NCBI RefSeq assembly: GCF_002288185.1
Contig: NZ_CP016776.1
Span: forward strand, 186,001-250,000
Direction of reading: 5' to 3'
Source: Candidatus Planktophila vernalis
GTDB taxonomy: Bacteria; Actinomycetota; Actinomycetes; Nanopelagicales; Nanopelagicaceae
Length of the DNA stretch: 64,000 bases
Each line of letters opens with the position of its first letter. The first letter of the stretch is position 1. This document shows, piece by piece, positions 1 to 64,000 of this stretch. A program made the translations under genes and the position numbers. A model generated the notes under the pieces. That model saw nothing but the letters and a program-made list of their open reading frames with translations. It was not told the DNA's origin and ran no database searches.

Positions 1-1264
1 TGCTCAGGATGTCATCATCCGTGAAGAAGATTGCGGTACTGATCGCGGTCTTGTTCTACAGATTGGTGTTCGTCAAGAATCTGGCGGCCTAGTTAAGTTT
101 GATCACGTTGAAACTTCAGTATTTGGTCGCACATTGGCCGATGATGTTGAAGTTGATGGCAAGGTCATCCTGCCTGCTGGCACAGATCTTGGAGATCGCA
201 ACATTGATGAACTCGTTGCAGCTGGAGTAGATGAAGTAAAGATTCGCTCAGTTCTAACTTGCGATAGCAAGGTCGGACAGTGCGCAGCTTGCTACGGTCG
301 CTCACTTGCAGCAGGACAACGTGTTGCAGTTGGTGAAGCAGTTGGAATCATTGCAGCACAGTCAATCGGTGAGCCTGGTACACAGCTAACAATGCGTACC
401 TTCCACACTGGTGGTGTTGCCGGTGATGACATCACTCACGGTCTTCCACGTATCGTCGAGCTCTTCGAAGCACGTACGCCTAAGGGTGTTGCTCCAATCG
501 CTGAAACAGCAGGTGTTGTTTCATTCCGTGAGGATGTAAAGGGCAAGAAGATTGTCGTAACTCCAGATGATGGTGGCGAAGAAGTTGCTTACCCAATTAC
601 TCGTCGTCAGAAGCTACTTGTAGAAGAAGGTTCACGCGTTGAAGTTGGCCAGAAGATGGTCGTTGGCGCAATTGATCCAAAACAGGTACTTCGTATTCTT
701 GGACCACGTGCAACTCAAGTTCACTTGGTAAATGAAATTCAATCTGTTTATCGCTCACAGGGCGTAGGCATTCACGATAAGCACATCGAAGTAATCGTTC
801 GCCAAATGCTAAAGCGCATCACAGTGCTTGAAGCAGGAGATGCCGATCTACTTCCAGGTGAGCTCGTTGAGCGCGGTCGCTTTGAGACTGAAAACCGTCG
901 CGTAGTTACGACTGGTGGAAAGGCAGCCTCAGGTCGCCCAGAACTTATGGGTATCACTAAGGCATCACTTGCAACTGAATCATGGTTGTCAGCTGCTTCA
1001 TTCCAGGAAACAACTCGCGTTCTAACCGATGCTGCCCTTTCAGAGAAGAGTGATCCATTGCTCGGACTGAAGGAGAACGTCATCATCGGTAAGTTGATTC
1101 CAGCAGGTACTGGTCTTGCTCGTTACCGCAACATTCGTGTTGAGCCAACAGAGGAAGCCAAAGCCGCTGTTTATGCAGCTTATGATGAATATGACTTCAC
1201 ACCATTTGACCAACAGGGTTCAGGTGAAGCAGTACGTCTTGATGAGGTAGAAATTCCTCGTTAA
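1..1264 (+). CDS. rpoC: DNA-directed RNA polymerase subunit beta' (C-terminal part)
   Basis: This is the 3' end of the beta' subunit, which forms the catalytic cleft of RNA polymerase; the reading frame is open from base 2 and enters from outside the window, leaving 420 residues. Visible are a zinc site (Cys in EEDCGT, then a C-x6-C-x2-C cluster) and the trigger-loop region [20 protein letters not shown], followed by the conserved [25 protein letters not shown] block. The C-terminal [19 protein letters not shown] element is also typical. The first in-frame start-like codon inside the window (TTG at 134) is internal, not the gene start. A strong terminator follows 19 bases after the stop. rpoC upstream of rpsL is the normal order, but here two other genes intervene. 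Confidence 0.98.
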
Positions 1265-1283
1265 AGAATAATTAAATGAAAAG

Positions 1284-1307
1284 GGCTCCCTTCGGGGAGC
1301 CTTTTTT
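1284..1307 (+). terminator. Rho-independent terminator of rpoC
   Basis: A 7-bp GC-rich stem (GGCTCCC / GGGAGCC) closed by a TTCG tetraloop is followed directly by TTTTTT. It ends the rpoBC transcript. Its T-tract is only 2 bases from the -10 element of the next gene. Confidence 0.95.
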
Positions 1308-1309
1308 AT

Positions 1310-1315
1310 TACACT
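1310..1315 (+). promoter_or_regulatory. -10 element of a leaderless promoter
   Basis: TACACT lies exactly 6 bases before the ATG at 1322, so transcription would begin at or next to the start codon. No Shine-Dalgarno sequence is present. No convincing -35 hexamer is visible because the rpoC terminator occupies that position. Confidence 0.55.
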
Positions 1316-1321
1316 CACATA

Positions 1322-1951
1322 ATGAGCAACGATGAGAAATTCCATGTGCAGCGCCACTCTGATCGAGAAGTTCACGATCGCTTGAATGTCAACGCACTTC
1401 TTGATTCCCAATACGTTGCACACGTTGGCTTCATTGATCCAGATATCAACGCACCTTTTGTTGTACCCATGGGTTTTGCTAGAGATGAAAACCGGATTCT
1501 GATTCATGGTTCAACAGGCTCTCGCATCATGAGGGCAATTGCAAAGGGAATAGATCTCTGTGTGACAGTCACTCAACTCAATGCAATCGTTGTTGCGCGC
1601 TCTGCATTTAACTCATCTATGAACTATGAATCAGTAATGATCTTTGGAAAAGCACGAGTGCTAAAGAAAGATGAAAAAGATGTTGCACTTGAGCGCATAA
1701 CAACAAAGTTAGTTCCTGGATTGTGGGAATACGGCCGCACGATGACTAAGAAAGAATCTGCAGCAACAATGATTGTTGAACTGAGCTTGGAAAAGATTTC
1801 AGCTAAGGCGCGAAGTGGTGATCCATCCGATGATGAAGAGGATCTAGACCTTCACTTGTGGGCAGGAATCATTCCGCTAAAAACTGTTCAAGAGAGTGCA
1901 ATTACTGCCAAAAATGCCGCTGGGATTGCCGTCCCGCCACATATTAAGTAG
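1322..1951 (+). CDS. Pyridoxamine 5'-phosphate oxidase-like FMN-binding split-barrel protein
   Basis: A 209-residue protein resembling the Pyridox_ox_2/Nim-like branch of the flavin split-barrel fold. Near residues 24-62 it has the pattern expected of this fold: LLDSQYVAHVGFI, then PFVVPMGFARDENRILIHGS, where the backbone and HGS segment normally contact the FMN phosphate. The central VNLSMNYESVMIFGKARV-like strand (FNSSMNYESVMIFGKARV) is also typical. Family members reduce or bind flavin or F420 cofactors; the substrate cannot be read from sequence and it is probably not a true PdxH. The gene stands alone, starts without a Shine-Dalgarno behind a leaderless promoter, and ends immediately beside the stop of the convergent M48 gene. 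Confidence 0.85.
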   Translation: MSNDEKFHVQRHSDREVHDRLNVNALLDSQYVAHVGFIDPDINAPFVVPMGFARDENRILIHGSTGSRIMRAIAKGIDLCVTVTQLNAIVVARSAFNSSMNYESVMIFGKARVLKKDEKDVALERITTKLVPGLWEYGRTMTKKESAATMIVELSLEKISAKARSGDPSDDEEDLDLHLWAGIIPLKTVQESAITAKNAAGIAVPPHIK

Positions 1952-3193
1952 TTATTTGTGCAGGTTAGCCAATCGATCAAGGATTGGTGGGTGTGAATAA
2001 TGCACCGCAACATAAACCGGGTGTGGGTTTAAGTTAGAAAGTGATTCACGAGAGAGCTTCTTAAGGGCGTTATACATATGCTCGCGAGCACCTGGATATG
2101 TGTCAATTGAATACTGGTCTGCTTGATATTCATTGCGGCGTGAGAATGAGTTATTAATCAAGCCCAGCAGCGTTGAAACAGGGCTAAAGAGTAAGAAGAA
2201 GGCCAGCATAGATAGATGAAAACTTGGAGTATCTGAGCCAAGGGCCTTGGAAAGATTTGGATTACCGAGTAGCCAACCCATAAGAGAGAAGATAATGAGG
2301 GTTTGCAGATTACTAAAAGCAAACATGGTGTAAACATGCTTGCGCTTGTAGTGGCCTACTTCGTGAGCAAGTACAGCAACTGTTTCCTGGGTTGAGAGTT
2401 TTTCAATCAAAGTGTCGTAGAGACCAATGATTTTAACTTTGCCCATTCCAGAAAAGAATGCATTCAACTTAGTAGAGCGCTTAGAAGCATCCATCTCATA
2501 GAGCTTAGAAAGTGGGAAGCCTTGCTTCTGGCAATAATCCTCAACCGCAGTGCGCAGTTCACCTTCAGGAAGTGGCTTTAACTTATTAAACATTGGAAGG
2601 AAAATGCGTGTGCCAAAGATAAACATGAATAGGGAGAAGGCAGCAAAGAGCGCCCAGGCGATAATCCAGAACTGGCTTTGTAGTTCTTGATAGATCCAGG
2701 CAACTGCATAGAGAAGGACTAATCCAAGTGCTAGAGAAATAAGCAGTTGCTTTATTGCATCTTGGAAAAACAGCTTCTTGGTTGATTTATTGAATCCAAA
2801 TTTTTCTTCAATCACAAAAGTTGAGTAGTAGCCTGCAGGAAGATTCGCAATTGTTGAAATAAGGATCAAAATCGCAATGAAAACCACGGTAATGAGCAGA
2901 TTGTTGTTCAAACGATCGCGCAGCTGAGCATCGAGCCAAGAAAAGCCGCCCAAAATGATGGCGGCCAGAATGGTCACGGTGCTAATCAGGGTCGTGAGCA
3001 TTTCAAAGCGGTATTTGGCCGTGCCATAGGCCATGGATTTGGCGTATTCCTCGGGGTTGAAGATTTCAGCGCCCTCAGCGCTGATGGGCTGGTTCTTTGA
3101 GCGCTCATTGAGGTAGTTGATGACCATCCCGGCGCTGAAATCAATTAGGACAAATAGGACAATTCCCAGGAGGAGTAGATCTGATGTGCTCAT
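1952..3193 (-). CDS. M48 family membrane metalloprotease (Ste24/CAAX protease-like)
   Basis: An integral membrane zinc protease of 413 residues with several hydrophobic segments over the first half and a cytosolic catalytic domain in the second. The zinc motif HEVGH is present in VLAHEVGHYKRKH, and the downstream glutamate ligand is in RRNEYQADQYS. The order (CAAX N-terminal domain, then M48) matches Ste24 homologues rather than short HtpX. The reading frame is open 22 codons further upstream to 3259. I prefer the ATG at 3193, because the upstream extension is polar and unlike the family and CATAAT lies 7 bases before this ATG on the minus strand. Bacteria mostly lack prenylated CAAX substrates, so its natural role is probably membrane-protein quality control (inference). 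Confidence 0.88.
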   Translation of the reverse strand: MSTSDLLLLGIVLFVLIDFSAGMVINYLNERSKNQPISAEGAEIFNPEEYAKSMAYGTAKYRFEMLTTLISTVTILAAIILGGFSWLDAQLRDRLNNNLLITVVFIAILILISTIANLPAGYYSTFVIEEKFGFNKSTKKLFFQDAIKQLLISLALGLVLLYAVAWIYQELQSQFWIIAWALFAAFSLFMFIFGTRIFLPMFNKLKPLPEGELRTAVEDYCQKQGFPLSKLYEMDASKRSTKLNAFFSGMGKVKIIGLYDTLIEKLSTQETVAVLAHEVGHYKRKHVYTMFAFSNLQTLIIFSLMGWLLGNPNLSKALGSDTPSFHLSMLAFFLLFSPVSTLLGLINNSFSRRNEYQADQYSIDTYPGAREHMYNALKKLSRESLSNLNPHPVYVAVHYSHPPILDRLANLHK

Positions 3194-3200
3194 AGGCGTG

Positions 3201-3206
3201 ATTATG
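3201..3206 (-). promoter_or_regulatory. -10 element of the M48 protease gene
   Basis: On the minus strand CATAAT lies 7 bases before the ATG at 3193, which suggests a leaderless or near-leaderless mRNA. No clear -35 is visible. Confidence 0.4.
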
Positions 3207-3289
3207 GGGGATTTTGCCTCGACACGCCCGGATGTGAAAAAGTAGGCCTTTGCCCACAATCTAGGGGATTAAAGGAGTAAAAGGGCGAT

Positions 3290-3319
3290 TTGCCTCGCAT
3301 GAGCCCGCTGGGTTACCCT
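3290..3319 (+). promoter_or_regulatory. Promoter of the str operon
   Basis: TTGCCT and TACCCT are separated by 18 bases, a housekeeping-sigma arrangement. The same TACCCT -10 appears in front of rplM. The predicted transcript start is near 3326, giving a leader of about 150 bases. Confidence 0.7.
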
Positions 3320-3325
3320 TCGCGT

Positions 3326-3477
3326 CTGCTCTTTTTTAGAGCTTTATTGCTTGTGCTGTGAATAAGTTGAAAAACTTTTTACATCATCTATGCGAAGCGG
3401 GTGCAACACACCCGACCGCGTGGGTCGGCAATTGAGCGTGAATAAAGATCAGTAACGAAGTTACGAATGGAGATGAA
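3326..3477 (+). promoter_or_regulatory. Structured 5' leader of rpsL
   Basis: The leader contains four inverted repeats: GCTCT/AGAGC (3328-3342), CGGGTG/CACCCG (3398-3414), CCGACC/GGTCGG (3412-3428) and GTAAC/GTTAC (3452-3464). The second and third share bases 3412-3414, so they cannot both form fully. The last one ends 4 bases before the Shine-Dalgarno GGAG (3469-3472). This looks like an attenuator or r-protein feedback leader; function is inferred. Confidence 0.45.
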
Positions 3478-3858
3478 GTGCCAACAATTCAACAGCTAGT
3501 TCGTCGTGGTCGTGCAGAAAAGATCACGAAGACAAGCACACCTGCACTTAAGGGTTCACCACAACGACGCGGTGTTTGCACACGCGTTTATACAACAACC
3601 CCTAAGAAACCAAACTCTGCACTTCGCAAAGTTGCACGTGTTCGCCTTACTAGTGGCATGGAAGTCACTGCATACATTCCTGGTGAAGGTCATAACTTAC
3701 AAGAGCACTCCATTGTTCTTGTTCGTGGTGGTCGTGTAAAAGATCTACCAGGTGTTCGTTACAAGATCATTCGCGGATCACTAGATACACAAGGTGTTAA
3801 GAACCGTAAGCAATCACGTTCTCGTTACGGTACTAAGAGAGAGAAGAAGGCTAGCTAA
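3478..3858 (+). CDS. rpsL: 30S ribosomal protein S12
   Basis: S12 sits at the decoding centre of the small subunit and controls accuracy. The 126-residue sequence carries the invariant [18 protein letters not shown] and [30 protein letters not shown] blocks. The two lysines whose replacement classically gives streptomycin resistance (in TPKKPN and in GRVKDLPG) are both wild type. GTG is the start, set by GGAG five bases upstream; the protein begins MPTIQQLVR as expected. The stop overlaps the rpsG start (TAATG), so the two are translationally coupled. It is the first gene of rpsL-rpsG-fusA-tuf. Confidence 0.98.
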
Positions 3859-4328
3859 TGCCACGTAAAGGTCCGGTAGTTAAGTCTCCAGTTGTTTCAG
3901 ATCCTGTTTACAACTCACCAGTTGTTACTGCGCTCATTAACCGTGTATTACTAAACGGTAAGCGTTCAACCGCTGAGTCAATTGTTTACGATGCTCTAGA
4001 AGGTTGCCGCAAGAAGACTGAAGTAGATCCACTCATTACTTTGAAGCGCGCACTAGATAACATCAAGCCAGCCGTTGAAGTACGTTCACGCCGCGTTGGT
4101 GGAGCTACATACCAGGTACCTGTTGAAGTTAAAGCAGGCCGTTCAACAACTTTGGCACTTCGCTGGTTAATTGACTACTCACGTTCACGTCGTGAAAAGT
4201 CAATGGCAGAGCGCCTAACTAATGAATTAATCGATGCAAGCAATGGCCTTGGTGCTGCTGTAAAGCGTCGCGAAGACACTCACAAGATGGCTGAAGCCAA
4301 CAAGGCTTTTGCTCATTACCGCTGGTAA
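3858..4328 (+). CDS. rpsG: 30S ribosomal protein S7
   Basis: S7 nucleates assembly of the 30S head and contacts the E-site tRNA. The protein has the standard 156 residues, beginning MPRKGPVVK and containing the conserved [14 protein letters not shown] and [12 protein letters not shown] segments and the C-terminal NKAFAHYRW. Its ATG shares a base with the rpsL stop. In other bacteria S7 represses its own operon by binding the rpsL-rpsG junction; here the junction has no spacer, so that classical mechanism is not obvious. Confidence 0.98.
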
Positions 4329-4376
4329 GTACTAACTAACCCGAAGAATTTAGAAACGACGAGAAGAGGAATATAA

Positions 4377-6482
4377 GTGTCAGCAGTAGAGAACATCGAT
4401 CTAGCTACGGTTCGCAATATCGGAATCATGGCTCACATCGACGCGGGCAAAACCACTACTACTGAGCGCATCCTTTTCTACACAGGAATTAACTACAAGA
4501 TCGGTGAAGTGCACGAAGGTGCTGCAACGATGGACTGGATGGAGCAGGAGCAAGAGCGCGGTATCACTATTACTTCTGCTGCAACTACTTGTATGTGGGA
4601 TAAGCATCTGATCAACATTATTGATACACCAGGTCACGTGGACTTCACAGTTGAAGTAGAGCGTTCACTTCGTGTTCTAGATGGTGCAGTTGCAGTATTC
4701 GATGGCGTTGCAGGTGTTGAGCCACAATCAGAGACAGTATGGCGTCAAGCAGATCGTTATTCAGTTCCTCGTATTTGTTTTATTAACAAGCTAGACCGCA
4801 CAGGTGCTTCATTTGATAAGTGCGTAGGCATGATCAAGGATCGCCTCAATGCAGTTGCATTAGTTCTACAACTTCCAATCGGTAACGAATCAGATTTCCT
4901 TGGAGTAGTTGACCTCATTGCAATGAAGGCGCTGACATGGCGCGGAGAAACACAAAAGGGCGAAGATTACGCAATCGAAGAGATTCCAGCTGACATGGCT
5001 GATAAGTGCAAGCAAGCTCGTCACGACATGATCGAAACTCTTGCTGAAAATGATGATGTTGTTATGGAGAAGTACCTAGAAGGTGCTGAACTCTCAGATG
5101 TTGAAATCATTGCTGGTATCCGCCGTGCAACTCTTGCAGCAAAGCTCACACCAGTACTAACTGGTTCAGCTTTCAAGAACAAGGGTGTTCAGCCAATGCT
5201 TGATGCAGTAGTTCGCTACCTGCCAAGCCCACTAGATGTTGAATCAATCGTCGGTACAGATATGAACAATGCTGAAGTTGAGGTAATCCGTCACCCTGAG
5301 AACAAGGAGCCATTTGCCGCTCTTGCTTTCAAGATCATGACTGACCCACACCTAGGAAAGCTCACATTCATCCGCGTTTATTCAGGTGTTCTACAAACTG
5401 GCTCAACAATCCTTAACTCAAATAAGGATCGCAAAGAGCGCATCGGAAAGATCTACCAGATGCACGCCAACAAGCGCGAAGAGCGTGACAACGTTGGTGC
5501 AGGAATGATCGTTGCTGTTATGGGTCTTAAGGACACAACAACAGGTGAAACTCTCTGTGATCCAGCTAAGCCAGTAATCCTTGAGTCAATGGATTTCCCA
5601 GCTCCAGTTATCTCTGTTGCTATTGAGCCAAAGACAAAGGGTGACCAAGAAAAACTTGGCGTTGCTATTCAGCGTCTTTCTGAAGAAGATCCAACTTTCC
5701 ACGTTAATACTGACGAAGAAACAGGCCAGACAATCATCGCGGGTATGGGTGAACTTCACCTTGAAATCCTTGTTGACCGTATGCGCCGTGAGTTCAAGGT
5801 TGAAGCAAATGTTGGTAAGCCACAAGTTGCTTACCGCGAAACATTGCGCAAGGCCGTTGCTCGTCACGATTACACACACAAGAAGCAGACTGGTGGTTCT
5901 GGACAGTTTGCAAAGATTCAAATTGCTGTTGAGCCACTTCCAACTGGTGAAGTTGAAGGCGGATATGAATTCGTAAATAAAGTCACTGGAGGCCGCGTTC
6001 CACGCGAGTACATCCCTTCAGTTGATGCAGGTTGTAAGGAAGGTATGGCTGCTGGTCCACTAGCTGGCTACCCAATTACAGATGTACGAGTAACTCTTCT
6101 TGATGGTGCGTATCACGATGTTGACTCATCGGAGCTCGCTTTCAAGATTGCTGGTCTAGCAGCGTTTAAGGAAGCAGCAAAACTTGCTGATCCTGCGATT
6201 CTAGAACCAGTGATGAGAGTCGAAGTTGTTACCCCTGAAGACTTCATGGGTGATGTCATCGGCGATCTCAACAGTCGTCGTGGCCAAATCCAGGCCATGG
6301 ATGAGCGGTCAGGTGCCCGCGTTGTTAGGGCGCTAGTTCCATTGTCAGAGATGTTCGGCTATGTCGGAGATCTTCGCTCTAGAACTCAAGGTCGCGCGAG
6401 CTATTCAATGGAATTCGATTCGTATGCCGAAGTACCTGGCAACGTAGCGAAGGAAATCATTGCAAAAGTTCGTGGCGAATAA
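4377..6482 (+). CDS. fusA: Translation elongation factor G
   Basis: EF-G is the GTPase that drives ribosomal translocation and, with RRF, recycling. The 701-residue protein shows the full G domain ([15 protein letters not shown] for the P-loop, DTPGHVDF for switch II, NKLDR for base recognition) and the later domains II-V, with [15 protein letters not shown] in domain IV. The start is GTG at 4377, preceded by AGAGGA at good distance. It lies 48 bases after rpsG and 59 before tuf, in the normal str order. Confidence 0.98.
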
Positions 6483-6516
6483 CCCTAATAAAAAGCACAA
6501 CCCCTAATAACTAAGC
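6480..6516 (+). repeat. Imperfect tandem repeat in the fusA-tuf spacer
   Basis: Two copies of a unit of roughly 18-20 bases, each of the form AACCC(C)TAATAA followed by AAGCAC, fill most of the 59-base spacer between fusA and tuf. The function is unknown; it may be a duplicated mRNA processing or promoter-like element. Confidence 0.5.
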
Positions 6517-6541
6517 ACTAGAAAACGAAAGAGGAAACGAA

Positions 6542-7735
6542 ATGGCAAAAGCCAAGTTTGAGCGCACAAAGCCGCACGTAAACATCGGCACCATCGGTCA
6601 CATTGACCACGGTAAGACAACTCTTACTGCGGCAATTTCCAAGGTGTTGCATGACAAGTATCCAACTCTTAACGCAGCAACAGCTTTCTCTGATATCGAT
6701 AAGGCACCAGAAGAGCGTCAACGCGGAATTACAATCTCTATCGCTCACATTGAGTACCAGACAGAGAAGCGTCACTACGCACACGTTGACTGCCCAGGCC
6801 ACGCTGACTACATCAAGAACATGATCACTGGAGCTGCACAGATGGACGGAGCAATCCTCGTCGTAGCAGCTACTGATGGTCCAATGCCACAGACAAAGGA
6901 GCACGTTCTCCTTGCTCGTCAGGTAGGCGTTCCATCAATCGTTGTTGCACTTAATAAGTCAGACATGGTTGATGACGAAGAAATTCTTGAACTCGTTGAA
7001 ATGGAAGTTCGTGAACTTCTATCTAAGTACGAGTTCCCAGGAGATGACACTCCAATCGTTCGCATCTCTGCACTTAAGGCTCTCGAAGGAGACGCTGCAT
7101 GGGGCGAGAAGATCATCGAACTCATGGATGCAGTAGATGCATTTATTCCACAGCCAGCACGTGAAGTTGATAAGCCATTCCTTATGCCAGTTGAAGACGT
7201 TTTCACAATTACAGGTCGTGGAACAGTTATCACTGGTCGTATTGAGCGCGGCATCGTTAAGGTCAACGAAGAAGTTGAAATCGTTGGCATCCGCGAGCTC
7301 GCACAGAAGACAACAGTTACAGGCGTTGAAATGTTCCGTAAGTTGCTCGACGAAGGTCAAGCAGGCGAGAACGTTGGACTACTTCTTCGTGGTCTAAAGC
7401 GTGAAGACGTTGAGCGTGGACAGGTTGTTTGCAAGCCAGGATCAATCACACCTCACACAGAGTTTGATGCATCTGCATACATCCTTTCAAAGGATGAAGG
7501 CGGACGTCACACACCATTCTTCAACAACTACCGTCCACAGTTCTACTTCCGTACAACTGACGTGACTGGTGTTGTAACTCTTCCAGCAGGAACCGAAATG
7601 GTTATGCCTGGCGATAACACTGAAATGTCAGTAACACTGATTCAGCCAATCGCAATGGAAGAAGGACTTCGCTTCGCAATCCGTGAAGGTGGCCGCACAG
7701 TAGGTGCTGGTCGCGTTACAAAGATTAAGAAGTAA
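6542..7735 (+). CDS. tuf: Translation elongation factor Tu
   Basis: EF-Tu delivers aminoacyl-tRNA to the ribosome A site as a GTP complex. The 397-residue protein shows GHIDHGKT (residues 19-26), [12 protein letters not shown] and NKSDMVDD as G1, G3 and G4 motifs, then domains II and III ending [18 protein letters not shown] has Ile where most EF-Tu have Val. The start follows GAGGAAA. It is the last gene of the str operon; no second tuf is seen in the window. A hairpin 28 bases after the stop may mark the 3' end. Confidence 0.98.
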
Positions 7736-7762
7736 ATAGCAGCAAAGAATTAAATGTTTGAG

Positions 7763-7786
7763 CCCGGCGGTGTAAAAGCCGCCGGG
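7763..7786 (+). terminator. GC-rich hairpin between tuf and rpsJ
   Basis: A perfect 8-bp stem (CCCGGCGG / CCGCCGGG) with an 8-base loop lies between the str and S10 operons. It is followed by an A-rich run rather than a T-tract, so it is not a canonical intrinsic terminator on either strand. It could be a 3'-end stabiliser or a Rho-independent site of the T-less actinobacterial kind. Confidence 0.5.
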
Positions 7787-7845
7787 TGAAAAACAAAAGC
7801 TTGATAACTACATTTAAACGAAGTATTAATACGAAGGAGAACGAC

Positions 7846-8154
7846 ATGGCGGGACAAAAGATCCGCATTCGACTCAAGGCCTACGACCATGAGGTGATTG
7901 ACTCTTCAGCGAAGAAAATCGTTGAAACAGTTGAGCGCACTGGTGCAACGGTCGCGGGTCCAGTGCCGCTACCAACAGAGAAGAACACTTACTGTGTTAT
8001 TCGCTCTCCTCACAAATATAAGGACAGCCGCGAACACTTCGAGATGCGCACACACAAGCGCTTAATCGACATCATCGACCCAACACCTAAGACTGTTGAT
8101 TCATTGATGCGTCTTGATTTGCCTGCAGGCGTCGACATCGAGATTAAGCTCTAA
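7846..8154 (+). CDS. rpsJ: 30S ribosomal protein S10
   Basis: S10 is a 30S head protein and, as NusE, a transcription antitermination factor. I place the start at the ATG at 7846, not at an upstream in-frame ATG at 7786, because GAAGGAGA precedes it closely and the protein then begins [15 protein letters not shown], the invariant family start. The resulting length of 102 residues is normal. Conserved [19 protein letters not shown] is present. It opens the S10-spc gene block, which continues with very short spacers or overlaps to map. Confidence 0.98.
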
Positions 8155-8171
8155 GGAAAGGACGACAGTAA

Positions 8172-8864
8172 ATGACATATACAACTCAAGGCGCTGGCTC
8201 GTCCATCAAGGGCGTCCTCGGTAAGAAACTTGGAATGACACAGGTTTTTGATGCTAACAACAAGATGGTTCCTGTAACCGTTGTTGAAGCTGGTCCATGC
8301 GTAGTTACACAGATTCGTACACCTGAGAAAGATGGTTACTCAGCTGTTCAAATCGCATACGGTGCAATCGACCCAAAGAAGATTACAAAGCCACTTGCTG
8401 GCCACTTCGCTAAAGCTGGCGTGACACCACGTCGCTCTGTTGCAGAACTTCGCACACTTGATACAACTTCTTATTCAGTTGGACAAGAACTAGGTGCCAC
8501 AGTATTTGCAGCTGGTGAATTAGTTGATGCAACTGGAACAAGCACAGGTAAGGGAACTGCTGGTGTTATGAAGCGCCACGGTTTCGGTGGTCTTGGTTCA
8601 TCTCACGGTGTTGATCGTAAGCACCGTATGCCAGGTTCAATCGGTGCATGTTCAACACCAGGTCGCGTTTTCAAGGGAATGCGTATGGCAGGAGTTATGG
8701 GTGGCGTTCGCATTACAACTCAAAACCTTGTTGTGCACTCTGTTGATGCAGACCGCAACCTACTTCTTATTAAGGGATCAGTTCCTGGTCCTGACGGACA
8801 ACTAGTTTTCATTCGCTCTGCTGCAAAGCATGCGATCTTTGAAACTGCAAAGGCTGGTGCATAA
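8172..8864 (+). CDS. rplC: 50S ribosomal protein L3
   Basis: L3 initiates 50S assembly and reaches towards the peptidyl transferase centre. The 230-residue protein has [13 protein letters not shown] near the N-terminus, the glutamine-containing loop region [15 protein letters not shown] and the [11 protein letters not shown] block. The N-terminus has a short [12 protein letters not shown] extension compared with many bacteria. It lies 17 bases after rpsJ with GGAAAGGA upstream of its ATG. Confidence 0.97.
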
Positions 8865-8866
8865 TC

Positions 8867-9532
8867 ATGGCGCTTACTCTTGAAGTAAAAAACACCGAAG
8901 GTAAGAAGGTTGGATCTGTAGATCTACCAGCTGAGATCTTCGATGCACAGACAAACGTTCCGCTGATTCACCAAGTCGTAACAGCGCAATTAGCTGCTGC
9001 ACGTCAAGGTACTCAAAAGGCTAAGAACCGTGGTGAAACATCTGGTTCAGGTAAGAAGCCTTTCAAGCAGAAGGGAACCGGACGCGCGCGTCAGGGTTCA
9101 ATTCGTGCACCGTTGCAACGCGGTGGTGGTGCAGCACATGCTGTTCGCCCACGTTCATATTTCCAACGCACACCAAAGAAAATGATTGCTGCAGCTTTGC
9201 GCGGAGTTCTCTCTGATCGCCAACGCAATGATCGTATTCACGTGCTGGATTCAATCTCTTCAGCTCCTTCAACAAAGGCAGCTATTGCAGCAGTTCGTCA
9301 GTTCTCAGAGCGCAAGAATCTTCTTGTAGTTGTCTCTCGTACTGAAGATCTTGCATGGCGTTCACTTCGTAACGCAGATGACCTACATCTTCTTGTTCCA
9401 GATCAGTTGAACGCCTATGACATCCTAAAAAGCGATGACATCGTCTTCTCTGAAAGTGCGATCAAGGATTTCCTAGCTGGCCCACGTAAGGTGGCAAAGG
9501 CTGTTGCACGTGAGAGCGAGGTCAACGCATGA
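8867..9532 (+). CDS. rplD: 50S ribosomal protein L4
   Basis: L4 lines the upper peptide exit tunnel. The 221 residues contain the extended-loop signature [20 protein letters not shown] and [11 protein letters not shown]. In Escherichia coli L4 also represses its own operon by attenuation in the S10 leader; no comparable leader is obvious in front of rpsJ here. It starts 2 bases after the rplC stop and overlaps rplW by 4 bases (ATGA). Confidence 0.97.
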
Positions 9533-9822
9533 AAGATTACCGCGATGTACTAGTAGCACCTGTTGTCTCTGAAAAGAGCTACGGCCTGCTTGATGAAAAC
9601 AAGTACACATTTATTGTTTCACCAGATGCTAATAAGACAGAGATCAAGATCGCTGTTGAAAAAGTCTTTGGTGTAAAGGTGCTTAGCGTTAACACCATGA
9701 ACCGTCAGGGTAAGAACAAGAAGACCCGTTTCGGTGATGGAAAGCGTAAAGACACAAAGCGCGCAATTGTGCAGGTAGCAGCTGGCGACCGTATCGACAT
9801 CTTCGGGGGACCGGTTTCCTAA
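9529..9822 (+). CDS. rplW: 50S ribosomal protein L23
   Basis: L23 sits at the peptide tunnel exit and is the docking site for trigger factor and SRP. The 97-residue protein begins [18 protein letters not shown] and contains [27 protein letters not shown], the family core. The start codon overlaps the rplD stop. It is a normal length for an actinobacterial L23. Confidence 0.97.
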
Positions 9823-9855
9823 GGGAAAGCGGACTTCTAAGAGAAAAGGATCATC

Positions 9856-10689
9856 ATGGCACTTCGTAAATTAAAGCCAACGACCCCGGGTCAACGCGGC
9901 GCAAGCGTTCCAGATTTCGCTGAAATCACACGCTCTACTCCAGAAAAATCTTTGGTACGTCCAATCCACTCAAAGGGTGGTCGTAACAATGCAGGTCGCA
10001 TCACTGTTCGTCACCAAGGTGGCGGTCACAAGCGTGCGTATCGTTTGATTGACTTTGTCCGTAACGATAAAGATGGTGTGCCAGCAAAGGTCGCTCACAT
10101 TGAGTACGACCCAAACCGCACAGCACGTATCGCTCTACTGCACTATGCAGATGGAGAAAAGCGTTACATCATCGCTCCTAATAAATTAGAGCAGGGTGCA
10201 ACAGTTGAAAACGGTCCAAAGGCAGATATCAAGCCAGGAAATAACCTGCCACTTCGCAATATTCCAGTAGGTACAACAGTTCACGCAATTGAACTTCGTC
10301 CAGGTGGAGGAGCAAAGATTGCTCGTTCAGCTGGTGCATCAGTTCAGCTTGTTGCTAAAGAAGGTGCAACTGCGCAGCTACGTATGCCATCTGGTGAAAT
10401 TCGTAACGTGGATGTTCGTTGCCGCGCAACTGTTGGTGAAGTTGGAAACGCAGAACAAGGAAACATTAACTACGGAAAAGCAGGCCGTATGCGCTGGAAG
10501 GGCAAGCGCCCATCAGTTCGCGGTGTTGTTATGAACCCAGTAGATCACCCACACGGTGGTGGTGAAGGTAAAACTTCTGGTGGACGTCACCCAGTGACTC
10601 CATGGGGTAAGCCTGAAGGCCGCACTCGTAAGAAGAAAGCATCAGATTCAATGATCGTCCGTCGTCGCAAGTCGAATAAGAAGCGGTAG
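9856..10689 (+). CDS. rplB: 50S ribosomal protein L2
   Basis: L2 is one of the most conserved 50S proteins and supports peptidyl transferase and subunit association. The 277 residues contain [30 protein letters not shown], and the C-terminal [13 protein letters not shown] block with the histidine implicated in peptidyl transfer. GAGAAAAGGA precedes the ATG. The 33-base spacer after rplW is one of the larger ones in this block. Confidence 0.98.
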
Positions 10690-10701
10690 GTAGGAGCCCT
10701 C

Positions 10702-10986
10702 ATGCCAAGAAGTCTCAAGAAGGGTCCATTCGTTGATGGACATCTACAAAAGAAGGTAGATGCACAAAACGATGCCAACACAAAGAACGTGATCAAGACC
10801 TGGTCACGTCGCTCAATGATCATTCCTTCAATGATTGGTCACACCATTGCAGTCCATGACGGACGCAAGCACATTCCTGTTTTCATTACTGACGCGATGG
10901 TCGGACACAAGCTTGGTGAGTTCTCACCAACTCGTACATTCCGCGGTCACGTTAAGGGCGACGATCGGAGAGCAACACGTGCCTAA
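10702..10986 (+). CDS. rpsS: 30S ribosomal protein S19
   Basis: S19 forms the head of the 30S subunit with S13 and contacts A-site tRNA. The 94 residues begin [19 protein letters not shown] and contain the conserved [25 protein letters not shown] and [12 protein letters not shown] segments. The gene overlaps the rplV start by 8 bases. Confidence 0.98.
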
Positions 10987-11383
10987 TACAACTAATAATC
11001 CTTTGATTGCTCGCGCAATTTTGCGCGACATTCGCCACACACCACAGAAGGCTCGTCGCGTTGTCGACTTGGTCCGTGGAATGCGCGCAGATGAAGCTCT
11101 CTCAGTTTTGAAGTTTGCTCCACAATCAGCTGGTTCTGATGTGTTCACACTTCTTAACTCTGCAGTTGCTAATGCAAAAGCGCAGAACCCAGCTATTCGT
11201 GATGCTTCAGAACTTTGGGTTGTTGAAGCTCTCGTTGATGAGGGTCGCACAATGAAGCGTTTTCGCCCACGTGCACAAGGTCGCGGTTTCCGTATCTTGA
11301 AGCGTTCATCACACATCTCAGTTGCAGTTAGCGATGTAAAAGCCGCTAGCAAGACTATGAACAAGAAGGGAGCGACCAAGTAA
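10979..11383 (+). CDS. rplV: 50S ribosomal protein L22
   Basis: L22 lines the narrowest part of the peptide exit tunnel; its extended beta hairpin is a site of macrolide resistance mutations. The frame is open well upstream inside rpsS, but the GTG at 10979 is the likely start: GGAG lies 7 bases upstream and the protein then begins [22 protein letters not shown], giving 134 residues. The family core is present ([21 protein letters not shown] and the hairpin [16 protein letters not shown]). It overlaps the rpsS stop by 8 bases and the rpsC start by one. Confidence 0.95.
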
Positions 11384-12150
11384 TGGGTCAAAAAGTAAAC
11401 CCACACGGCTTCCGTCTCGGCATTACAACTGAATTTAAGTCACGTTGGTATGCAGACAAGTTGTACAAGGATTACGTCAAGGAAGATGTCGAAATCCGTC
11501 GCTTGATGCAGAAGGGTATGGAGCGCGCTGGTGTATCTCGAATTGAAATCGAGCGCACACGCGATCGCGTCCGTATCGATCTACACACTGCTCGTCCAGG
11601 AATTGTTATTGGCCGTCGTGGTCAAGAAGCAGACATCCTTCGTCAGCGTCTAGAGAAGCTAACAGGCAAGCAAGTTCAGCTCAACATTCTTGAAGTTAAG
11701 AACCCAGAAATCGACGCACAACTTGTTGCACAGGGAATTGCCGAGCAGCTTGCTGCACGTGTTTCTTTCCGTCGCGCAATGAAGAAGTCAATGCAGACCG
11801 CAATGAAGTCTGGCGCACAGGGCATTCGTGTTCAGTGCGGTGGTCGTCTAGGTGGCGCTGAAATGTCACGTTCTGAGTTCTATCGCGAAGGTCGCGTTCC
11901 ATTGCACACACTTCGTGCCGATATTGATTATGGCTTCTATGAGGCACATACAACATTCGGTCGCTTGGGTGTAAAGGTATGGATCTACAAGGGCGAAATT
12001 ATTGGTTCACGTGCAGATCGTGCAGCAACTGCTCTTGCAGAAGCACGCGCACCAAAGCCAGAGCGTCGCGGACCACGTAATCCACGTGCACCTCGCGGTG
12101 AAGTAACTGTTTCTCATACTGCACCAACTGCGGAAGGAGCTGGGAACTAA
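11383..12150 (+). CDS. rpsC: 30S ribosomal protein S3
   Basis: S3 is at the mRNA entry channel and has mRNA helicase activity with S4 and S5. The 255-residue protein begins [14 protein letters not shown], has the KH-type [17 protein letters not shown] segment and the C-terminal [21 protein letters not shown] and [26 protein letters not shown] motifs. The last 40 or so residues form a low-complexity Pro/Arg/Ala tail typical of actinobacteria. Start and stop both overlap neighbouring genes by one base. Confidence 0.98.
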
Positions 12151-12563
12151 TGTTAATTCCACGTCGCGTTAAGCACCGTAAGCAGCACCACCCATCCCGT
12201 AGCGGAGCAGCAAAGGGCGGAACAGCAGTTGCATTCGGCGATTTTGGTTTGCAAGCTCTAGAGCCTGCTTACGTAACAAACCGTCAGATTGAATCTGCAC
12301 GTATCGCAATGACTCGTTACATCAAGCGTGGTGGAAAGGTTTGGATCAATATTTATCCAGATCGTCCACTAACAAAGAAGCCTGCTGAAACTCGTATGGG
12401 TTCTGGTAAAGGCTCACCTGAATGGTGGATTGCAAACGTAAAGCCAGGGCGCGTTATGTTTGAAATCTCTGGTGTGACAGAAGCAATTGCAAATGAAGCA
12501 ATGCGTCTTGCGATGCACAAGCTTCCAATGAAGTGTCGAGTAGTAAAGCGTGAGGAGGCATAA
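12150..12563 (+). CDS. rplP: 50S ribosomal protein L16
   Basis: L16 helps place A-site tRNA and is needed late in 50S assembly. The 137 residues start [15 protein letters not shown] and contain [28 protein letters not shown] and the conserved [24 protein letters not shown] region. It overlaps the rpsC stop by one base and directly abuts rpmC. Confidence 0.98.
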
Positions 12564-12779
12564 GTGGCTATTACAACTAATGAAGAGCTACGCCAATTGT
12601 CAGCTGAAGAGTTAACAGGCAAGGTGCGCGAGTTGAAGGAAGAACTATTCAACCTTCGATTCCAAGCAGCTACTGGTCAACTTGAAAGCCACGGTCGCTT
12701 AAGCGCAGTGCGCAAAGAGATCGCACGTGTTTACACAATCGTTCGTGAACGCGAACTAGGAATCGGAGGAGCTGCGTAA
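12564..12779 (+). CDS. rpmC: 50S ribosomal protein L29
   Basis: L29 is a small two-helix protein at the tunnel exit next to L23. The 71-residue product has [27 protein letters not shown], the family signature, and [20 protein letters not shown] is the start and a GAGGAG just inside the rplP end serves as ribosome binding site. The stop overlaps rpsQ by one base. Confidence 0.97.
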
Positions 12780-13048
12780 TGACTACATCACCTGCAGACC
12801 GCAGCGACCGTAAGGTCCGTGAAGGAATTGTTGTGAGCGACAAGATGGATAAGACCATCACTGTTGAGGTATCAAATCGTGTGAAGCACGGTATGTACTC
12901 AAAGGTTATGTCTCGCTCTAGCAAGCTAAAAGCACATGACGAGCAGAACACTGCCGGCATGGGCGATCGTGTACTCATCATGGAAACTCGTCCACTCTCA
13001 GCAACAAAGCGCTGGCGTTTGGTCGAGATTCTCGAGAAGGCAAAGTAA
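12779..13048 (+). CDS. rpsQ: 30S ribosomal protein S17
   Basis: S17 is an OB-fold primary binding protein of 16S rRNA. The 89-residue protein contains [21 protein letters not shown] and the C-terminal [24 protein letters not shown]. An N-terminal stretch of about 10 polar residues precedes the core, as in other actinobacteria. GGAGG lies upstream within rpmC. Confidence 0.98.
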
Positions 13049-13067
13049 GGGTGAAGGTGGATAACTA

Positions 13068-13436
13068 ATGATTCAACAAGAATCGCGCCTACGCGTTGCG
13101 GATAACACAGGAGCTAAAGAGCTTCTCTGTATTCGTGTGCTCGGTGGATCCAAGCGCCGTTATGCCGGTATCGGAGACATCATCGTCTGTTCTGTTAAGG
13201 ATGCAATTCCTGGCGGACAAGTTAAGAAGGGTGAAGTCGTTAAGGCTGTCATCGTTCGTACAGTTAAAGAACGTCGTCGTCCAGACGGTTCTTACATCAA
13301 GTTTGATGAAAATGCCGCAGTGATCTTGAAGGCTGATGGCGAACCGCGTGGAACTCGTATCTTCGGACCGGTTGCACGCGAACTTCGCGATAAGAAGTAC
13401 ATGAAGATCATCTCGCTAGCACCGGAGGTGTTATAA
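13068..13436 (+). CDS. rplN: 50S ribosomal protein L14
   Basis: L14 lies at the subunit interface and is the docking site of RsfS. The 122 residues begin [27 protein letters not shown] and carry ARRYAGIGD-like ([11 protein letters not shown]), the AVIVRT block and [28 protein letters not shown] at the end, all diagnostic. It lies 19 bases after rpsQ and 2 bases before rplX. Confidence 0.98.
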
Positions 13437-13438
13437 AC

Positions 13439-13750
13439 ATGGCCAAGATTAAGAAAGATGACACTGTTTTGGTTATCGCCGGAAAAGATCGCGGTGTAAC
13501 TGGAAAAGTTCTATCTGTCGATGGAAACCGCATCCTTGTTGAAGGTGTTAACCGCCAAAAGCGTCACACCAAAGAATCAACTGGAGATCGCGGCGTCAAA
13601 GTTGGCGGAATCATCACTGTTGAAGCATCAATTCATATTTCAAATGTCATGGTCACTGATGGCGATGGCAAGGCAACTCGTCTTGGCGTTCGCAAGGATG
13701 ACGAAGGCAAGAATGTTCGCGTTTCACGTCGCACCGGAAAGGACATCTAA
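13439..13750 (+). CDS. rplX: 50S ribosomal protein L24
   Basis: L24 is an assembly initiator of the 50S subunit. The 103 residues contain the KOW motif in [23 protein letters not shown] and the [12 protein letters not shown] segment. It starts behind GGAGG located at the end of rplN and overlaps rplE by one base. Confidence 0.97.
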
Positions 13751-14307
13751 TGTCAACAGCGTTAGACGTACGTCTTAAGGCTAAGTACAAGAGCGAAATC
13801 GCTCCAGCACTTAAGGCCGAATTCGGATTAAAGAACGTGATGCAGATTCCAAACCTGACCAAGATTGTGGTCAACATGGGTGTGGGCGATGCAGCTCGCG
13901 ATTCAAAGCTTATTGAAGGTGCAATCCGCGACCTAGCAACTATCACTGGCCAAAAGCCACAAGTTACTAAGTCACGTAAATCAATTGCGCAGTTCAAGCT
14001 TCGTGAGAATCAGCCAATCGGTGCGCACGTAACAATGCGCGGAGATCGTATGTGGGAGTTCGCAGATCGTTTGCTTTCAATCTCACTTCCACGTATCCGC
14101 GACTTCCGTGGTCTTTCACCAAAGCAGTTTGATGGAAAAGGAAACTACACATTCGGTCTAACCGAGCAGGTTGTATTCCCAGAAATCGAACAGGACAAGA
14201 TCGATCGTCCACGCGGTATGGATATCACCATTGTTACTACAGCTAAGAACGATGAAGAAGGTCGCGCACTACTTAAGGCGCTCGGCTTTCCATTCAAGGA
14301 GGCATAA
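13750..14307 (+). CDS. rplE: 50S ribosomal protein L5
   Basis: L5 binds 5S rRNA and forms part of the central protuberance. The 185 residues contain [38 protein letters not shown] and [29 protein letters not shown]. It is translationally coupled to rplX (TAATG) and lies 3 bases from rpsN. Confidence 0.98.
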
Positions 14308-14310
14308 GAG

Positions 14311-14496
14311 ATGGCAAAGACATCACTGAAAGTTAAAGCAGCTCGCAAGCCAAAGTTCAAGGTTCGCGGCTATACCCGTTGCCAGCGTTGTGGTCGCCCA
14401 CACTCTGTCTACCAAAAGTTTGGAATTTGTCGCGTGTGCTTCCGTGAAATGGCGCACCGTGGTGAACTTCCTGGCATCACCAAGGCATCTTGGTAA
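14311..14496 (+). CDS. rpsN: 30S ribosomal protein S14, zinc-binding short form
   Basis: S14 occupies the 30S head near the A site. This is the short C+ (type Z) form of 61 residues with two zinc-binding pairs: CQRC, and CRVC seventeen residues on. It begins [21 protein letters not shown] as usual for the type. GGAGG precedes the start, in the end of rplE. The zinc form is the standard housekeeping version in actinobacteria; no zinc-free paralogue is in the window. Confidence 0.98.
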
Positions 14497-14570
14497 TCCG
14501 TTCTATCCAATAACTACAACGAAATAGGTCCGCTAAGGAAACCAGTTCGAGAAAGGCCACGAGGCCACGT

Positions 14571-14975
14571 ATGACAATGACAGATCCGATCGCAGACATG
14601 TTGACTCGTCTGCGCAATGCGAACTCTGCCTACCATGATTCGGTTTCAATGCCGTCATCATCGGTTAAGGCGAGAATTGCAGCGATCCTTCAAGCTGAGG
14701 GATATATCGCTTCACATCGCATTGAAGATGCAGAAAATGGAGTGGGCAAAAACCTCATTCTTGAACTTAAGTTTGGTGCAAACCGTGAGCGTTCAATCGC
14801 TGGTCTGCGTCGAGTAAGCAAGCCAGGGCTTCGCGTTTACGCAAAGTCAACAGCTCTACCAAAAGTACTTGGTGGACTTGGCGTTGCAATCATTTCAACT
14901 TCATCTGGATTGCTTACTGATAAGCAAGCCAATAAGCAGGGCGTAGGCGGAGAAGTTCTCGCCTATGTATGGTGA
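14571..14975 (+). CDS. rpsH: 30S ribosomal protein S8
   Basis: S8 binds the central domain of 16S rRNA and is the repressor of the spc operon in Escherichia coli. The 134 residues begin [23 protein letters not shown] and end with [11 protein letters not shown]. The conserved [23 protein letters not shown] contains the RNA-binding segment. The 74-base spacer after rpsN is the longest within the spc block and could carry a regulatory structure, though I see no strong hairpin. Confidence 0.98.
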
Positions 14976-14982
14976 TCGATAA

Positions 14983-15522
14983 ATGTCACGTATTGGTCGC
15001 ATGCCTATCACCGTCCCAAGCGGCGTTGAAGTAACAATCGCTGGACAGAACGTTGCAGTTAAGGGACCTAAGGGTTCACTTGCACTCAACGTTGCTGAGC
15101 CAATTCAAGTTTCACATGCAGAAGGTGTAATCACAGTTGCACGTCCAAACGAAGAGCGCATCACTCGTTCTCTTCACGGCCTATCTCGCACACTTGTTGC
15201 GAACATGGTTGAAGGCGTAACAAATGGCTACACACTTACAATCGAAATCGTTGGTGTTGGTTACCGCGTTGCTGAAAAGGGTAAGAACCTAGAGTTCCAA
15301 CTTGGTTACAGCCACAACATCGATTTCCCAGCACCTGAAGGAATCACCTTCAAGGTTGAGTCACCAACTAAGTTCCATATCTCTGGAATTGATAAGCAGT
15401 TGGTTGGCGAAGTTGCTGCCAAGGTTAAGAAGCTTCGTAAGGCTGATCCTTATAAAGGTAAGGGCTTACGTCTGGCCGGGGAAATCGTTCGCCGCAAGCA
15501 AGGAAAGACGGGTAAGAAGTAA
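14983..15522 (+). CDS. rplF: 50S ribosomal protein L6
   Basis: L6 lies near the GTPase-associated centre. The 179-residue protein starts [17 protein letters not shown] and ends with the conserved [24 protein letters not shown]. Its two repeated domains are recognisable from KGPKGSL and the later [27 protein letters not shown]. It lies 7 bases after rpsH and overlaps rplR. Confidence 0.98.
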
Positions 15523-15899
15523 TGGCTATTGGTGTAAAGGTCCGCAAAGGTTCGGCTACAAATGCCCGTGCCCGTCGTGCTTTCCGTGTTCGCAAGAAAG
15601 TTTCTGGAACAGCGCAACGTCCACGCTTAGTCGTTTCACGATCATCACGTCACTTGTTCGTGCAGGTTATTAACGATGAACTAGGTAAGACAATTGCCTA
15701 CGCTTCAACAATGGAAGCAAATTTCCGTACAGATAAAGCAGACAAGAGTGCAAAGGCAAAGGCAATTGGTGCGTTGATCGCATCACGTGCAAAAGATGCT
15801 GGCGTTTCAACTGTCGTCTTTGACCGTGCTGGTAATAAGTATCACGGTCGCATTGCAGCAGTTGCTGACAGTGCGCGCGAGAATGGATTGGAGTTCTAA
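15522..15899 (+). CDS. rplR: 50S ribosomal protein L18
   Basis: L18 carries 5S rRNA into the central protuberance with L5. The 125 residues contain [36 protein letters not shown] and the C-terminal [28 protein letters not shown], both diagnostic. It overlaps both rplF and rpsE by one base (TAATG junctions). Confidence 0.98.
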
Positions 15900-16525
15900 T
15901 GGCTGAGACAACTACTCAAGCTCCTGCAGCAGCAGGTAACGAGCGTGGTAATTCAGGCAAAGGTCGCGGTGAACGCCGCGAACGCCGCGATGATCGCGAA
16001 AAAGAAAAGAACCCATTCATGGAGCGCGTTGTGTTCATCAACCGCGTATCTAAAGTTGTTAAGGGTGGACGTCGTTTCTCATTCACTGCTCTAGTTGTTG
16101 TCGGTGACGGCAATGGTCAGGTCGGTATTGGTTACGGAAAGTCTAAGGAAGTTCCAGCAGCGATTGCTAAGGCAGTAGAAGAAGCAAAGAAATCTTTCTT
16201 CACTGTTCCACGCGTTCAAGGAACTGTTCCTCACCCAGTACAAGGTGAAACAGCAGCTGGCGTAGTTCTACTTCGCCCAGCTAGCCCAGGTACCGGAGTT
16301 ATTGCCGGTGGCCCAGTGCGTGCAGTACTTGAGTGCGCAGGCATCACAGATGTATTGACCAAGTCTCTTGGATCTAACAATGCAATCAACATGGTTCACG
16401 CAACCGTTGCTGCATTGAAGATGCTTGAAAGCCCAGCACAAATTGCTGCGCGTCGTGGTCGTCCACTAGAAGATGTTGCACCTGCAGCAATTATCCGCGC
16501 ATTACAGACAACGGTAGGTGCATAA
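15899..16525 (+). CDS. rpsE: 30S ribosomal protein S5
   Basis: S5 is at the mRNA entry side and affects decoding fidelity. The 208 residues have a charged low-complexity N-terminal extension of about 38 residues (Gly/Arg/Glu/Asp rich) followed by the core [40 protein letters not shown] and [24 protein letters not shown]-terminal extensions of this kind are common in actinobacterial S5. It overlaps rplR and rpmD by one base each. Confidence 0.98.
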
Positions 16526-16707
16526 TGCCTCGCTTAAAAGTAACTCAGATTCGTTCGAAGGTTGGCAATAAGCCAGAGCTTCGCGACACACTTCGTTCAT
16601 TGGGCTTAAAGCGCATCAACGATGTTGTTGTTAAAGAAGATCGTCCAGAAATTCGAGGAATGGTTCACGCCGTTCGTCACATGATTACAGTTGAGGAGGT
16701 TGAATAA
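16525..16707 (+). CDS. rpmD: 50S ribosomal protein L30
   Basis: A small 60-residue two-strand, two-helix 50S protein. It contains [33 protein letters not shown], the family signature, and ends [13 protein letters not shown]. It begins on the rpsE stop codon and lies 2 bases before rplO. Confidence 0.97.
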
Positions 16708-16709
16708 AG

Positions 16710-17150
16710 ATGACGCTAAAACTTCATCATCTACGTCCAGCTCCTGGTGCTAAGAAAGCTAAGACTCGTAAGGGTCGCGGTGAAGCATCAAAGGGTAAGA
16801 CGGCCGGTCGTGGTGGCAAGGGAACTCGTGCTCGTAACACAGTTCGCGCAGGTTTCGAAGGTGGTCAGCTACCTCTCGTAATGCGTTTGCCAAAGCTACG
16901 TGGTTTCAAGAACCCAGCTCGCATCGAATACCAGGCAGTCAATGTTTCAACTATTAACGCGCTTTTCCCTAAGGGTGGAGACGTAACAGTTGCAGACTTG
17001 ATCGCTAAAGGTGCAGTTCGCGACAGCCTTCCAGTTAAGGTTCTCGGCAATGGCGAAATCGATGTCAAGGTGACAGTGACCGCACATGCATTTTCATCAT
17101 CAGCAGTCGACAAGATCACTGCTGCTGGCGGAAAGACCAACGTTCTTTAA
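16710..17150 (+). CDS. rplO: 50S ribosomal protein L15
   Basis: L15 binds late in 50S assembly. The 146-residue protein has the glycine- and arginine-rich [25 protein letters not shown] region and [21 protein letters not shown], both typical. A GAGGAGG just upstream, in rpmD, is the ribosome binding site. It precedes secY by 44 bases. Confidence 0.97.
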
Positions 17151-17194
17151 TTACTAGTTCGACCAAAGATTTATAAGGGAAGAGGAGAAGATCA

Positions 17195-18490
17195 ATGCTT
17201 TCAGCATTTGCTATGGCCTTCAGGACACCAGATCTACGTAAGAAGATCTTCTTCACTCTTTCTATTATGGCGCTGTTCCGTTTTGGTTCAGTAGTTCCAA
17301 CACCAGGTGTTTCATATACAAACGTTCAAGAATGTTTGAAGACTGTTGAAACTGGTGGACTCTTTGGTCTTATTAACCTATTTAGCGGTGGTGCGCTTAT
17401 TCAGCTCTCTGTATTCGCACTTGGCATCATGCCTTATATCACCAGCTCAATTATTGTTCAGCTTTTAACAGTTGTTATTCCTCGCTTTGAAGCACTTAAG
17501 CAAGAAGGACAATCAGGAACTGCAAAGCTGACTCAGTACACACGTTATTTAACAATCGGTCTTGCAATCTTGCAGTCAACAGGTTTGATTGCAGTTGCTC
17601 GTACACCAGGACGTCTACTTGCAGGTTGCGACCTACCAATCATTCCTGACACTTCATGGCAACGTATTGTCACCATGATCTTCGTTATGACTGCAGGAAC
17701 ATCTGTAATCATGTGGTTGGGTGAATTAATCACTGATCGTGGTGTTGGTAACGGTATGTCAATCTTGATCTTCACATCAATTGCTGCCTCATTCCCAAGC
17801 CAGTTGTGGTCAATTAGATTACAAAAGGGTTTGTTTGCCTTCATCTTCGTAATGGTTGTTGGTGTCATGGTTGTTGCAGCGGTGGTCTTCGTTGAGCAAG
17901 CTCAGCGGCGTATTCCAGTCCAATATGCCAAGCGCATGGTTGGACGCCAGGCATACGGTGGAACAAGCACATACATCCCAATCAAGGTTAACCAGGCTGG
18001 TGTTATCCCAGTAATTTTCGCTTCATCACTTCTCTATATTCCTTCGCTGATTGTGAACTTCACAAATAGCCAGGCAGCATGGGCAGTATGGGTAAGCCGT
18101 AACTTTGTTACAGGAGATCACCCAATTTATGTTGCAACATATGCAGCACTCATTATTTTCTTTACATACTTCTATGTTGCAATCACATTTAACCCAGATG
18201 AGGTTGCAGATAACATGAAGAAGTACGGCGGATTTATCCCTGGTATTCGTGCAGGCCGACCAACTTCTGAATATCTACAATATGTTCTCTCTCGCATTAC
18301 AGCCCCAGGTTCTTTGTATCTAGCTCTTGTCGCCGTTATTCCAATCGGTGCCTTGGTTCTCTTTGGTGCAACACAGAACTTCCCATTTGGTGGAACAGCG
18401 ATCTTGATCGTTGTGGGTGTTGGTCTTGATACTGCAAAGCAGATCGAGTCACAGTTGCAGCAGCGTTCATATGAGGGATTCCTTAAGTAA
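17195..18490 (+). CDS. secY: Protein translocase subunit SecY
   Basis: SecY is the channel-forming subunit of the SecYEG translocon in the cytoplasmic membrane. The 431-residue protein has about ten hydrophobic segments, with conserved PGV near the first, GIMPYITSSIIVQLL in TM2, and VNQAGVIPVIFASSLLYIP plus NPDEVADNMKKYGGFIPGIRAG in the cytosolic loop that binds SecA and ribosomes. AGAGGAGA precedes the ATG. It overlaps adk by one base. Confidence 0.98.
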   Translation: MLSAFAMAFRTPDLRKKIFFTLSIMALFRFGSVVPTPGVSYTNVQECLKTVETGGLFGLINLFSGGALIQLSVFALGIMPYITSSIIVQLLTVVIPRFEALKQEGQSGTAKLTQYTRYLTIGLAILQSTGLIAVARTPGRLLAGCDLPIIPDTSWQRIVTMIFVMTAGTSVIMWLGELITDRGVGNGMSILIFTSIAASFPSQLWSIRLQKGLFAFIFVMVVGVMVVAAVVFVEQAQRRIPVQYAKRMVGRQAYGGTSTYIPIKVNQAGVIPVIFASSLLYIPSLIVNFTNSQAAWAVWVSRNFVTGDHPIYVATYAALIIFFTYFYVAITFNPDEVADNMKKYGGFIPGIRAGRPTSEYLQYVLSRITAPGSLYLALVAVIPIGALVLFGATQNFPFGGTAILIVVGVGLDTAKQIESQLQQRSYEGFLK

Positions 18491-19122
18491 TGCGTCTTGT
18501 CCTGGTAGGTCCACCAGGCGCTGGAAAAGGAACACAAGCACAATTCCTTGCAGCGCATTATTCAATTCCACATATTTCCACCGGTGACATTTTCCGCGCC
18601 AATTTAAAGGCAGGAACACCTCTAGGTCTTCAAGCTAAAGGCTTCATGGACAAGGGCGAGTTAGTACCAGATTCAGTAACAAATGAAATGGTGAAAGATC
18701 GCCTCACTCATGATGATGTCGCAAATGGATTCTTGTTTGATGGTTTTCCACGAAATGTTGCACAAGCTGAAGTCTTGCGCGCAATCTTGGCCGAGAAGAA
18801 GACACCACTGCATGCAGTTCTAGAGTTTTCATTAGCAAATGAAGAGATTGTTGCCAGATTATCTTCACGTCGCACATGTAAAGAGTGTGGACAGCCATCA
18901 GTTGGACACGATAAATGTCCACAATGCGGTGGAGATGTTTACCAGCGCGAGGATGACAAGGCCGAAGTTATTGCCCGTCGTTTAGAGGTTTATCAAGAGC
19001 AAACTGCACCAATCGTTTCTTTCTATCGCAATGAGGGCCTACTTATTACTGTTGGCGCACTCGGAAGCGTTGAAGACATAACAGCACATGCAATTTCGGC
19101 GCTAAGCCGCGTTTCAGAATAA
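18490..19122 (+). CDS. adk: Adenylate kinase with zinc-type lid
   Basis: Adenylate kinase interconverts AMP, ADP and ATP in the cytosol. The 210-residue protein has the P-loop GPPGAGKGTQ at residues 7-16, the AMP-binding STGDIFRANL and DGFPRN segments, and a lid with a four-cysteine zinc site (CKEC then CPQC). The metal-binding lid is common in Gram-positive enzymes and less usual in high-GC actinobacteria, whose short forms lack it (family knowledge). It is the normal neighbour of secY and map. Confidence 0.97.
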   Translation: MRLVLVGPPGAGKGTQAQFLAAHYSIPHISTGDIFRANLKAGTPLGLQAKGFMDKGELVPDSVTNEMVKDRLTHDDVANGFLFDGFPRNVAQAEVLRAILAEKKTPLHAVLEFSLANEEIVARLSSRRTCKECGQPSVGHDKCPQCGGDVYQREDDKAEVIARRLEVYQEQTAPIVSFYRNEGLLITVGALGSVEDITAHAISALSRVSE

Positions 19123-19125
19123 ACT
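19120..19125 (+). promoter_or_regulatory. Possible internal -10 for map
   Basis: TAAACT overlaps the adk stop codon and lies 7 bases before the map ATG, matching the leaderless spacing seen elsewhere. No Shine-Dalgarno is present in the 10-base spacer, which supports an own start for map. Confidence 0.4.
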
Positions 19126-19132
19126 AGTAAAC

Positions 19133-19945
19133 ATGGCAATTCAGATTAAAAACATTGAGCAATTAAAGCTCATGCGCCGTGCCGGATTAGTTGTGGCTGA
19201 GATTCACCAACTCATTCGTGATGCAGTTAAGCCAGGTATGACAACAAGTGCGTTGGATGCAATCTCTGAAGCTCATATAAAACGTAGTAAGGCGACATCT
19301 AATTTCAAGGGCTATCACGGCTTCCCAGCCACAATCTGTGTTTCAGTAAATGAAGAGATTGTTCACGGAATCCCTGGGTCAAGAATTATTAATGATGGTG
19401 ACATAGTTTCAATTGACTGTGGAGCAATCGTCGACGGCTGGCATGGAGATGCTGCTTTTACAATCGGAGTTGGAACAGTAAATCCAGAAGATCAAAAGTT
19501 GATGGATGTATGTGAAGCATCAATGTGGCGGGGGATTGCCGCAGGAAAACATGGAGCCAAGCTTTCTGACATTGGTTATGCAATTGAGCAATACATTAAT
19601 TCTCAAGGTAAATATGGAATCTTGCAAGAATATGGTGGTCACGGAATTGGTACTGAAATGCACCAGGAACCACACGTATTAAATTTTGGTCGCGCAGGAC
19701 AAGGACCAGAGATAGTTGCTGGTTTAGCTCTTGCAATTGAACCAATGATTACCCGCGGATCTGCACGAACTAAAGTGTTAAAAGATGATTGGACTGTTGT
19801 CTCAACTGATTCATCTAGAGGTGCTCACTTCGAACACTCTTATGTCATCTGCCCTGATGGCAAGCCCTTTGTGCTCACAGCCATTGATGGCGGTCAGAGT
19901 GACCTAGAACACCTAGGAATTGAGATATCTAGCCTGCTCATGTAA
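19133..19945 (+). CDS. map: Methionine aminopeptidase, type I
   Basis: MetAP removes the initiator methionine from nascent proteins. The 270-residue protein has the five metal ligands in their standard context: SIDCGAIVDGWHGDAAF (two Asp), GHGIGTEMHQEPH (His), AIEPMI (Glu) and the final Glu in HFEHSYVI. There is no N-terminal zinc-finger or SH3-binding extension, so it is the short bacterial form. In most actinobacteria infA follows at once; here a 4.3-kb transporter cassette separates them. Confidence 0.97.
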   Translation: MAIQIKNIEQLKLMRRAGLVVAEIHQLIRDAVKPGMTTSALDAISEAHIKRSKATSNFKGYHGFPATICVSVNEEIVHGIPGSRIINDGDIVSIDCGAIVDGWHGDAAFTIGVGTVNPEDQKLMDVCEASMWRGIAAGKHGAKLSDIGYAIEQYINSQGKYGILQEYGGHGIGTEMHQEPHVLNFGRAGQGPEIVAGLALAIEPMITRGSARTKVLKDDWTVVSTDSSRGAHFEHSYVICPDGKPFVLTAIDGGQSDLEHLGIEISSLLM

Positions 19946-19975
19946 ATAATTAATCGTTTTGTTACATACAAACGC

Positions 19976-20004
19976 TTAACAATTGTGCGGATTCATACTA
20001 CTTT
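19976..20004 (+). promoter_or_regulatory. Promoter of the tct transporter cassette
   Basis: TTAACA and TACTTT are separated by 17 bases, giving a predicted start near 20011. It gives the inserted cassette its own transcription independent of the r-protein block. Confidence 0.55.
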
Positions 20005-20017
20005 CTACTCAACCTTC

Positions 20018-20029
20018 ACCCTCGAGGGT
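20018..20029 (+). promoter_or_regulatory. Perfect 12-bp palindrome, candidate operator
   Basis: ACCCTCGAGGGT is fully self-complementary and lies just after the predicted transcript start and before tctC. The position suits a repressor operator; no regulator gene is encoded in the cassette. A perfect 12-mer palindrome can also arise by chance in a window of this length. Confidence 0.35.
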
Positions 20030-20051
20030 AGAAATTATGGAGATCTCATCG

Positions 20052-21179
20052 ATGAGAAAGAATTCTTTTATTCGTTTCGCTGTTGCGGCAACTGCAGTTG
20101 CTGTTTTAGCAGGAACGGCGTTTCCAGCAAATGCTGCAGTCAAGCCGGCTAATAAAGCAACAATCGGTGATGACTGCACTAAAGCATCTACTGGCAAAAA
20201 AGCTCCAGGCCGTGGAGTTGATGGAACAGATCTAACTTGTATGGTTGTGCCAACTGGTTCATACAAGGGTGATAACAAGTGGTGGTACGCAGATGTTAAG
20301 CCACTAAAAAATATTGACTGGACAATCCCTGCTAACCCAGGTGGATATTCACTCACAGCAGATGCAATCACAAACTCTCTTAAAGCAGAAGGTCTTCTAA
20401 CTGCAACAACATCTGTTTATAAGCCAGGTGCTGGTGGAGCTGTTGGTCTTGCTGCATTCCAGGAAATCAAGGGCAAGCCAGAAGCAGGAATTATCACTGG
20501 TATTGCAATGACTGGTGGACTTTATTCAAACAAGTCAACACTTAATCTTTTAGCTTCAACACCAATTGCAAAGATCTTGCGCGAGTATGAAGGAATCGTT
20601 GTTCCAGCTTCCTCTAAGTACCGCACATTGAAGCAATTGATGGATGACCTTGTTGCAAAGCCAAATGCGGTTGCTATCGCAGGTGGTAACAAGGGTGGAG
20701 TAGATCACCAAACTATTGGTCTACTTGCACAAAAGGCTGGCGTGGATCCAACTAAGTTGAACTACGTTGTTTACTCAGGTGGACCAGAAGTAATCACTTC
20801 ACTCCTAAGTAATGCAACACAGGTTGGTATTTCTGGTGCACTTGACTTCGCACCATATGTTGCATCAGGAAAGATGCGCTATCTCGGAGTTTCATCAGCC
20901 AAGACAATCTCTGGTATCAAGGCTAAGACTTTCGTTTCACAGGGTTACGACCTTGTATACGGAAACTGGCGCGGAATCATGGCCCCAGCTGATCTTTCAA
21001 AGGCTGATTACCTCAACTTCATTAAGGTAATTGACATCATGCACATTTCACCAGCATGGAAAGCTGAACTCACAAAGAACAAGTGGGACAACGAGTTCGT
21101 AGCAGGAACTGCTTTCAAGTCATTCCTTGAGAAGCACATTCCTGAAATCAATGCAGTTATGAAGGGCCTTGGAATCTAA
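20052..21179 (+). CDS. tctC: Tripartite tricarboxylate transporter substrate-binding protein (TctC family)
   Basis: A secreted solute-binding protein of the Bug/TctC type, which captures carboxylates for a TctAB membrane pair. I choose the ATG at 20052 (GGAG 9 bases upstream), which gives MRKNSFIRF and then a hydrophobic signal segment ending ANAA; ATG 20037 is a possible alternative. The TctC core is seen from about residue 85 (PANPGGYSLTADAI, PGAGGAVGLAAFQEI, then YVVYSGGPEVITSLLSNATQVGISG). Between the signal peptide and the core is an unusual insert of about 50 residues with two cysteines (C42 and C63) and a KWWY motif, perhaps a small disulfide-closed domain. It is the first gene of tctCBA-MFS. 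Confidence 0.85.
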   Translation: MRKNSFIRFAVAATAVAVLAGTAFPANAAVKPANKATIGDDCTKASTGKKAPGRGVDGTDLTCMVVPTGSYKGDNKWWYADVKPLKNIDWTIPANPGGYSLTADAITNSLKAEGLLTATTSVYKPGAGGAVGLAAFQEIKGKPEAGIITGIAMTGGLYSNKSTLNLLASTPIAKILREYEGIVVPASSKYRTLKQLMDDLVAKPNAVAIAGGNKGGVDHQTIGLLAQKAGVDPTKLNYVVYSGGPEVITSLLSNATQVGISGALDFAPYVASGKMRYLGVSSAKTISGIKAKTFVSQGYDLVYGNWRGIMAPADLSKADYLNFIKVIDIMHISPAWKAELTKNKWDNEFVAGTAFKSFLEKHIPEINAVMKGLGI

Positions 21180-21686
21180 TTGATTCTAAAGATCTCTAAG
21201 CAGGCTAAGGGGGAGCTGGTATTTGCCAGCTCTCTCTTCCTGCTTGGGATATTTGTTGCTTGGGATACATCACGGATGGATGTCCCACAGGGTTCATCAA
21301 TTGTTAGCCCTCAAACTTTTCCATACATGGTTGCAGCTTTCACTTCATTAGTCGGGTTCAGTTTGATTATGCAAGTTTTGCGGGGTCGACTTGGAACACC
21401 TGAAGGCGATCAGCCAGGTGATCCATTTCTTGGAGCCAACTTTAAAACGATGGCAATAATTGCCACCGCTATTGCTCTCCATGTGATTCTGCTTGAAATT
21501 GCTGGCTATGTAATTGCAGCAACAGTCTGTTTCTTTGGAGTTGCCTATGGATTTGGCTCAAGAAAATACCTGAAAGATTTAGGAATTAGTCTTGCTTTTG
21601 CATTAGTTGTTTATTTCTCATTCACAATAGGCCTAAATATCAACCTTCCTTCAGGCTTCTTCGAAGGAGTGTTCGGAAATGGGTAA
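21180..21686 (+). CDS. tctB: Tripartite tricarboxylate transporter small membrane subunit (TctB family)
   Basis: TctB is the small, four-helix subunit of the TTT carboxylate:cation symporter. The 168-residue protein has four hydrophobic stretches, the first [19 protein letters not shown], and the characteristic [13 protein letters not shown] near the C-terminus. The start is TTG immediately after the tctC stop, with no separate ribosome binding site seen, so translation is probably coupled. It overlaps tctA by 8 bases. Sequence conservation in this family is low; assignment rests on size, topology and position. Confidence 0.85.
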
Positions 21687-23178
21687 TAGCTTTGCAATGT
21701 TGATGGATGGTTTCCAAACCGCCTTCACCCCAACAAATTTGATGTTTGGACTTCTAGGAACATTCCTTGGAACTCTTGTTGGAGTATTGCCTGGAATTGG
21801 ACCTGCTCTAGCAATTGGTTTACTGCTTCCTGTTTGTTTAACAGTTAATCCCACTTCAGCGCTCATTATGTTTGCCGCAATTTTCTATGGTGCTATGTAT
21901 GGCGGATCAACTACATCTATTTTGCTCAATACTCCGGGTGAAAGTGGCTCGGTGATTACGGCCCTTGAAGGCAACAAAATGGCCAAAGCCGGCCGTGCTG
22001 GTGCTGCATTAGCAACTGCTGCTATTGGATCATTCGTAGCTGGAACAATTGCCACACTGTTATTGGCTTTTGGCGCTCCCTGGATGGCCGATGTTGCACT
22101 CACTATCCAGCCCGCAGGTTATTTATCTCTAATTATTTTGGCTTTTGCAACAGTTGGAACTCTGCTTGGTTCATCAAGAATTCGTGGCTTAGTCGCACTC
22201 TCTGTGGGATTAGTTATTGGTCTTATCGGTGCTGATCTTCAATCTGGTGCACTGCGATTAACTTTTGGCAATATGAATGCCATTGATGGAATTGAAACAG
22301 TTACAGTCATTGTGGCAATTTTTGCATTAGGTGAAGCGCTCTATCTTGCAAGCCGTCACACATTAGTGCGCACTGAAGTCCTTGAGATGAAAGGCAAAGC
22401 CTGGATGACGCGAGAAGATTTCCGTCGCTCATGGAAACCATGGCTACGTGGAACTGCAATTGGTTTCCCACTGGGAGTTATTCCAGCGGGTGGCTCTGAA
22501 GTACCAACATTTTTAAGTTATGGCGTTGAAAAATCTTTGTCTAAAAACAAAGATGAGTTTGGTAAAGGTGCAATTGAAGGCGTTGCTGGCCCAGAGGCTG
22601 CAAATAATGCAAATGCTGCAGGCGTGTTAGTTCCAATGCTTGCTCTAGGTTTACCAACTTCTGCAACCGCAGCCGTTGTTTTAGTTGCTTTCCAGTCCTT
22701 TAATATTCAACCAGGACCAATGCTTTTCCAGACTAGTCCGGAAATTGTCTGGGGATTAATCGCCTCGCTGTTTATCGGTAACGCCTTGCTATTAGTACTT
22801 AACCTGCCTTTAATTCGCTTTTGGGTGCTGTTACTTAAGATTCCAACACATTACTTATATGCAGGAATTACTACCTTTGCCTTACTGGGTGCCTACGCCC
22901 TTAATAACTCCACATTTGATCTGCAAGTGGCATTGGCTGTGGGATTTATTGGCTATTTGTTCCGCAGATTTGGTGTGCCAGTTACGCCTTTGATTATCGG
23001 TGTGATTTTGGGGCCATTAGCTGAACTGCAATTCAAGCGCGCACTTCAAATTAGCCAGGGGGATTGGAATATCTTGATTGCTGGCGGATTCCCAAAGATC
23101 ATCTACGGCATTTTATTGCTGGTGATTATTGGGCCTCTAGTGTGGAACTTTAAGAAAAAATTCGCAGTTAATAAGTAA
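21679..23178 (+). CDS. tctA: Tripartite tricarboxylate transporter large membrane subunit (TctA family)
   Basis: TctA is the 12-helix transport subunit of the TTT family. The 499-residue protein carries the diagnostic [39 protein letters not shown] and the repeated second-half [14 protein letters not shown]. The start overlaps tctB by 8 bases and the stop abuts the MFS gene. Together with tctB and tctC it should import an organic acid; citrate or another carboxylate is typical, but the substrate cannot be read here. Confidence 0.93.
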
Positions 23179-24345
23179 ATGAGTTCAGACAAGCTCTTGC
23201 CCTGGGCTAAGCCTTTACTTATTTCATCCACCCTCACTCAAGCAACTATCTACGTTCTGCGTCCGATGATTACTTATCGAGCGTTAGAGCTTGATGCCAA
23301 CGCTGCACAGATTGGTTTGATTGCATCGGTTTATGCTCTTTTCCCAGTTTTACTCGCACTCCAATTTGGTAAGTGGGTAGGGCGAATGGGTGAAGCTAAG
23401 TTTATTATCTATGGAACGTTAGCGATGCTGGTAACTTCTGCAGGACTTATGGGTGCTAATTCAATTCTCTGGCTATCAATTGCCGCAGCGTGTGCAGGTA
23501 CTGCACACTTAGCGTGCATGGTGGGTGGACAGTCCATGGTGGCACTTCGTGCACCGCGCGAGAGCTATGACAAATACTTTGGTTTCTATACTTTCAGTGC
23601 ATCTGTTGGACACATGCTTGGCCCGATAGTTGCAGCAGTTGTTGCTGGATCAAATGGAAATCTTCCTAAATCAACATCCAACGCCTTCTTACTTGGAGTT
23701 GTATTAACAATTCTTGCGCTCTTTCCTGTCATTAGGTGGAGAAATGAGCGACCAACAGTTGTTGCACAGCAAAACTCTGAAGGAACATATAAGACCGCTT
23801 TAAACCTGGTAAAGCGCCCAGGAATCCTTGCAGCTATCTATATCTCTCTTGCAATCTCATCTGCTGCCGATGTTTTAGTAGTTTTCTTGCCGCTATTTGG
23901 TGCTGAAAATAACTTCTCGCCTTATGCAGTGGGTGCGATTCTGGCTATTCGTGCAGGCACGACAATGCTTTCAAGGCTCTTTCTTGGAAAATTGAGTGAG
24001 CGATTTACAACATTCCAGCTGCTCTGGTGGAGCACGGTGATCTCAGTTATTTCATGTGCTGCAATGGCATTTGCACACACACCACTCACACTTGGTTTAA
24101 TTGTTTTTGTTGCAGGCTTTTCACTTGGTATCGGACAACCTTTAACGATGTCATTAGTTTCGCAAAAGACTCAAAGTGAAGAACGAGCATTAGCTGTCTC
24201 GGCCCGTTTGATGGGAAATCGATTAGGACAGTTTTTAGTACCGGCCGCAGCCGGTATTGCAGCAGCAGCTTCTGGGGCAGGGGCGGTCTTTATTGGCCTC
24301 GCAGTGCTTTTGGGTAGCTCGCTTTTCAGCGTGAAAAAAGAGTAG
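23179..24345 (+). CDS. MFS transporter
   Basis: A 388-residue polytopic membrane protein with the major-facilitator pattern: about 11-12 hydrophobic segments, an RGGRK-like loop (FGKWVGRMGE) after the second helix and FLGKLSERFT at the equivalent position in the second half. It starts directly after the tctA stop codon, so it belongs to the same transcript. Substrate unknown; its placement suggests movement of a molecule metabolically linked to the TctABC substrate, for example export of a product (inference). Confidence 0.8.
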   Translation: MSSDKLLPWAKPLLISSTLTQATIYVLRPMITYRALELDANAAQIGLIASVYALFPVLLALQFGKWVGRMGEAKFIIYGTLAMLVTSAGLMGANSILWLSIAAACAGTAHLACMVGGQSMVALRAPRESYDKYFGFYTFSASVGHMLGPIVAAVVAGSNGNLPKSTSNAFLLGVVLTILALFPVIRWRNERPTVVAQQNSEGTYKTALNLVKRPGILAAIYISLAISSAADVLVVFLPLFGAENNFSPYAVGAILAIRAGTTMLSRLFLGKLSERFTTFQLLWWSTVISVISCAAMAFAHTPLTLGLIVFVAGFSLGIGQPLTMSLVSQKTQSEERALAVSARLMGNRLGQFLVPAAAGIAAAASGAGAVFIGLAVLLGSSLFSVKKE

Positions 24346-24386
24346 ATGTGGCCTGAGTTACACCCATGTAATTCATTTGGGCCGAT

Positions 24387-24415
24387 TTCCCTTATCTGAG
24401 CCCGCCCTCTAAACT
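24387..24415 (+). promoter_or_regulatory. Promoter of the infA-rpmJ-rpsM operon
   Basis: TTCCCT and TAAACT are 17 bases apart. The same TTCCCT -35 occurs in front of acpS. The predicted start is near 24422, about 39 bases ahead of infA. A promoter here is expected because the transporter insertion cuts the alpha block off from the upstream spc transcript. Confidence 0.5.
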
Positions 24416-24460
24416 ACGACTTCGCTTGTTTCACGCTCAAAACAGAAATGTGGTTACAGC

Positions 24461-24682
24461 TTGGCTAGTAAAGATGGTGCAATCGAAATGGAAGGCACTG
24501 TTGCTGAAGCTTTACCTAATGCAATGTTTCGCGTGGAGCTAACAAATGGACATAAAGTCCTCGCTCACATAAGCGGCAAGATGCGAAAGAACTACATTCG
24601 CATTCTTCCTGCCGATCGTGTGATCGTGGAAATGAGTCCGTATGACCTTACAAAAGGTCGAATTATTTATCGTTACAAGTAA
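24461..24682 (+). CDS. infA: Translation initiation factor IF-1
   Basis: IF-1 is the OB-fold factor that blocks the A site during initiation. The 73-residue protein reads [14 protein letters not shown], then [36 protein letters not shown] and ends RGRIIYRYK, a full match to the family. The start codon is TTG; no ATG or GTG is available in frame nearby, and no clear Shine-Dalgarno precedes it, which is odd for a highly expressed factor. It lies 17 bases before rpmJ. Confidence 0.97.
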
Positions 24683-24699
24683 CGAAGGAGCACAACGAC

Positions 24700-24813
24700 A
24701 TGAAGGTTAATCCAAGCGTTAAGAAGATTTGCGATAAGTGCAAAGTCATTCGCCGCAAGGGTCGCGTCATGGTCATTTGTGAAAACCTTCGTCACAAGCA
24801 ACGTCAAGGATAA
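24700..24813 (+). CDS. rpmJ: 50S ribosomal protein L36
   Basis: A 37-residue protein beginning [21 protein letters not shown] and ending RHKQRQG. It is the zinc-binding C+ form: Cys11, Cys14, Cys27 and His32 are all present. GAAGGAG is positioned upstream of the ATG. It sits between infA and rpsM as in most bacteria. L36 is the smallest 50S protein and a late-assembly factor near the GTPase centre. Confidence 0.97.
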
Positions 24814-24840
24814 ATAAGCACTAACAAACTCGTAATACGA

Positions 24841-24903
24841 CTTTTAGGAAACTAAAAGACCTCTGGACTGGTAGGCCAGAGAACAGTATTGCGGAGGACC
24901 TCC
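24841..24903 (+). promoter_or_regulatory. Structured leader in front of rpsM
   Basis: Three consecutive inverted repeats fill the 110-base rpmJ-rpsM spacer: CTTTTAG/CTAAAAG with a GAAA tetraloop (24841-24858), CTCTGG/CCAGAG (24861-24881) and GGAGG/CCTCC around a single A (24893-24903). The last contains a Shine-Dalgarno-like sequence and could be read as a translational switch. There is no T-tract. The function, perhaps S4- or S13-mediated feedback, is inferred. Confidence 0.4.
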
Positions 24904-24923
24904 AGATATAGATAGGTAGATAC

Positions 24924-25301
24924 ATGGCACGTCTTGTCGGTGTCGATCTCCCGCGCGAAAAGCGCTTGGAAGTCGCACTCACTTATATTTTTGGAATGGG
25001 TCTTACCCGTTCTCAAAAAACATTAGCAGCAACTGGGATTAGCCCAGACATTCGCGTGAAGGACCTGCAAGAAGCAGATCTAGCAAAGCTACGTGAATAC
25101 ATCGAAGCAAACTTCAAAATCGAAGGTGACCTTCGTCGTGAAATTTCCGGCGACATTCGTCGCAAGGTTGAAATCCAGAGCTACCAAGGCATTCGTCACC
25201 GTAAGGGACTACCTGTTCGTGGTCAGCGCACACATACAAATGCGCGCACACGTAAGGGTCCTCGTAAGGCAATTGCAGGTAAGAAGAAGGTGACTAAGTA
25301 A
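24924..25301 (+). CDS. rpsM: 30S ribosomal protein S13
   Basis: S13 forms intersubunit bridges in the 30S head. The 125 residues begin [26 protein letters not shown] and end in the [22 protein letters not shown] basic tail that contacts P-site tRNA. It overlaps rpsK by one base. A structured leader precedes it, and no strong Shine-Dalgarno is seen within the usual distance of its ATG. Confidence 0.98.
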
Positions 25302-25720
25302 TGGCCGCAGCTAAAACTAAGACTGCCCCAGCAACTAAGGGCAAAGTTAAAATTCGTAAGAAGGAAAAGAAGAATGTTGCTGTTGGTAAAGCGTTCATTA
25401 AGAGCACTTTCAACAACACAATCATTTCTATTACTGATCCAACCGGCGCTGTTATCTCTTGGTCATCATCTGGCCAGGTTGGTTACAAGGGCTCACGTAA
25501 GTCAACTCCTTTCGCAGCACAGCTTGCAGCAGAAGCCGCAGCTCGTCGCGCACAGGAGCATGGCCTAAAGAAGGTAGATGTCTTCGTTAAGGGACCTGGT
25601 TCCGGACGCGAAACTGCAATCCGTTCATTGCAAGCAGCTGGTTTGGAAGTTGGTGCCATCTCTGATGTAACACCTGCTCCACACAACGGTTGCCGTCCAT
25701 GTAAACCACGTCGAGTTTAA
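25301..25720 (+). CDS. rpsK: 30S ribosomal protein S11
   Basis: S11 lies on the 30S platform and interacts with the mRNA at the E site. The 139 residues have a lysine-rich N-terminus, then [46 protein letters not shown] and the C-terminal [18 protein letters not shown], all invariant features. It is coupled to rpsM (TAATG) and lies 16 bases before rpsD. Confidence 0.98.
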
Positions 25721-25736
25721 GGAAGGAAGAGAATAA

Positions 25737-26363
25737 ATGGCTCGTTATACCGGAGCAGACTGCAAGCGTTGCCGTCGCGAAAAAGTAAAGCTCTTCCTTA
25801 AGGGCGCAAAGTGCGATGGACCAAAGTGTCCTATCGAATCACGTCCATATCCACCAGGACAACATGGCCGTGGCCGTGCAAAAGAATCTGAATACCTCAT
25901 GCAGATGCGCGAAAAGCAAAAGTGCGCACGTATTTACGGTGTTCTAGAAAAGCAGTTCCGTGGTTATTACGAAGAAGCTAACCGCAAGCAGGGCAAGACT
26001 GGTGAAAACCTTCTTGTCATTCTTGAAACTCGTCTAGATAACGTTGTATTCCGTGCAGGCTTTGCAAAGAGCCGCGACATGGCACGTCAGCTAGTACGTC
26101 ACGGTCACTTCTTAGTTAATGGCAAGAAGGTAAACATTCCTTCATTCCGTGTCTCTGCGATGGACATCATTGATGTTCTTCCAAAGTCATTGGATCTCAC
26201 ACCATTCATCGTGGCTAGCGCTGAACTTGGCGAGAAGGCAGTTCCTGCATGGATGGAGGTTGTTGGTTCTCAGATGAGAATCATCATTCACTCAGTTCCT
26301 GCACGTGCCGTCATCGACACCCAGGTTCAAGAGCAGCTCATCGTTGAACTTTATTCTAAGTAA
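25737..26363 (+). CDS. rpsD: 30S ribosomal protein S4, zinc-binding form
   Basis: S4 is a primary 16S rRNA binder and assembly nucleator. The 208-residue protein has a zinc-type N-terminus (CKRC followed by CDGPKC) and the S4 RNA-binding fold LETRLDNVVFRAGFAKSRDMARQLVRHGHFLVNGKKVNIPS. GGAAGGAAGAG precedes the ATG. In other bacteria S4 is the translational repressor of the alpha operon, which makes the structured leaders around rpsM and rpoA of interest. Confidence 0.98.
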   Translation: MARYTGADCKRCRREKVKLFLKGAKCDGPKCPIESRPYPPGQHGRGRAKESEYLMQMREKQKCARIYGVLEKQFRGYYEEANRKQGKTGENLLVILETRLDNVVFRAGFAKSRDMARQLVRHGHFLVNGKKVNIPSFRVSAMDIIDVLPKSLDLTPFIVASAELGEKAVPAWMEVVGSQMRIIIHSVPARAVIDTQVQEQLIVELYSK

Positions 26364-26424
26364 TTTTTAAAAGCCCAGAGCTACCAAGCAAAGGGCATGC
26401 ACGCAGTACCAGTACGACCAAAGT

Positions 26425-26446
26425 GGAAATCAAATAGAGGATTTCC
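26425..26446 (+). promoter_or_regulatory. Hairpin in the rpsD-rpoA spacer
   Basis: GGAAATC and GATTTCC form a 7-bp stem with an 8-base loop, 20 bases before the rpoA GTG. No T-tract follows. It may be an mRNA processing site or modulate rpoA translation. Confidence 0.35.
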
Positions 26447-26466
26447 CCGAATGAAGAGGAGCAGCA

Positions 26467-27480
26467 GTGCTAATTGCACAACGTCCCACCCTCAGTGAAG
26501 AAGTAATTTCCGAGAATCGCTCACGGTTCATCATTGAACCGCTGGAGCCAGGCTTCGGTTACACACTAGGCAACAGCATGCGCCGTACATTGCTTTCATC
26601 TATTCCAGGTGCAGCAGTGACAAGCATCCGCGTTGCCGGTGCACTTCATGAGTTCACCACTCTTGAAGGCGTAAAAGAAGATCTCACCGATATCGTTTTG
26701 AATATCAAGAACTTGGTATTTTCATCAGATAGCGATGAACCAGCCGTTGTTTACATCCGCAAGTCAGGTGCCGGTCCAGTAACTGGTGCTGATATTGCTG
26801 TTCCTTCTGGCGTTGAAGTTCATAACCCATCACTTCACTTAGCAACACTTAACGGCAAGGGATCTCTTGAAATCGAACTTACTGTTGAGCGTGGTCGTGG
26901 ATATGTAACTGCAGTCCAGAACAAGCAAGCTGGAGCTGAAATCGGTCGCATTCCTGTTGACTCAATCTATTCACCAGTTTTGAAGGTTACATACAAGGTA
27001 GAAGCAACTCGCGTTGAACAGCGCACAGACTTCGATCGCCTTGTTGTAGATGTAGAAACTAAGTCATCAATGAAGCCACGCGATGCAGTTGCATCAGCTG
27101 GTCGCACATTGGTTGAACTATTTGGTCTAGCACGCGAACTTAACCTTGAAGCTGAAGGCATTGAGATGGGGCCATCTGTTATGGATGCCGCACTTGCTGC
27201 AGATCTTGCTCTTCCAATCGAAGATCTTGATTTAACAGTTCGTTCATACAACTGCTTGAAGCGCGAAGGCATTCACACAGTTGGTGAGTTGGTTGGTCGT
27301 TCAGAGGCTGATCTACTTGATATCCGTAACTTTGGTTCAAAATCTATCGATGAGGTCAAGGCAAAGCTTGTCTCAATGGGAATGTCTCTCAAGGACAGCC
27401 CAGCTGGATTTGATCCAACGAAGCACCAAAACTACAACGCAGCAGTTGACGATGACTTCGTCGATGCAGATCAGGCCTAG
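26467..27480 (+). CDS. rpoA: DNA-directed RNA polymerase subunit alpha
   Basis: Alpha dimerises to start RNA polymerase assembly and its C-terminal domain contacts UP elements and activators. The 337 residues show the N-terminal dimerisation domain ([35 protein letters not shown]) and, after an acidic linker, the C-terminal domain [44 protein letters not shown] precedes the GTG start. The final 30 residues form an acidic tail. It lies 11 bases before rplQ. Confidence 0.98.
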
Positions 27481-27491
27481 GAGAAAAAGAA

Positions 27492-27857
27492 ATGCCAAAA
27501 CCAAGTAAAGGTCCTCGTTTGGGTTCAGGCCCATCACACGAACGCTTACTCCTACGCACTCTTGCAGAGCAGTTGTTCGAGCATGGCAAGATCACAACAA
27601 CCGAGGCAAAGGCTAAGCGCCTGCGTCCATTAGCTGAAAAGTTAATTACTTTCGCTAAGAAAGGTGATCTTCCTGCACGTCGCCAAGTTATGGCACAGAT
27701 TTCAAATAAGAGCGTTGTACACACTCTTTTCACTGTAATCGGTCCACGCTTTGCTGCACGTAATGGTGGATACACACGCATTACTAAGGTCGGTCCTCGC
27801 AAGGGTGACAACGCACCTATGGCAGTAATTGAAGTATTAACTGAGAAAGATAACTAA
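27492..27857 (+). CDS. rplQ: 50S ribosomal protein L17
   Basis: L17 lies near the tunnel exit. The 121-residue protein reads [52 protein letters not shown] in its first half, the family signature, and ends AVIEVLTEK. It has no long C-terminal extension, unlike many high-GC relatives. AGGAGA precedes the ATG. It is the last r-protein gene of the alpha block; the apparent terminator is inside truA. Confidence 0.97.
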
Positions 27858-27883
27858 GTCTAAAACCTTAGAAATAGATTCTC

Positions 27884-28660
27884 ATGACGGAACCCACTCT
27901 CTACCCAGAGAGTGGGTTTCTTCGTTTAAGGATTGATTTATCGTACGACGGGACTAATTACTCAGGCTGGGCTAAACAACCTGATCGCCGTACAGTGCAA
28001 GAAGAGTTCGAGAACGCACTTTCAACTATTTTGCAAAGCCCGGTAGAGACAATTGTGGCTGGCAGAACTGATGCTGGAGTTCATGCAATCGGGCAAGTTA
28101 TTCATGTTGATGTTGCAGAGTCCACAAGCCTTGATGACTTAGCTTTTAAGTTAAATCGTATGTTGGATGAAGATATTCGGATTAATAATGTGGCAGTCGT
28201 GAAGGGGGCTTTTCATGCCCGCTTTTCAGCCACCCGTAGGTATTACACATACAAGATTATGGATGGCAATAAAGCCGTTCCACCTATTAATCGCTTTGAT
28301 ATCACGCCCTGGTATCGCACACTAGATGTTGATCTACTCAATGCCGCCAGTGCTCTATTGGTGGGGGAACATGATTTTGCGGCTTACTGCAAATTCCGTG
28401 AAGGCAGCACAACCATTCGAAATCTTGTGCGCTTTGATTGGGTTCGAAATAGTGAAGGAATATTGGTCGCTGAACTAGCTGCTGATTCATTTTGTTATTC
28501 CATGGTGAGAAATCTTGTGGGAGCAGCTGTTTGTGTTGCTGAGGGGCGCTTTGGGCCCGATTGGATTCAAGCGACTTTGGAGAATAAAGAGCGGATCTCA
28601 GATTCCCTTGTTTTCCCATCCCGGGGCCTGACTTTGCGCCAGGTGGACTACTCAGAATGA
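27884..28660 (+). CDS. truA: tRNA pseudouridine synthase A
   Basis: TruA makes pseudouridine at positions 38-40 of the tRNA anticodon arm. The 258-residue protein contains the catalytic-Asp motif AGRTDAGVHAIGQV, the N-terminal RLRIDLSYDGTNYSGWAKQP and DFAAYCKFREGSTTIRNL. The only in-frame ATG ahead of the core is 27884. Codons 3 to 12 are also a perfect 11-bp hairpin followed by a T-rich run, so a terminator-like signal is built into the start of this gene. It lies 26 bases after rplQ and has no clear Shine-Dalgarno. Confidence 0.95.
   Translation: MTEPTLYPESGFLRLRIDLSYDGTNYSGWAKQPDRRTVQEEFENALSTILQSPVETIVAGRTDAGVHAIGQVIHVDVAESTSLDDLAFKLNRMLDEDIRINNVAVVKGAFHARFSATRRYYTYKIMDGNKAVPPINRFDITPWYRTLDVDLLNAASALLVGEHDFAAYCKFREGSTTIRNLVRFDWVRNSEGILVAELAADSFCYSMVRNLVGAAVCVAEGRFGPDWIQATLENKERISDSLVFPSRGLTLRQVDYSE
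27892..27922 (+). terminator. Terminator-like hairpin inside truA
   Basis: A perfect 11-bp stem (ACCCACTCTCT / AGAGAGTGGGT, 27892-27902 with 27907-27917) and a 4-base ACCC loop are followed by TTCTTCGTTT. By structure this is a strong intrinsic terminator for the rpoA-rplQ transcript, yet it lies within truA codons 3-12. Confidence 0.7.
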
Positions 28661-28667
28661 GGCCATT

Positions 28668-28696
28668 TTGACCCATTCGCGCTGCACGGGTACCCT
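28668..28696 (+). promoter_or_regulatory. Promoter of rplM-rpsI
   Basis: TTGACC and TACCCT are separated by 17 bases; the -10 is identical to that of rpsL. The predicted start is near 28703. Confidence 0.7.
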
Positions 28697-28702
28697 AATC
28701 CT

Positions 28703-28725
28703 CTGCCCTTAAACGGGCTTGGCAG
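28703..28725 (+). promoter_or_regulatory. Alternative hairpins in the rplM leader
   Basis: Two mutually exclusive pairings share bases 28705-28707: CTGCC with GGCAG (outer) and GCCC with GGGC (inner). They lie at the very 5' end of the predicted mRNA. L13 leaders with autoregulatory function are known in Gammaproteobacteria and Firmicutes; whether this one is equivalent is unknown. Confidence 0.35.
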
Positions 28726-28755
28726 TAATCAACGAGTGAGAAGGTAGGCAAAAGC

Positions 28756-29208
28756 GTGCGTACATACAGTCCAAAAGCTGGTGATGCAGTCCGTAAGTGG
28801 CACATCATCGATGCACAAGATGTGGTCTTGGGCCGTCTTGCAACACATGCTGCCGTTCTACTTCGTGGAAAGCACAAGCCAACTTTTGCACCACACATGG
28901 ACATGGGTGACTTCGTCATCGTTATCAATGCAGAAAAGATTGCACTCTCTGGTAACAAGTCAAAGCAGAAGTGGGCTCACCATCACTCAGGTTTCCCAGG
29001 CGGTTTAACTTCAACTGTGTACGGCGAACTTCTTGAGAAGCACCCAACTCGCGCAGTTGAAAAGGCGATTAAGGGAATGATTCCTAAGAACCGTCTTGGT
29101 AAGGATATTGCTTCAAAGCTAAAGGTTTATGCGGGACCAAATCACCCACATGCAGCACAAGCACCAACACCATATGTATTCGATCAAGTTTCACAAATCG
29201 TGAAGTAA
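28756..29208 (+). CDS. rplM: 50S ribosomal protein L13
   Basis: L13 is an early 50S assembly protein. The 150 residues read [59 protein letters not shown] in the first part and contain MLPKNRLG-like [11 protein letters not shown] and [11 protein letters not shown] further on. The start is GTG behind GAAGGTAGG. It forms a two-gene operon with rpsI, the normal partner. Confidence 0.98.
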
Positions 29209-29211
29209 GGG

Positions 29212-29706
29212 ATGACAATGTCAGAGAACACAACAGCTTTCGATCTCGATGAGGCCGAAGTTCCTACTTCATACTCTTCTTCAACTCCAGCACCAGCAAC
29301 TAACCGCCCAGCTATCAAGGCTCCAGGTCGCGGAACAGGTCGTCGTAAAGAGGCAGTTGCACGTGTTCGCTTAGTTCCAGGAAGCGGCAAGTGGGTTGTT
29401 AATGGAAAGACTCTTGAAAACTATTTCCCAAATAAAGTTCACCAACAATTAGTGTCAGAACCATTCCGCACAGTTGGTGCAGAGAATTCATACGATGTCT
29501 TCGCCCGTATCAATGGTGGCGGAGTTTCTGGTCAAGCTGGTGCACTACGTCTAGGCGTTGCACGTTCACTTAACCAGATTGATGAAGAAGCAAACCGTCC
29601 AGCACTCAAAAAAGCTGGATTCCTTTCACGTGATGCACGTGTTATCGAGCGCAAGAAGTACGGTCTGAAGAAGGCACGTAAGCGTTCTCAATACAGCAAG
29701 CGTTAA
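29212..29706 (+). CDS. rpsI: 30S ribosomal protein S9
   Basis: S9 reaches the P-site tRNA with its C-terminal tail. The core [28 protein letters not shown] starts at about residue 38 and the protein ends [20 protein letters not shown]-like ([18 protein letters not shown]), with the invariant SKR terminus. The preceding 37 residues are an acidic then Ser/Thr/Pro-rich extension, common in actinobacteria. Its total length is 164. The start lies 3 bases after rplM. Confidence 0.97.
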
Positions 29707-29733
29707 TTCACTTTTTCTAGCAAAGGAGTTCCA

Positions 29734-31074
29734 ATGGCGCTCTTTGGTACTGATGGAATTCGTGGCTTAGCCAATCGTGATTTAACTGCAGAACTTGCCT
29801 TAGATGTCTCTGTTGCAGCTGCTCATATATTGGTAGAAAGCTCATCAAATAAGGACCATCGCCCAACGGCAATTGTGGGTCAAGATTCACGTGCTTCAGG
29901 GGAGTTCTTAGAAGCAGCTGTTGTTGCTGGTTTAACAAGTGCTGGAATCAATGTTTATCGCGTTGGCGTATTACCCACACCTGCAATTGCACATCTTGTT
30001 GCTGAATCAAAAGCAGACCTGGGTGTGATGATCAGTGCCTCACATAATCCAATGCCAGATAATGGAATTAAGTTATTTGCTCGCGGTGGTGGCAAGTTAG
30101 ATGATGCTATTGAAGCTCGTATTGAAGCGCGCATGGGTGAAGATTGGGAACGTCCAACAGGTAAAAATGTGGGCCGTGCAATCAATGATGACAGCGCTAC
30201 TGAGCGATATCTCAAGCATTTACTCTCATCAGTTGAAACACCCCTTAAAGGTTTGAAGATTGTCGTGGATTGTGCAAACGGTGCATCATCCTTTGTTGCA
30301 CCTGAGGCATATCGCAGAGCAGGCGCTGAAGTGGTTGCCATCTTTAATCAGCCAGATGGTTGGAACATTAATGAGGATTGTGGTTCTACCCACCTTCACC
30401 AACTACGTGCTGCAGTTCTTAAAGAAGGTGCCGATGTTGGTATCGCCCATGATGGTGATGCTGATCGTTGCTTAGCAATTGATGCAGCTGGAAATGAAAT
30501 TGATGGCGATCATATTCTGACTTTGTTAGCTCGCGGCTTTAAGGCTCGCGGCAAGTTAAAGAGCAACACAGTTGTTGGCACAGTGATGAGCAATCTTGGT
30601 TTCATGCATGCGATGAAAGATGCTGGAATTGATGTCGTTACAACTCCGGTTGGAGATCGCTACGTTCTTGAAAACATGATTGCTAATGATTATTCATTGG
30701 GCGGGGAACAATCGGGCCATGTCATCATGCGTGATCTTGCAAATACAGGAGACGGAGTATTGACTGCGTTGCAACTGTTGCAAGAGGTAGTTCGCACGGG
30801 TAAAACCTTGCAGGAGCTAGCAGCAACTATGGTGCGCTTTCCGCAAGTATTAATCAATGTTAAAGATGTTAAGAAAGATAAGTTGGCAGATTCTGCAGCA
30901 ATAACAGCAGCAGTTAAATCTGCTGAAGCACGTTTGGCTGATAGTGGTCGCGTGTTATTGCGAGCCTCTGGCACAGAGCCATTGGTAAGAGTCATGGTGG
31001 AAGCTGCCAGTGATAGCCTTGCTCATGAAGTTGCAAGAGGACTTGCAGATATCGTCAAAAGCGAACTGGGGTAA
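29734..31074 (+). CDS. glmM: Phosphoglucosamine mutase
   Basis: GlmM converts glucosamine-6-phosphate to glucosamine-1-phosphate for peptidoglycan precursor UDP-GlcNAc. The 446-residue protein begins MALFGTDGIRGLAN and has the active-site phosphoserine loop ISASHNPMPDNGIK, the metal-binding DGDADRCLAID and the C-terminal phosphate-binding RASGTEPLVRVM. AAAGGAG precedes the ATG. It lies 6 bases before glmS, which supplies its substrate, so both steps are co-transcribed. Confidence 0.98.
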   Translation: MALFGTDGIRGLANRDLTAELALDVSVAAAHILVESSSNKDHRPTAIVGQDSRASGEFLEAAVVAGLTSAGINVYRVGVLPTPAIAHLVAESKADLGVMISASHNPMPDNGIKLFARGGGKLDDAIEARIEARMGEDWERPTGKNVGRAINDDSATERYLKHLLSSVETPLKGLKIVVDCANGASSFVAPEAYRRAGAEVVAIFNQPDGWNINEDCGSTHLHQLRAAVLKEGADVGIAHDGDADRCLAIDAAGNEIDGDHILTLLARGFKARGKLKSNTVVGTVMSNLGFMHAMKDAGIDVVTTPVGDRYVLENMIANDYSLGGEQSGHVIMRDLANTGDGVLTALQLLQEVVRTGKTLQELAATMVRFPQVLINVKDVKKDKLADSAAITAAVKSAEARLADSGRVLLRASGTEPLVRVMVEAASDSLAHEVARGLADIVKSELG

Positions 31075-31080
31075 GAATCT

Positions 31081-32919
31081 ATGTGCGGAATTGTGGGTTA
31101 CAGCGGGCCACAATCTGCAGCAACGCCTCTAATCGAAGGTTTACGCCGCCTTGAATACCGCGGCTATGACTCAGCAGGAATTGCACTTGGAACACAGGGC
31201 AAACTCTTTATTGAAAAGAAAGCTGGAAAGCTTTCAAATCTTGAAGGATCTTTAGATTCATCTCTTCCAGTAGTTCACTCTGGAATTGGTCACACACGCT
31301 GGGCAACACACGGCGGACCAACTGATGGCAATGCCCATCCTCATGTTGATAACGAAGGCAAGTTAGCTGTTATCCATAATGGAATTATTGAGAACTATTC
31401 AGAACTTCGAAAAGAGTTAGAGGCTCGCGGACATAAGTTTTCTTCAGAAACTGATACTGAGTCAGTTGCACATCTTCTCAGTGACCTGCGCAAAAAACAC
31501 AATGGAGATTTATCTGCTGCAATGCGTGAAGCAGTTAAAGCCTTGCGAGGCTCATTTACGCTCCTTGCAATTCATGGGGATGCACCAGAGGTTGTAGTTG
31601 GTGTTCGCAGAAACTCACCTTTAGTTGTTGGTTTGGGTAATGGCGAGAACTTCATGGCCTCTGATGTTGCAGCCTTTATCGATTACACCAAGTGCGCAAT
31701 TGAACTTGGCCAAGATGAAGTAGTCACAATGACTCCAACGTCAGTGAAAATTACTGATCTAGATGGCAAAGCAGTTGCACCAAAGGAGTATCAAATTACT
31801 TGGGATGCAAGTGCTGCCCAAAAGGGTGGTTTTACGCACTTCATGCTCAAGGAAATCTTTGAACAACCAAAGGCAGTTGCAGATACTTTGATTGGCCGTT
31901 TGAGCGATAACAAGCAGATTGTTCTAGATGAGCTGCGCATGAGCGCTGATGAGATCCGAGCGCTAAAGAAGATTACTGTCATCGCTTGTGGAACTGCCTA
32001 TCACGCAGGTCTAGTTGCAAAGTATGCAATTGAAAAGTGGGCAAAGATTCCAGTAGATGTTGAGATTGCCAGTGAATTTAGATATCGCGATCCGATTATT
32101 GATGCAGGAACATTAGTCATCGCTATTTCACAATCAGGTGAAACGATGGATACTTTGATGGCTGTTCGCCATGCAAAAGCTGCTGGTGGTCGAGTATTAG
32201 CAATTTGTAATACAAACTCTTCAACAATTCCACGTGAATCAGACGCAGTTCTTTATACGCACGCTGGTCCTGAAATCGCAGTTGCTTCTACAAAGGCATT
32301 GCTGACGCAGATGGTGGCCGTTTACTTAATTGGACTTCACTTAGCCCAAGTAAATGGAGCGCTTAAAGATGCTGAAGTAGAGAGTTTGTATAAAGAGCTT
32401 TTGGAACTTCCAGGAAAGATTGAACAGATTCTTGAGACCGTAGAGCCATTGCGTGCACTGACTCGCAGCTTTGCTGAAAATAACATTGTTTTGTTTTTAG
32501 GTAGAAATATTGGATACCCAGTTGCACTCGAAGGTGCGTTGAAGCTCAAAGAGCTTGCTTACATTCACGCCGAGGGATTTGCTGGGGGAGAGCTCAAGCA
32601 TGGTCCGATTGCTCTCATTGATAAAGGAACACCAGTAATTGCAATCTTGCCTGCAGGACATGAACACGCACTTGATGAAAAGATGCTCAGTAATATCCAA
32701 GAGGTCAAAGCTCGTGGTGCTCGTGTCATTGTTATCGCTGAAGAAGGCGCACATGTTGAGGGCGCAGAGCACATAATTCGCATTCCAGTAGTCCCAGCTC
32801 TATTCCAGCCAGTATTAGCAACAGTGCCTTTGCAAGTCTTTGCATATGAGATGGCTGTTGCACGAGGCAATGATGTTGACCAACCTAGAAACTTGGCAAA
32901 ATCAGTTACAGTTGAATAA
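31081..32919 (+). CDS. glmS: Glutamine-fructose-6-phosphate aminotransferase (isomerizing)
   Basis: GlmS makes glucosamine-6-phosphate from fructose-6-phosphate and glutamine. The 612-residue protein begins MCGIVGYSG with the catalytic Cys2 of the glutaminase domain (residues 1 to about 235), followed by two SIS domains, with ACGTAYHAG and SQSGETMDTL, and ends DVDQPRNLAKSVTVE as usual. There is no room for a glmS ribozyme: only 6 bases separate it from glmM. The stop abuts the PAP2 gene. Confidence 0.98.
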   Translation: MCGIVGYSGPQSAATPLIEGLRRLEYRGYDSAGIALGTQGKLFIEKKAGKLSNLEGSLDSSLPVVHSGIGHTRWATHGGPTDGNAHPHVDNEGKLAVIHNGIIENYSELRKELEARGHKFSSETDTESVAHLLSDLRKKHNGDLSAAMREAVKALRGSFTLLAIHGDAPEVVVGVRRNSPLVVGLGNGENFMASDVAAFIDYTKCAIELGQDEVVTMTPTSVKITDLDGKAVAPKEYQITWDASAAQKGGFTHFMLKEIFEQPKAVADTLIGRLSDNKQIVLDELRMSADEIRALKKITVIACGTAYHAGLVAKYAIEKWAKIPVDVEIASEFRYRDPIIDAGTLVIAISQSGETMDTLMAVRHAKAAGGRVLAICNTNSSTIPRESDAVLYTHAGPEIAVASTKALLTQMVAVYLIGLHLAQVNGALKDAEVESLYKELLELPGKIEQILETVEPLRALTRSFAENNIVLFLGRNIGYPVALEGALKLKELAYIHAEGFAGGELKHGPIALIDKGTPVIAILPAGHEHALDEKMLSNIQEVKARGARVIVIAEEGAHVEGAEHIIRIPVVPALFQPVLATVPLQVFAYEMAVARGNDVDQPRNLAKSVTVE

Positions 32920-33588
32920 ATGCAAACAGAAACTCAACTTCGCAGAAAGCAGATGGATCGCGCATTGCGCTGGTCTTTACTGCTATTCACTGGCTTTCTC
33001 TTAGTTACACAGCAAGTACTCACCTTTGGTCCATTAGTCGAATACGACAAGAAGATTAATAGTGATCCCAAACCACAGTTTGAAGGTCTTGCTGGATTTC
33101 TACTTCGCAGGTTAGATGATTTAGGACTTCGTGGATTGACTGCAACTGTTTTAATCCTGGCGGCTTCATTTATTGCTTATAAGTTTAAAACCTGGCGGCC
33201 ACTCAATTTAGCTTTTCTCTCATTGATACTACTGAATTTAGTTGTTGGAACATTTAAGTTATTCCTAGGAAGAACAAAGCCGCGCGATGGATTCGATTTA
33301 TTACATGCCGGTGGAATGTCGTATCCAAGTGGGCATGCATCAAATGCTGTCTTATCGTGGGGAATATTGGCTTACTTGATTTATAGATATGCGAAAGTTG
33401 ATCGATATCAAGGCCGCCTTGCAAGTGCTGGAGTTGCGGCAATTTCATTAACTGTTTGCGTTGTTTCACTTATTCGCCATACCCACTGGTTCACTGATTT
33501 ATTAGGGGGCCTATTTGTCGGAAGCGCTTTGCTAGTGGCAGTCATTGCCGTAGATCGCTACGTTCCCTCAAAGAGCCAACTGCACTAG
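32920..33588 (+). CDS. PAP2-family membrane phosphatase
   Basis: A 222-residue polytopic membrane protein of the PAP2/haloperoxidase superfamily, which dephosphorylates lipid phosphates such as undecaprenyl pyrophosphate. The motifs appear in order: KLFLGRTKP (variant of K-x6-RP), SYPSGHASN (PSGH) and the HWFTDLLGG end of motif three (H-x3-D). The first motif has Lys-Pro in place of Arg-Pro and the arginine of the third motif is displaced, so activity is likely but not certain. It starts directly on the glmS stop; the neighbouring glmM, glmS and alr suggest a cell-wall lipid role. Confidence 0.8.
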
Positions 33589-33591
33589 ACT
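33563..33591 (+). promoter_or_regulatory. Leaderless promoter of acpS-alr-liv
   Basis: TTCCCT and TAGACT are 17 bases apart, and TAGACT is 7 bases before the acpS ATG. The -10 overlaps the stop codon of the PAP2 gene. It could drive acpS, alr and the following transporter genes. Confidence 0.5.
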
Positions 33592-33598
33592 TCACGAC

Positions 33599-33943
33599 AT
33601 GATTGATGGAATCGGCATTGATGTCGTTGATATCGAGCGATTTAAATCCTCATTAGAACGCACGCCTGGATTACTTGAAAAACTCTTTACAAGCAATGAA
33701 CGAACTAAGCCCATCCACTCACTCGCTGCCCGCTTTGCAGCAAAAGAAGCTCTTGCTAAGGCTTTGAGTGCTGGCAAAGGCTTGAGCTGGCATGAGGCTG
33801 AAGTGGTTAATTTAGAGAATGGAAAGCCAGTCTTTCTCTTTCGCGGTGAAATCGCTGATTTAGTTGATGGAGCTGATGTCCACCTTTCTCTTTCTCATGA
33901 TGCCGGTATCGCATCAGCCATGGTGATTGTGGAGCGCACGTAA
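33599..33943 (+). CDS. acpS: Holo-[acyl-carrier-protein] synthase
   Basis: AcpS transfers phosphopantetheine from CoA to the acyl carrier protein of fatty acid synthesis. The 114-residue protein has [11 protein letters not shown] near the N-terminus (magnesium-binding Asp) and [12 protein letters not shown] in the middle, the two family signatures, and [17 protein letters not shown] at the end. In many actinobacteria the NAD(P)HX repair gene nnrD/nnrE stands between acpS and alr; here the acpS stop overlaps the alr start. Confidence 0.95.
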
Positions 33944-35046
33944 TGCAACATCGCGCTGAAGCTCGTATTGACCTATTCGCTCTTGCTTCAAATATTTCAA
34001 TTCTAAAAGCTACATCTCAAGTGGATCTCTTGGCAGTTGTTAAAGCCGATGCATATGGACATGGGTTAGTTGAAATCGGCTTAGCTGCTGAGAAAAGTGG
34101 TGCTGACTGGTTAGGAGTGGCCTTACTAGAAGAGGCAATCTCACTTCGCGCCCATGGTGTGCGCATTCCTATATTGGCTTGGTTGGTTCCACCAGGATCA
34201 GATTTCGATTCGGCTGCAAAACATGACATCGATGTTGCAGTGGCATCCCTTGGGACCTTAAAGGAAATTTCTCAACTACCGAATAAACCACGCATTCATA
34301 TTGAAGTCGACACAGGAATGACACGTGGTGGTTTTCTAGATGAGTGGGACGAACTACTCAAAGCAGACTTTTCTAAAGTAGAAGTTGTGGGAATTTTCTC
34401 GCACTTTGCACGAGCCGATGAAGCGGGTCAACAACAAAACCTTGATCAACTCACAGAATTTAAGAAAAAGATTGAGCAGCTAAAGGCGGTTGGGATCAAT
34501 CCACTCATCAAACATCTATCTAACTCAGCGGCTACTTTGTTAGATAGTGATTCCACCTTTGACATGGTGCGCACAGGTATTGCGATGTATGGGTTGAGCC
34601 CAGATGTTAAAGCTATGGGGGATAGTAAGAAATTGGGTTTAAAGCCAGTCATGCAACTTCGAGCTAAATTACATTTAGTAAAAAAAGTTCCTGCGGGTTC
34701 TCCAGTTGGATATGGTGCTACTGCAGTCACAGAAAAAGAGACAAAAATTGGCGTGGTTGCAATGGGTTATGCCGATGGAATTCCACGTATTGCACAAGGT
34801 GCAGGCGTATTTATTGACGGCAAGAGATCTCCAATAATTGGGCGAGTTTCTATGGATCAATTTGTAGTTGATTTAGGGGTGAGCTCTACCGCCAATTCAG
34901 GTGATTGGGTGGTTGTTTTTGGCGATGGTTCTCACGGTGAATACACCGCCGATGATTGGGGTAACGCTTCGTTATCAATTAATTATGAAATCGTGACAAG
35001 AATTGGTCCCCGAGTGCCTAGAATATACGCACCTCATGTCTACTAA
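33943..35046 (+). CDS. alr: Alanine racemase
   Basis: Alr is the PLP enzyme that makes D-alanine for peptidoglycan. The 367-residue protein has the PLP-lysine motif AVVKADAYGHG near residue 30 and the second catalytic base region GYADGIPR with MGYADG; EVDTGMTRGGF and SMDQFVVDLG are also typical. Its first base is the last of the acpS stop and its last 11 bases overlap the start of the following ABC ATPase gene, an unusual coupling between an amino-acid racemase and a transporter. Confidence 0.96.
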   Translation: MQHRAEARIDLFALASNISILKATSQVDLLAVVKADAYGHGLVEIGLAAEKSGADWLGVALLEEAISLRAHGVRIPILAWLVPPGSDFDSAAKHDIDVAVASLGTLKEISQLPNKPRIHIEVDTGMTRGGFLDEWDELLKADFSKVEVVGIFSHFARADEAGQQQNLDQLTEFKKKIEQLKAVGINPLIKHLSNSAATLLDSDSTFDMVRTGIAMYGLSPDVKAMGDSKKLGLKPVMQLRAKLHLVKKVPAGSPVGYGATAVTEKETKIGVVAMGYADGIPRIAQGAGVFIDGKRSPIIGRVSMDQFVVDLGVSSTANSGDWVVVFGDGSHGEYTADDWGNASLSINYEIVTRIGPRVPRIYAPHVY

Positions 35047-35803
35047 TAATGCAGCGCTGCGTGTCGAAGGTGTCAACGTCTCCTTCGGTGGACTTCGCGC
35101 TCTCAATGATGTCTATTTAGAGATTGGTAAGAACGAGGTTGTTGGATTAATTGGTCCCAATGGCGCCGGCAAGACAACTTTATTTAATGCACTCTGTGGT
35201 TTAGTAAAGCCAGATTCTGGAAAGTTATTCTTAGATGGAAAAGACCATGATTTCCCACGTACTTCGAATTTAGTTGATTTGGGTATCTCTCGAACATTGC
35301 AAGGTGTTGGACTATTTGGAGATTTGACTGTTCTTGAAAATGTGATGGTTGGTGCGCACCACCTTGCAAATTCAGGATTACTTTCTGCAGCGTTAGGGCG
35401 CAGCGGCAAAGATGAAAAAGAGATTCGCACAAAATCATTTAGTGCGCTAGAGCGTGTGTATGCAGGTGGCTTAGCTAATCGACGCGCCGATACATTGTCA
35501 TATCCTGATACAAAGCGCGTTGCAATTGCCCGTGCACTAGTAAGTGAACCAAAGATTTTGATGTTGGATGAACCTGCCGGTGGCTTAGGTTCACAAGATA
35601 TTGAATGGATGAACCTTTTAATTCGAAATTTAAGTGCCTCTATGTCAGTACTACTCATCGAACACCACATGGATGTTGTTATGTCGGTGTGTAGCAAGCT
35701 ATATGTTCTTAACTTTGGTGAAGTTATTGCCAGTGGAAACGCTGAGACAGTGCGCCGTGATCCAGCAGTGATGGCTGCCTATCTGGGAACAGGTGCTAAA
35801 TGA
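35036..35803 (+). CDS. livG: ABC transporter ATP-binding protein, branched-chain amino acid type (LivG-like)
   Basis: One of two ATPases of a HAAT-family importer. I place the start at the ATG at 35036, giving MSTNNAALRVEGVNVSFGG and 255 residues; an upstream GTG frame lies inside alr. The Walker A GPNGAGKTTLFNALCG, a Q-loop region and Walker B ILMLDEPAGGL are present. The signature segment reads TLSYPDTKRVAIARAL, where the usual LSYG/LSGG is replaced by LSYPD, a noticeable variant. It overlaps alr by 11 bases and livF by 4. Confidence 0.88.
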   Translation: MSTNNAALRVEGVNVSFGGLRALNDVYLEIGKNEVVGLIGPNGAGKTTLFNALCGLVKPDSGKLFLDGKDHDFPRTSNLVDLGISRTLQGVGLFGDLTVLENVMVGAHHLANSGLLSAALGRSGKDEKEIRTKSFSALERVYAGGLANRRADTLSYPDTKRVAIARALVSEPKILMLDEPAGGLGSQDIEWMNLLIRNLSASMSVLLIEHHMDVVMSVCSKLYVLNFGEVIASGNAETVRRDPAVMAAYLGTGAK

Positions 35804-36510
35804 GCCTGAATGTTTCCAACTTAACTGTTCACCATGGTGCGATATGCGCAGTGAGCCAGGTTTCAATAGCTGTGCCAACGGGCAAACTAGCGGCAATTAT
35901 TGGGGCTAATGGAGCGGGCAAAACCACTTTGCTGCGCACTCTCTCTGGCCTTAAAACACCAACCAATGGCTCCATTATGTGGAAGGGTGAAAAGATTGCT
36001 GGGATTAAACCGGAAACTTTAGTTCGCCGAGGTATTTCACATGTCTCTGAAGGCAAATCTGTTATCCCAGAGTTAACAGTTCGTGAGAACTTAGAGCTAG
36101 GTGCGATTTGGCGCCGCAATGCTAAAGAGTCAAAAGAATCTATTGATCAGGTTGTTTCAATTTTTCCTCGTTTAGGTGAGCGCTTACAACAGCGTGCCGA
36201 TACTTTATCTGGCGGTGAACGACAGATGCTTGCCATCGGTCGTGCAATTATGTCTAAGCCACAGTTGCTTCTCTTAGATGAACCATCCCTGGGTCTTGCA
36301 CCGCTCGTTATTGAGCAGATCTTCCAAACAATTCGTGACTTAACAACCTCAATGAATTTAACGGTTTTGTTAGTAGAACAAAACGCAATGGGTGCATTAA
36401 AGATTGCAGACCTTGGAATTGTTCTCAATCTTGGAAAAGTTGTTGCAATGAACCATGCTCAAGTGCTGATTGATGATCCTGCCGTGCGCGCGGCATATTT
36501 GGGGTATTGA
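35800..36510 (+). CDS. livF: ABC transporter ATP-binding protein, branched-chain amino acid type (LivF-like)
   Basis: The second ATPase of the importer, 236 residues. Walker A is GANGAGKTTLLRTLSGL, the signature is DTLSGGERQMLAIGRA and Walker B is LLLLDEPSLGLAP, with the family-typical VSEGKSVIPELTVRENLELGA following the Q-loop. It overlaps livG and livH by 4 bases each (ATGA-type junctions), showing tight coupling. Confidence 0.92.
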   Translation: MSLNVSNLTVHHGAICAVSQVSIAVPTGKLAAIIGANGAGKTTLLRTLSGLKTPTNGSIMWKGEKIAGIKPETLVRRGISHVSEGKSVIPELTVRENLELGAIWRRNAKESKESIDQVVSIFPRLGERLQQRADTLSGGERQMLAIGRAIMSKPQLLLLDEPSLGLAPLVIEQIFQTIRDLTTSMNLTVLLVEQNAMGALKIADLGIVLNLGKVVAMNHAQVLIDDPAVRAAYLGY

Positions 36511-37406
36511 TGCAAAAAATATTAGAGACCTTTCTTATAGGACTATCGACCGGTTCTATTTATGCCCTCATGTCAATTGCTCTCGTACTGGTCTGGAGAT
36601 CGACCCGTGTAGTCAATTTTGCACAAGCAGGCCAGGCGATGCTCTCCACATATATAGGTTTTGAGATAGCTACCCGAACTGAAATATTCTGGCTTGGCTT
36701 ATTATTTGCAATCGCTGCCGGTGCTCTATTGGGAGCTGGCGTGGATTATTTCTTCATGCGAGTTTTATTCAAGCACGCTGTTTCAGGCCCTGCTGCTGTA
36801 GTTGCTCCAGTAATTGCCACGCTGGGCTTACTCGGATTAGTTAGAAGCATTGTGGGATTGGTCTGGGGCGGAGAGTTCAAATCAATTAAAGCGCCAGCAT
36901 CCACAGATGGTTTCACCATAGGCGAAACGACAATCCCATTCTCGCCCTTAAATCTTTTGATCATCGTGACGGTTTTCATTATTCTCATTGCTCTAGCGAT
37001 CATATTTCAACGCACGAATCTGGGCCTATCTTTGCGTGCATCTGCTTATGCACCAGAGATTGCGCAGTTAGCTGGTATTAGAACTGCGCGAACAAGGACT
37101 ATTGGTTGGGCAATTGCTGGAGGAGTTGGTGGAGTCGCTGGAATGTTAAATACTGCTTCTAACTTCCTTTCACCTTATTCGCTAGATCTATTACTAGTCT
37201 TTGGATTTATTGCAGCGGTTATTGGCGGACTTGAAAGTATGGTCGGCTCTGTTGTTGGAGCCTTAATTCTTGGAATTGCTCTGACTTTTATTTTGAACTA
37301 CGTCGGTACGTCTTTGGTCTTTATTGGTGGATTCGTAGTTCTCATCGTGGTGCTACTTGTTAAGCCAGATGGAATAATGGCGAAAGGCAGGGCGCGCCGT
37401 GCGTAA
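36507..37406 (+). CDS. livH: Branched-chain amino acid ABC transporter permease (LivH-like)
   Basis: A 299-residue inner-membrane permease with about eight hydrophobic segments. The LivH family pattern is clear: GLSTGSIYALMSIALVLVWRSTRVVNFAQAGQAML at the start and AGIRTARTRTIGWAIAGGVGGVAGML followed by GGLESMVGSVVGALILG. It overlaps livF by 4 and livM by 8 bases. Confidence 0.92.
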   Translation: MMQKILETFLIGLSTGSIYALMSIALVLVWRSTRVVNFAQAGQAMLSTYIGFEIATRTEIFWLGLLFAIAAGALLGAGVDYFFMRVLFKHAVSGPAAVVAPVIATLGLLGLVRSIVGLVWGGEFKSIKAPASTDGFTIGETTIPFSPLNLLIIVTVFIILIALAIIFQRTNLGLSLRASAYAPEIAQLAGIRTARTRTIGWAIAGGVGGVAGMLNTASNFLSPYSLDLLLVFGFIAAVIGGLESMVGSVVGALILGIALTFILNYVGTSLVFIGGFVVLIVVLLVKPDGIMAKGRARRA

Positions 37407-38364
37407 GAAATTAGCTCTCTTCATTCTCCTTGGTTGGATCTTGCTTTTAATCGGTGATCGCGTAGATGAACTTCGTGTTTACCAAGGAGCGCAGATTGCG
37501 ATGTATGCGATTGCTCTCTCATCAATAGTTTTACTCACTGGTTACTCTGGCCAAGTTTCACTTGGCAATGGCGCGATGATGGCTGTTGGTGGTTATTCCG
37601 CTGCACTGACTCTTAATAACCTAGGCAGTCCAGTTTGGTTTGCATTTGTGATGGCAGTTGTTGTCTCAGCTCTCTTTGGTGCTTTCCTTGGTTTAGCAGC
37701 TGCCCGATTATCCGGACCATATCTGGCGGGAACTACGTTGGCTCTAGCTGTGGGTCTTCCAGAAATTGCCAATCAATTTAATTTTCTTGGAGGAGTGCCT
37801 GGGCTTCTCTTTGATGTTGGTTTTCCTCCGGAAAGGTTTGGCGAAGAGTTCACTCAATACAAGTGGTTCTTCTGGATCGCAACCTTTATAGCCCTGCTCT
37901 CTTTGTTTATCACTTCCAATATCCTTCAATCGCGCTACGGAAGAACTTGGCGCGCGATCCGCAGTAACTCTTTAGCCGCCGAACTATCGGGGGTTCATGC
38001 AGGGCGGATGAAGATTCTGGCCTTCACCATCAGCTCAGCTATTGCAGGACTTGCTGGAGCGGTGATGGCGATGACGATAAGTCTGGTCGCCCCAGGTGCC
38101 TACACACTCGCTCTCTCATTTGCACTGGTTACCGGGGCGGTGCTCGCGGGTGTTTCTAGTCTGCCGGGTGTGGTCTTTGGAGCGTTGATCCTGGTTGCAA
38201 TTCCTGAGGTCGCAGATGTTCTGGCCACCAGATGGGGGGGTGATGAGAACTTAAACAACTATCTCCCAGGTCTGATTGTGAGCGTTTTACTCATCCTTTC
38301 AGTGATTTTTACCCCCAATGGTCCAGGCGAGAAGCTCAAAAGCCGACACCATAAAAAAGCGTGA
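37399..38364 (+). CDS. livM: Branched-chain amino acid ABC transporter permease (LivM-like)
   Basis: The second permease of the importer, 321 residues with about nine hydrophobic segments. Diagnostic segments are LLTGYSGQVSLGNGAMMAVGGYSAA and SLAAELSGVHAGRMKILAFTISSAIAGLAGAVMA, the EAA-like loop that contacts the ATPase. The start is GTG. A short basic tail ends the protein. It lies 70 bases before the substrate-binding protein gene, which has its own promoter-like sequence. Confidence 0.92.
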   Translation: MRKKLALFILLGWILLLIGDRVDELRVYQGAQIAMYAIALSSIVLLTGYSGQVSLGNGAMMAVGGYSAALTLNNLGSPVWFAFVMAVVVSALFGAFLGLAAARLSGPYLAGTTLALAVGLPEIANQFNFLGGVPGLLFDVGFPPERFGEEFTQYKWFFWIATFIALLSLFITSNILQSRYGRTWRAIRSNSLAAELSGVHAGRMKILAFTISSAIAGLAGAVMAMTISLVAPGAYTLALSFALVTGAVLAGVSSLPGVVFGALILVAIPEVADVLATRWGGDENLNNYLPGLIVSVLLILSVIFTPNGPGEKLKSRHHKKA

Positions 38365-38369
38365 GTGCC

Positions 38370-38398
38370 TTAAATTACTAGTGGGTAACTAGTAGATT
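38370..38398 (+). promoter_or_regulatory. Promoter with dyad in the spacer, in front of the binding-protein gene
   Basis: TTAAAT and TAGATT are 17 bases apart. The perfect inverted repeat TACTAGT-N5-ACTAGTA occupies 38376-38394, that is the whole spacer and the first bases of the -10. This placement suits a regulator binding between the promoter elements. The -35 is weak. Confidence 0.45.
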
Positions 38399-38434
38399 AC
38401 GAGAAGTTTAACAACCCTCGATGGAAGGAAAACA

Positions 38435-39730
38435 ATGATCAGAAAGACTCGTGCAAAGGGGACCTGGCTTGCAGCCACGGTGCTCGCAGTTGGCAGCCTA
38501 TTTGCAACAGCGCTCCCAGCACACGCAGAGACAGGAGTGAGCAGCAGCGAGATCAAGCTCGGTATCACTCTTCCTCTTACTGGAGCAGCATCGCCAGGCT
38601 ATAACAAGATCGGCAATGCTATGAACGCCTACTTCAAGTATGTCAATGACAACGGTGGAGTCTATGGCCGCAAGATCACGCTCATCCAAAAAAATGATGA
38701 GTACTCTCCTCAATTGTCGATTGCTAAGACAAATGAATTAATTTTAAAGGATAAAGTTTTTGCACTAGTCGGCCCACTTGGAACTGCAAACTACACATCA
38801 GTACATAAGTCTGTAGGCATTGCCAAGCGCGGCGTTCCAAGTCTTTTCCTCAACACTGGATTTAGTGGATTTGCAAATAAGAAAACCTATCCAACCTCTT
38901 TCATGGTTCTTCCTTCCTACGCAATGGAAGCAAAGATCATCGCGAAATTCCTCAAAGAGAATCATGCTGGAAAGAAACTCGGCATTGTTTATCAGAACGA
39001 TGAATTCGGAATTGATGGAATGGGCGCATTTAAGGCAGCTGGTACCAAATTTGATGTAAGCGTGGCTTACACATCTGGTACTCAGAGCGCAGCAACTGCA
39101 CAGACCTGGGTCTCCCAGCTTGCAGCAGGTGGAGCTCAAGTAGTTGTCTTCTTTGGCGTAACTTCAGCAACAGCTCCGCTACTTGCAGTAGCTGCAGCAG
39201 CTAAGTACGCACCACAGTGGATCCTTGGATCAGTTGGTGCAGACCCATTAACTCTTCGAGCACTTGGTGTTCCTCTAGCAGTTCTCAATGGCGCACAGAC
39301 TCCAGCTGGTAATCCATCACCAAATGACACTAGCGATGAGTACGTCAAGCAGTTCCAAGAGGTCAATACCAAGTACAACACTGGTACTGCATTTGATGAC
39401 TATGTACTTCAAGGTATGAACATCGCCCTCATGACTGTTCAAGGTCTACGGGCTGCAGGTTCAAGCCCAACCCGTAAGAAATTGATAAGCGCTATGGAAG
39501 CCAAGGGTTCAACCTTTGCATCTGTTGCCTACTCTCCTCTCGGGTTTTCAAAGACCAGCAACGTTGGTCATACCGGTTACTACATGGCAGTTATGGATGC
39601 CAACGGAGATAGAAAGCCATTCGGTGGAAAAGTAACTCTTTACACCACTGATAGTGGCTCTGGTCCAGTTGTGGTATCCACCTTCAAACGTCCTGCAATG
39701 CCAGCGAGAGGATTACCAAGTAACTCATGA
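38435..39730 (+). CDS. livK: ABC transporter substrate-binding protein, branched-chain amino acid type
   Basis: A 431-residue secreted binding protein with a cleavable signal peptide (LAATVLAVGSLFATALPAHA) and the periplasmic-binding fold I core: IKLGITLPLTGAASPGYNKIG, INDNGGVYGRKI-like (VNDNGGVYGRKI), VFALVGPLGT and LGIVYQNDEFGIDG. GGAAGG precedes the ATG. There is no lipobox cysteine, which is unusual for a Gram-positive binding protein: retention at the cell surface is unexplained. It completes livGFHM and overlaps the hydrolase gene by 4 bases. The real substrate may be an amino acid, amide or aromatic acid. Confidence 0.9.
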   Translation: MIRKTRAKGTWLAATVLAVGSLFATALPAHAETGVSSSEIKLGITLPLTGAASPGYNKIGNAMNAYFKYVNDNGGVYGRKITLIQKNDEYSPQLSIAKTNELILKDKVFALVGPLGTANYTSVHKSVGIAKRGVPSLFLNTGFSGFANKKTYPTSFMVLPSYAMEAKIIAKFLKENHAGKKLGIVYQNDEFGIDGMGAFKAAGTKFDVSVAYTSGTQSAATAQTWVSQLAAGGAQVVVFFGVTSATAPLLAVAAAAKYAPQWILGSVGADPLTLRALGVPLAVLNGAQTPAGNPSPNDTSDEYVKQFQEVNTKYNTGTAFDDYVLQGMNIALMTVQGLRAAGSSPTRKKLISAMEAKGSTFASVAYSPLGFSKTSNVGHTGYYMAVMDANGDRKPFGGKVTLYTTDSGSGPVVVSTFKRPAMPARGLPSNS

Positions 39731-41346
39731 GAAACTTTAAATTCAAGCGTTCCTTAACGCTCATAGCAGTTACATCACTGCTCTCAATTACCATCGTCTC
39801 AATTCCAACGGTCGCACAAGCAGCTCCTGCTTGTGATGGCAAGAGTCCAGTTCAGACATGTGGTGGTGCGACATCTGATGGTGCACCGTACGCAATGATG
39901 GTTCCTGCAAACTTCAACGGAACTGTCTATCTCTATTCACATGGATATCGTCCAAACGTTCCAGTTCCTGCTGGAATTCCTGGATACGGTGGATACACAG
40001 TTACCAATACGCCTCAACCTGGTCCAAACGAAACTGTAATTGGTGCGCTTTTGGCTAAGGGATATGGCGTTGTCGGTTCAGGATTTGCACGCCAAGGTTG
40101 GAATGCAGATTCAGCTATCAAAACCAACGTTGAACTTGTAGGACTGTTCAAGAAGCAGTTTACAAAGACCACAAAAGTTGTTGCATGGGGTGAATCACTT
40201 GGTGGTTTCATTACTCAAGCGCTCGCAGAGAAGCATTCAGATCTCTTCAGTGCTGCAGCACCACTATGTATGGCTAGCGATGTGACTCCGCTTATGACAA
40301 TGGCAGGAGATGCCCTCTGGGGATTGAAGACTTTCTTTGATCCAACAATTAAGGGCGGTAATTACTCAGCTGGAACTGCAGGTTATGCCGAGGCGATGGG
40401 CGACCTAGTAAAGGTCTTCACAGTTATCGGAACATTGCAGGCAGCTTTTGCAGCCAACCCAAGCACTCCAGCTTGGCCAGCAACATCAAAGGTTCCAGAT
40501 GCAATCAAGGGAATTCCTTCACGAAGCGCACTTGTAATGGTTGCGTTGATGTCTGGAATTCCAATGCAATCTGCACACTTTGATTCAACTTCAGCACCTG
40601 CTGGTTTGCCGGCTTCAAACACGCTGTCGTTCCAGGTTGCAATTAACCCTGCGTTCGCAGCTCTTGAGAACGTAGCAAACGCTGCAGCACTTGCAGTTCT
40701 TGCAACGCATGATCTTGAGCTACAAGCTGGTGGTGCAATATTTGATAACACCGCTACTGACTATGCAGCACGTATTGCAGAAGAACAATTCATCTGGGCT
40801 TCAGCACTTTCTGGTAACTCAGGAACAGGTGGACTTCTCAGTGTTCTTGCTGCATCACCACGCGCTAAGGCAAGTCCAGCTGCAGTGGCGAAGTTGAAGA
40901 CACTTGGTTCCCATTCTGGAAAGGTTGATATTCCAACCATTCTCTTAACGGGCACTGCTGATCCAATAACTACTGCTGGAAACCAACAGTCAGTTGTTGA
41001 TAAGTATGCAACGTATTGGGCAGACAAGTGGGTAGCTGCAAGAAAGGCAGGAGATCGCAAGCGTCCTGCTAACAACCAGCTCGTCCTCTGGAACTTCCCA
41101 AGTGCGAAGTACAGCAAGTACACAGCTGCTGGAGCACCAGATACATCTGTTCCAGCTGCATCTGGTACTAACCACTGTAACTTCACCACATCTCAGTACA
41201 TGGCAGTAGCAGAACTACTTGCTTATGCTGCTGATAATGGTAAGAACCTCTCAGGAGGTCCAATGCTCACCAAGATTCGTAAGGCAGGAAATATGACTTA
41301 CGATCGTGGCTATAGCGCTCCACAGTTGAAGTACTACGGAGGATAA
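39727..41346 (+). CDS. Secreted alpha/beta hydrolase
   Basis: A 539-residue exported protein with a signal peptide ending VAQA-A and an alpha/beta-hydrolase core. The nucleophile elbow is GESLGG (Ser157); a likely acid is the Asp in LLTGTADPIT near residue 417 and a likely base is the His in GTNHCNF near residue 497. A large, low-complexity lid-like insert rich in Ala lies between the elbow and the acid. Two cysteines soon after the signal cleavage site could form a disulfide. Its ATG overlaps the stop of livK (ATGA), so hydrolase and binding protein are made together, suggesting that it releases the solute that the importer takes up. Substrate unknown. Confidence 0.8.
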   Translation: MRNFKFKRSLTLIAVTSLLSITIVSIPTVAQAAPACDGKSPVQTCGGATSDGAPYAMMVPANFNGTVYLYSHGYRPNVPVPAGIPGYGGYTVTNTPQPGPNETVIGALLAKGYGVVGSGFARQGWNADSAIKTNVELVGLFKKQFTKTTKVVAWGESLGGFITQALAEKHSDLFSAAAPLCMASDVTPLMTMAGDALWGLKTFFDPTIKGGNYSAGTAGYAEAMGDLVKVFTVIGTLQAAFAANPSTPAWPATSKVPDAIKGIPSRSALVMVALMSGIPMQSAHFDSTSAPAGLPASNTLSFQVAINPAFAALENVANAAALAVLATHDLELQAGGAIFDNTATDYAARIAEEQFIWASALSGNSGTGGLLSVLAASPRAKASPAAVAKLKTLGSHSGKVDIPTILLTGTADPITTAGNQQSVVDKYATYWADKWVAARKAGDRKRPANNQLVLWNFPSAKYSKYTAAGAPDTSVPAASGTNHCNFTTSQYMAVAELLAYAADNGKNLSGGPMLTKIRKAGNMTYDRGYSAPQLKYYGG

Positions 41347-41371
41347 TCTCCAGTAATACATCGAGGGTAGT

Positions 41372-41410
41372 AAACGGGGGCTTCGGGAAACCGAGGCCCC
41401 CGTTTCCTTT
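41372..41410 (+). terminator. Rho-independent terminator of the liv-hydrolase transcript
   Basis: A 15-bp stem with one G-T pair (from 41372-41386 to 41391-41405) and a GAAA tetraloop is followed by CCTTT. The pairing AAACGGGGGC / GCCCCCGTTT is perfect. It lies immediately before the -10 of tsaE. Confidence 0.92.
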
Positions 41411-41415
41411 ACTCT
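41410..41415 (+). promoter_or_regulatory. -10 element of leaderless tsaE promoter
   Basis: TACTCT lies 6 bases before the tsaE GTG and overlaps the last base of the preceding terminator tail. No Shine-Dalgarno precedes the start. Confidence 0.5.
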
Positions 41416-41421
41416 TAAGCG

Positions 41422-41859
41422 GTGAAGATTGAGGTAGCAAGCACAGAGCAGATGCTTATTCTCGGCATCTCTCTTTCTGCGCAACTCAAAGCTGGCGACC
41501 TAATACTCATTAATGGCCCCCTCGGTGCAGGAAAGACAGTGTTAGCCCAAGGTATTGGCAAAGGTTTAGGAATAGATGACATCACATCTCCTACATTTGT
41601 AATCTCTAGAACACATAAAGCAGTCATTCCCATGATTCACGTGGATGCATACCGCTTAATTGATACCGAGAACCCCAATCTTTATTTGGATGATCTGGAT
41701 TTAGACACAGAAAACTCAGTCACAGTTGTTGAGTGGGGCGGAGCAGAATCTGCACGTTTGAGTGAAGATCGCCTAGAGATAAGCATTGATAGAACAAATG
41801 AGATTCGCCAAGTTGAGATTAAAGCCATTGGTGCTCGCTGGGATGGCTTTGCGCTATGA
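41422..41859 (+). CDS. tsaE: tRNA threonylcarbamoyladenosine biosynthesis ATPase TsaE
   Basis: TsaE is the P-loop ATPase that supports the TsaBD complex in making t6A37 on tRNAs. The 145-residue protein has GPLGAGKTVLAQGIGKGLGI as Walker A, SPTFVISR and the aspartate-rich HVDAYRL, then VTVVEWGG, all family features. The start is GTG without a ribosome binding site. It opens the tsaE-tsaB-rimI-tsaD cluster, whose genes overlap by 4 bases each. Confidence 0.95.
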   Translation: MKIEVASTEQMLILGISLSAQLKAGDLILINGPLGAGKTVLAQGIGKGLGIDDITSPTFVISRTHKAVIPMIHVDAYRLIDTENPNLYLDDLDLDTENSVTVVEWGGAESARLSEDRLEISIDRTNEIRQVEIKAIGARWDGFAL

Positions 41860-42392
41860 CAATTACTCTAGCTATTGATACCTCCACTTCTCGCACATCA
41901 GTTGCGATTATTGAAGATGGATCAATACTGTGGAGTGGGCACAGAGATGGTGCAACAGAACATGGTCCAGCTCTTCCCTCACTGGTTCAAGAAGGCATCA
42001 AAGGTTTTGCTATCGATGAAGTTGTAGTTGGGATGGGGCCTGGGCCATTTACAGGATTGCGTGTGGGAATCGCTTTTGCACAAAGCTTTGCATTAGCGCG
42101 AGGGATTTTGGTTCGTGGAGTGTGCTCACTCGATGCCATCGCAGCACAGGTTGATGAAAAAGACTTTATTGTCACTGTCGATGCCAGACGCAAAGAGGTT
42201 TATTGGGCTCGATATAAAGATGGAGTTCGTGTTGGCGAACCAGCTGTGAGTTTTCCAGCAGATGTTTCAGGTGCCCCTATTCATCCTGATCTTTATCCTG
42301 ATATGAAAGCGCTAGTTGCACTTACCGGCAACATTATTGAACCGATGTATTTGCGCAGACCTGATGCAGTGGCAACGGCGGATCGAAAATGA
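41856..42392 (+). CDS. tsaB: tRNA threonylcarbamoyladenosine biosynthesis protein TsaB
   Basis: TsaB is the inactive ASKHA-fold partner that activates TsaD. The 178 residues contain ITLAIDTSTSRTSVAI at the N-terminus and VVVGMGPGPFTGLRVGIAFA, the TsaB signature. It is clearly shorter than the 210-230 residues usual for the family, with loss in the second domain, consistent with genome streamlining. It overlaps tsaE and rimI by 4 bases. Confidence 0.92.
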   Translation: MTITLAIDTSTSRTSVAIIEDGSILWSGHRDGATEHGPALPSLVQEGIKGFAIDEVVVGMGPGPFTGLRVGIAFAQSFALARGILVRGVCSLDAIAAQVDEKDFIVTVDARRKEVYWARYKDGVRVGEPAVSFPADVSGAPIHPDLYPDMKALVALTGNIIEPMYLRRPDAVATADRK

Positions 42393-42835
42393 TTACTTAT
42401 CGCGACGCTAACTCCTTTGACATCCCTGTTCTAGTGTCTTTAGATAAAGAGTTGTTTCCATATTCGCCTTGGTCTGCGGGGCAATATCGCGAAGAGATCT
42501 CTGCCCCCACGCGCCTCTTTGTTGTTGCACTTGATGATGCAAGCAGAGTTATTGGCTATGCAGGGGTTTTTGCACCAGGGGGCACTGAAGCTGATGTTTT
42601 AACCGTGGGCGTTATCCCGCAGCATCGTGGGCAAGGAATTGCTCGAGCATTAATGGCGAGCATTACCAAGTGGGCGCTAGACCAAGGCTCAATTGCCATG
42701 ATGCTAGAAGTTAAAACCGACAATGTTGAAGCGATATCTTTGTATGAATCCCTTGGTTATGCAAAGCTAAATGTTCGAAAAGATTACTTTGGTAGCGGCT
42801 TTGATGCATTAGTGATGCGCAAGGAGCTGCCATGA
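42389..42835 (+). CDS. rimI: Ribosomal protein S18-alanine N-acetyltransferase-like GNAT
   Basis: A GNAT acetyltransferase of 148 residues. The acetyl-CoA binding loop is [17 protein letters not shown] and the C-terminal [16 protein letters not shown] is typical of RimI. RimI acetylates the N-terminal Ala of S18 and some other proteins; its location between tsaB and tsaD is the standard actinobacterial arrangement. Overlaps both neighbours by 4 bases. Confidence 0.92.
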
Positions 42836-43866
42836 GCGAGCCATTAGTTCTGGGTATTGAAACTTCATGTGATGAAACAGCGGTTGGAATTGTTCGTGGT
42901 CGCACATTGCTGGCAAATGTCATTGCATCTAGCGTTGAAGAACATGCACGTTTTGGGGGAGTAGTTCCTGAGATTGCTAGCAGAGCCCACTTAGAGGCAA
43001 TGCAGCCAACGATTAAAAAAGCCCTAGCTGATGCAAAGGTTTCACTTAACGACATTGATGCAATTGCAGTCACAGCTGGTCCTGGTTTAGTAGGTGCGTT
43101 GCTGGTTGGTGTGGGATCTGCCGCAGGTCTTGCTATTGGTTTAGATAAACCAATTTATGCAGTTAATCATTTAGCGGCCCACGTTAGTGTTGATTACTTA
43201 ACACATGCCCAAGAGATTGAACCAACGATTGCATTACTAGTAAGTGGTGGTCACTCTTCAATTTTGCAGGTCGATGACATTACATCGTCGGTTGTGAAGT
43301 TAGGTCAGACTATTGATGATGCTGCAGGTGAGGCTTTTGACAAAATAGCTAGAGTAATGAAATTAGGTTTTCCAGGAGGACCTGCTATTGATGCAATTGC
43401 TAAAGAGGGCAACGCCACCGCAATTGATTTCCCACGTGGTTTAACAACTTCCAATGATTGGCAAACTCGTCCCTATGACTTTTCTTTCTCAGGTTTAAAG
43501 ACTGCTGTTGCCAGATACTTAGAGAGCGTTCCAGATTATGTTCGCTCCGATGTTGCAGCTTCTTTCCAAGAATCTATTGTTGATGTCTTGATGCTAAAGG
43601 CGCTGGCGGCCTGCAAGGAGAGCGGGATAGATTCATTGGTTATTGCTGGAGGCGTTGCCGCTAACTCCAGATTAAGGGCGGTGGCGGCTTTGCGCTGTGA
43701 AAAGGCCGGTATTCAGCTTCGGATCCCAGCCCCAGGCCTTTGCACCGATAACGGAGCGATGGTGGCCAGCCTGGGCGCTCTCATGGCAGCAGCTGGGCGT
43801 GAGCCTAGCCCTGTGGCATTTGATGCCGATTCCAGCCTGCCAGTAACAGTTGTGAGCCTGTCCTAG
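42832..43866 (+). CDS. tsaD: tRNA N6-adenosine threonylcarbamoyltransferase TsaD
   Basis: TsaD transfers the threonylcarbamoyl group to A37 of ANN-decoding tRNAs. The 344-residue protein shows [15 protein letters not shown], the metal-binding [14 protein letters not shown] (H-x3-H), LLVSGGHSS and the C-terminal [13 protein letters not shown] aspartate motif. It is the last gene of the t6A cluster; the groES promoter follows 6 bases later. Confidence 0.97.
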
Positions 43867-43871
43867 CCGAT

Positions 43872-43900
43872 TTGCCGTCTGGAATAGCCCCGTCTAACCT
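43872..43900 (+). promoter_or_regulatory. Promoter of groES-groEL
   Basis: TTGCCG and TAACCT are separated by 17 bases, 6 bases after the tsaD stop. The predicted transcript start, near 43907, falls within the CIRCE dyad. Confidence 0.7.
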
Positions 43901-43904
43901 TGCG

Positions 43905-43931
43905 TTAGCACTCACGGGTCCACACTGCTAA
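43905..43931 (+). promoter_or_regulatory. CIRCE element (HrcA operator)
   Basis: TTAGCACTC-N9-CACTGCTAA matches the consensus TTAGCACTC-N9-GAGTGCTAA in the whole left arm and in 7 of 9 bases of the right arm. It overlaps the predicted start of the groES transcript, so HrcA would repress chaperonin expression until heat shock. hrcA itself is not in the window. Confidence 0.88.
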
Positions 43932-43974
43932 CCGGGCCCGCACGAGGAAATCTGAACTAAAAGGAGTTAGGCAC

Positions 43975-44262
43975 ATGGCCATTAAGCCACTAGAAGATCG
44001 CATCGTAATCAAGACAAACGAAGCTGAAACAACAACAGCATCTGGTCTTGTTATCCCAGATACAGCAAAAGAAAAGCCACAAGAGGGCACTGTTATTGCA
44101 GTTGGTCCAGGTCGCTTTGACGATGGTGTTCGCGTTCCAATGGATGTCAAAGTTGGCGATGTAGTTCTTTATAGCAAGTACGGCGGAACTGAAATCAAGC
44201 ACGGTGGAGATGACCTCTTGGTTCTTTCAGCACGCGACATTCTCGCTGTAATCGAGAAGTAA
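43975..44262 (+). CDS. groES: Co-chaperonin GroES
   Basis: The 10-kDa lid of the chaperonin. The 95-residue protein begins [29 protein letters not shown] with the mobile loop, then [11 protein letters not shown] and [40 protein letters not shown] precedes the ATG. Controlled by the CIRCE element upstream; groEL begins on the next base after its stop. Confidence 0.98.
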
Positions 44263-45903
<1,641 letters not shown>

Positions 45904-45919
45904 GAAAAGAACTCAGTAG

Positions 45920-45957
45920 AAAAGCCCCGCAGAAAAATCTGCGGGGCTTTTCTTTTT
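45920..45957. terminator. Bidirectional terminator between groEL and whiB
   Basis: A perfect 13-bp stem (AAAAGCCCCGCAG / CTGCGGGGCTTTT) with a 6-base loop is followed by TCTTTTT on the plus strand; the A-rich left arm provides U residues for the convergent whiB transcript. Confidence 0.95.
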
Positions 45958-45980
45958 CAACTCAGGAGGAGAGTTAAAAC

Positions 45981-46283
45981 TTATGATGCATGTGAAACAT
46001 CTGGAGTAACGTCTTTACCTAAAATTGCTAAGCGATCATCTTCTGAAAGACCGCCCCAAATTCCATATGGCTCTTGCACAGCAAGTGCGTGTGCTCGGCA
46101 TGCAGCAATTACTGGACATGCAGCACATATTGCTTTTGCAGTGTTTTCACGATTGCGTCGGCGCGGACCACGTTCTCCATCAGGATGAAAAAACATCTCA
46201 CTTGGAAGCTCGCGGCATGAACCTTCGTACTGCCATTCCCATTCATCAGCCACGGGACGGGGTAAACGCGAGATTTCAGCCAT
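45981..46283 (-). CDS. whiB: WhiB-family iron-sulfur regulator (WhiB3/WhiD-like)
   Basis: A 100-residue [4Fe-4S] transcription factor that binds sigma A. The four cluster cysteines are Cys23, Cys53, Cys56 and Cys62 (C-x2-C-x5-C) and the turn motif GIWGG lies at 74-78. The flanking MFFHPDGERGPRRR and HALAVQEPYGIWGGLSE are closest to the WhiB3/WhiD subgroup known to me, which senses redox and affects lipid metabolism and differentiation. The start is ATG at 46283 with no Shine-Dalgarno; a near-ideal promoter puts the transcript start at the ATG. It is divergent from the MerR regulator gene. Confidence 0.93.
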   Translation of the reverse strand: MAEISRLPRPVADEWEWQYEGSCRELPSEMFFHPDGERGPRRRNRENTAKAICAACPVIAACRAHALAVQEPYGIWGGLSEDDRLAILGKDVTPDVSHAS

Positions 46284-46289
46284 GGCGAT

Positions 46290-46318
46290 ACTCTACAACC
46301 GCGCCATAGGTTGTTCAA
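46290..46318 (-). promoter_or_regulatory. Leaderless promoter of whiB with MerR-type dyad in the spacer
   Basis: On the minus strand TTGAAC (46313-46318) and TAGAGT (46290-46295) are exactly 17 bases apart, and TAGAGT is 6 bases before the ATG. A perfect dyad ACAACC-N8-GGTTGT (46295-46314) lies in the spacer, where MerR-family proteins bind. The neighbouring divergent gene encodes a MerR-family protein. Confidence 0.7.
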
Positions 46319-46393
46319 GCCCCAACGCTCCAGAAGTTGTTCATGGGCGTGTTTCAACTGGTGAGTTGGCCCACTTCAGGCCACGATTGGCCC

Positions 46394-47278
46394 GTGTCAA
46401 CTAAAGAAGAGCTTCTGACTGTGGCAGCCGTAGCCCGGCGCATCGGTGTAGCCCCTGCCACCCTTCGTACCTGGGATCGCCGTTATGGCCTTGGACCTTC
46501 TGCTCATGAAAGTGGCGAGCACCGACGATACTGCCCAGCCGATTTAGCTCGCCTGACATTAATGCGCAGATTAATTACTAGCGGTGTTTCACCCTGTGAC
46601 GCTGCCGCACAAGCAAAGAGCCACAAAGGCACAGTTAACCTTGAAACAATAGTTACTGATTATGTTGTTCGCGAAGAGTTAGTTGCAGCCCTCCACAAAG
46701 CGGCAAAGGGGCTGGATAAGAAATTTATTGAGGCGGCTTTGCGCAAGGATTTAGCGCAATACGGTGTTGAACAATCCTGGTCTGAAGTCATAGTTCCTCT
46801 TTTACTCATTGTGGGCAATGAGTGGGAGGCAAGTGGCGATGGCATTGAAGTCGAGCACTTGCTGACCGAGGTACTTAAAGGGATTTTGCGAGAGCATGTT
46901 GAGGACATCAGAAAGCCTGTGAATGCTCACCCAGTTCTACTTGCATCCGTTGGAGAAGAACTGCACTCACTTGCACTGCATGCACTTGCTGCTGCACTTG
47001 CAGAACGCAAAATCGAAACCTATTTTCTTGGAGCTAGAACTCCACTTGAAGCTTTGTCAGCAATGATTACGCGCTCTGCTCCACCTGCTGTGTTTTTGTG
47101 GGCGCAGCTTTCCAAAAATGCTGACCCAAAGTTTTTCAATGACATCCCAGCTATCAGGCCAATGCCCAGAATGGTTCTGGGTGGACCTGGGTGGAGCCAT
47201 ATTGATTGCAAAGATGTCTCGGTGGTTCACGATATTTCCGATGCCGTGGCAGAGATTGAACGTGCCGTAGGGCTCTAG
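46394..47278 (+). CDS. MerR-family regulator with AdoCbl-binding domain (CarH/LitR-like)
   Basis: A 294-residue regulator with an N-terminal MerR winged helix (LTVAAVARRIGVAPATLRTWDRRYGLGPS) and a C-terminal cobalamin-binding region. From the GTG at 46394 the signature W-x9-EH is Trp144, Glu154, His155, and the probable lower-axial histidine is His191 in E-L-H-S-L-A, spaced 36 residues from His155 much as in CarH. The usual Gly of E-x-H-x-x-G is Ala. The Rossmann-like B12 domain continues with ETYFLGARTPLEALSAMI and MVLGGPGW. The frame is open to TTG 46337 with ATG 46343 as an alternative start; I prefer 46394 because the upstream part is not MerR-like. CarH proteins are AdoCbl-dependent light sensors; that role here is inference. 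Confidence 0.85.
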   Translation: MSTKEELLTVAAVARRIGVAPATLRTWDRRYGLGPSAHESGEHRRYCPADLARLTLMRRLITSGVSPCDAAAQAKSHKGTVNLETIVTDYVVREELVAALHKAAKGLDKKFIEAALRKDLAQYGVEQSWSEVIVPLLLIVGNEWEASGDGIEVEHLLTEVLKGILREHVEDIRKPVNAHPVLLASVGEELHSLALHALAAALAERKIETYFLGARTPLEALSAMITRSAPPAVFLWAQLSKNADPKFFNDIPAIRPMPRMVLGGPGWSHIDCKDVSVVHDISDAVAEIERAVGL

Positions 47279-47414
47279 GGGCATCAGATCGATAGAGGGC
47301 GATAAAAGCAGTGATTTTGTGGCCTATCTCGCGCTTTAGTGGCAGTTTTTTAGTTTAAGCCAGCCCCGCATGGCTATAGGCTTTACCTAATAACCGCCCA
47401 GAAGGAGTTCGCCA

Positions 47415-50400
47415 GTGTCGGCACAGGATTTTGGTGCAAATGATTGGCTCGTCGATGAAATGTACGAGCACTATCTGCAGGATCCTTCTTCCGTAGACCC
47501 TGCGTGGGTTGAGTACTTTAAAAACAATAAACCAGGTTCTCCTGCGACAGCTTCATCAACTCCAGTTTCTAAAGGTGTTCCACCAGTGCCCAAAGCTGCA
47601 CAAAAAGCTGCAGCACCACAACCAGAACCTGCAGCACCAGTTCCGCACGTTCAACCAATCGTTCGCGAGAGTGCAGCACCACAACCAAAGCCTGCAGATC
47701 CAGTTGTTAAGCCAGCTCCAGTTTTAAGCACACCAAGTGCGTCAACTCTTGAAGTAATCCGCGGAGTTTCTGCCCGCGTTGTTCAAAGCATGGAAGCTTC
47801 ACTTTCAGTTCCGACTGCAACGTCAGTGCGCGCAGTTCCTGCCAAGTTAATGATTGATAACCGCATTGTGATTAACAATCACATGAAACGCGCTCGCGGT
47901 GGAAAAGTTTCATTCACACACATCATCGCTTATGCAATGATCAAGGCAGTTCGTGCAATGCCAGAGATGAATGCATTCTTTGGTGAATTAGATGGCAAGC
48001 CAGCTATTGGCAAACCTGAACACATCAACCTTGGCGTTGCAATTGATTTAGCTAAACCTGATGGATCACGCCAGCTCTTGGTTCCTTCAGTCAAGGGTTG
48101 TGAGTCTTTAGATTTCGCGCAGTTCCGTAGTGCGTATGAAGCAGTAGTTAAAAAGGCACGCGATGGTTCTTTAACTGTTGAAGATTTTGCTGGCACAACA
48201 ATGTCTATTACTAATCCAGGAACAATTGGAACAGTTCACTCAGTGCCACGTCTTGTTCAAGGACAGGGTTTGATTCTGGGTGTTGGAGCGCTGGATTACC
48301 CAGCTGAATTTGCGGGCTCTAGTGAAGAGACATTGGCCCGTCTTGCCATTAGTAAGGTCGTTACTCTCACCAGTACTTACGATCACCGCATTATTCAAGG
48401 CGCAACTTCAGGTGATTTCCTGCGCAGAATGCATGAATACATTCTGGGAGCAGATGGTTTCTATGATGAAATCTTTGCAGCCCTGCATATCCCATATGAG
48501 CCAATTCGCTGGGCAGCAGATAAAGAGTTTGTCCATGATGAAGAGATTGATAAGACAGCTCGCATTCAGCAGTTAATTCAGGCATATCGCACCAATGGCC
48601 ACTTAATGGCAGATTTTGATCCTCTTGAATATGTCCAGCGCAACCATCCAGATTTAGATGTTCAAAACCATGGATTAACTTTGTGGGATCTAGATCGTGA
48701 GTTTGCTACTGGTGGATTTGGTGGCCAGAAGTTCATGTTGCTTCGTAAGATTCTTGGAATCTTGCGTGACTCATACTGTCGCACAGTAGGTGTTGAGTAC
48801 ATGTATATCGATGACCCAGCAGAGCGCAAATGGATTCAAGAGCGCGTTGAAGTTGGCGTGCAGGTATTACCGCGTGAAGAACAACTTCGAATTCTCTATA
48901 AGCTCAATAGCGCCGAAGCATTTGAAAACTTCTTACAGACCAAGTTTGTTGGACAAAAGCGTTTCTCACTAGAAGGTGGCGAATCGGTAATTCCACTACT
49001 AGATGCTGTCATTTCATCTGCGGCAGAGATAAAGCTTGATGAAGTCTGTATTGGAATGCCACACCGTGGACGCCTTAACGTATTGGCAAATATTGCTGGA
49101 AAATCTGCAGGACAAATCTTCCAAGAGTTCCAAGGTCACTACGCAGAAAATCAAGTTCAAGGTTCTGGCGACGTTAAGTACCACTTGGGTACTGAAGGTG
49201 TTTTTACCGCGCACTCTGGTGCAACAACAAAGATTTATCTAGCAGCAAACCCTTCACACTTGGAAGCGGTAAACCCAGTCCTAGAGGGCATTGTTCGCGC
49301 TAAGCAAGATCGAATCAATGTTAAACATGCTTATTCAGTGCTTCCAATCTTGCTTCACGGAGATGCCGCTTTTGCTGGACAAGGCGTTAACGCAGAAGTT
49401 CTTCAGATGTCTCAATTAGCCGGCTATCGCACAGGTGGAACTATCCATATTGTTATTAATAATCAGGTTGGTTTCACTACTTCACCAAGTTCAGCACGAT
49501 CTTCACGTTATTCCACTGATTTTGCCAAGATTATCCAGGCCCCTGTTTTCCACGTGAATGGTGATGATCCAGAGGCATGTGTTCGCATTGCTCGTTTAGC
49601 GTTTGAATATCGTCAAGAATTTAATAAAGATGTTGTTATTGACATGGTTTGCTACCGCCGTCGTGGTCACAATGAAGGTGACGAGCCAAGCTTTACTCAG
49701 CCGTTGATGTATAAACTCATTGATGCAAAGCGCTCTACACGCCACCTTTATACCGAAGCACTTATTGGCCGTGGTGACATAACAGTTGAAGAGGCAGAAG
49801 AAGTAGCACGCGATTACCAAACTCAACTAGAAGCTGTCTTTGCTGCAGTTAATAACTTGAGTGCGCAAACTGATCCAAACTTCAAGGCACCGGTTGCACC
49901 GGATGCAAACACAATTGTTACTTCAATTCCAGAGCAGCTTGCGCGCGAAATTGCTGCAACTCAAATCGCAACTCCAGAGGGCTTTAGTATTCATCCAAAA
50001 CTTTCACCACAGTTGGCTAAGCGCGTTGAATCACTTAACGATGCATCAATTGATTGGTCGACAGGAGAGATGTTGGCATTTGGTTCACTTCTTAAAGAAG
50101 GACGACCAATTCGCCTTGCTGGTCAAGATGCACGACGTGGAACTTTCTCTAACCGTCACGCAGTAATTGTTGATAAAGAAAACGGTAATGAGTGGACACC
50201 GCTTCGCGCCTTAATCTCTGATGAAAATCACTTCTTTGTTGTTGACTCACTGCTCAGCGAATATGCAGCCATGGGATTTGAATATGGATATAGCGTTGAG
50301 CGCGAAGAAGCCCTTGTTTTATGGGAAGGCCAATTCGGAGATTTTGCTAACGGCGCACAAACAATTATTGATGAGTTCATTTCATCAGCTCTTCAAAAGT

Positions 50401-51077
50401 GGGGTGAGCGCTCTTCCGTAGTTCTTCTCTTGCCTCATGGTTATGAAGGGCAAGGACCAGATCACTCATCAGGACGTATTGAGCGCTATCTACAACTATG
50501 CGCAGAACAAAACATGACTGTGGCTCAGCCATCATCACCTGCTTCTTACTTCCACTTACTGCGCTGGCACGCAAAGAACCCTGCTCGCCGCCCAATGATT
50601 GTCTTCACACCTAAATCAATGTTGCGCCTAAAGGCTGCAGCATCTGCGTTGAGTGATTTCACTTCAGGACACTTCCAGCCAGTTATTGCTGATGATTCAG
50701 TCAGTAACGCCTCTCGCGTGATTTTCTGTTCTGGCAAGGTTTATCACGACCTAGTTGCAGAGCGCACAAAGCTTGGTGAAAGTTCAACTGCAATTGTTCG
50801 TGTTGAACTTTTGTATCCACTTCCAATTGATGAAATGGTTGCAGAAGCAAATAAGCATCCAAATGCTAACTTGTTGTGGGTGCAAGATGAACCTGCAAAT
50901 CAAGGTCCATGGTCACATATTGCACTTCGTACTTCAGAACAACATGGTGGTCATGGATTTGGTTCTCGTATCTTGCGTCGTATTTCTCGCAGAGCAACAG
51001 CTTCACCTGCAACTGGAAATCATCACTTGCATGAAGATGAGCAAAAAGCATTAATGCTCGAAGCTTTTACTCGCTAA
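47415..51077 (+). CDS. kgd: Multifunctional 2-oxoglutarate dehydrogenase E1/E2 component (Kgd)
   Basis: A 1220-residue fusion that provides the E1 decarboxylase and E2 succinyltransferase activities of the TCA cycle 2-oxoglutarate step. Layout: an N-terminal FGANDWLVDEMYEHYLQDPSSVDPAW helix, a Pro/Ala linker with an internal repeat, the E2-like catalytic domain (about 115-365, with TYDHRIIQGATSGDFL), and the ThDP-dependent E1 part (about 385-1220, with MPHRGRLNVLANI and HGDAAFAGQGVNAEVLQMS). There is no lipoyl domain, as in mycobacterial Kgd. GAAGGAG precedes the GTG start. The 136-base spacer upstream shows AT-rich sequence but no clear promoter. Its stop overlaps that of sodX by 4 bases. 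Confidence 0.97.
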   Translation: MSAQDFGANDWLVDEMYEHYLQDPSSVDPAWVEYFKNNKPGSPATASSTPVSKGVPPVPKAAQKAAAPQPEPAAPVPHVQPIVRESAAPQPKPADPVVKPAPVLSTPSASTLEVIRGVSARVVQSMEASLSVPTATSVRAVPAKLMIDNRIVINNHMKRARGGKVSFTHIIAYAMIKAVRAMPEMNAFFGELDGKPAIGKPEHINLGVAIDLAKPDGSRQLLVPSVKGCESLDFAQFRSAYEAVVKKARDGSLTVEDFAGTTMSITNPGTIGTVHSVPRLVQGQGLILGVGALDYPAEFAGSSEETLARLAISKVVTLTSTYDHRIIQGATSGDFLRRMHEYILGADGFYDEIFAALHIPYEPIRWAADKEFVHDEEIDKTARIQQLIQAYRTNGHLMADFDPLEYVQRNHPDLDVQNHGLTLWDLDREFATGGFGGQKFMLLRKILGILRDSYCRTVGVEYMYIDDPAERKWIQERVEVGVQVLPREEQLRILYKLNSAEAFENFLQTKFVGQKRFSLEGGESVIPLLDAVISSAAEIKLDEVCIGMPHRGRLNVLANIAGKSAGQIFQEFQGHYAENQVQGSGDVKYHLGTEGVFTAHSGATTKIYLAANPSHLEAVNPVLEGIVRAKQDRINVKHAYSVLPILLHGDAAFAGQGVNAEVLQMSQLAGYRTGGTIHIVINNQVGFTTSPSSARSSRYSTDFAKIIQAPVFHVNGDDPEACVRIARLAFEYRQEFNKDVVIDMVCYRRRGHNEGDEPSFTQPLMYKLIDAKRSTRHLYTEALIGRGDITVEEAEEVARDYQTQLEAVFAAVNNLSAQTDPNFKAPVAPDANTIVTSIPEQLAREIAATQIATPEGFSIHPKLSPQLAKRVESLNDASIDWSTGEMLAFGSLLKEGRPIRLAGQDARRGTFSNRHAVIVDKENGNEWTPLRALISDENHFFVVDSLLSEYAAMGFEYGYSVEREEALVLWEGQFGDFANGAQTIIDEFISSALQKWGERSSVVLLLPHGYEGQGPDHSSGRIERYLQLCAEQNMTVAQPSSPASYFHLLRWHAKNPARRPMIVFTPKSMLRLKAAASALSDFTSGHFQPVIADDSVSNASRVIFCSGKVYHDLVAERTKLGESSTAIVRVELLYPLPIDEMVAEANKHPNANLLWVQDEPANQGPWSHIALRTSEQHGGHGFGSRILRRISRRATASPATGNHHLHEDEQKALMLEAFTR
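47609..47705 (+). repeat. In-frame direct repeat in the Kgd linker
   Basis: Two 34-base copies (47609-47642 and 47672-47705) differ at four positions and are 63 bases apart, so both encode an AAPQP-x-PA-x-PV type segment in the same frame. It lengthens the flexible linker before the E2 domain. Confidence 0.8.
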
Positions 51078-51403
51078 GCGATTTTCTTTCCTCGCTTGTA
51101 GCGAAAGAGAACCACACCAACAATCTCTTCGGCTGCTATCCAACCCCATGTTCGTGAATCAGTGCTCTCGTTAGCATCGCCCTCAACCCAAAACTTGCCG
51201 CTATGAAACTTCTGAACTCGTTTAACTAAAAAGATTCCAGGTCTTTCTTCGCGTTCTATTACAACGACCTTGCCGAGAATGGATTTTCCAACTGCCTCTA
51301 AAGCCGCCGCTCCATCTATCCAACTGACAAAGAGCCAATCCCCATCTCGGTATGCGGGAAGCATGGAGCCACACGAGACCTTGACTGTGCCAAATTTGCT
51401 CAT
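51074..51403 (-). CDS. sodX: Nickel-type superoxide dismutase maturation protease
   Basis: A 109-residue S26-type serine protease that removes the N-terminal propeptide of NiSOD so that the nickel hook can form. The catalytic serine is Ser13 in GSMLPAY and the lysine base is Lys61 in FLVKRV; box E reads GDANESTDSR (75-84). There is no transmembrane segment, as expected for a cytosolic processing enzyme rather than a secretory signal peptidase. It is divergent from sodN, and its stop overlaps that of kgd. Confidence 0.93.
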   Translation of the reverse strand: MSKFGTVKVSCGSMLPAYRDGDWLFVSWIDGAAALEAVGKSILGKVVVIEREERPGIFLVKRVQKFHSGKFWVEGDANESTDSRTWGWIAAEEIVGVVLFRYKRGKKIA

Positions 51404-51448
51404 GGGCGGTAGTCTCGCACTTGTAGTTCCTTCAGTCGATGCGAACTG

Positions 51449-51463
51449 CGTGCCAGTGGCACG
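51449..51463 (+). promoter_or_regulatory. Perfect dyad in the sodX-sodN intergenic region
   Basis: CGTGCC-AGT-GGCACG is a perfect inverted repeat just before an AT-rich TTTATAAAT box and the sodN ribosome binding site. It could be an operator, for example for a nickel- or redox-responsive regulator. It does not match the Nur box I know from Streptomyces. Confidence 0.4.
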
Positions 51464-51485
51464 AATTTATAAATGAGGAGAGAAC

Positions 51486-51875
51486 ATGTTTGCACCAAAG
51501 ACAACTGTCTACGCACACTGCGATCTTCCATGTGGTGTTTACGATCCAGCCCAAGCAAAGATTGAGGCTCTATCTGTAAAGGCATGCATGGAGAAATATG
51601 CAGCAAATCCTGATGCGGATTTCCGCTCACGTTCTGTTGCAATCAAAGAAGAGCGCTCACACCAAGTCAAAGAACACCTATGGGTTCTATGGACTGACTA
51701 TTTCAAGGCTCCACACTTTGAGGCATACCCACAACTGCACTCACTATTTAATGATGCAACAAAGCTTGCAGGTGCTGCAGGAACAAAGGGAACTCAAGAT
51801 GTTGCAGTTGCAGACAAGTTGATCGCAAAGATTGATGAAATAGCAGAGATTTTCTGGGCAACTAAAAAAGCTTAA
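51486..51875 (+). CDS. sodN: Nickel superoxide dismutase
   Basis: NiSOD dismutates superoxide in the cytoplasm. The 129-residue precursor has a 10-residue propeptide (MFAPKTTVYA) followed by the nickel hook HCDLPCGVY at residues 11-19, with the ligands His11, Cys12 and Cys16; the remainder is the expected four-helix bundle. GAGGAGA precedes the ATG. No Fe/Mn SOD is seen in the window. The stop codon overlaps the convergent thioesterase-like gene, and its terminator lies inside that gene. Confidence 0.97.
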   Translation: MFAPKTTVYAHCDLPCGVYDPAQAKIEALSVKACMEKYAANPDADFRSRSVAIKEERSHQVKEHLWVLWTDYFKAPHFEAYPQLHSLFNDATKLAGAAGTKGTQDVAVADKLIAKIDEIAEIFWATKKA

Positions 51876-52276
51876 GAAATTAAAGATTGCGCGGCGGTGC
51901 GGGCGAGGAATGAAACTCGCTCCACCGCCGATCTTTTTATCATGGCAGCTGCAACTTGGCGCTCACCTTCATAAACTTCACATTCAAAAGTTAACTCTCG
52001 GTTTTCAATCTCAATACAGCGCGAAACTGCACGCAGTTCAGCGCCGATAGATGATGGGCTCAAAGTAATCATTTCAAAACTAATGGGAATTGTTGTTTCT
52101 TCTGGCTCTAAATGCTCATCCATAGAAATGATTGCTGCATGCTCCATGAGTGAAATTAACTGTGATTGAGAAACGATTGGTAAATCACCAATTCCCATTG
52201 CAACAGATGTGTCACCAGCCCGCACAGTCATGACCGTTAAACCAACGGCTCCGATGACTTCCTCAGCAGGTTTCAT
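51872..52276 (-). CDS. Hotdog-fold thioesterase-like protein (FlK-like)
   Basis: A 134-residue protein with the layout of fluoroacetyl-CoA thioesterase FlK-like hotdog proteins: an N-terminal strand, LISLMEHAAIISMDEHL (central helix with the Glu of the FlK triad), then TTIPISFEMITLSPSSIGAELRAVSRCIEIENRELTFECEVYEG. At the position where FlK has its catalytic histidine I read Ser, so catalysis is uncertain. TAAGTT lies 7 bases before the ATG on the minus strand, a leaderless arrangement. It converges on sodN with 4 shared bases; upstream lies rsrA, 25 bases away. Biological role unknown. Confidence 0.72.
   Translation of the reverse strand: MKPAEEVIGAVGLTVMTVRAGDTSVAMGIGDLPIVSQSQLISLMEHAAIISMDEHLEPEETTIPISFEMITLSPSSIGAELRAVSRCIEIENRELTFECEVYEGERQVAAAMIKRSAVERVSFLARTAAQSLIS
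51892..51938 (+). terminator. Terminator of sodN, inside the convergent gene
   Basis: CGGCGGTG (51892-51899) pairs with CACCGCCG (51923-51930), and an inner stem GCGAG/CTCGC extends it; TTTTT follows at 51934-51938. The whole element lies in the 3' coding part of the minus-strand thioesterase-like gene. Confidence 0.85.
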
Positions 52277-52301
52277 GATTAATAACTTACCTGCTTAAGC
52301 C

Positions 52302-52706
52302 TTAAGTAGTGGGATTATCGCCTTCATTGATGTATCGAATTTCTTCGGTGTGTTCGATCGTAACTTCACGGTGTTCGACTTGGCCGAACTCATCAATCTC
52401 GATGGAAATCTCCGTCATGCTGAACTGTGTGACAACTTCGGTAAATGCCCCAGCTGCTTGGCCATGAATTTGGTTGAAGATGGCGTTATGAAGTTCTTGC
52501 GGTGCTTCTTCATTACATGTTCGCTGCAGGACTTGTTGAACTAGAGAGTGCATCGCTCGCTCGTGGGCAAGCTCTGCTTCACAGGCAGGGCACTGGGCAA
52601 CGTGAACTTCAATGACCTGCATCTGTGGTGGCTCAATATTGCCTTCAATAAGTAGCACGAAGGAGTTAAGAACTTGGCTACAAGGCGTTACAAATGAGAA
52701 ACTCAT
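52302..52706 (-). CDS. rsrA: Zinc-binding anti-sigma factor (RsrA-like)
   Basis: A 134-residue ZAS-family anti-sigma factor, probably the redox switch for the upstream sigma factor. The zinc motif H-x3-C-x2-C is His35, Cys39 and Cys42, with Cys9 as the fourth ligand or disulfide partner, the spacing seen in RsrA. In Streptomyces, oxidation of such cysteines releases SigR. The C-terminal half is longer than usual and acidic. The ATG overlaps the sigma-factor stop (ATGA), so the pair is co-translated. Confidence 0.88.
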
Positions 52707-53338
52707 GATTCTGCCCCCTCATCAGGGTCAGATTTCTTAGCCGAAGGCTTGGCTTTAACGTTGTAACCAAGTTCCTTTGCATACTCTGTTAACCGCTCAC
52801 GTAGCTGTTTTCTTCCCCGGTGAAGTCTGGACATCACTGTTCCAGCTGGCACACCGACAATCTCAGCAATCTCCTTATAAGAAAAGCCTTCAACGTCAGC
52901 CAAATAGACGGCAATGCGAAACTCTTCAGGGATTTCTTGTAGAGCTCGTTTGATGTCGCTATCGGGCAGATTTTCAAGTGCTTCTACTTCTGCTGATTTT
53001 CCTTGATCACTAGTGTGTGATGCCGCATCTGCTAACTGCCAATCTTCGATTTCACCAGAAGATAGTTGAGGGCGGCGCTGGTCTTTGCGATAGGTGTTAA
53101 TAAAAGTAGTTGTTAAAACGCGATAGAGCCAGGCTTTTAAATTAGTTCCAGGTTCAAATTGGTGGAATGAAGCAAAGGCTTTTAGGTAAGTGTCTTGAAC
53201 TAAATCTTTAGCATCATCAGGATTTCTTGTATAGCGCAACGCTGCGGCATAGAGCTGGTTTGTAAATGCAAGGGCATCTCGCTCAAAGCGGGCAGCACGC
53301 TCCGCTGAGCTCTCTTTAACTAAATCTGTCGATGTCAT
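52703..53338 (-). CDS. sigR: ECF sigma factor (SigR/SigH-like)
   Basis: An RpoE-like sigma factor of about 211 residues. Region 2 is [47 protein letters not shown] and region 4 [48 protein letters not shown], very close to SigR/SigH of actinobacteria, which direct the disulfide-stress response. I choose the ATG at 53338; a TTG at 53347 is also in frame. Paired with rsrA. A near-match to the SigR promoter consensus lies just upstream, suggesting autoregulation. Confidence 0.92.
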
Positions 53339-53356
53339 TGCTAGCAAAGATTATCG

Positions 53357-54094
53357 CTAAAACAGGGTCTCTGGCTCACCCAATTCAATTGCCTCAATGA
53401 GCTGGGCTCCATTGTTTGCAACTGAGTTAACCTGCGATGAAACGGGGTGGGCCTTGACTATTGATTCGGGGGATTGGACCTGCATTAAGTTTCGTAATCC
53501 TTCAATCTCTTTATTCTCAGGATCAAGCCAAGTTTCCCAACGATCTCGCGGCATAAAGACTGGCATTCTGCTGTGAATCGTTGCAAGTTCACCTTGTGCC
53601 TCTTGAGTAATAATAGATGCGCTCTCAATTACTTCACCGTTAGGTGCGCGCCAACTACTCCAAATTCCTGCGATTGAGAGCTGTGCACCATCGCGAGAAG
53701 AAATATAGAAAGCTTGCTTTGGCTTGTATTGCCCTAACGCAGTTGCCCATTCGTAATAACCCTGGGCTGGAACTAAACATCTGCGTTGTTTAAATGCATC
53801 TCTGAAGGTTGGTTTTTCATGAACACTTTCACTGCGTGCATTAATGGCCCGAGATTGTGATGTTTTTGCTTCTGCGACATCACTTAACCATGGAGCGATT
53901 AATCCCCAGGAAACTATGGCCAAATCTTTCTTGGTTTCACTTTCTTCTTTAATGGGGGAGCGAACAATATAAATGGGATTCGTTGGGGCGATATTCCAAT
54001 TCACTGGAATGGATTGGCCAGGAGCGCTGCCCGTGACTTCAAATTGCTCCATGAGTTCGCGCATATCTGCACTTTGCGCATAACGACCACACAT
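53357..54094 (-). CDS. SOS response-associated peptidase (SRAP/HMCES/YedK family)
   Basis: A 245-residue SRAP protein, which forms a thiazolidine crosslink with abasic sites in single-stranded DNA to protect them. The frame is open far upstream, but the ATG at 54094 is certain because the mature protein must start with the catalytic Cys2: MCGRYAQ. Other conserved parts are the NARSE region (RAINARSESVHEKPTFRDAFKQRRCLVPAQGYYEW) and the catalytic-His segment TIHSRMPVFMP. TATCCT lies 6 bases before the ATG, a leaderless arrangement. It is divergent from aroA across 54 bases. Confidence 0.95.
   Translation of the reverse strand: MCGRYAQSADMRELMEQFEVTGSAPGQSIPVNWNIAPTNPIYIVRSPIKEESETKKDLAIVSWGLIAPWLSDVAEAKTSQSRAINARSESVHEKPTFRDAFKQRRCLVPAQGYYEWATALGQYKPKQAFYISSRDGAQLSIAGIWSSWRAPNGEVIESASIITQEAQGELATIHSRMPVFMPRDRWETWLDPENKEIEGLRNLMQVQSPESIVKAHPVSSQVNSVANNGAQLIEAIELGEPETLF
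53361..53387 (-). promoter_or_regulatory. Possible SigR-type autoregulatory promoter
   Basis: On the minus strand TGAAT-N19-GTT resembles the SigR consensus GGAAT-N18/19-GTT with one mismatch, and would start a transcript just ahead of sigR. It lies in the 3' end of the SRAP gene. GATAAT downstream is an alternative housekeeping -10. Confidence 0.4.
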
Positions 54095-54100
54095 GTGCAA

Positions 54101-54106
54101 AGGATA
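54101..54106 (-). promoter_or_regulatory. -10 element of the SRAP gene
   Basis: TATCCT on the minus strand is 6 bases before the ATG at 54094. It is half of a back-to-back promoter pair with aroA. Confidence 0.5.
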
Positions 54107-54136
54107 TGCGTAAAACGAGAGTGTTGTTAGCCGCGA

Positions 54137-54142
54137 TAGACT
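54137..54142 (+). promoter_or_regulatory. -10 element of leaderless aroA
   Basis: TAGACT is 6 bases before the aroA ATG at 54149. No Shine-Dalgarno is seen. The two -10 elements of this intergenic region are 30 bases apart. Confidence 0.5.
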
Positions 54143-54148
54143 TAGGCG

Positions 54149-55453
54149 ATGATGAATAACAACGCACACTGGCCCGCGCTCTTTCGCGGCGCACAACCAG
54201 TAGAGGCCTTCGTTGTCATTCCCGGATCTAAATCTGTAACTAACCGTGCATTGATATTGGCAGCCCAAGCTGATTCCCCATCCATTCTTCGCCGCCCACT
54301 TGTTTCTCGCGATAGCGAATTGATGGTTGCGGGCTTGCGTGCACTGGGGGTTGGGATTGAAGAAAAGAACGTAACAACCAATGGCGTAGAAGAACTTCAG
54401 TGGGTTATCACACCGGCTCCACTTCGCGGCGGCGTGAAAATTGATGTTGGAAATGCTGGAACAGTGATGCGCTTTCTTCCTCCACTTGCAGCCCTTGCAA
54501 CTGGTGATGTTGCATTCGATGGTGATCCACGTTCTTATGAGCGCCCACTGGGGCCTGTAATTAAAGCTTTAGAGGAATTAGGGATTTCAATTGAGCATGA
54601 TGGTCGATACAGCTTGCCCTTGAAATTACATGGAACTGGCAAGATTCCAGGAGGTGCTCTAACAATTGATGCAAGTGCATCTAGCCAGTTCTTATCAGCA
54701 CTTCTATTGGTTGCACCAAGTTTTGAAAATGGCATTGTTGCAACACATAAAGGTGGTCAACTTCCATCTATGCCGCACATTGAAATGACTGTTGATATGT
54801 TGCGCAGCTTTGGAGCAGATGTAGAAGTTGATAAAGCAGCGCAATCATGGAGTGTTAAGGCTGGAAAACTTCATGGTCAAGAGTTAGTTATTGAACCTGA
54901 TCTATCAAATGCTGCACCATTTTTATCTCTTGCCATGGTTTGCGGTGGAAGTGTCACTATTGCCGATTGGCCTAAGACCACTACTCAGCCTGGGGATCAA
55001 CTGCGTTCAATCTTCACGCAAATGGGTGCAAAAGTTTTAATGGATGAGCGCGGATTAACCTTAAGTGGAACTGGTGTGATTCATGGAATTGATATTGATT
55101 TACATGATGTTGGCGAACTAACTCCATCTATTGCAGCAGTTGCAGCCCTTGCCGATTCACCGTCACATTTGCGCGGCATTGCACACCTTCGCCTGCATGA
55201 AACTGATCGCCTTGCTGCTCTCACACGCGAAATAAATGCTCTAGGTGGAGATGTAGTTGAGGAAGAAAGTGCGCTTCACATAACTCCAGCTCCATTACAT
55301 GGCGGTGTATTCCACACATATGACGACCACCGCCTAGCGACGGCAGGTGCTGTTCTTGGTTTAGTTGTTCCAGGTATTGAAGTGGAAAACATTGCAACCA
55401 CTCGCAAGACTCTGCCTGATTTTCCAGGGCTATGGAGTTCTCTTCTTGTTTAG
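54149..55453 (+). CDS. aroA: 3-phosphoshikimate 1-carboxyvinyltransferase (EPSP synthase)
   Basis: AroA catalyses the sixth step of the shikimate pathway. The 434-residue protein shows the substrate-binding PGSKSVTNRALILAA at the N-terminus, GNAGTVMRFLPPLAA (the LFLGNAGTA-type motif), DGDPRSYERPLGPVIKAL and the C-terminal HETDRLAAL and DDHRLATAGAVLGL. GNAGTVMRFLP differs slightly from the class I consensus, as in other actinobacteria. It starts leaderless and precedes rsgA by 15 bases. Confidence 0.97.
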   Translation: MMNNNAHWPALFRGAQPVEAFVVIPGSKSVTNRALILAAQADSPSILRRPLVSRDSELMVAGLRALGVGIEEKNVTTNGVEELQWVITPAPLRGGVKIDVGNAGTVMRFLPPLAALATGDVAFDGDPRSYERPLGPVIKALEELGISIEHDGRYSLPLKLHGTGKIPGGALTIDASASSQFLSALLLVAPSFENGIVATHKGGQLPSMPHIEMTVDMLRSFGADVEVDKAAQSWSVKAGKLHGQELVIEPDLSNAAPFLSLAMVCGGSVTIADWPKTTTQPGDQLRSIFTQMGAKVLMDERGLTLSGTGVIHGIDIDLHDVGELTPSIAAVAALADSPSHLRGIAHLRLHETDRLAALTREINALGGDVVEEESALHITPAPLHGGVFHTYDDHRLATAGAVLGLVVPGIEVENIATTRKTLPDFPGLWSSLLV

Positions 55454-55468
55454 CCAGAAAAGATCATC

Positions 55469-56491
55469 ATGAGCCCACGCGAATACGATGAATCAGATGC
55501 GCGCGTAAGGCCTGCGCGCAGCACACGTCCACGAAGTAAAGATCGTCCTAGCCACTCCACTGCTATTTCAGCACTTGTCACTGGAGTTGATCGCGGGCGA
55601 CAAACATGTGTTACTGATGAAGGCGTCATTATCACTGCAATGCGTGCAAGAGAACTTGGACCTAAATCTGTTGTGGTGGGCGATCGAGTTTCTATTGTTG
55701 GTGATGTTACCGGCGATGAAGGAAGTTTGGCTCGCATCGTTTCAGTCAATGAGCGCAGAAACTCACTGAGCAGAACTGTTGATGATGCTGCTCAAGTTGA
55801 GCGCACAATTGTTGCCAACGTAGATCAACTTGTCATTGTTGTTGCAGCCCTTAATCCTGAACCACGACGTGGTCTCATTGACCGTTTTCTTGTTTCAGCC
55901 TTTACCGAAGGTATTACGCCAAAGTTAGTAGTCACTAAAACAGATTTGGGAGTTGTTCCAGAGTTTCTAGCTGAGTATGCAAAGTTAGATGTTGAAATCC
56001 TGCACACTGCAATTAAGAGTGATTCTCGTGAGAAAGATTTAGAAGCGTTACACCAGATGCTTTCAGGCAAAATCTCTGTACTCGTTGGTCATTCAGGTGT
56101 TGGTAAATCAACACTTATTAACGCACTTGTTCCAGATGCAGATCGCTTAACTGGTGATGTGAATGAGGCAACGGGTCGTGGTCGACACACATCATCTAGC
56201 GCAGTTGCACTTGCACTAGACACACACGATGGATGGATTATTGATACACCAGGAATTAGAGCATTCGGACTCTCGCATATCGATGTCAGTCGAATTGTTG
56301 ATGCCTTCACAGATCTCTCTCTTGTAGCTGCAACATGTTTGTCGAATTGCTCACACGCTGAAAGCTCTTGCAAACTTGATGCATGGGCTGCGCCTAACGG
56401 GGTAGTTGACCCTGAGAGAGCAGCCAGATTAAGCAGCCTTCGTTCGTTGTTATCGGTCAAGGACCAAGCAGTATTTGTGCCAGAGGATTAG
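55469..56491 (+). CDS. rsgA: Small ribosomal subunit biogenesis GTPase RsgA
   Basis: RsgA is a circularly permuted GTPase that matures the 30S decoding centre. The 340-residue protein has an N-terminal OB fold, then the motifs in permuted order: VTKTDLG (G4), GHSGVGKSTLINAL (G1) and DTPGIRAFGL (G3), and ends with a zinc-knuckle (C-x4-C-x-H-x5-C in CLSNCSHAESSC). It follows aroA, as usual in actinobacteria. An Arg-rich N-terminal tail of about 30 residues precedes the OB fold. Confidence 0.96.
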   Translation: MSPREYDESDARVRPARSTRPRSKDRPSHSTAISALVTGVDRGRQTCVTDEGVIITAMRARELGPKSVVVGDRVSIVGDVTGDEGSLARIVSVNERRNSLSRTVDDAAQVERTIVANVDQLVIVVAALNPEPRRGLIDRFLVSAFTEGITPKLVVTKTDLGVVPEFLAEYAKLDVEILHTAIKSDSREKDLEALHQMLSGKISVLVGHSGVGKSTLINALVPDADRLTGDVNEATGRGRHTSSSAVALALDTHDGWIIDTPGIRAFGLSHIDVSRIVDAFTDLSLVAATCLSNCSHAESSCKLDAWAAPNGVVDPERAARLSSLRSLLSVKDQAVFVPED

Positions 56492-56541
56492 TATTCAATC
56501 TGTAGATAAGGCGCATGAGTTGATTGAGAGAAGAATAGAAA

Positions 56542-57339
56542 ATGAGCGAAAGTAAGTACGCCGAAGATTTAGCTTTGGCACACCTACTGGCCGATATTGC
56601 AGATGCAATCTCACTCGATCGCTATCAATCTTTAGATTTAGTAATTACTACCAAGCCAGATAACACACCAGTTACTGATGCTGATCGCGCTGTAGAAACG
56701 GCAATCAGAGAAGCACTTGCAACGCACCGCCCTAATGATGGACTGCTGGGAGAAGAGTTTGGGAGTGATATCACAGGTGCCAAGCGTTATTGGGTCATAG
56801 ATCCCATTGATGGAACTAAAAACTTTATGCGCGGAGTTCCAACTTGGGCAACTCTTATTGCACTTGTCGAAGTTGCAGAAGATGGCACACAAGAAGTTGT
56901 AGTTGGAATTGCTAGTTCTCCAGCATTGGCGCGACGTTGGTATGCATCATGTTGTGAGGGTGCATATGTCACCTTTAATGGCCAGAGTAGAAAATTAGCA
57001 GTCTCACAAGTTGCATCTATAACTGATGCATCAGTTGCATATTCAGATTTTGTTGGTTTTGGTACACGCTTAAAGGCTTTTAACTCAATTCTTTCTACTG
57101 CTTGGCGCACTCGGGGAATGGGCGATTTTTGGTCACACATGTTGGTTGCAGAAGGCGCAGTAGATATCGCCATTGAACCAACTCTTGCTGTGTGGGACAT
57201 GGCTGCCCTAGACATCATTGTTCGCGAAGCCGGAGGAGTGTTTACAAATACTTCAGGTAAACACGGTCCATTTGGTGGCAGTGGGGTTTCAACAAACAAG
57301 GCAGTCCATGAAGTTTTAATCAAAGCGTTGAATGCATAA
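56542..57339 (+). CDS. hisN: Histidinol-phosphatase, inositol-monophosphatase type
   Basis: A 265-residue FIG-superfamily phosphatase. The metal motifs are DADRAVE with E in LLGEEFG, WVIDPIDGTKNFMRG and VWDMAALDIIVREAGG. In actinobacteria the enzyme next to aroA and rsgA is the histidine-pathway HisN; a general IMPase function cannot be excluded from sequence alone. GAGAGAAG precedes the ATG. It lies 6 bases ahead of copA. Confidence 0.9.
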   Translation: MSESKYAEDLALAHLLADIADAISLDRYQSLDLVITTKPDNTPVTDADRAVETAIREALATHRPNDGLLGEEFGSDITGAKRYWVIDPIDGTKNFMRGVPTWATLIALVEVAEDGTQEVVVGIASSPALARRWYASCCEGAYVTFNGQSRKLAVSQVASITDASVAYSDFVGFGTRLKAFNSILSTAWRTRGMGDFWSHMLVAEGAVDIAIEPTLAVWDMAALDIIVREAGGVFTNTSGKHGPFGGSGVSTNKAVHEVLIKALNA

Positions 57340-57345
57340 TCGATA

Positions 57346-59595
57346 ATGGCAACTGAAACGATCCTAGAACCCACAACCCTTGCTATTGAGGGAATGACCT
57401 GTTCATCCTGCGTGAATGCAGTTGAAAAAGCGCTCAATAACATGGATGGCGTTCGAGCAACCATTAACTTTGCAACAGAGACCGCACACATTTTGGCACC
57501 TGCGGATATGGATGTTAAAGAATTAATCAAAACAGTTGAAAAAGCAGGATATAAAGCCAGTCTTTTGCAAGATGCCCAGGCAGTAACGTTGCATAGTAAG
57601 AAATCAGCACGCGCCTTATTCTTTGCTTTTATTTTTTCAGTTCCTGCCGTAGCTCTCTCGATGGTTATGAGTTGGCACCATGCAATCGATATGTGGATTC
57701 ATGATCAGTTAGATCTCTTTGGACTTCCACATCCACTCTATTCAGCCACAGCATGGCTGGTAATTGCACTCAGTGCACCTGTTGTTTTACTTGTTGCTTG
57801 GCCAATCCACCGTGCTGCGCTCCGAAATCTCAAGCATCCAACTATGGACAACCTCATTTCGATGGGTTCAATTGCAGCATTCACATGGTCGATTTATGCG
57901 AATGCAACTGGTGAGGGCGATGTTTATACCGAAGTTGCTGCCGGTGTTATTTTCTTTGTCATCCTTGGACGTTTCTTAGAAACAAGAGCCAAGGCACGTG
58001 CGGGTGCGGCCCTTTCATCTCTCTTAGCTCTAGGTAGTAAAGAGGTAACGATTGTTCGTGGGGGATTCCCACTTATAGTTCCAATCGAACAGCTACAAAT
58101 CGGTGATGAATTTGAAGTTAGACCAGGAGATCGTGTTGCAACTGATGGCATTGTTGTTAGCGGGCAGAGCACAGTTGATAACTCAATGCTCACAGGTGAA
58201 TCAAAACCTGTAGATGTCGGTCCTGGATCTCAAGTAATTGGCGCATCTGTTAATCACAACGGTCGATTAATTGTGCGGGCCACACGAGTAGGCAGTGATA
58301 CTGAACTTGCCCGCATCACTGCAATGGTGATTAGTGCACAAGGAACCAAAGCTCCCATTCAGCGCTTAGCAGATCGAATTAGTGCAGTCTTTGTTCCGAT
58401 TGTTACGGTTCTTTCAATTGGAACATTTGCTGCTTGGTATTTGAGCGGCTATAGCCTCACACAATCTATTTCTGTGGCGATCACCGTGCTTGTAATCGCT
58501 TGTCCATGTGCTCTGGGACTTGCAACACCTGTTGCATTACTTGTTGCATCAGGACGCGGTGCACAACGTGGAATAGTCCTGCGTGAACCACGAGTTCTAG
58601 AAGTTGCACGTAAAGTGGACACAGTTGTCTTTGATAAGACTGGAACACTCACAGAGGGTGTTATGAATGTGCAGAACGCAACTATCTCTGCCGCCGCCGG
58701 CGCAGTACTAGGTTCATCCTTTGCGTCCCTTATTAATGAAGCAACGATTCTTTCTTCAGCAAATGCGATTGAATCAGCAAATTCCCACCCAGTTGCTCTG
58801 GCCATTTCTCGCTACGCACTCAGTGCTGGTGCAAAGAACCATGCGGTAACAGACTTCTCTGTTACACCGGGATCTGGAGCTGCGGGCCGTGTAAATCTTG
58901 GAACTCAATCACCTGTGGTTTTGATCGGTTCACCAGCAGCTGTTGCGCACAGCTGCACAGATTTTCACCCAGAAATTAAGGCAGCTGTCACAGCTGGGCA
59001 AAATGCTGGCTTAACAGTTTCAGTTTTGGCATGGGATGGCGTTGCATTAGCTGTCTTTGCTGTTGGCGATCAATTAAAGAGCGATGCAGCAGAGACAATT
59101 ACTAATCTCAAATCAATGGGAATCACACCATGGCTTGTCACGGGAGATAGCGCAGAAGTTGCTGCCGCAGTTGCTTTAACTGTGGGTATTGATAGCGAGC
59201 ACGTTATTTCTGCAGCTATGCCAGAGACCAAATTAGTTATTGTTGAGAAGTTAAAGGCCCAAGGACATTGTGTTCTTATGATTGGCGATGGAATCAATGA
59301 TGCTGCAGCCTTAACCGCTGCTGATTTATCTATGGCCATGGGAACAGGCACTGACACAGCGATTTCTTCTGCTGACATCACCTTGATGAACTCAGGTTTG
59401 GGAAGTGTAATTTCAGCGCTCAAGCTTTCACAAAAAACCTTAAAGATCATCCGTTTGAATATGGGTTGGGCGTTGATCTATAACGTTATTGGCTTGCCCA
59501 TTGCAGCCCTTGGCTACTTGCAACCTATTTATGCCGCAGGGGCAATGGCGCTTTCCTCACTCTTTGTGGTTACTAACTCACTTCGAATCAAATAA
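57346..59595 (+). CDS. copA: Copper-translocating P-type ATPase
   Basis: A P1B-type ATPase of 749 residues that exports Cu(I). An N-terminal HMA domain carries GMTCSSCVNAVEKAL (residues 14-28); the membrane part has the CPC ion motif in VIACPCALGLATPVAL; catalytic motifs are MLTGESKPVD, VFDKTGTLTEG (phosphorylated Asp), NSHPVALAI (HP) and GDGINDAAAL. The C-terminal helices carry NMGWALIYN and MALSSLFVVTNSLR, as in CopA. The start codon is ATG, 6 bases after hisN with no clear ribosome binding site. CopA protects against copper; no chaperone or CsoR is nearby. Confidence 0.95.
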   Translation: MATETILEPTTLAIEGMTCSSCVNAVEKALNNMDGVRATINFATETAHILAPADMDVKELIKTVEKAGYKASLLQDAQAVTLHSKKSARALFFAFIFSVPAVALSMVMSWHHAIDMWIHDQLDLFGLPHPLYSATAWLVIALSAPVVLLVAWPIHRAALRNLKHPTMDNLISMGSIAAFTWSIYANATGEGDVYTEVAAGVIFFVILGRFLETRAKARAGAALSSLLALGSKEVTIVRGGFPLIVPIEQLQIGDEFEVRPGDRVATDGIVVSGQSTVDNSMLTGESKPVDVGPGSQVIGASVNHNGRLIVRATRVGSDTELARITAMVISAQGTKAPIQRLADRISAVFVPIVTVLSIGTFAAWYLSGYSLTQSISVAITVLVIACPCALGLATPVALLVASGRGAQRGIVLREPRVLEVARKVDTVVFDKTGTLTEGVMNVQNATISAAAGAVLGSSFASLINEATILSSANAIESANSHPVALAISRYALSAGAKNHAVTDFSVTPGSGAAGRVNLGTQSPVVLIGSPAAVAHSCTDFHPEIKAAVTAGQNAGLTVSVLAWDGVALAVFAVGDQLKSDAAETITNLKSMGITPWLVTGDSAEVAAAVALTVGIDSEHVISAAMPETKLVIVEKLKAQGHCVLMIGDGINDAAALTAADLSMAMGTGTDTAISSADITLMNSGLGSVISALKLSQKTLKIIRLNMGWALIYNVIGLPIAALGYLQPIYAAGAMALSSLFVVTNSLRIK

Positions 59596-59633
59596 AAAAT
59601 CTCGCCAGTGGATGTTCCACCAGCGAGATCTTT
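59593..59633 (-). terminator. Terminator of the initiator tRNA gene (bidirectional)
   Basis: ATCTCGC-CA-GTGG pairs with CCAC-CA-GCGAGAT around a 5-base loop. On the minus strand it is followed by TTTTTTATT, a strong terminator 17 bases beyond the tRNA 3' end. On the plus strand the tail is only CTTTC, so it would be weaker for copA. Confidence 0.88.
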
Positions 59634-59646
59634 CATACTGTTGTGC

Positions 59647-59724
<78 letters not shown>

Positions 59725-59735
59725 TCGGTGAAGCA

Positions 59736-59765
59736 ATCTTATGTGCATCAATAGATAAAGACCAA
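59736..59765 (-). promoter_or_regulatory. Promoter of the initiator tRNA
   Basis: On the minus strand TTGGTC (59760-59765) and TAAGAT (59736-59741) are 18 bases apart, with TAAGAT ending 11 bases before the tRNA 5' end. Confidence 0.65.
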
Positions 59766-59830
59766 ATCCATGCAATTACTCGCATGAATCTGGCCTTTAT
59801 CTTTGTAATTACTTTTCTTTTACTGCATCA

Positions 59831-62665
59831 CTATTTGTTCTGTGCATTGATTGCTGCATCAAGAGCGGACTTCAATCGCTTTTGTGCTTTGTCATAGGCT
59901 GCAAAATCTCCCTTTGCTAGTGCTGCAAGGCCATCTGCATATGCTTGCTTTGCACTGGCTAGTGAGTTTGCAAGTGAAGAGTTTGTGCTCGTCTGGCCAG
60001 TGGTGCCACTAGAAGAGCCACCTGCCACAGTTCCGGAGTTACCACCGAACACTTGATCAAGTGCACCCTTTAGTGTGTCGTCATAACCAATTTGATCTCC
60101 GAAGGATACGAGAACTTTCTGAAGCAATGGATATGCAGCTGTGTTTGAAGTCGCTCTGACATAAACAGGCTGCACATACAACAGACCACCACCAACTGGA
60201 AGTGTGAGCAGATTTCCTAATACAACATCAGAGCCACCACGACGTAGAAGTGACAATGAGTTTGCAACTTCAGGTTTTGCTTCAAAGTTTGAGGCCACCT
60301 GTGATGGACCTGCAATATTGGTGTTACGTGGCAATTGCAGCACGGATATCTTTCCGTAATCAGGACCTGGATCTGAGTTAACAACTGCAAACGCTGAAAG
60401 GTTTTCGCGACCACCACGTGGAACAAAAGGAGTAGTCAATGAGAAGACAGGCTTCTTTGTACCTGGCATTTGAAGTGTTAAGTAATAAGGAGGTTGCGCA
60501 GATGCGTTAGCTCCAAATGTTGATGGGTCACGAGGTACGCGCCAGAAATCCTGACCACCGTAGAAAGCTTCCGCTGTCTTAACATGATACGAACTAAGGA
60601 TTTCACGTTGAACACGGAAGAGATCCTCTGGGTAGCGAATGTGTTCTAGTAGCTGAGCAGAGATCTCACTCTTTGGCTTAATAGTGTTTGGGAAAGCCTT
60701 TGCCCACGTCTTTAGAACTGGATCCTTCTCATTCCACTCGTACAAAGTCACAGTACCGTTGTAGGCATCAACTGTTGCTTTAACTGAGTTACGGATGTAA
60801 TTAACAGTTCGATTGCGCTGAGCACCGATGGTTGCAGAGCCTTGAATATCTGCAATTACATTTGAAAGAACACTCTGGCGTGAATAAGGGTAACCAGCAC
60901 TTGTTGTAAAGCCATCAATAATCCACATGATTTTTCCATCAACAAGAGCTGGGTATGGATCTCCATCAAGGGTCAACCAAGGAGCGACTTTTGCAACACG
61001 GTCACGAGGATTACGTTCAAAGAGAATCTTTGAATCCTTATTGATGAGATTTGAAAGAAGAATTCTCTGCTCCTGGTACTTCAAAGCGAAGATAACTTTA
61101 TTGATTAATGAACCAACTGGGACTCCACCAGTACCTGTGTAGGTGTAGTTACGCTGTCCGTTAGGTGATGTGTCATCTGGATAGTCAAACTCAACTGGCG
61201 TATCGGTCTTTACGCCTCCAATGATTGAGTAATTTGGAACGTTCTCGCCAAAGTACACCCGAGGTTCAAATTTTCCTAACGCTCCGGTAGGAGGAAGGTT
61301 TCCGACTGCAAACTTTGGCTTTCCATCTATATCTCGATCATTTCCGTATGCTGCAACTAGTCCAAAACCATGTGTGTATACAAGGTGATCGTTAATCCAG
61401 TTACGTGATGGGTTTCCTTCAATATTCAACTCGCGGACGGCAAGAACAACATCGCGCTTTACGCCATCTACGGTGTAGCGATCGACATCCAGCGACTCTG
61501 GGAAGCTGTAGTACGGACGAATCTGCTGAAGTTGTCTAAAGGTCGCAGACAAGACATTTGGATCCATTAAGCGAATATTGGCAATGGTTGCCGCATCATC
61601 TGCAAGCTGACCGGTGTTTGTCGCAACCGTTGCCTGGTAATCACTAATGGAAACATCATCCAAGCCATATGCGCTGCGGGTTGCATCGATATTGCGCTGA
61701 ATAAATGGAGCCTCCTTTGAAGACTCACTTGGCTTTACCTGGAACTGTTGGATTGCACCTGGATAAATTCCTGCAATCAAGACTGAAGAAACTACAAGGA
61801 GTGCGGTTCCTGCAGCTGGTAGTACCCAAGAGCGACGAATGATATTTGCGAAAAACAGCAGCGCACAGACAACTGCTATCGCAGCAAGAATCGCCTTAGC
61901 TGGAAGAGTGGCGTTGACATCGGTATATGTAAGGCCCGTGATCAACTTACTTTCTTTAAGTGCTAATTGATAGCGATCGAACCAGTAGGCAACTGCCTTC
62001 ATCAAGACAACGCCACCTAGAAGAACTGATAGCTGAACGCGTGCAGCAACTGTTGTGCGGTCTTCTTGAACCTGCAGGCGGATTCCGCCATAGAGATAAT
62101 GAACAACTGCTGCTGCAATAATTGCAAGAATTAATGTAGATATCGCCCAAGCGATTAATGTTTGGTAGAACGGCAATTTAAATGCAAAGAAAGAGATATC
62201 CATATTGAACTGTGCATCTTTCACACCAAAACTAGTTGAGTTCTTAAACAACAACCATGATTCCCACATCGCTGATCCTGAAGTACCAGCAAAGTAGAAT
62301 AGTCCCACAGCAAGTGCAAGAACAACCCAGCGCTTAATTGGTTCGATTTGTGCACGATAGCGCTCGAGATTATCTGCTTCGATGCTCAATGGAACATAAA
62401 GTGGACGTCGCTTATAAGCGATGATGATGTTAAGCAAAATAATTGATGAAGTAAGCAATCCTGCGACTACAAAGAGAAAAATCTTGGTCGTTAGAACTGT
62501 TGTCCAGACAGAAGTGAAATCAACTGATTTAAACCATAACCAATCAGCATAGAAACCACTGAGTGAGAGCAGAACTCCTGAGAGAACAACCAAAATTACG
62601 ATTGTTAGCGTGAGGGGACTGCGGCGACCTTTGAAATTGAACTGTGGAGTTGCATTACTTGTCAT
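59831..62665 (-). CDS. UPF0182 family large membrane protein
   Basis: A protein of about 944 residues with six to seven hydrophobic segments in the first 330 residues and a large extracytoplasmic domain, ending in a Ser/Gly/Thr-rich linker and an Ala/Lys-rich helical tail. UPF0182 is a widespread actinobacterial family without a known biochemical function; I recognise it from length, topology and segments such as NWINDHLVYTHGFG and EVYFGE-like (RVYFGENVPNYSI). ATGs at 62671 and 62665 are both possible; TAGCGT is 6 bases before 62665, so I prefer that. It is last in an operon with the YlbL-type protein. Confidence 0.88.
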   Translation of the reverse strand: MTSNATPQFNFKGRRSPLTLTIVILVVLSGVLLSLSGFYADWLWFKSVDFTSVWTTVLTTKIFLFVVAGLLTSSIILLNIIIAYKRRPLYVPLSIEADNLERYRAQIEPIKRWVVLALAVGLFYFAGTSGSAMWESWLLFKNSTSFGVKDAQFNMDISFFAFKLPFYQTLIAWAISTLILAIIAAAVVHYLYGGIRLQVQEDRTTVAARVQLSVLLGGVVLMKAVAYWFDRYQLALKESKLITGLTYTDVNATLPAKAILAAIAVVCALLFFANIIRRSWVLPAAGTALLVVSSVLIAGIYPGAIQQFQVKPSESSKEAPFIQRNIDATRSAYGLDDVSISDYQATVATNTGQLADDAATIANIRLMDPNVLSATFRQLQQIRPYYSFPESLDVDRYTVDGVKRDVVLAVRELNIEGNPSRNWINDHLVYTHGFGLVAAYGNDRDIDGKPKFAVGNLPPTGALGKFEPRVYFGENVPNYSIIGGVKTDTPVEFDYPDDTSPNGQRNYTYTGTGGVPVGSLINKVIFALKYQEQRILLSNLINKDSKILFERNPRDRVAKVAPWLTLDGDPYPALVDGKIMWIIDGFTTSAGYPYSRQSVLSNVIADIQGSATIGAQRNRTVNYIRNSVKATVDAYNGTVTLYEWNEKDPVLKTWAKAFPNTIKPKSEISAQLLEHIRYPEDLFRVQREILSSYHVKTAEAFYGGQDFWRVPRDPSTFGANASAQPPYYLTLQMPGTKKPVFSLTTPFVPRGGRENLSAFAVVNSDPGPDYGKISVLQLPRNTNIAGPSQVASNFEAKPEVANSLSLLRRGGSDVVLGNLLTLPVGGGLLYVQPVYVRATSNTAAYPLLQKVLVSFGDQIGYDDTLKGALDQVFGGNSGTVAGGSSSGTTGQTSTNSSLANSLASAKQAYADGLAALAKGDFAAYDKAQKRLKSALDAAINAQNK

Positions 62666-62709
62666 GGCCATACGCTAGCGCAAGAGGGCGCAAGCTTCAT
62701 TCTCACCCT

Positions 62710-63447
62710 TTATAGGGCGGCCATGGCCTCGGCCAGGGTGGCAACTGTCACAACCTTGATTCCAGGGGGAATATTTGCGATATCTCCACTGTTGCCAGCA
62801 GGGGCTAGAAAGAGTGTGGCACCAGCTTTATGTGCTGCCAGAATTTTCTCGTTAATCCCACCAATGGGACCGACTTTTCCATCAGTTGTAATTGTTCCCG
62901 TTCCTGCGATGTGGCGTCCTTGCAGTAAATCCTTCTGAGTTAACAATTCGATAACGCCAATTGCAAAGATCATGCCGCCACTTGGCCCACCGGTTTTCTT
63001 CACATCAAATGTGATGTTCTTTATCTGCAAATCATCGGCAGGAACGCCATATTCAGGGTGCAATCGCAAAAAGGAGAGTGCGGCGGTTTTAGCATTATCT
63101 TGTGAGTTAACCATGTCAGCTTTGGCTTTTTTGTCTTCACTCTTTTGGGTCGTGCCAGGTGGATATATTGCAGATCGAGGATAAACGGCCTCATCAGCTT
63201 TGATCCATGAATAAAGAATTTCTGGTCCGATTATCCAAGAGTTTGGATTAGTTACCCTGATTGACATTAAATCAATACGTCCATTTGCTGGATATGACTT
63301 TTGATCTTTAATAGTTATTAATTTTTCAAATATATTTTGTGCTTGACCTGGCAAAATAATGACATAAGGCAATGGGGCAATAAGTGCTAACGAGGCAAAG
63401 ATCGTAAGAATAATTAAGGCTATTCGAGGCAGTGGTGAAAAGCGCAC
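62710..63447 (-). CDS. Lon-like serine protease of the YlbL family, lacking a PDZ domain
   Basis: A 245-residue membrane-anchored protein with one N-terminal transmembrane helix (ALIILTIFASLALIAPLPYVIILPG) and a C-terminal Lon-type protease domain. The catalytic serine is Ser156 in TGGPSGGMIFAIG and the lysine Lys201 in GPIGGINEKILAAHKAGA. Family members such as Rv3194c have about 340 residues with a PDZ domain between; here residues 112-140 lead straight from MVNSQDNAKTAALSFL to the Lon domain, so PDZ is missing. The start is GTG. It lies between the small membrane protein and UPF0182 genes. Confidence 0.85.
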   Translation of the reverse strand: MRFSPLPRIALIILTIFASLALIAPLPYVIILPGQAQNIFEKLITIKDQKSYPANGRIDLMSIRVTNPNSWIIGPEILYSWIKADEAVYPRSAIYPPGTTQKSEDKKAKADMVNSQDNAKTAALSFLRLHPEYGVPADDLQIKNITFDVKKTGGPSGGMIFAIGVIELLTQKDLLQGRHIAGTGTITTDGKVGPIGGINEKILAAHKAGATLFLAPAGNSGDIANIPPGIKVVTVATLAEAMAAL

Positions 63448-63465
63448 AGTCTGAAAGAGTTCTTT

Positions 63466-63774
63466 TTAGGATTTCTTCAGAAAAGGATTATCGTCAAAAG
63501 AATCATCAGCAGCATCTGGCTTAATGATTTGAGTTTTGCTATTTCCGCCAGCTGAACTTGGAGCTGTTGATGGTTGGACTGCATCTGCTGCAACATCACG
63601 GGCCTGTGAATCGCGCAGTGACTCTTGAAAGCGCTGAAACTGGCCAACAGAGCGCTGGGTTTCTTGCTGGAACTTTCCTTCAAACTTTGTAACCCATAAA
63701 ACATAGAGCAAGGCCCCACTCAGAGCTACAGCTGGGACTACCCACCAGATGAGTGCAAGAAAGGCGCTAGACAT
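63466..63774 (-). CDS. Small single-pass membrane protein, function unknown
   Basis: A 102-residue protein with one N-terminal membrane helix (LIWWVVPAVALSGALLYVLWVTKF), a short coiled-coil-like stretch rich in Gln/Arg (QQETQRSVGQFQRFQESLRDS) and a low-complexity acidic tail. I do not recognise a family, although small proteins of this kind precede ylbL homologues in other actinobacteria. It is the first gene of the operon: TAGGCT on the minus strand (63781-63786) lies 6 bases before the ATG. Confidence 0.7.
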   Translation of the reverse strand: MSSAFLALIWWVVPAVALSGALLYVLWVTKFEGKFQQETQRSVGQFQRFQESLRDSQARDVAADAVQPSTAPSSAGGNSKTQIIKPDAADDSFDDNPFLKKS

Positions 63775-63780
63775 GGGGTC

Positions 63781-63786
63781 AGCCTA
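63781..63786 (-). promoter_or_regulatory. -10 element of the envelope operon
   Basis: TAGGCT on the minus strand is exactly 6 bases before the ATG at 63774, again the leaderless arrangement. No clear -35. Confidence 0.45.
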
Positions 63787-63903
63787 TCGTCAGAAGGCGG
63801 GTGGCGCTAAAGATGCCCATTTGTTTGCGCCCTCACAAATAACTCTGTGAGTTTGGGAAGAAATCAGATGGCTATCTGGTTACAGCACTGGGAGGATTTA
63901 CAC

Positions 63904-64000
63904 ATGTCGCCATTTGGTTTTACACCTGATAATTCAGATGACCCTGAAAAAAATAAGGATGGCGAGTCAGTTGATTTTGCAGCCATGATGGCGCAAATGC
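63904..64000 (+). CDS. Probable zinc-dependent metalloprotease (DUF2342), 5' end only
   Basis: An ATG preceded by GGGAGG opens a frame without stop to the window end, 32 residues: MSPFGFTPDNSDDPEKNKDG and then DFAAMMAQM. This PFGF start and acidic linker resemble the N-terminus of the actinobacterial DUF2342 metalloproteases, which often lie divergent to the YlbL/UPF0182 operon. The catalytic HExxH part is outside the window, so this is a contextual call. Confidence 0.5.
   Translation, partial: MSPFGFTPDNSDDPEKNKDGESVDFAAMMAQM

Follow-up and report, generated by a model that had tools for sequence, protein, structure and literature searches.

What does a MerR-type regulator with a B12-binding architecture control, and to which signal might it respond? 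The question is raised by a locus in the window (the whole stretch of 64,000 nucleotides analysed here), in which a merR gene (46394..47278, + strand) is divergent from a whiB gene (45981..46283, − strand) across an intergenic region of 110 bases (46284-46393). The first-pass annotation had proposed that this regulator controls whiB in response to adenosylcobalamin (AdoCbl) and perhaps light, which would tie light or cobalamin status to redox gene control in an actinobacterium of sunlit water. The comparisons described below incline us, though by no means strongly, to read the MerR protein as a regulator dedicated to the class III whiB gene that diverges from it, acting by CarH-like repression and with a corrinoid as its likeliest ligand.

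The whiB promoter and the start of merR

The whiB product (100 aa; Pfam Whib) has the CxnCx2Cx5C and G[V/I]WGG motifs described for Wbl proteins in the available text of PMC7363131, where WhiD and WhiB3 are assigned to class III, and its best match among solved structures is WhiB3 (4.5e-33), followed by WhiB1 (1.3e-12). Its promoter on the − strand reads, as had been noted from the letters alone, TTGAAC-17-TAGAGT, with the -35 box at 46313..46318 and the -10 box at 46290..46295. The latter lies only 6 bases from the ATG and the mRNA is therefore probably leaderless. When the window was scanned with Rfam models at their gathering thresholds, no cobalamin riboswitch was recovered, a tRNA being the only match.

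A perfect dyad, ACAACC-N8-GGTTGT, had been proposed as the operator in the spacer of this promoter. It is indeed present at 46295-46314, and nowhere else does the genome (1.36 Mb) contain it without a mismatch. By itself, however, it does not go beyond chance: when the intergenic region was shuffled 2000 times, 562 of the shuffled versions had some perfect dyad (6-base arms, spacer 0-14), and the dyad alone was accordingly rejected as evidence. With one mismatch allowed it occurs at 5 further places in the genome, which makes 6 in all, the same number as for a reversed control pattern; in the window, at the same tolerance, 2 matches were found and 0.13 were expected. The evidence is supplied instead by a conserved 25-base element around the dyad.

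On the other strand, merR was taken to begin with the GTG at 46394, since in orthologues the frame is interrupted by stop codons ahead of that position. A candidate promoter read by eye, TGGTGA-17-CACGAT (46359..46387, + strand), ends 6 bases before the GTG and is kept in the regions of relatives that were compared. A second conserved block near this start (window 46355-46378) has the form AGTGGTGAG-CCACTT in relatives and is unlike the whiB element; it presents a perfect AAGTGG-N9-CCACTT dyad at one locus (L015), and lies inside an 8-base dyad at another (L019).

Candidate ligand-binding residues and the likely signal

The merR product (294 aa) shares with CarH and class I LitR a MerR DNA-binding domain followed by two B12-binding domains, of which Pfam recovers B12-binding_2 along with MerR, while B12-binding remains below its cut-off (26.7 vs 32.1 bits). 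Its closest solved structure is Thermus CarH (5c8d; sequence match 8.6e-18), and the NCBIfam CarH equivalog NF052513 yields 99.6 bits, short of the cut-off of 400. As in these proteins, the Wx9EH cap (W144, E154, H155), the ExH lower ligand and the GG are retained. The second His that had been pointed out 36 residues after H155 is H191, in E-L-H-S-L-A; the corresponding spacing in Thermus CarH is 35 (chain positions 162 and 197). Among merR proteins paired with a divergent whiB (115 rows, amounting to 110 distinct proteins) W144 is kept in 111 rows, E154, H155 and H191 in 113 each, and W129 in all 115. Ligand residues are lost at two paired loci, L130 (E154A, H191Y) and L152 (W144V, E154Q, H155R, H191E).

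A CarH homologue has been defined by two motifs, both of them required, Wx9EH and ExHx2G-x41-SxV/T-x22-27-GG (available text of PMC8156234). The window protein possesses the former, and of the latter it retains E189, H191, the x41 spacing and the GG, with the Gly replaced by A194 and SxV/T by W236-A-Q238. Across the 115 paired rows the Ser position is occupied by Trp in 109, Tyr in 5 and His in 1, the Gly position by Ala (66), Pro (47), Ser (1) or Val (1), and a Trp three residues after the GG (W267) is kept in 114. The SxV/T position and this Trp presumably lie on the nucleotide side of the pocket, as in B12 proteins. Given the changes at the Ser and the Gly, AdoCbl with its DMB nucleotide may not fit the pocket. 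As judged from its sequence, the protein is thus CarH-like yet outside the published definition of CarH, departing from it in the nucleotide pocket. A structure prediction from 11 sequences was set aside (mean pLDDT 56.6, with residues 170-242 below 50). In a tree of 76 rows the 73 family rows are split from 3 CarH/LitR rows at 100/99, this outgroup consisting of those three rows only (CarH and two LitR-like proteins) under a midpoint root. Altered or missing B12 sites are also known from LitR classes II-V, likewise MerR-type relatives of CarH, in which class II has the four-helix part only, class III an unrelated C-terminus and classes IV and V no B12 domain (available text of PMC9758184), whereas the present family retains both domains and most ligand residues.

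The near-uniform Trp substitutions in the pocket would also suit a domain that no longer binds DMB-cobalamin and senses another tetrapyrrole (heme or a different corrinoid), or operates cofactor-free, with the control of whiB kept. Heme-binding relatives of B12 domains (SCHIC) exist, which counts for such a shift. A further point in its favour is that these bacteria depend on heme from outside, besides B vitamins (available text of PMC7527133). However, the adenosyl cap Wx9EH and the His that would ligate cobalt show 97 to 98% conservation, above what would be expected without a bound adenosyl corrinoid, and we regard this alternative as unlikely.

With respect to cofactor supply, all 23 window-family genomes searched for a PduO-type adenosyltransferase (PF01923) have one, and all 15 searched for NrdJ, a ribonucleotide reductase that depends on B12, have that enzyme. 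Both occur with and without merR alike, so that AdoCbl should be available as a signal but is no predictor of merR. Methylmalonyl-CoA mutase was considered as a reason for AdoCbl and discarded as not general, being present in 1 of 15 genomes. In the genome to which the window belongs, a B12-binding match falls in an ORF of 236 aa (G000:C1:946590-946913) and none falls in an ORF of MetH size (about 1,170 aa), although such a match is found in the majority of the 23 family genomes; another methionine synthase may be in use there.

The likely presence of AdoCbl in the cell, the retained cap and lower-ligand His, and CarH as the best solved relative would also suit a true CarH/LitR light switch, with an AdoCbl-bound tetramer that represses whiB in the dark and is released when light cleaves the Co-C bond. 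The replacement of the SxV/T Ser by Trp speaks against it, as does position 145, equivalent to the photochemical His of Thermus CarH, where none of the 115 paired rows has a His. This residue is reportedly semi-conserved in LitR. In Thermus CarH the His adjoining the cap Trp becomes the upper ligand in the light, and an H132A variant was mostly still tetrameric after light in one study, contrary to an earlier report (available text of PMC10442372). The absence of this His in the present family argues against a CarH-type light response, although a milder one could persist. Moreover, the merR-whiB pair has been found in 20 families across the class and is therefore not specific to sunlit water, and nothing in this spread points to light. 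Hence, of the regulator originally envisaged, a CarH-related protein with a dedicated site at the whiB promoter stands; light sensing by it is weakly supported by the sequences, and a genuine light switch appears quite improbable.

Pairing with whiB and the distribution of the promoter element

Among the fetched loci, merR has a divergent upstream whiB at 116, in the 20 families mentioned above, and lacks one at 27. The 116 include one with a damaged whiB (L067), and some genomes are counted under two loci; the 27 include three with little or no upstream sequence (L018, L034, L044), two that are LitR-like (L055, L056), a distant match (L057) and a broken frame (L054). In a sample of the class the MerR protein was detected in 190 of 394 genomes at E 1e-20 and class III whiB in 228 of 394 at 1e-27. 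Elsewhere in the genus the protein is near full length in 29 of 36 genomes, the other 7 being assemblies 41 to 89% complete. In the window family (41 sampled genomes) both genes are present in 36, merR only in 1, whiB only in 0 and neither in 4 (Fisher p 5e-5), the absences being drawn from genomes listed without a match, relatives first, with the family part taken as complete; three of the four genomes lacking the genes share one genus, which leaves at most two independent losses. The single genome with merR only (G367) has a damaged whiB and intergenic region: at its locus (L067, G367:C51) whiB is missing an inner part, the intergenic region is gone and the gene start almost touches merR, which reflects either a genuine deletion or an error in the assembly. 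On the 76-row tree, under the midpoint root, the paired state requires 8 changes; our reading of this, rather than a test, is that the pairing is ancestral and was then lost in some lineages.

Two departures from the usual arrangement were observed. At one locus (L157, G278:C9) the pair is split, with whiB and merR about 10 kb apart on one contig. In family f9 (L051, L128) merR directly follows groEL, without whiB or the element; by eye it looks as if whiB had been excised from the groEL-whiB-merR order of the window, and in L128 H155 is changed to R and H191 to Y.

The conserved element occupies 46294..46318 on the − strand of the window and covers the -35 box, the spacer and the start of the -10 box, including the dyad. 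Its consensus on the whiB strand, TTGAmCAACyTaTGrmgCGgTTgTAnngT (77 distinct 31-mers), makes of -35, spacer and -10 a single block, in which most positions of the -35 are invariant or nearly so and the TAnnnT of the -10 is conserved. Of the 74 window-family loci, 73 (all except L067) score at least 20 of 25, as do 23 of 42 others, and 33 of these 42 outscore all 100 of their own shuffles, scores which are partly circular since the consensus was drawn from the scored regions; the absence or uniqueness of sites is free of this circularity. Nine paired loci do not beat their shuffles (L046, L047, L126, L132, L133, L137, L139, L144 and L158), and the element is not recognisable in some other paired families. 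In the window a half-copy lies 26 bases upstream of the element (46326..46343, − strand), and such a half-copy, 26 or 27 bases upstream, occurs in 51 of 87 regions against 3.0 expected from shuffles.

In whole-genome scans of the window family that tolerated as many as 3 mismatches, each of the 19 genomes that bear merR yielded a single site, which lies at whiB, and the 4 without merR yielded none; these 4 are the genomes that are also without class III whiB. A reversed control pattern gave no match in any of the 23. The search at whiB orthologues that the first-pass annotation had suggested thus returned the 25-base element, once per genome, and its advance grounds for giving up the idea, the absence of the dyad or of the divergent arrangement from close relatives, did not materialise, both features being present in relatives. 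A second scan covered 22 hand-chosen merR-whiB genomes, 20 of them outside the family and none from the five families in which the element is weak (f11, f26, f29, f33, f41), together with 12 genomes that have whiB and no paired merR, ten without any merR match at 1e-20 and two (G054, G148) with weak unpaired matches. The site was recovered in 19 of the 22 (17 of the 20 outside the family), always at whiB, and in 0 of the 12, with one match for the control pattern; in the three misses (G281, G306, G101) the element has one extra base before the -10 (L115, L114, L147). Six whiB upstream regions without a paired merR score 12-16 of 25, comparable to shuffles, and the 500 bases upstream of 20 unpaired merR genes score 13-17, with no clear element.

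The internal form of the site was also compared with that of the CarH operator, for which the criterion is tandem 11-bp direct repeats, nAnnTnnACAn. The self-similarity of the element at a shift of 11 is equalled by 105 of 2000 column permutations. For a palindromic reading, the inverted symmetry is equalled by 890 of 2000 permutations, and arm positions 9 and 20 do not covary (Fisher p 0.59). In large genomes, unpaired merR genes (L134, L138, L141, L149, L150) carry 11-base direct repeats of the type GCATCGnTTCn just before their own start, which suggests self-regulation via CarH-type repeats.

That the element instead serves whiB autoregulation or another regulator, merR being a mere neighbour, might be argued from its overlap with the -35, given that WhiD-type proteins act with sigma region 4 (available text of PMC7363131), and from its absence upstream of unpaired merR genes, but is very unlikely given that none of the 12 genomes with class III whiB and no paired merR has it, that the six upstream regions read directly lack it and that whiB and merR are absent together.

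A proposed scheme for whiB control

Comparison establishes the pairing and the element, which in the searched genomes occurs once and at whiB, as well as the conservation of the residues; dedicated regulation of whiB by the MerR protein is well supported by it, and corrinoid sensing is plausible. Among the points against this preferred reading are the nine paired loci, out of 42 from other families, that do not exceed their shuffles, the loss of ligand residues in L130 and L152, the changed SxV/T Ser and ExHxxG Gly, the occurrence of adenosyltransferase and NrdJ where merR is missing, and the existence of unpaired merR genes.

Under dedicated regulation, the MerR protein would bind the 25-base element over the -35, spacer and -10 of whiB and, in many relatives, also the half-copy 26 or 27 bases upstream. 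The ligand-bound oligomer would then stand in the way of RNA polymerase until the ligand is lost or altered and the promoter becomes free. Classical MerR-activated promoters have spacers of 19-20 bases. Repression is likelier here than activation of that type because the whiB spacer, at 17 bases, is of ordinary length and needs no correction, and because the element lies where bound protein would block RNA polymerase. As ligand, a corrinoid would be the best candidate, probably an adenosylated one: H191 would serve as its lower ligand, W144, E154 and H155 would form the cap, and the nucleotide side of the pocket (W236, W267) is unlike that of CarH. In this scheme whiB expression would track corrinoid status, and it is reasonable that a shortage of corrinoid should act on whiB; light would be secondary if it acts at all. 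As in CarH and class I LitR, the predicted site overlaps a sigma-A-type promoter; the differences from CarH lie in the Ser to Trp and Gly to Ala/Pro changes, the absent photochemical His, the separate clade and the proposed target, which is whiB here and carotenoid genes in CarH. Since the 12 searched genomes with a WhiB3/WhiD-type gene and no paired merR lack the element, the proposed regulation need not apply there. A more far-reaching version, which we put forward only tentatively and think less likely than not to hold, would have these proteins constitute a distinct, ancient actinobacterial CarH-like family in which the nucleotide side of the corrinoid pocket has been rebuilt; the signal would be some corrinoid different from DMB-AdoCbl, or a tetrapyrrole of another kind, and the output would be fixed on a single WhiB3/WhiD-type promoter.

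WhiB3 and WhiD have roles in the actinobacterial redox response and in development. If a gene of this type has its own regulator, equipped with a sensor domain of the corrinoid type, that regulator would feed into it directly from upstream, in a way open to testing. The pair was not encountered in the open literature searched, including the available text of PMC4255298, PMC9758184 and PMC7363131, and Wbl control would, if the more far-reaching version is true, gain a metabolite input absent from the papers searched. In addition, with its Ser to Trp exchange and no photochemical His, the family offers natural sensor variants for probing the range of CarH-type sensing. Some 5 kb from the whiB-merR pair (window 52302-53347, − strand) there are genes for an ECF sigma factor and a small cysteine-bearing protein, which by eye we take to resemble the SigR-RsrA thiol-stress pair.
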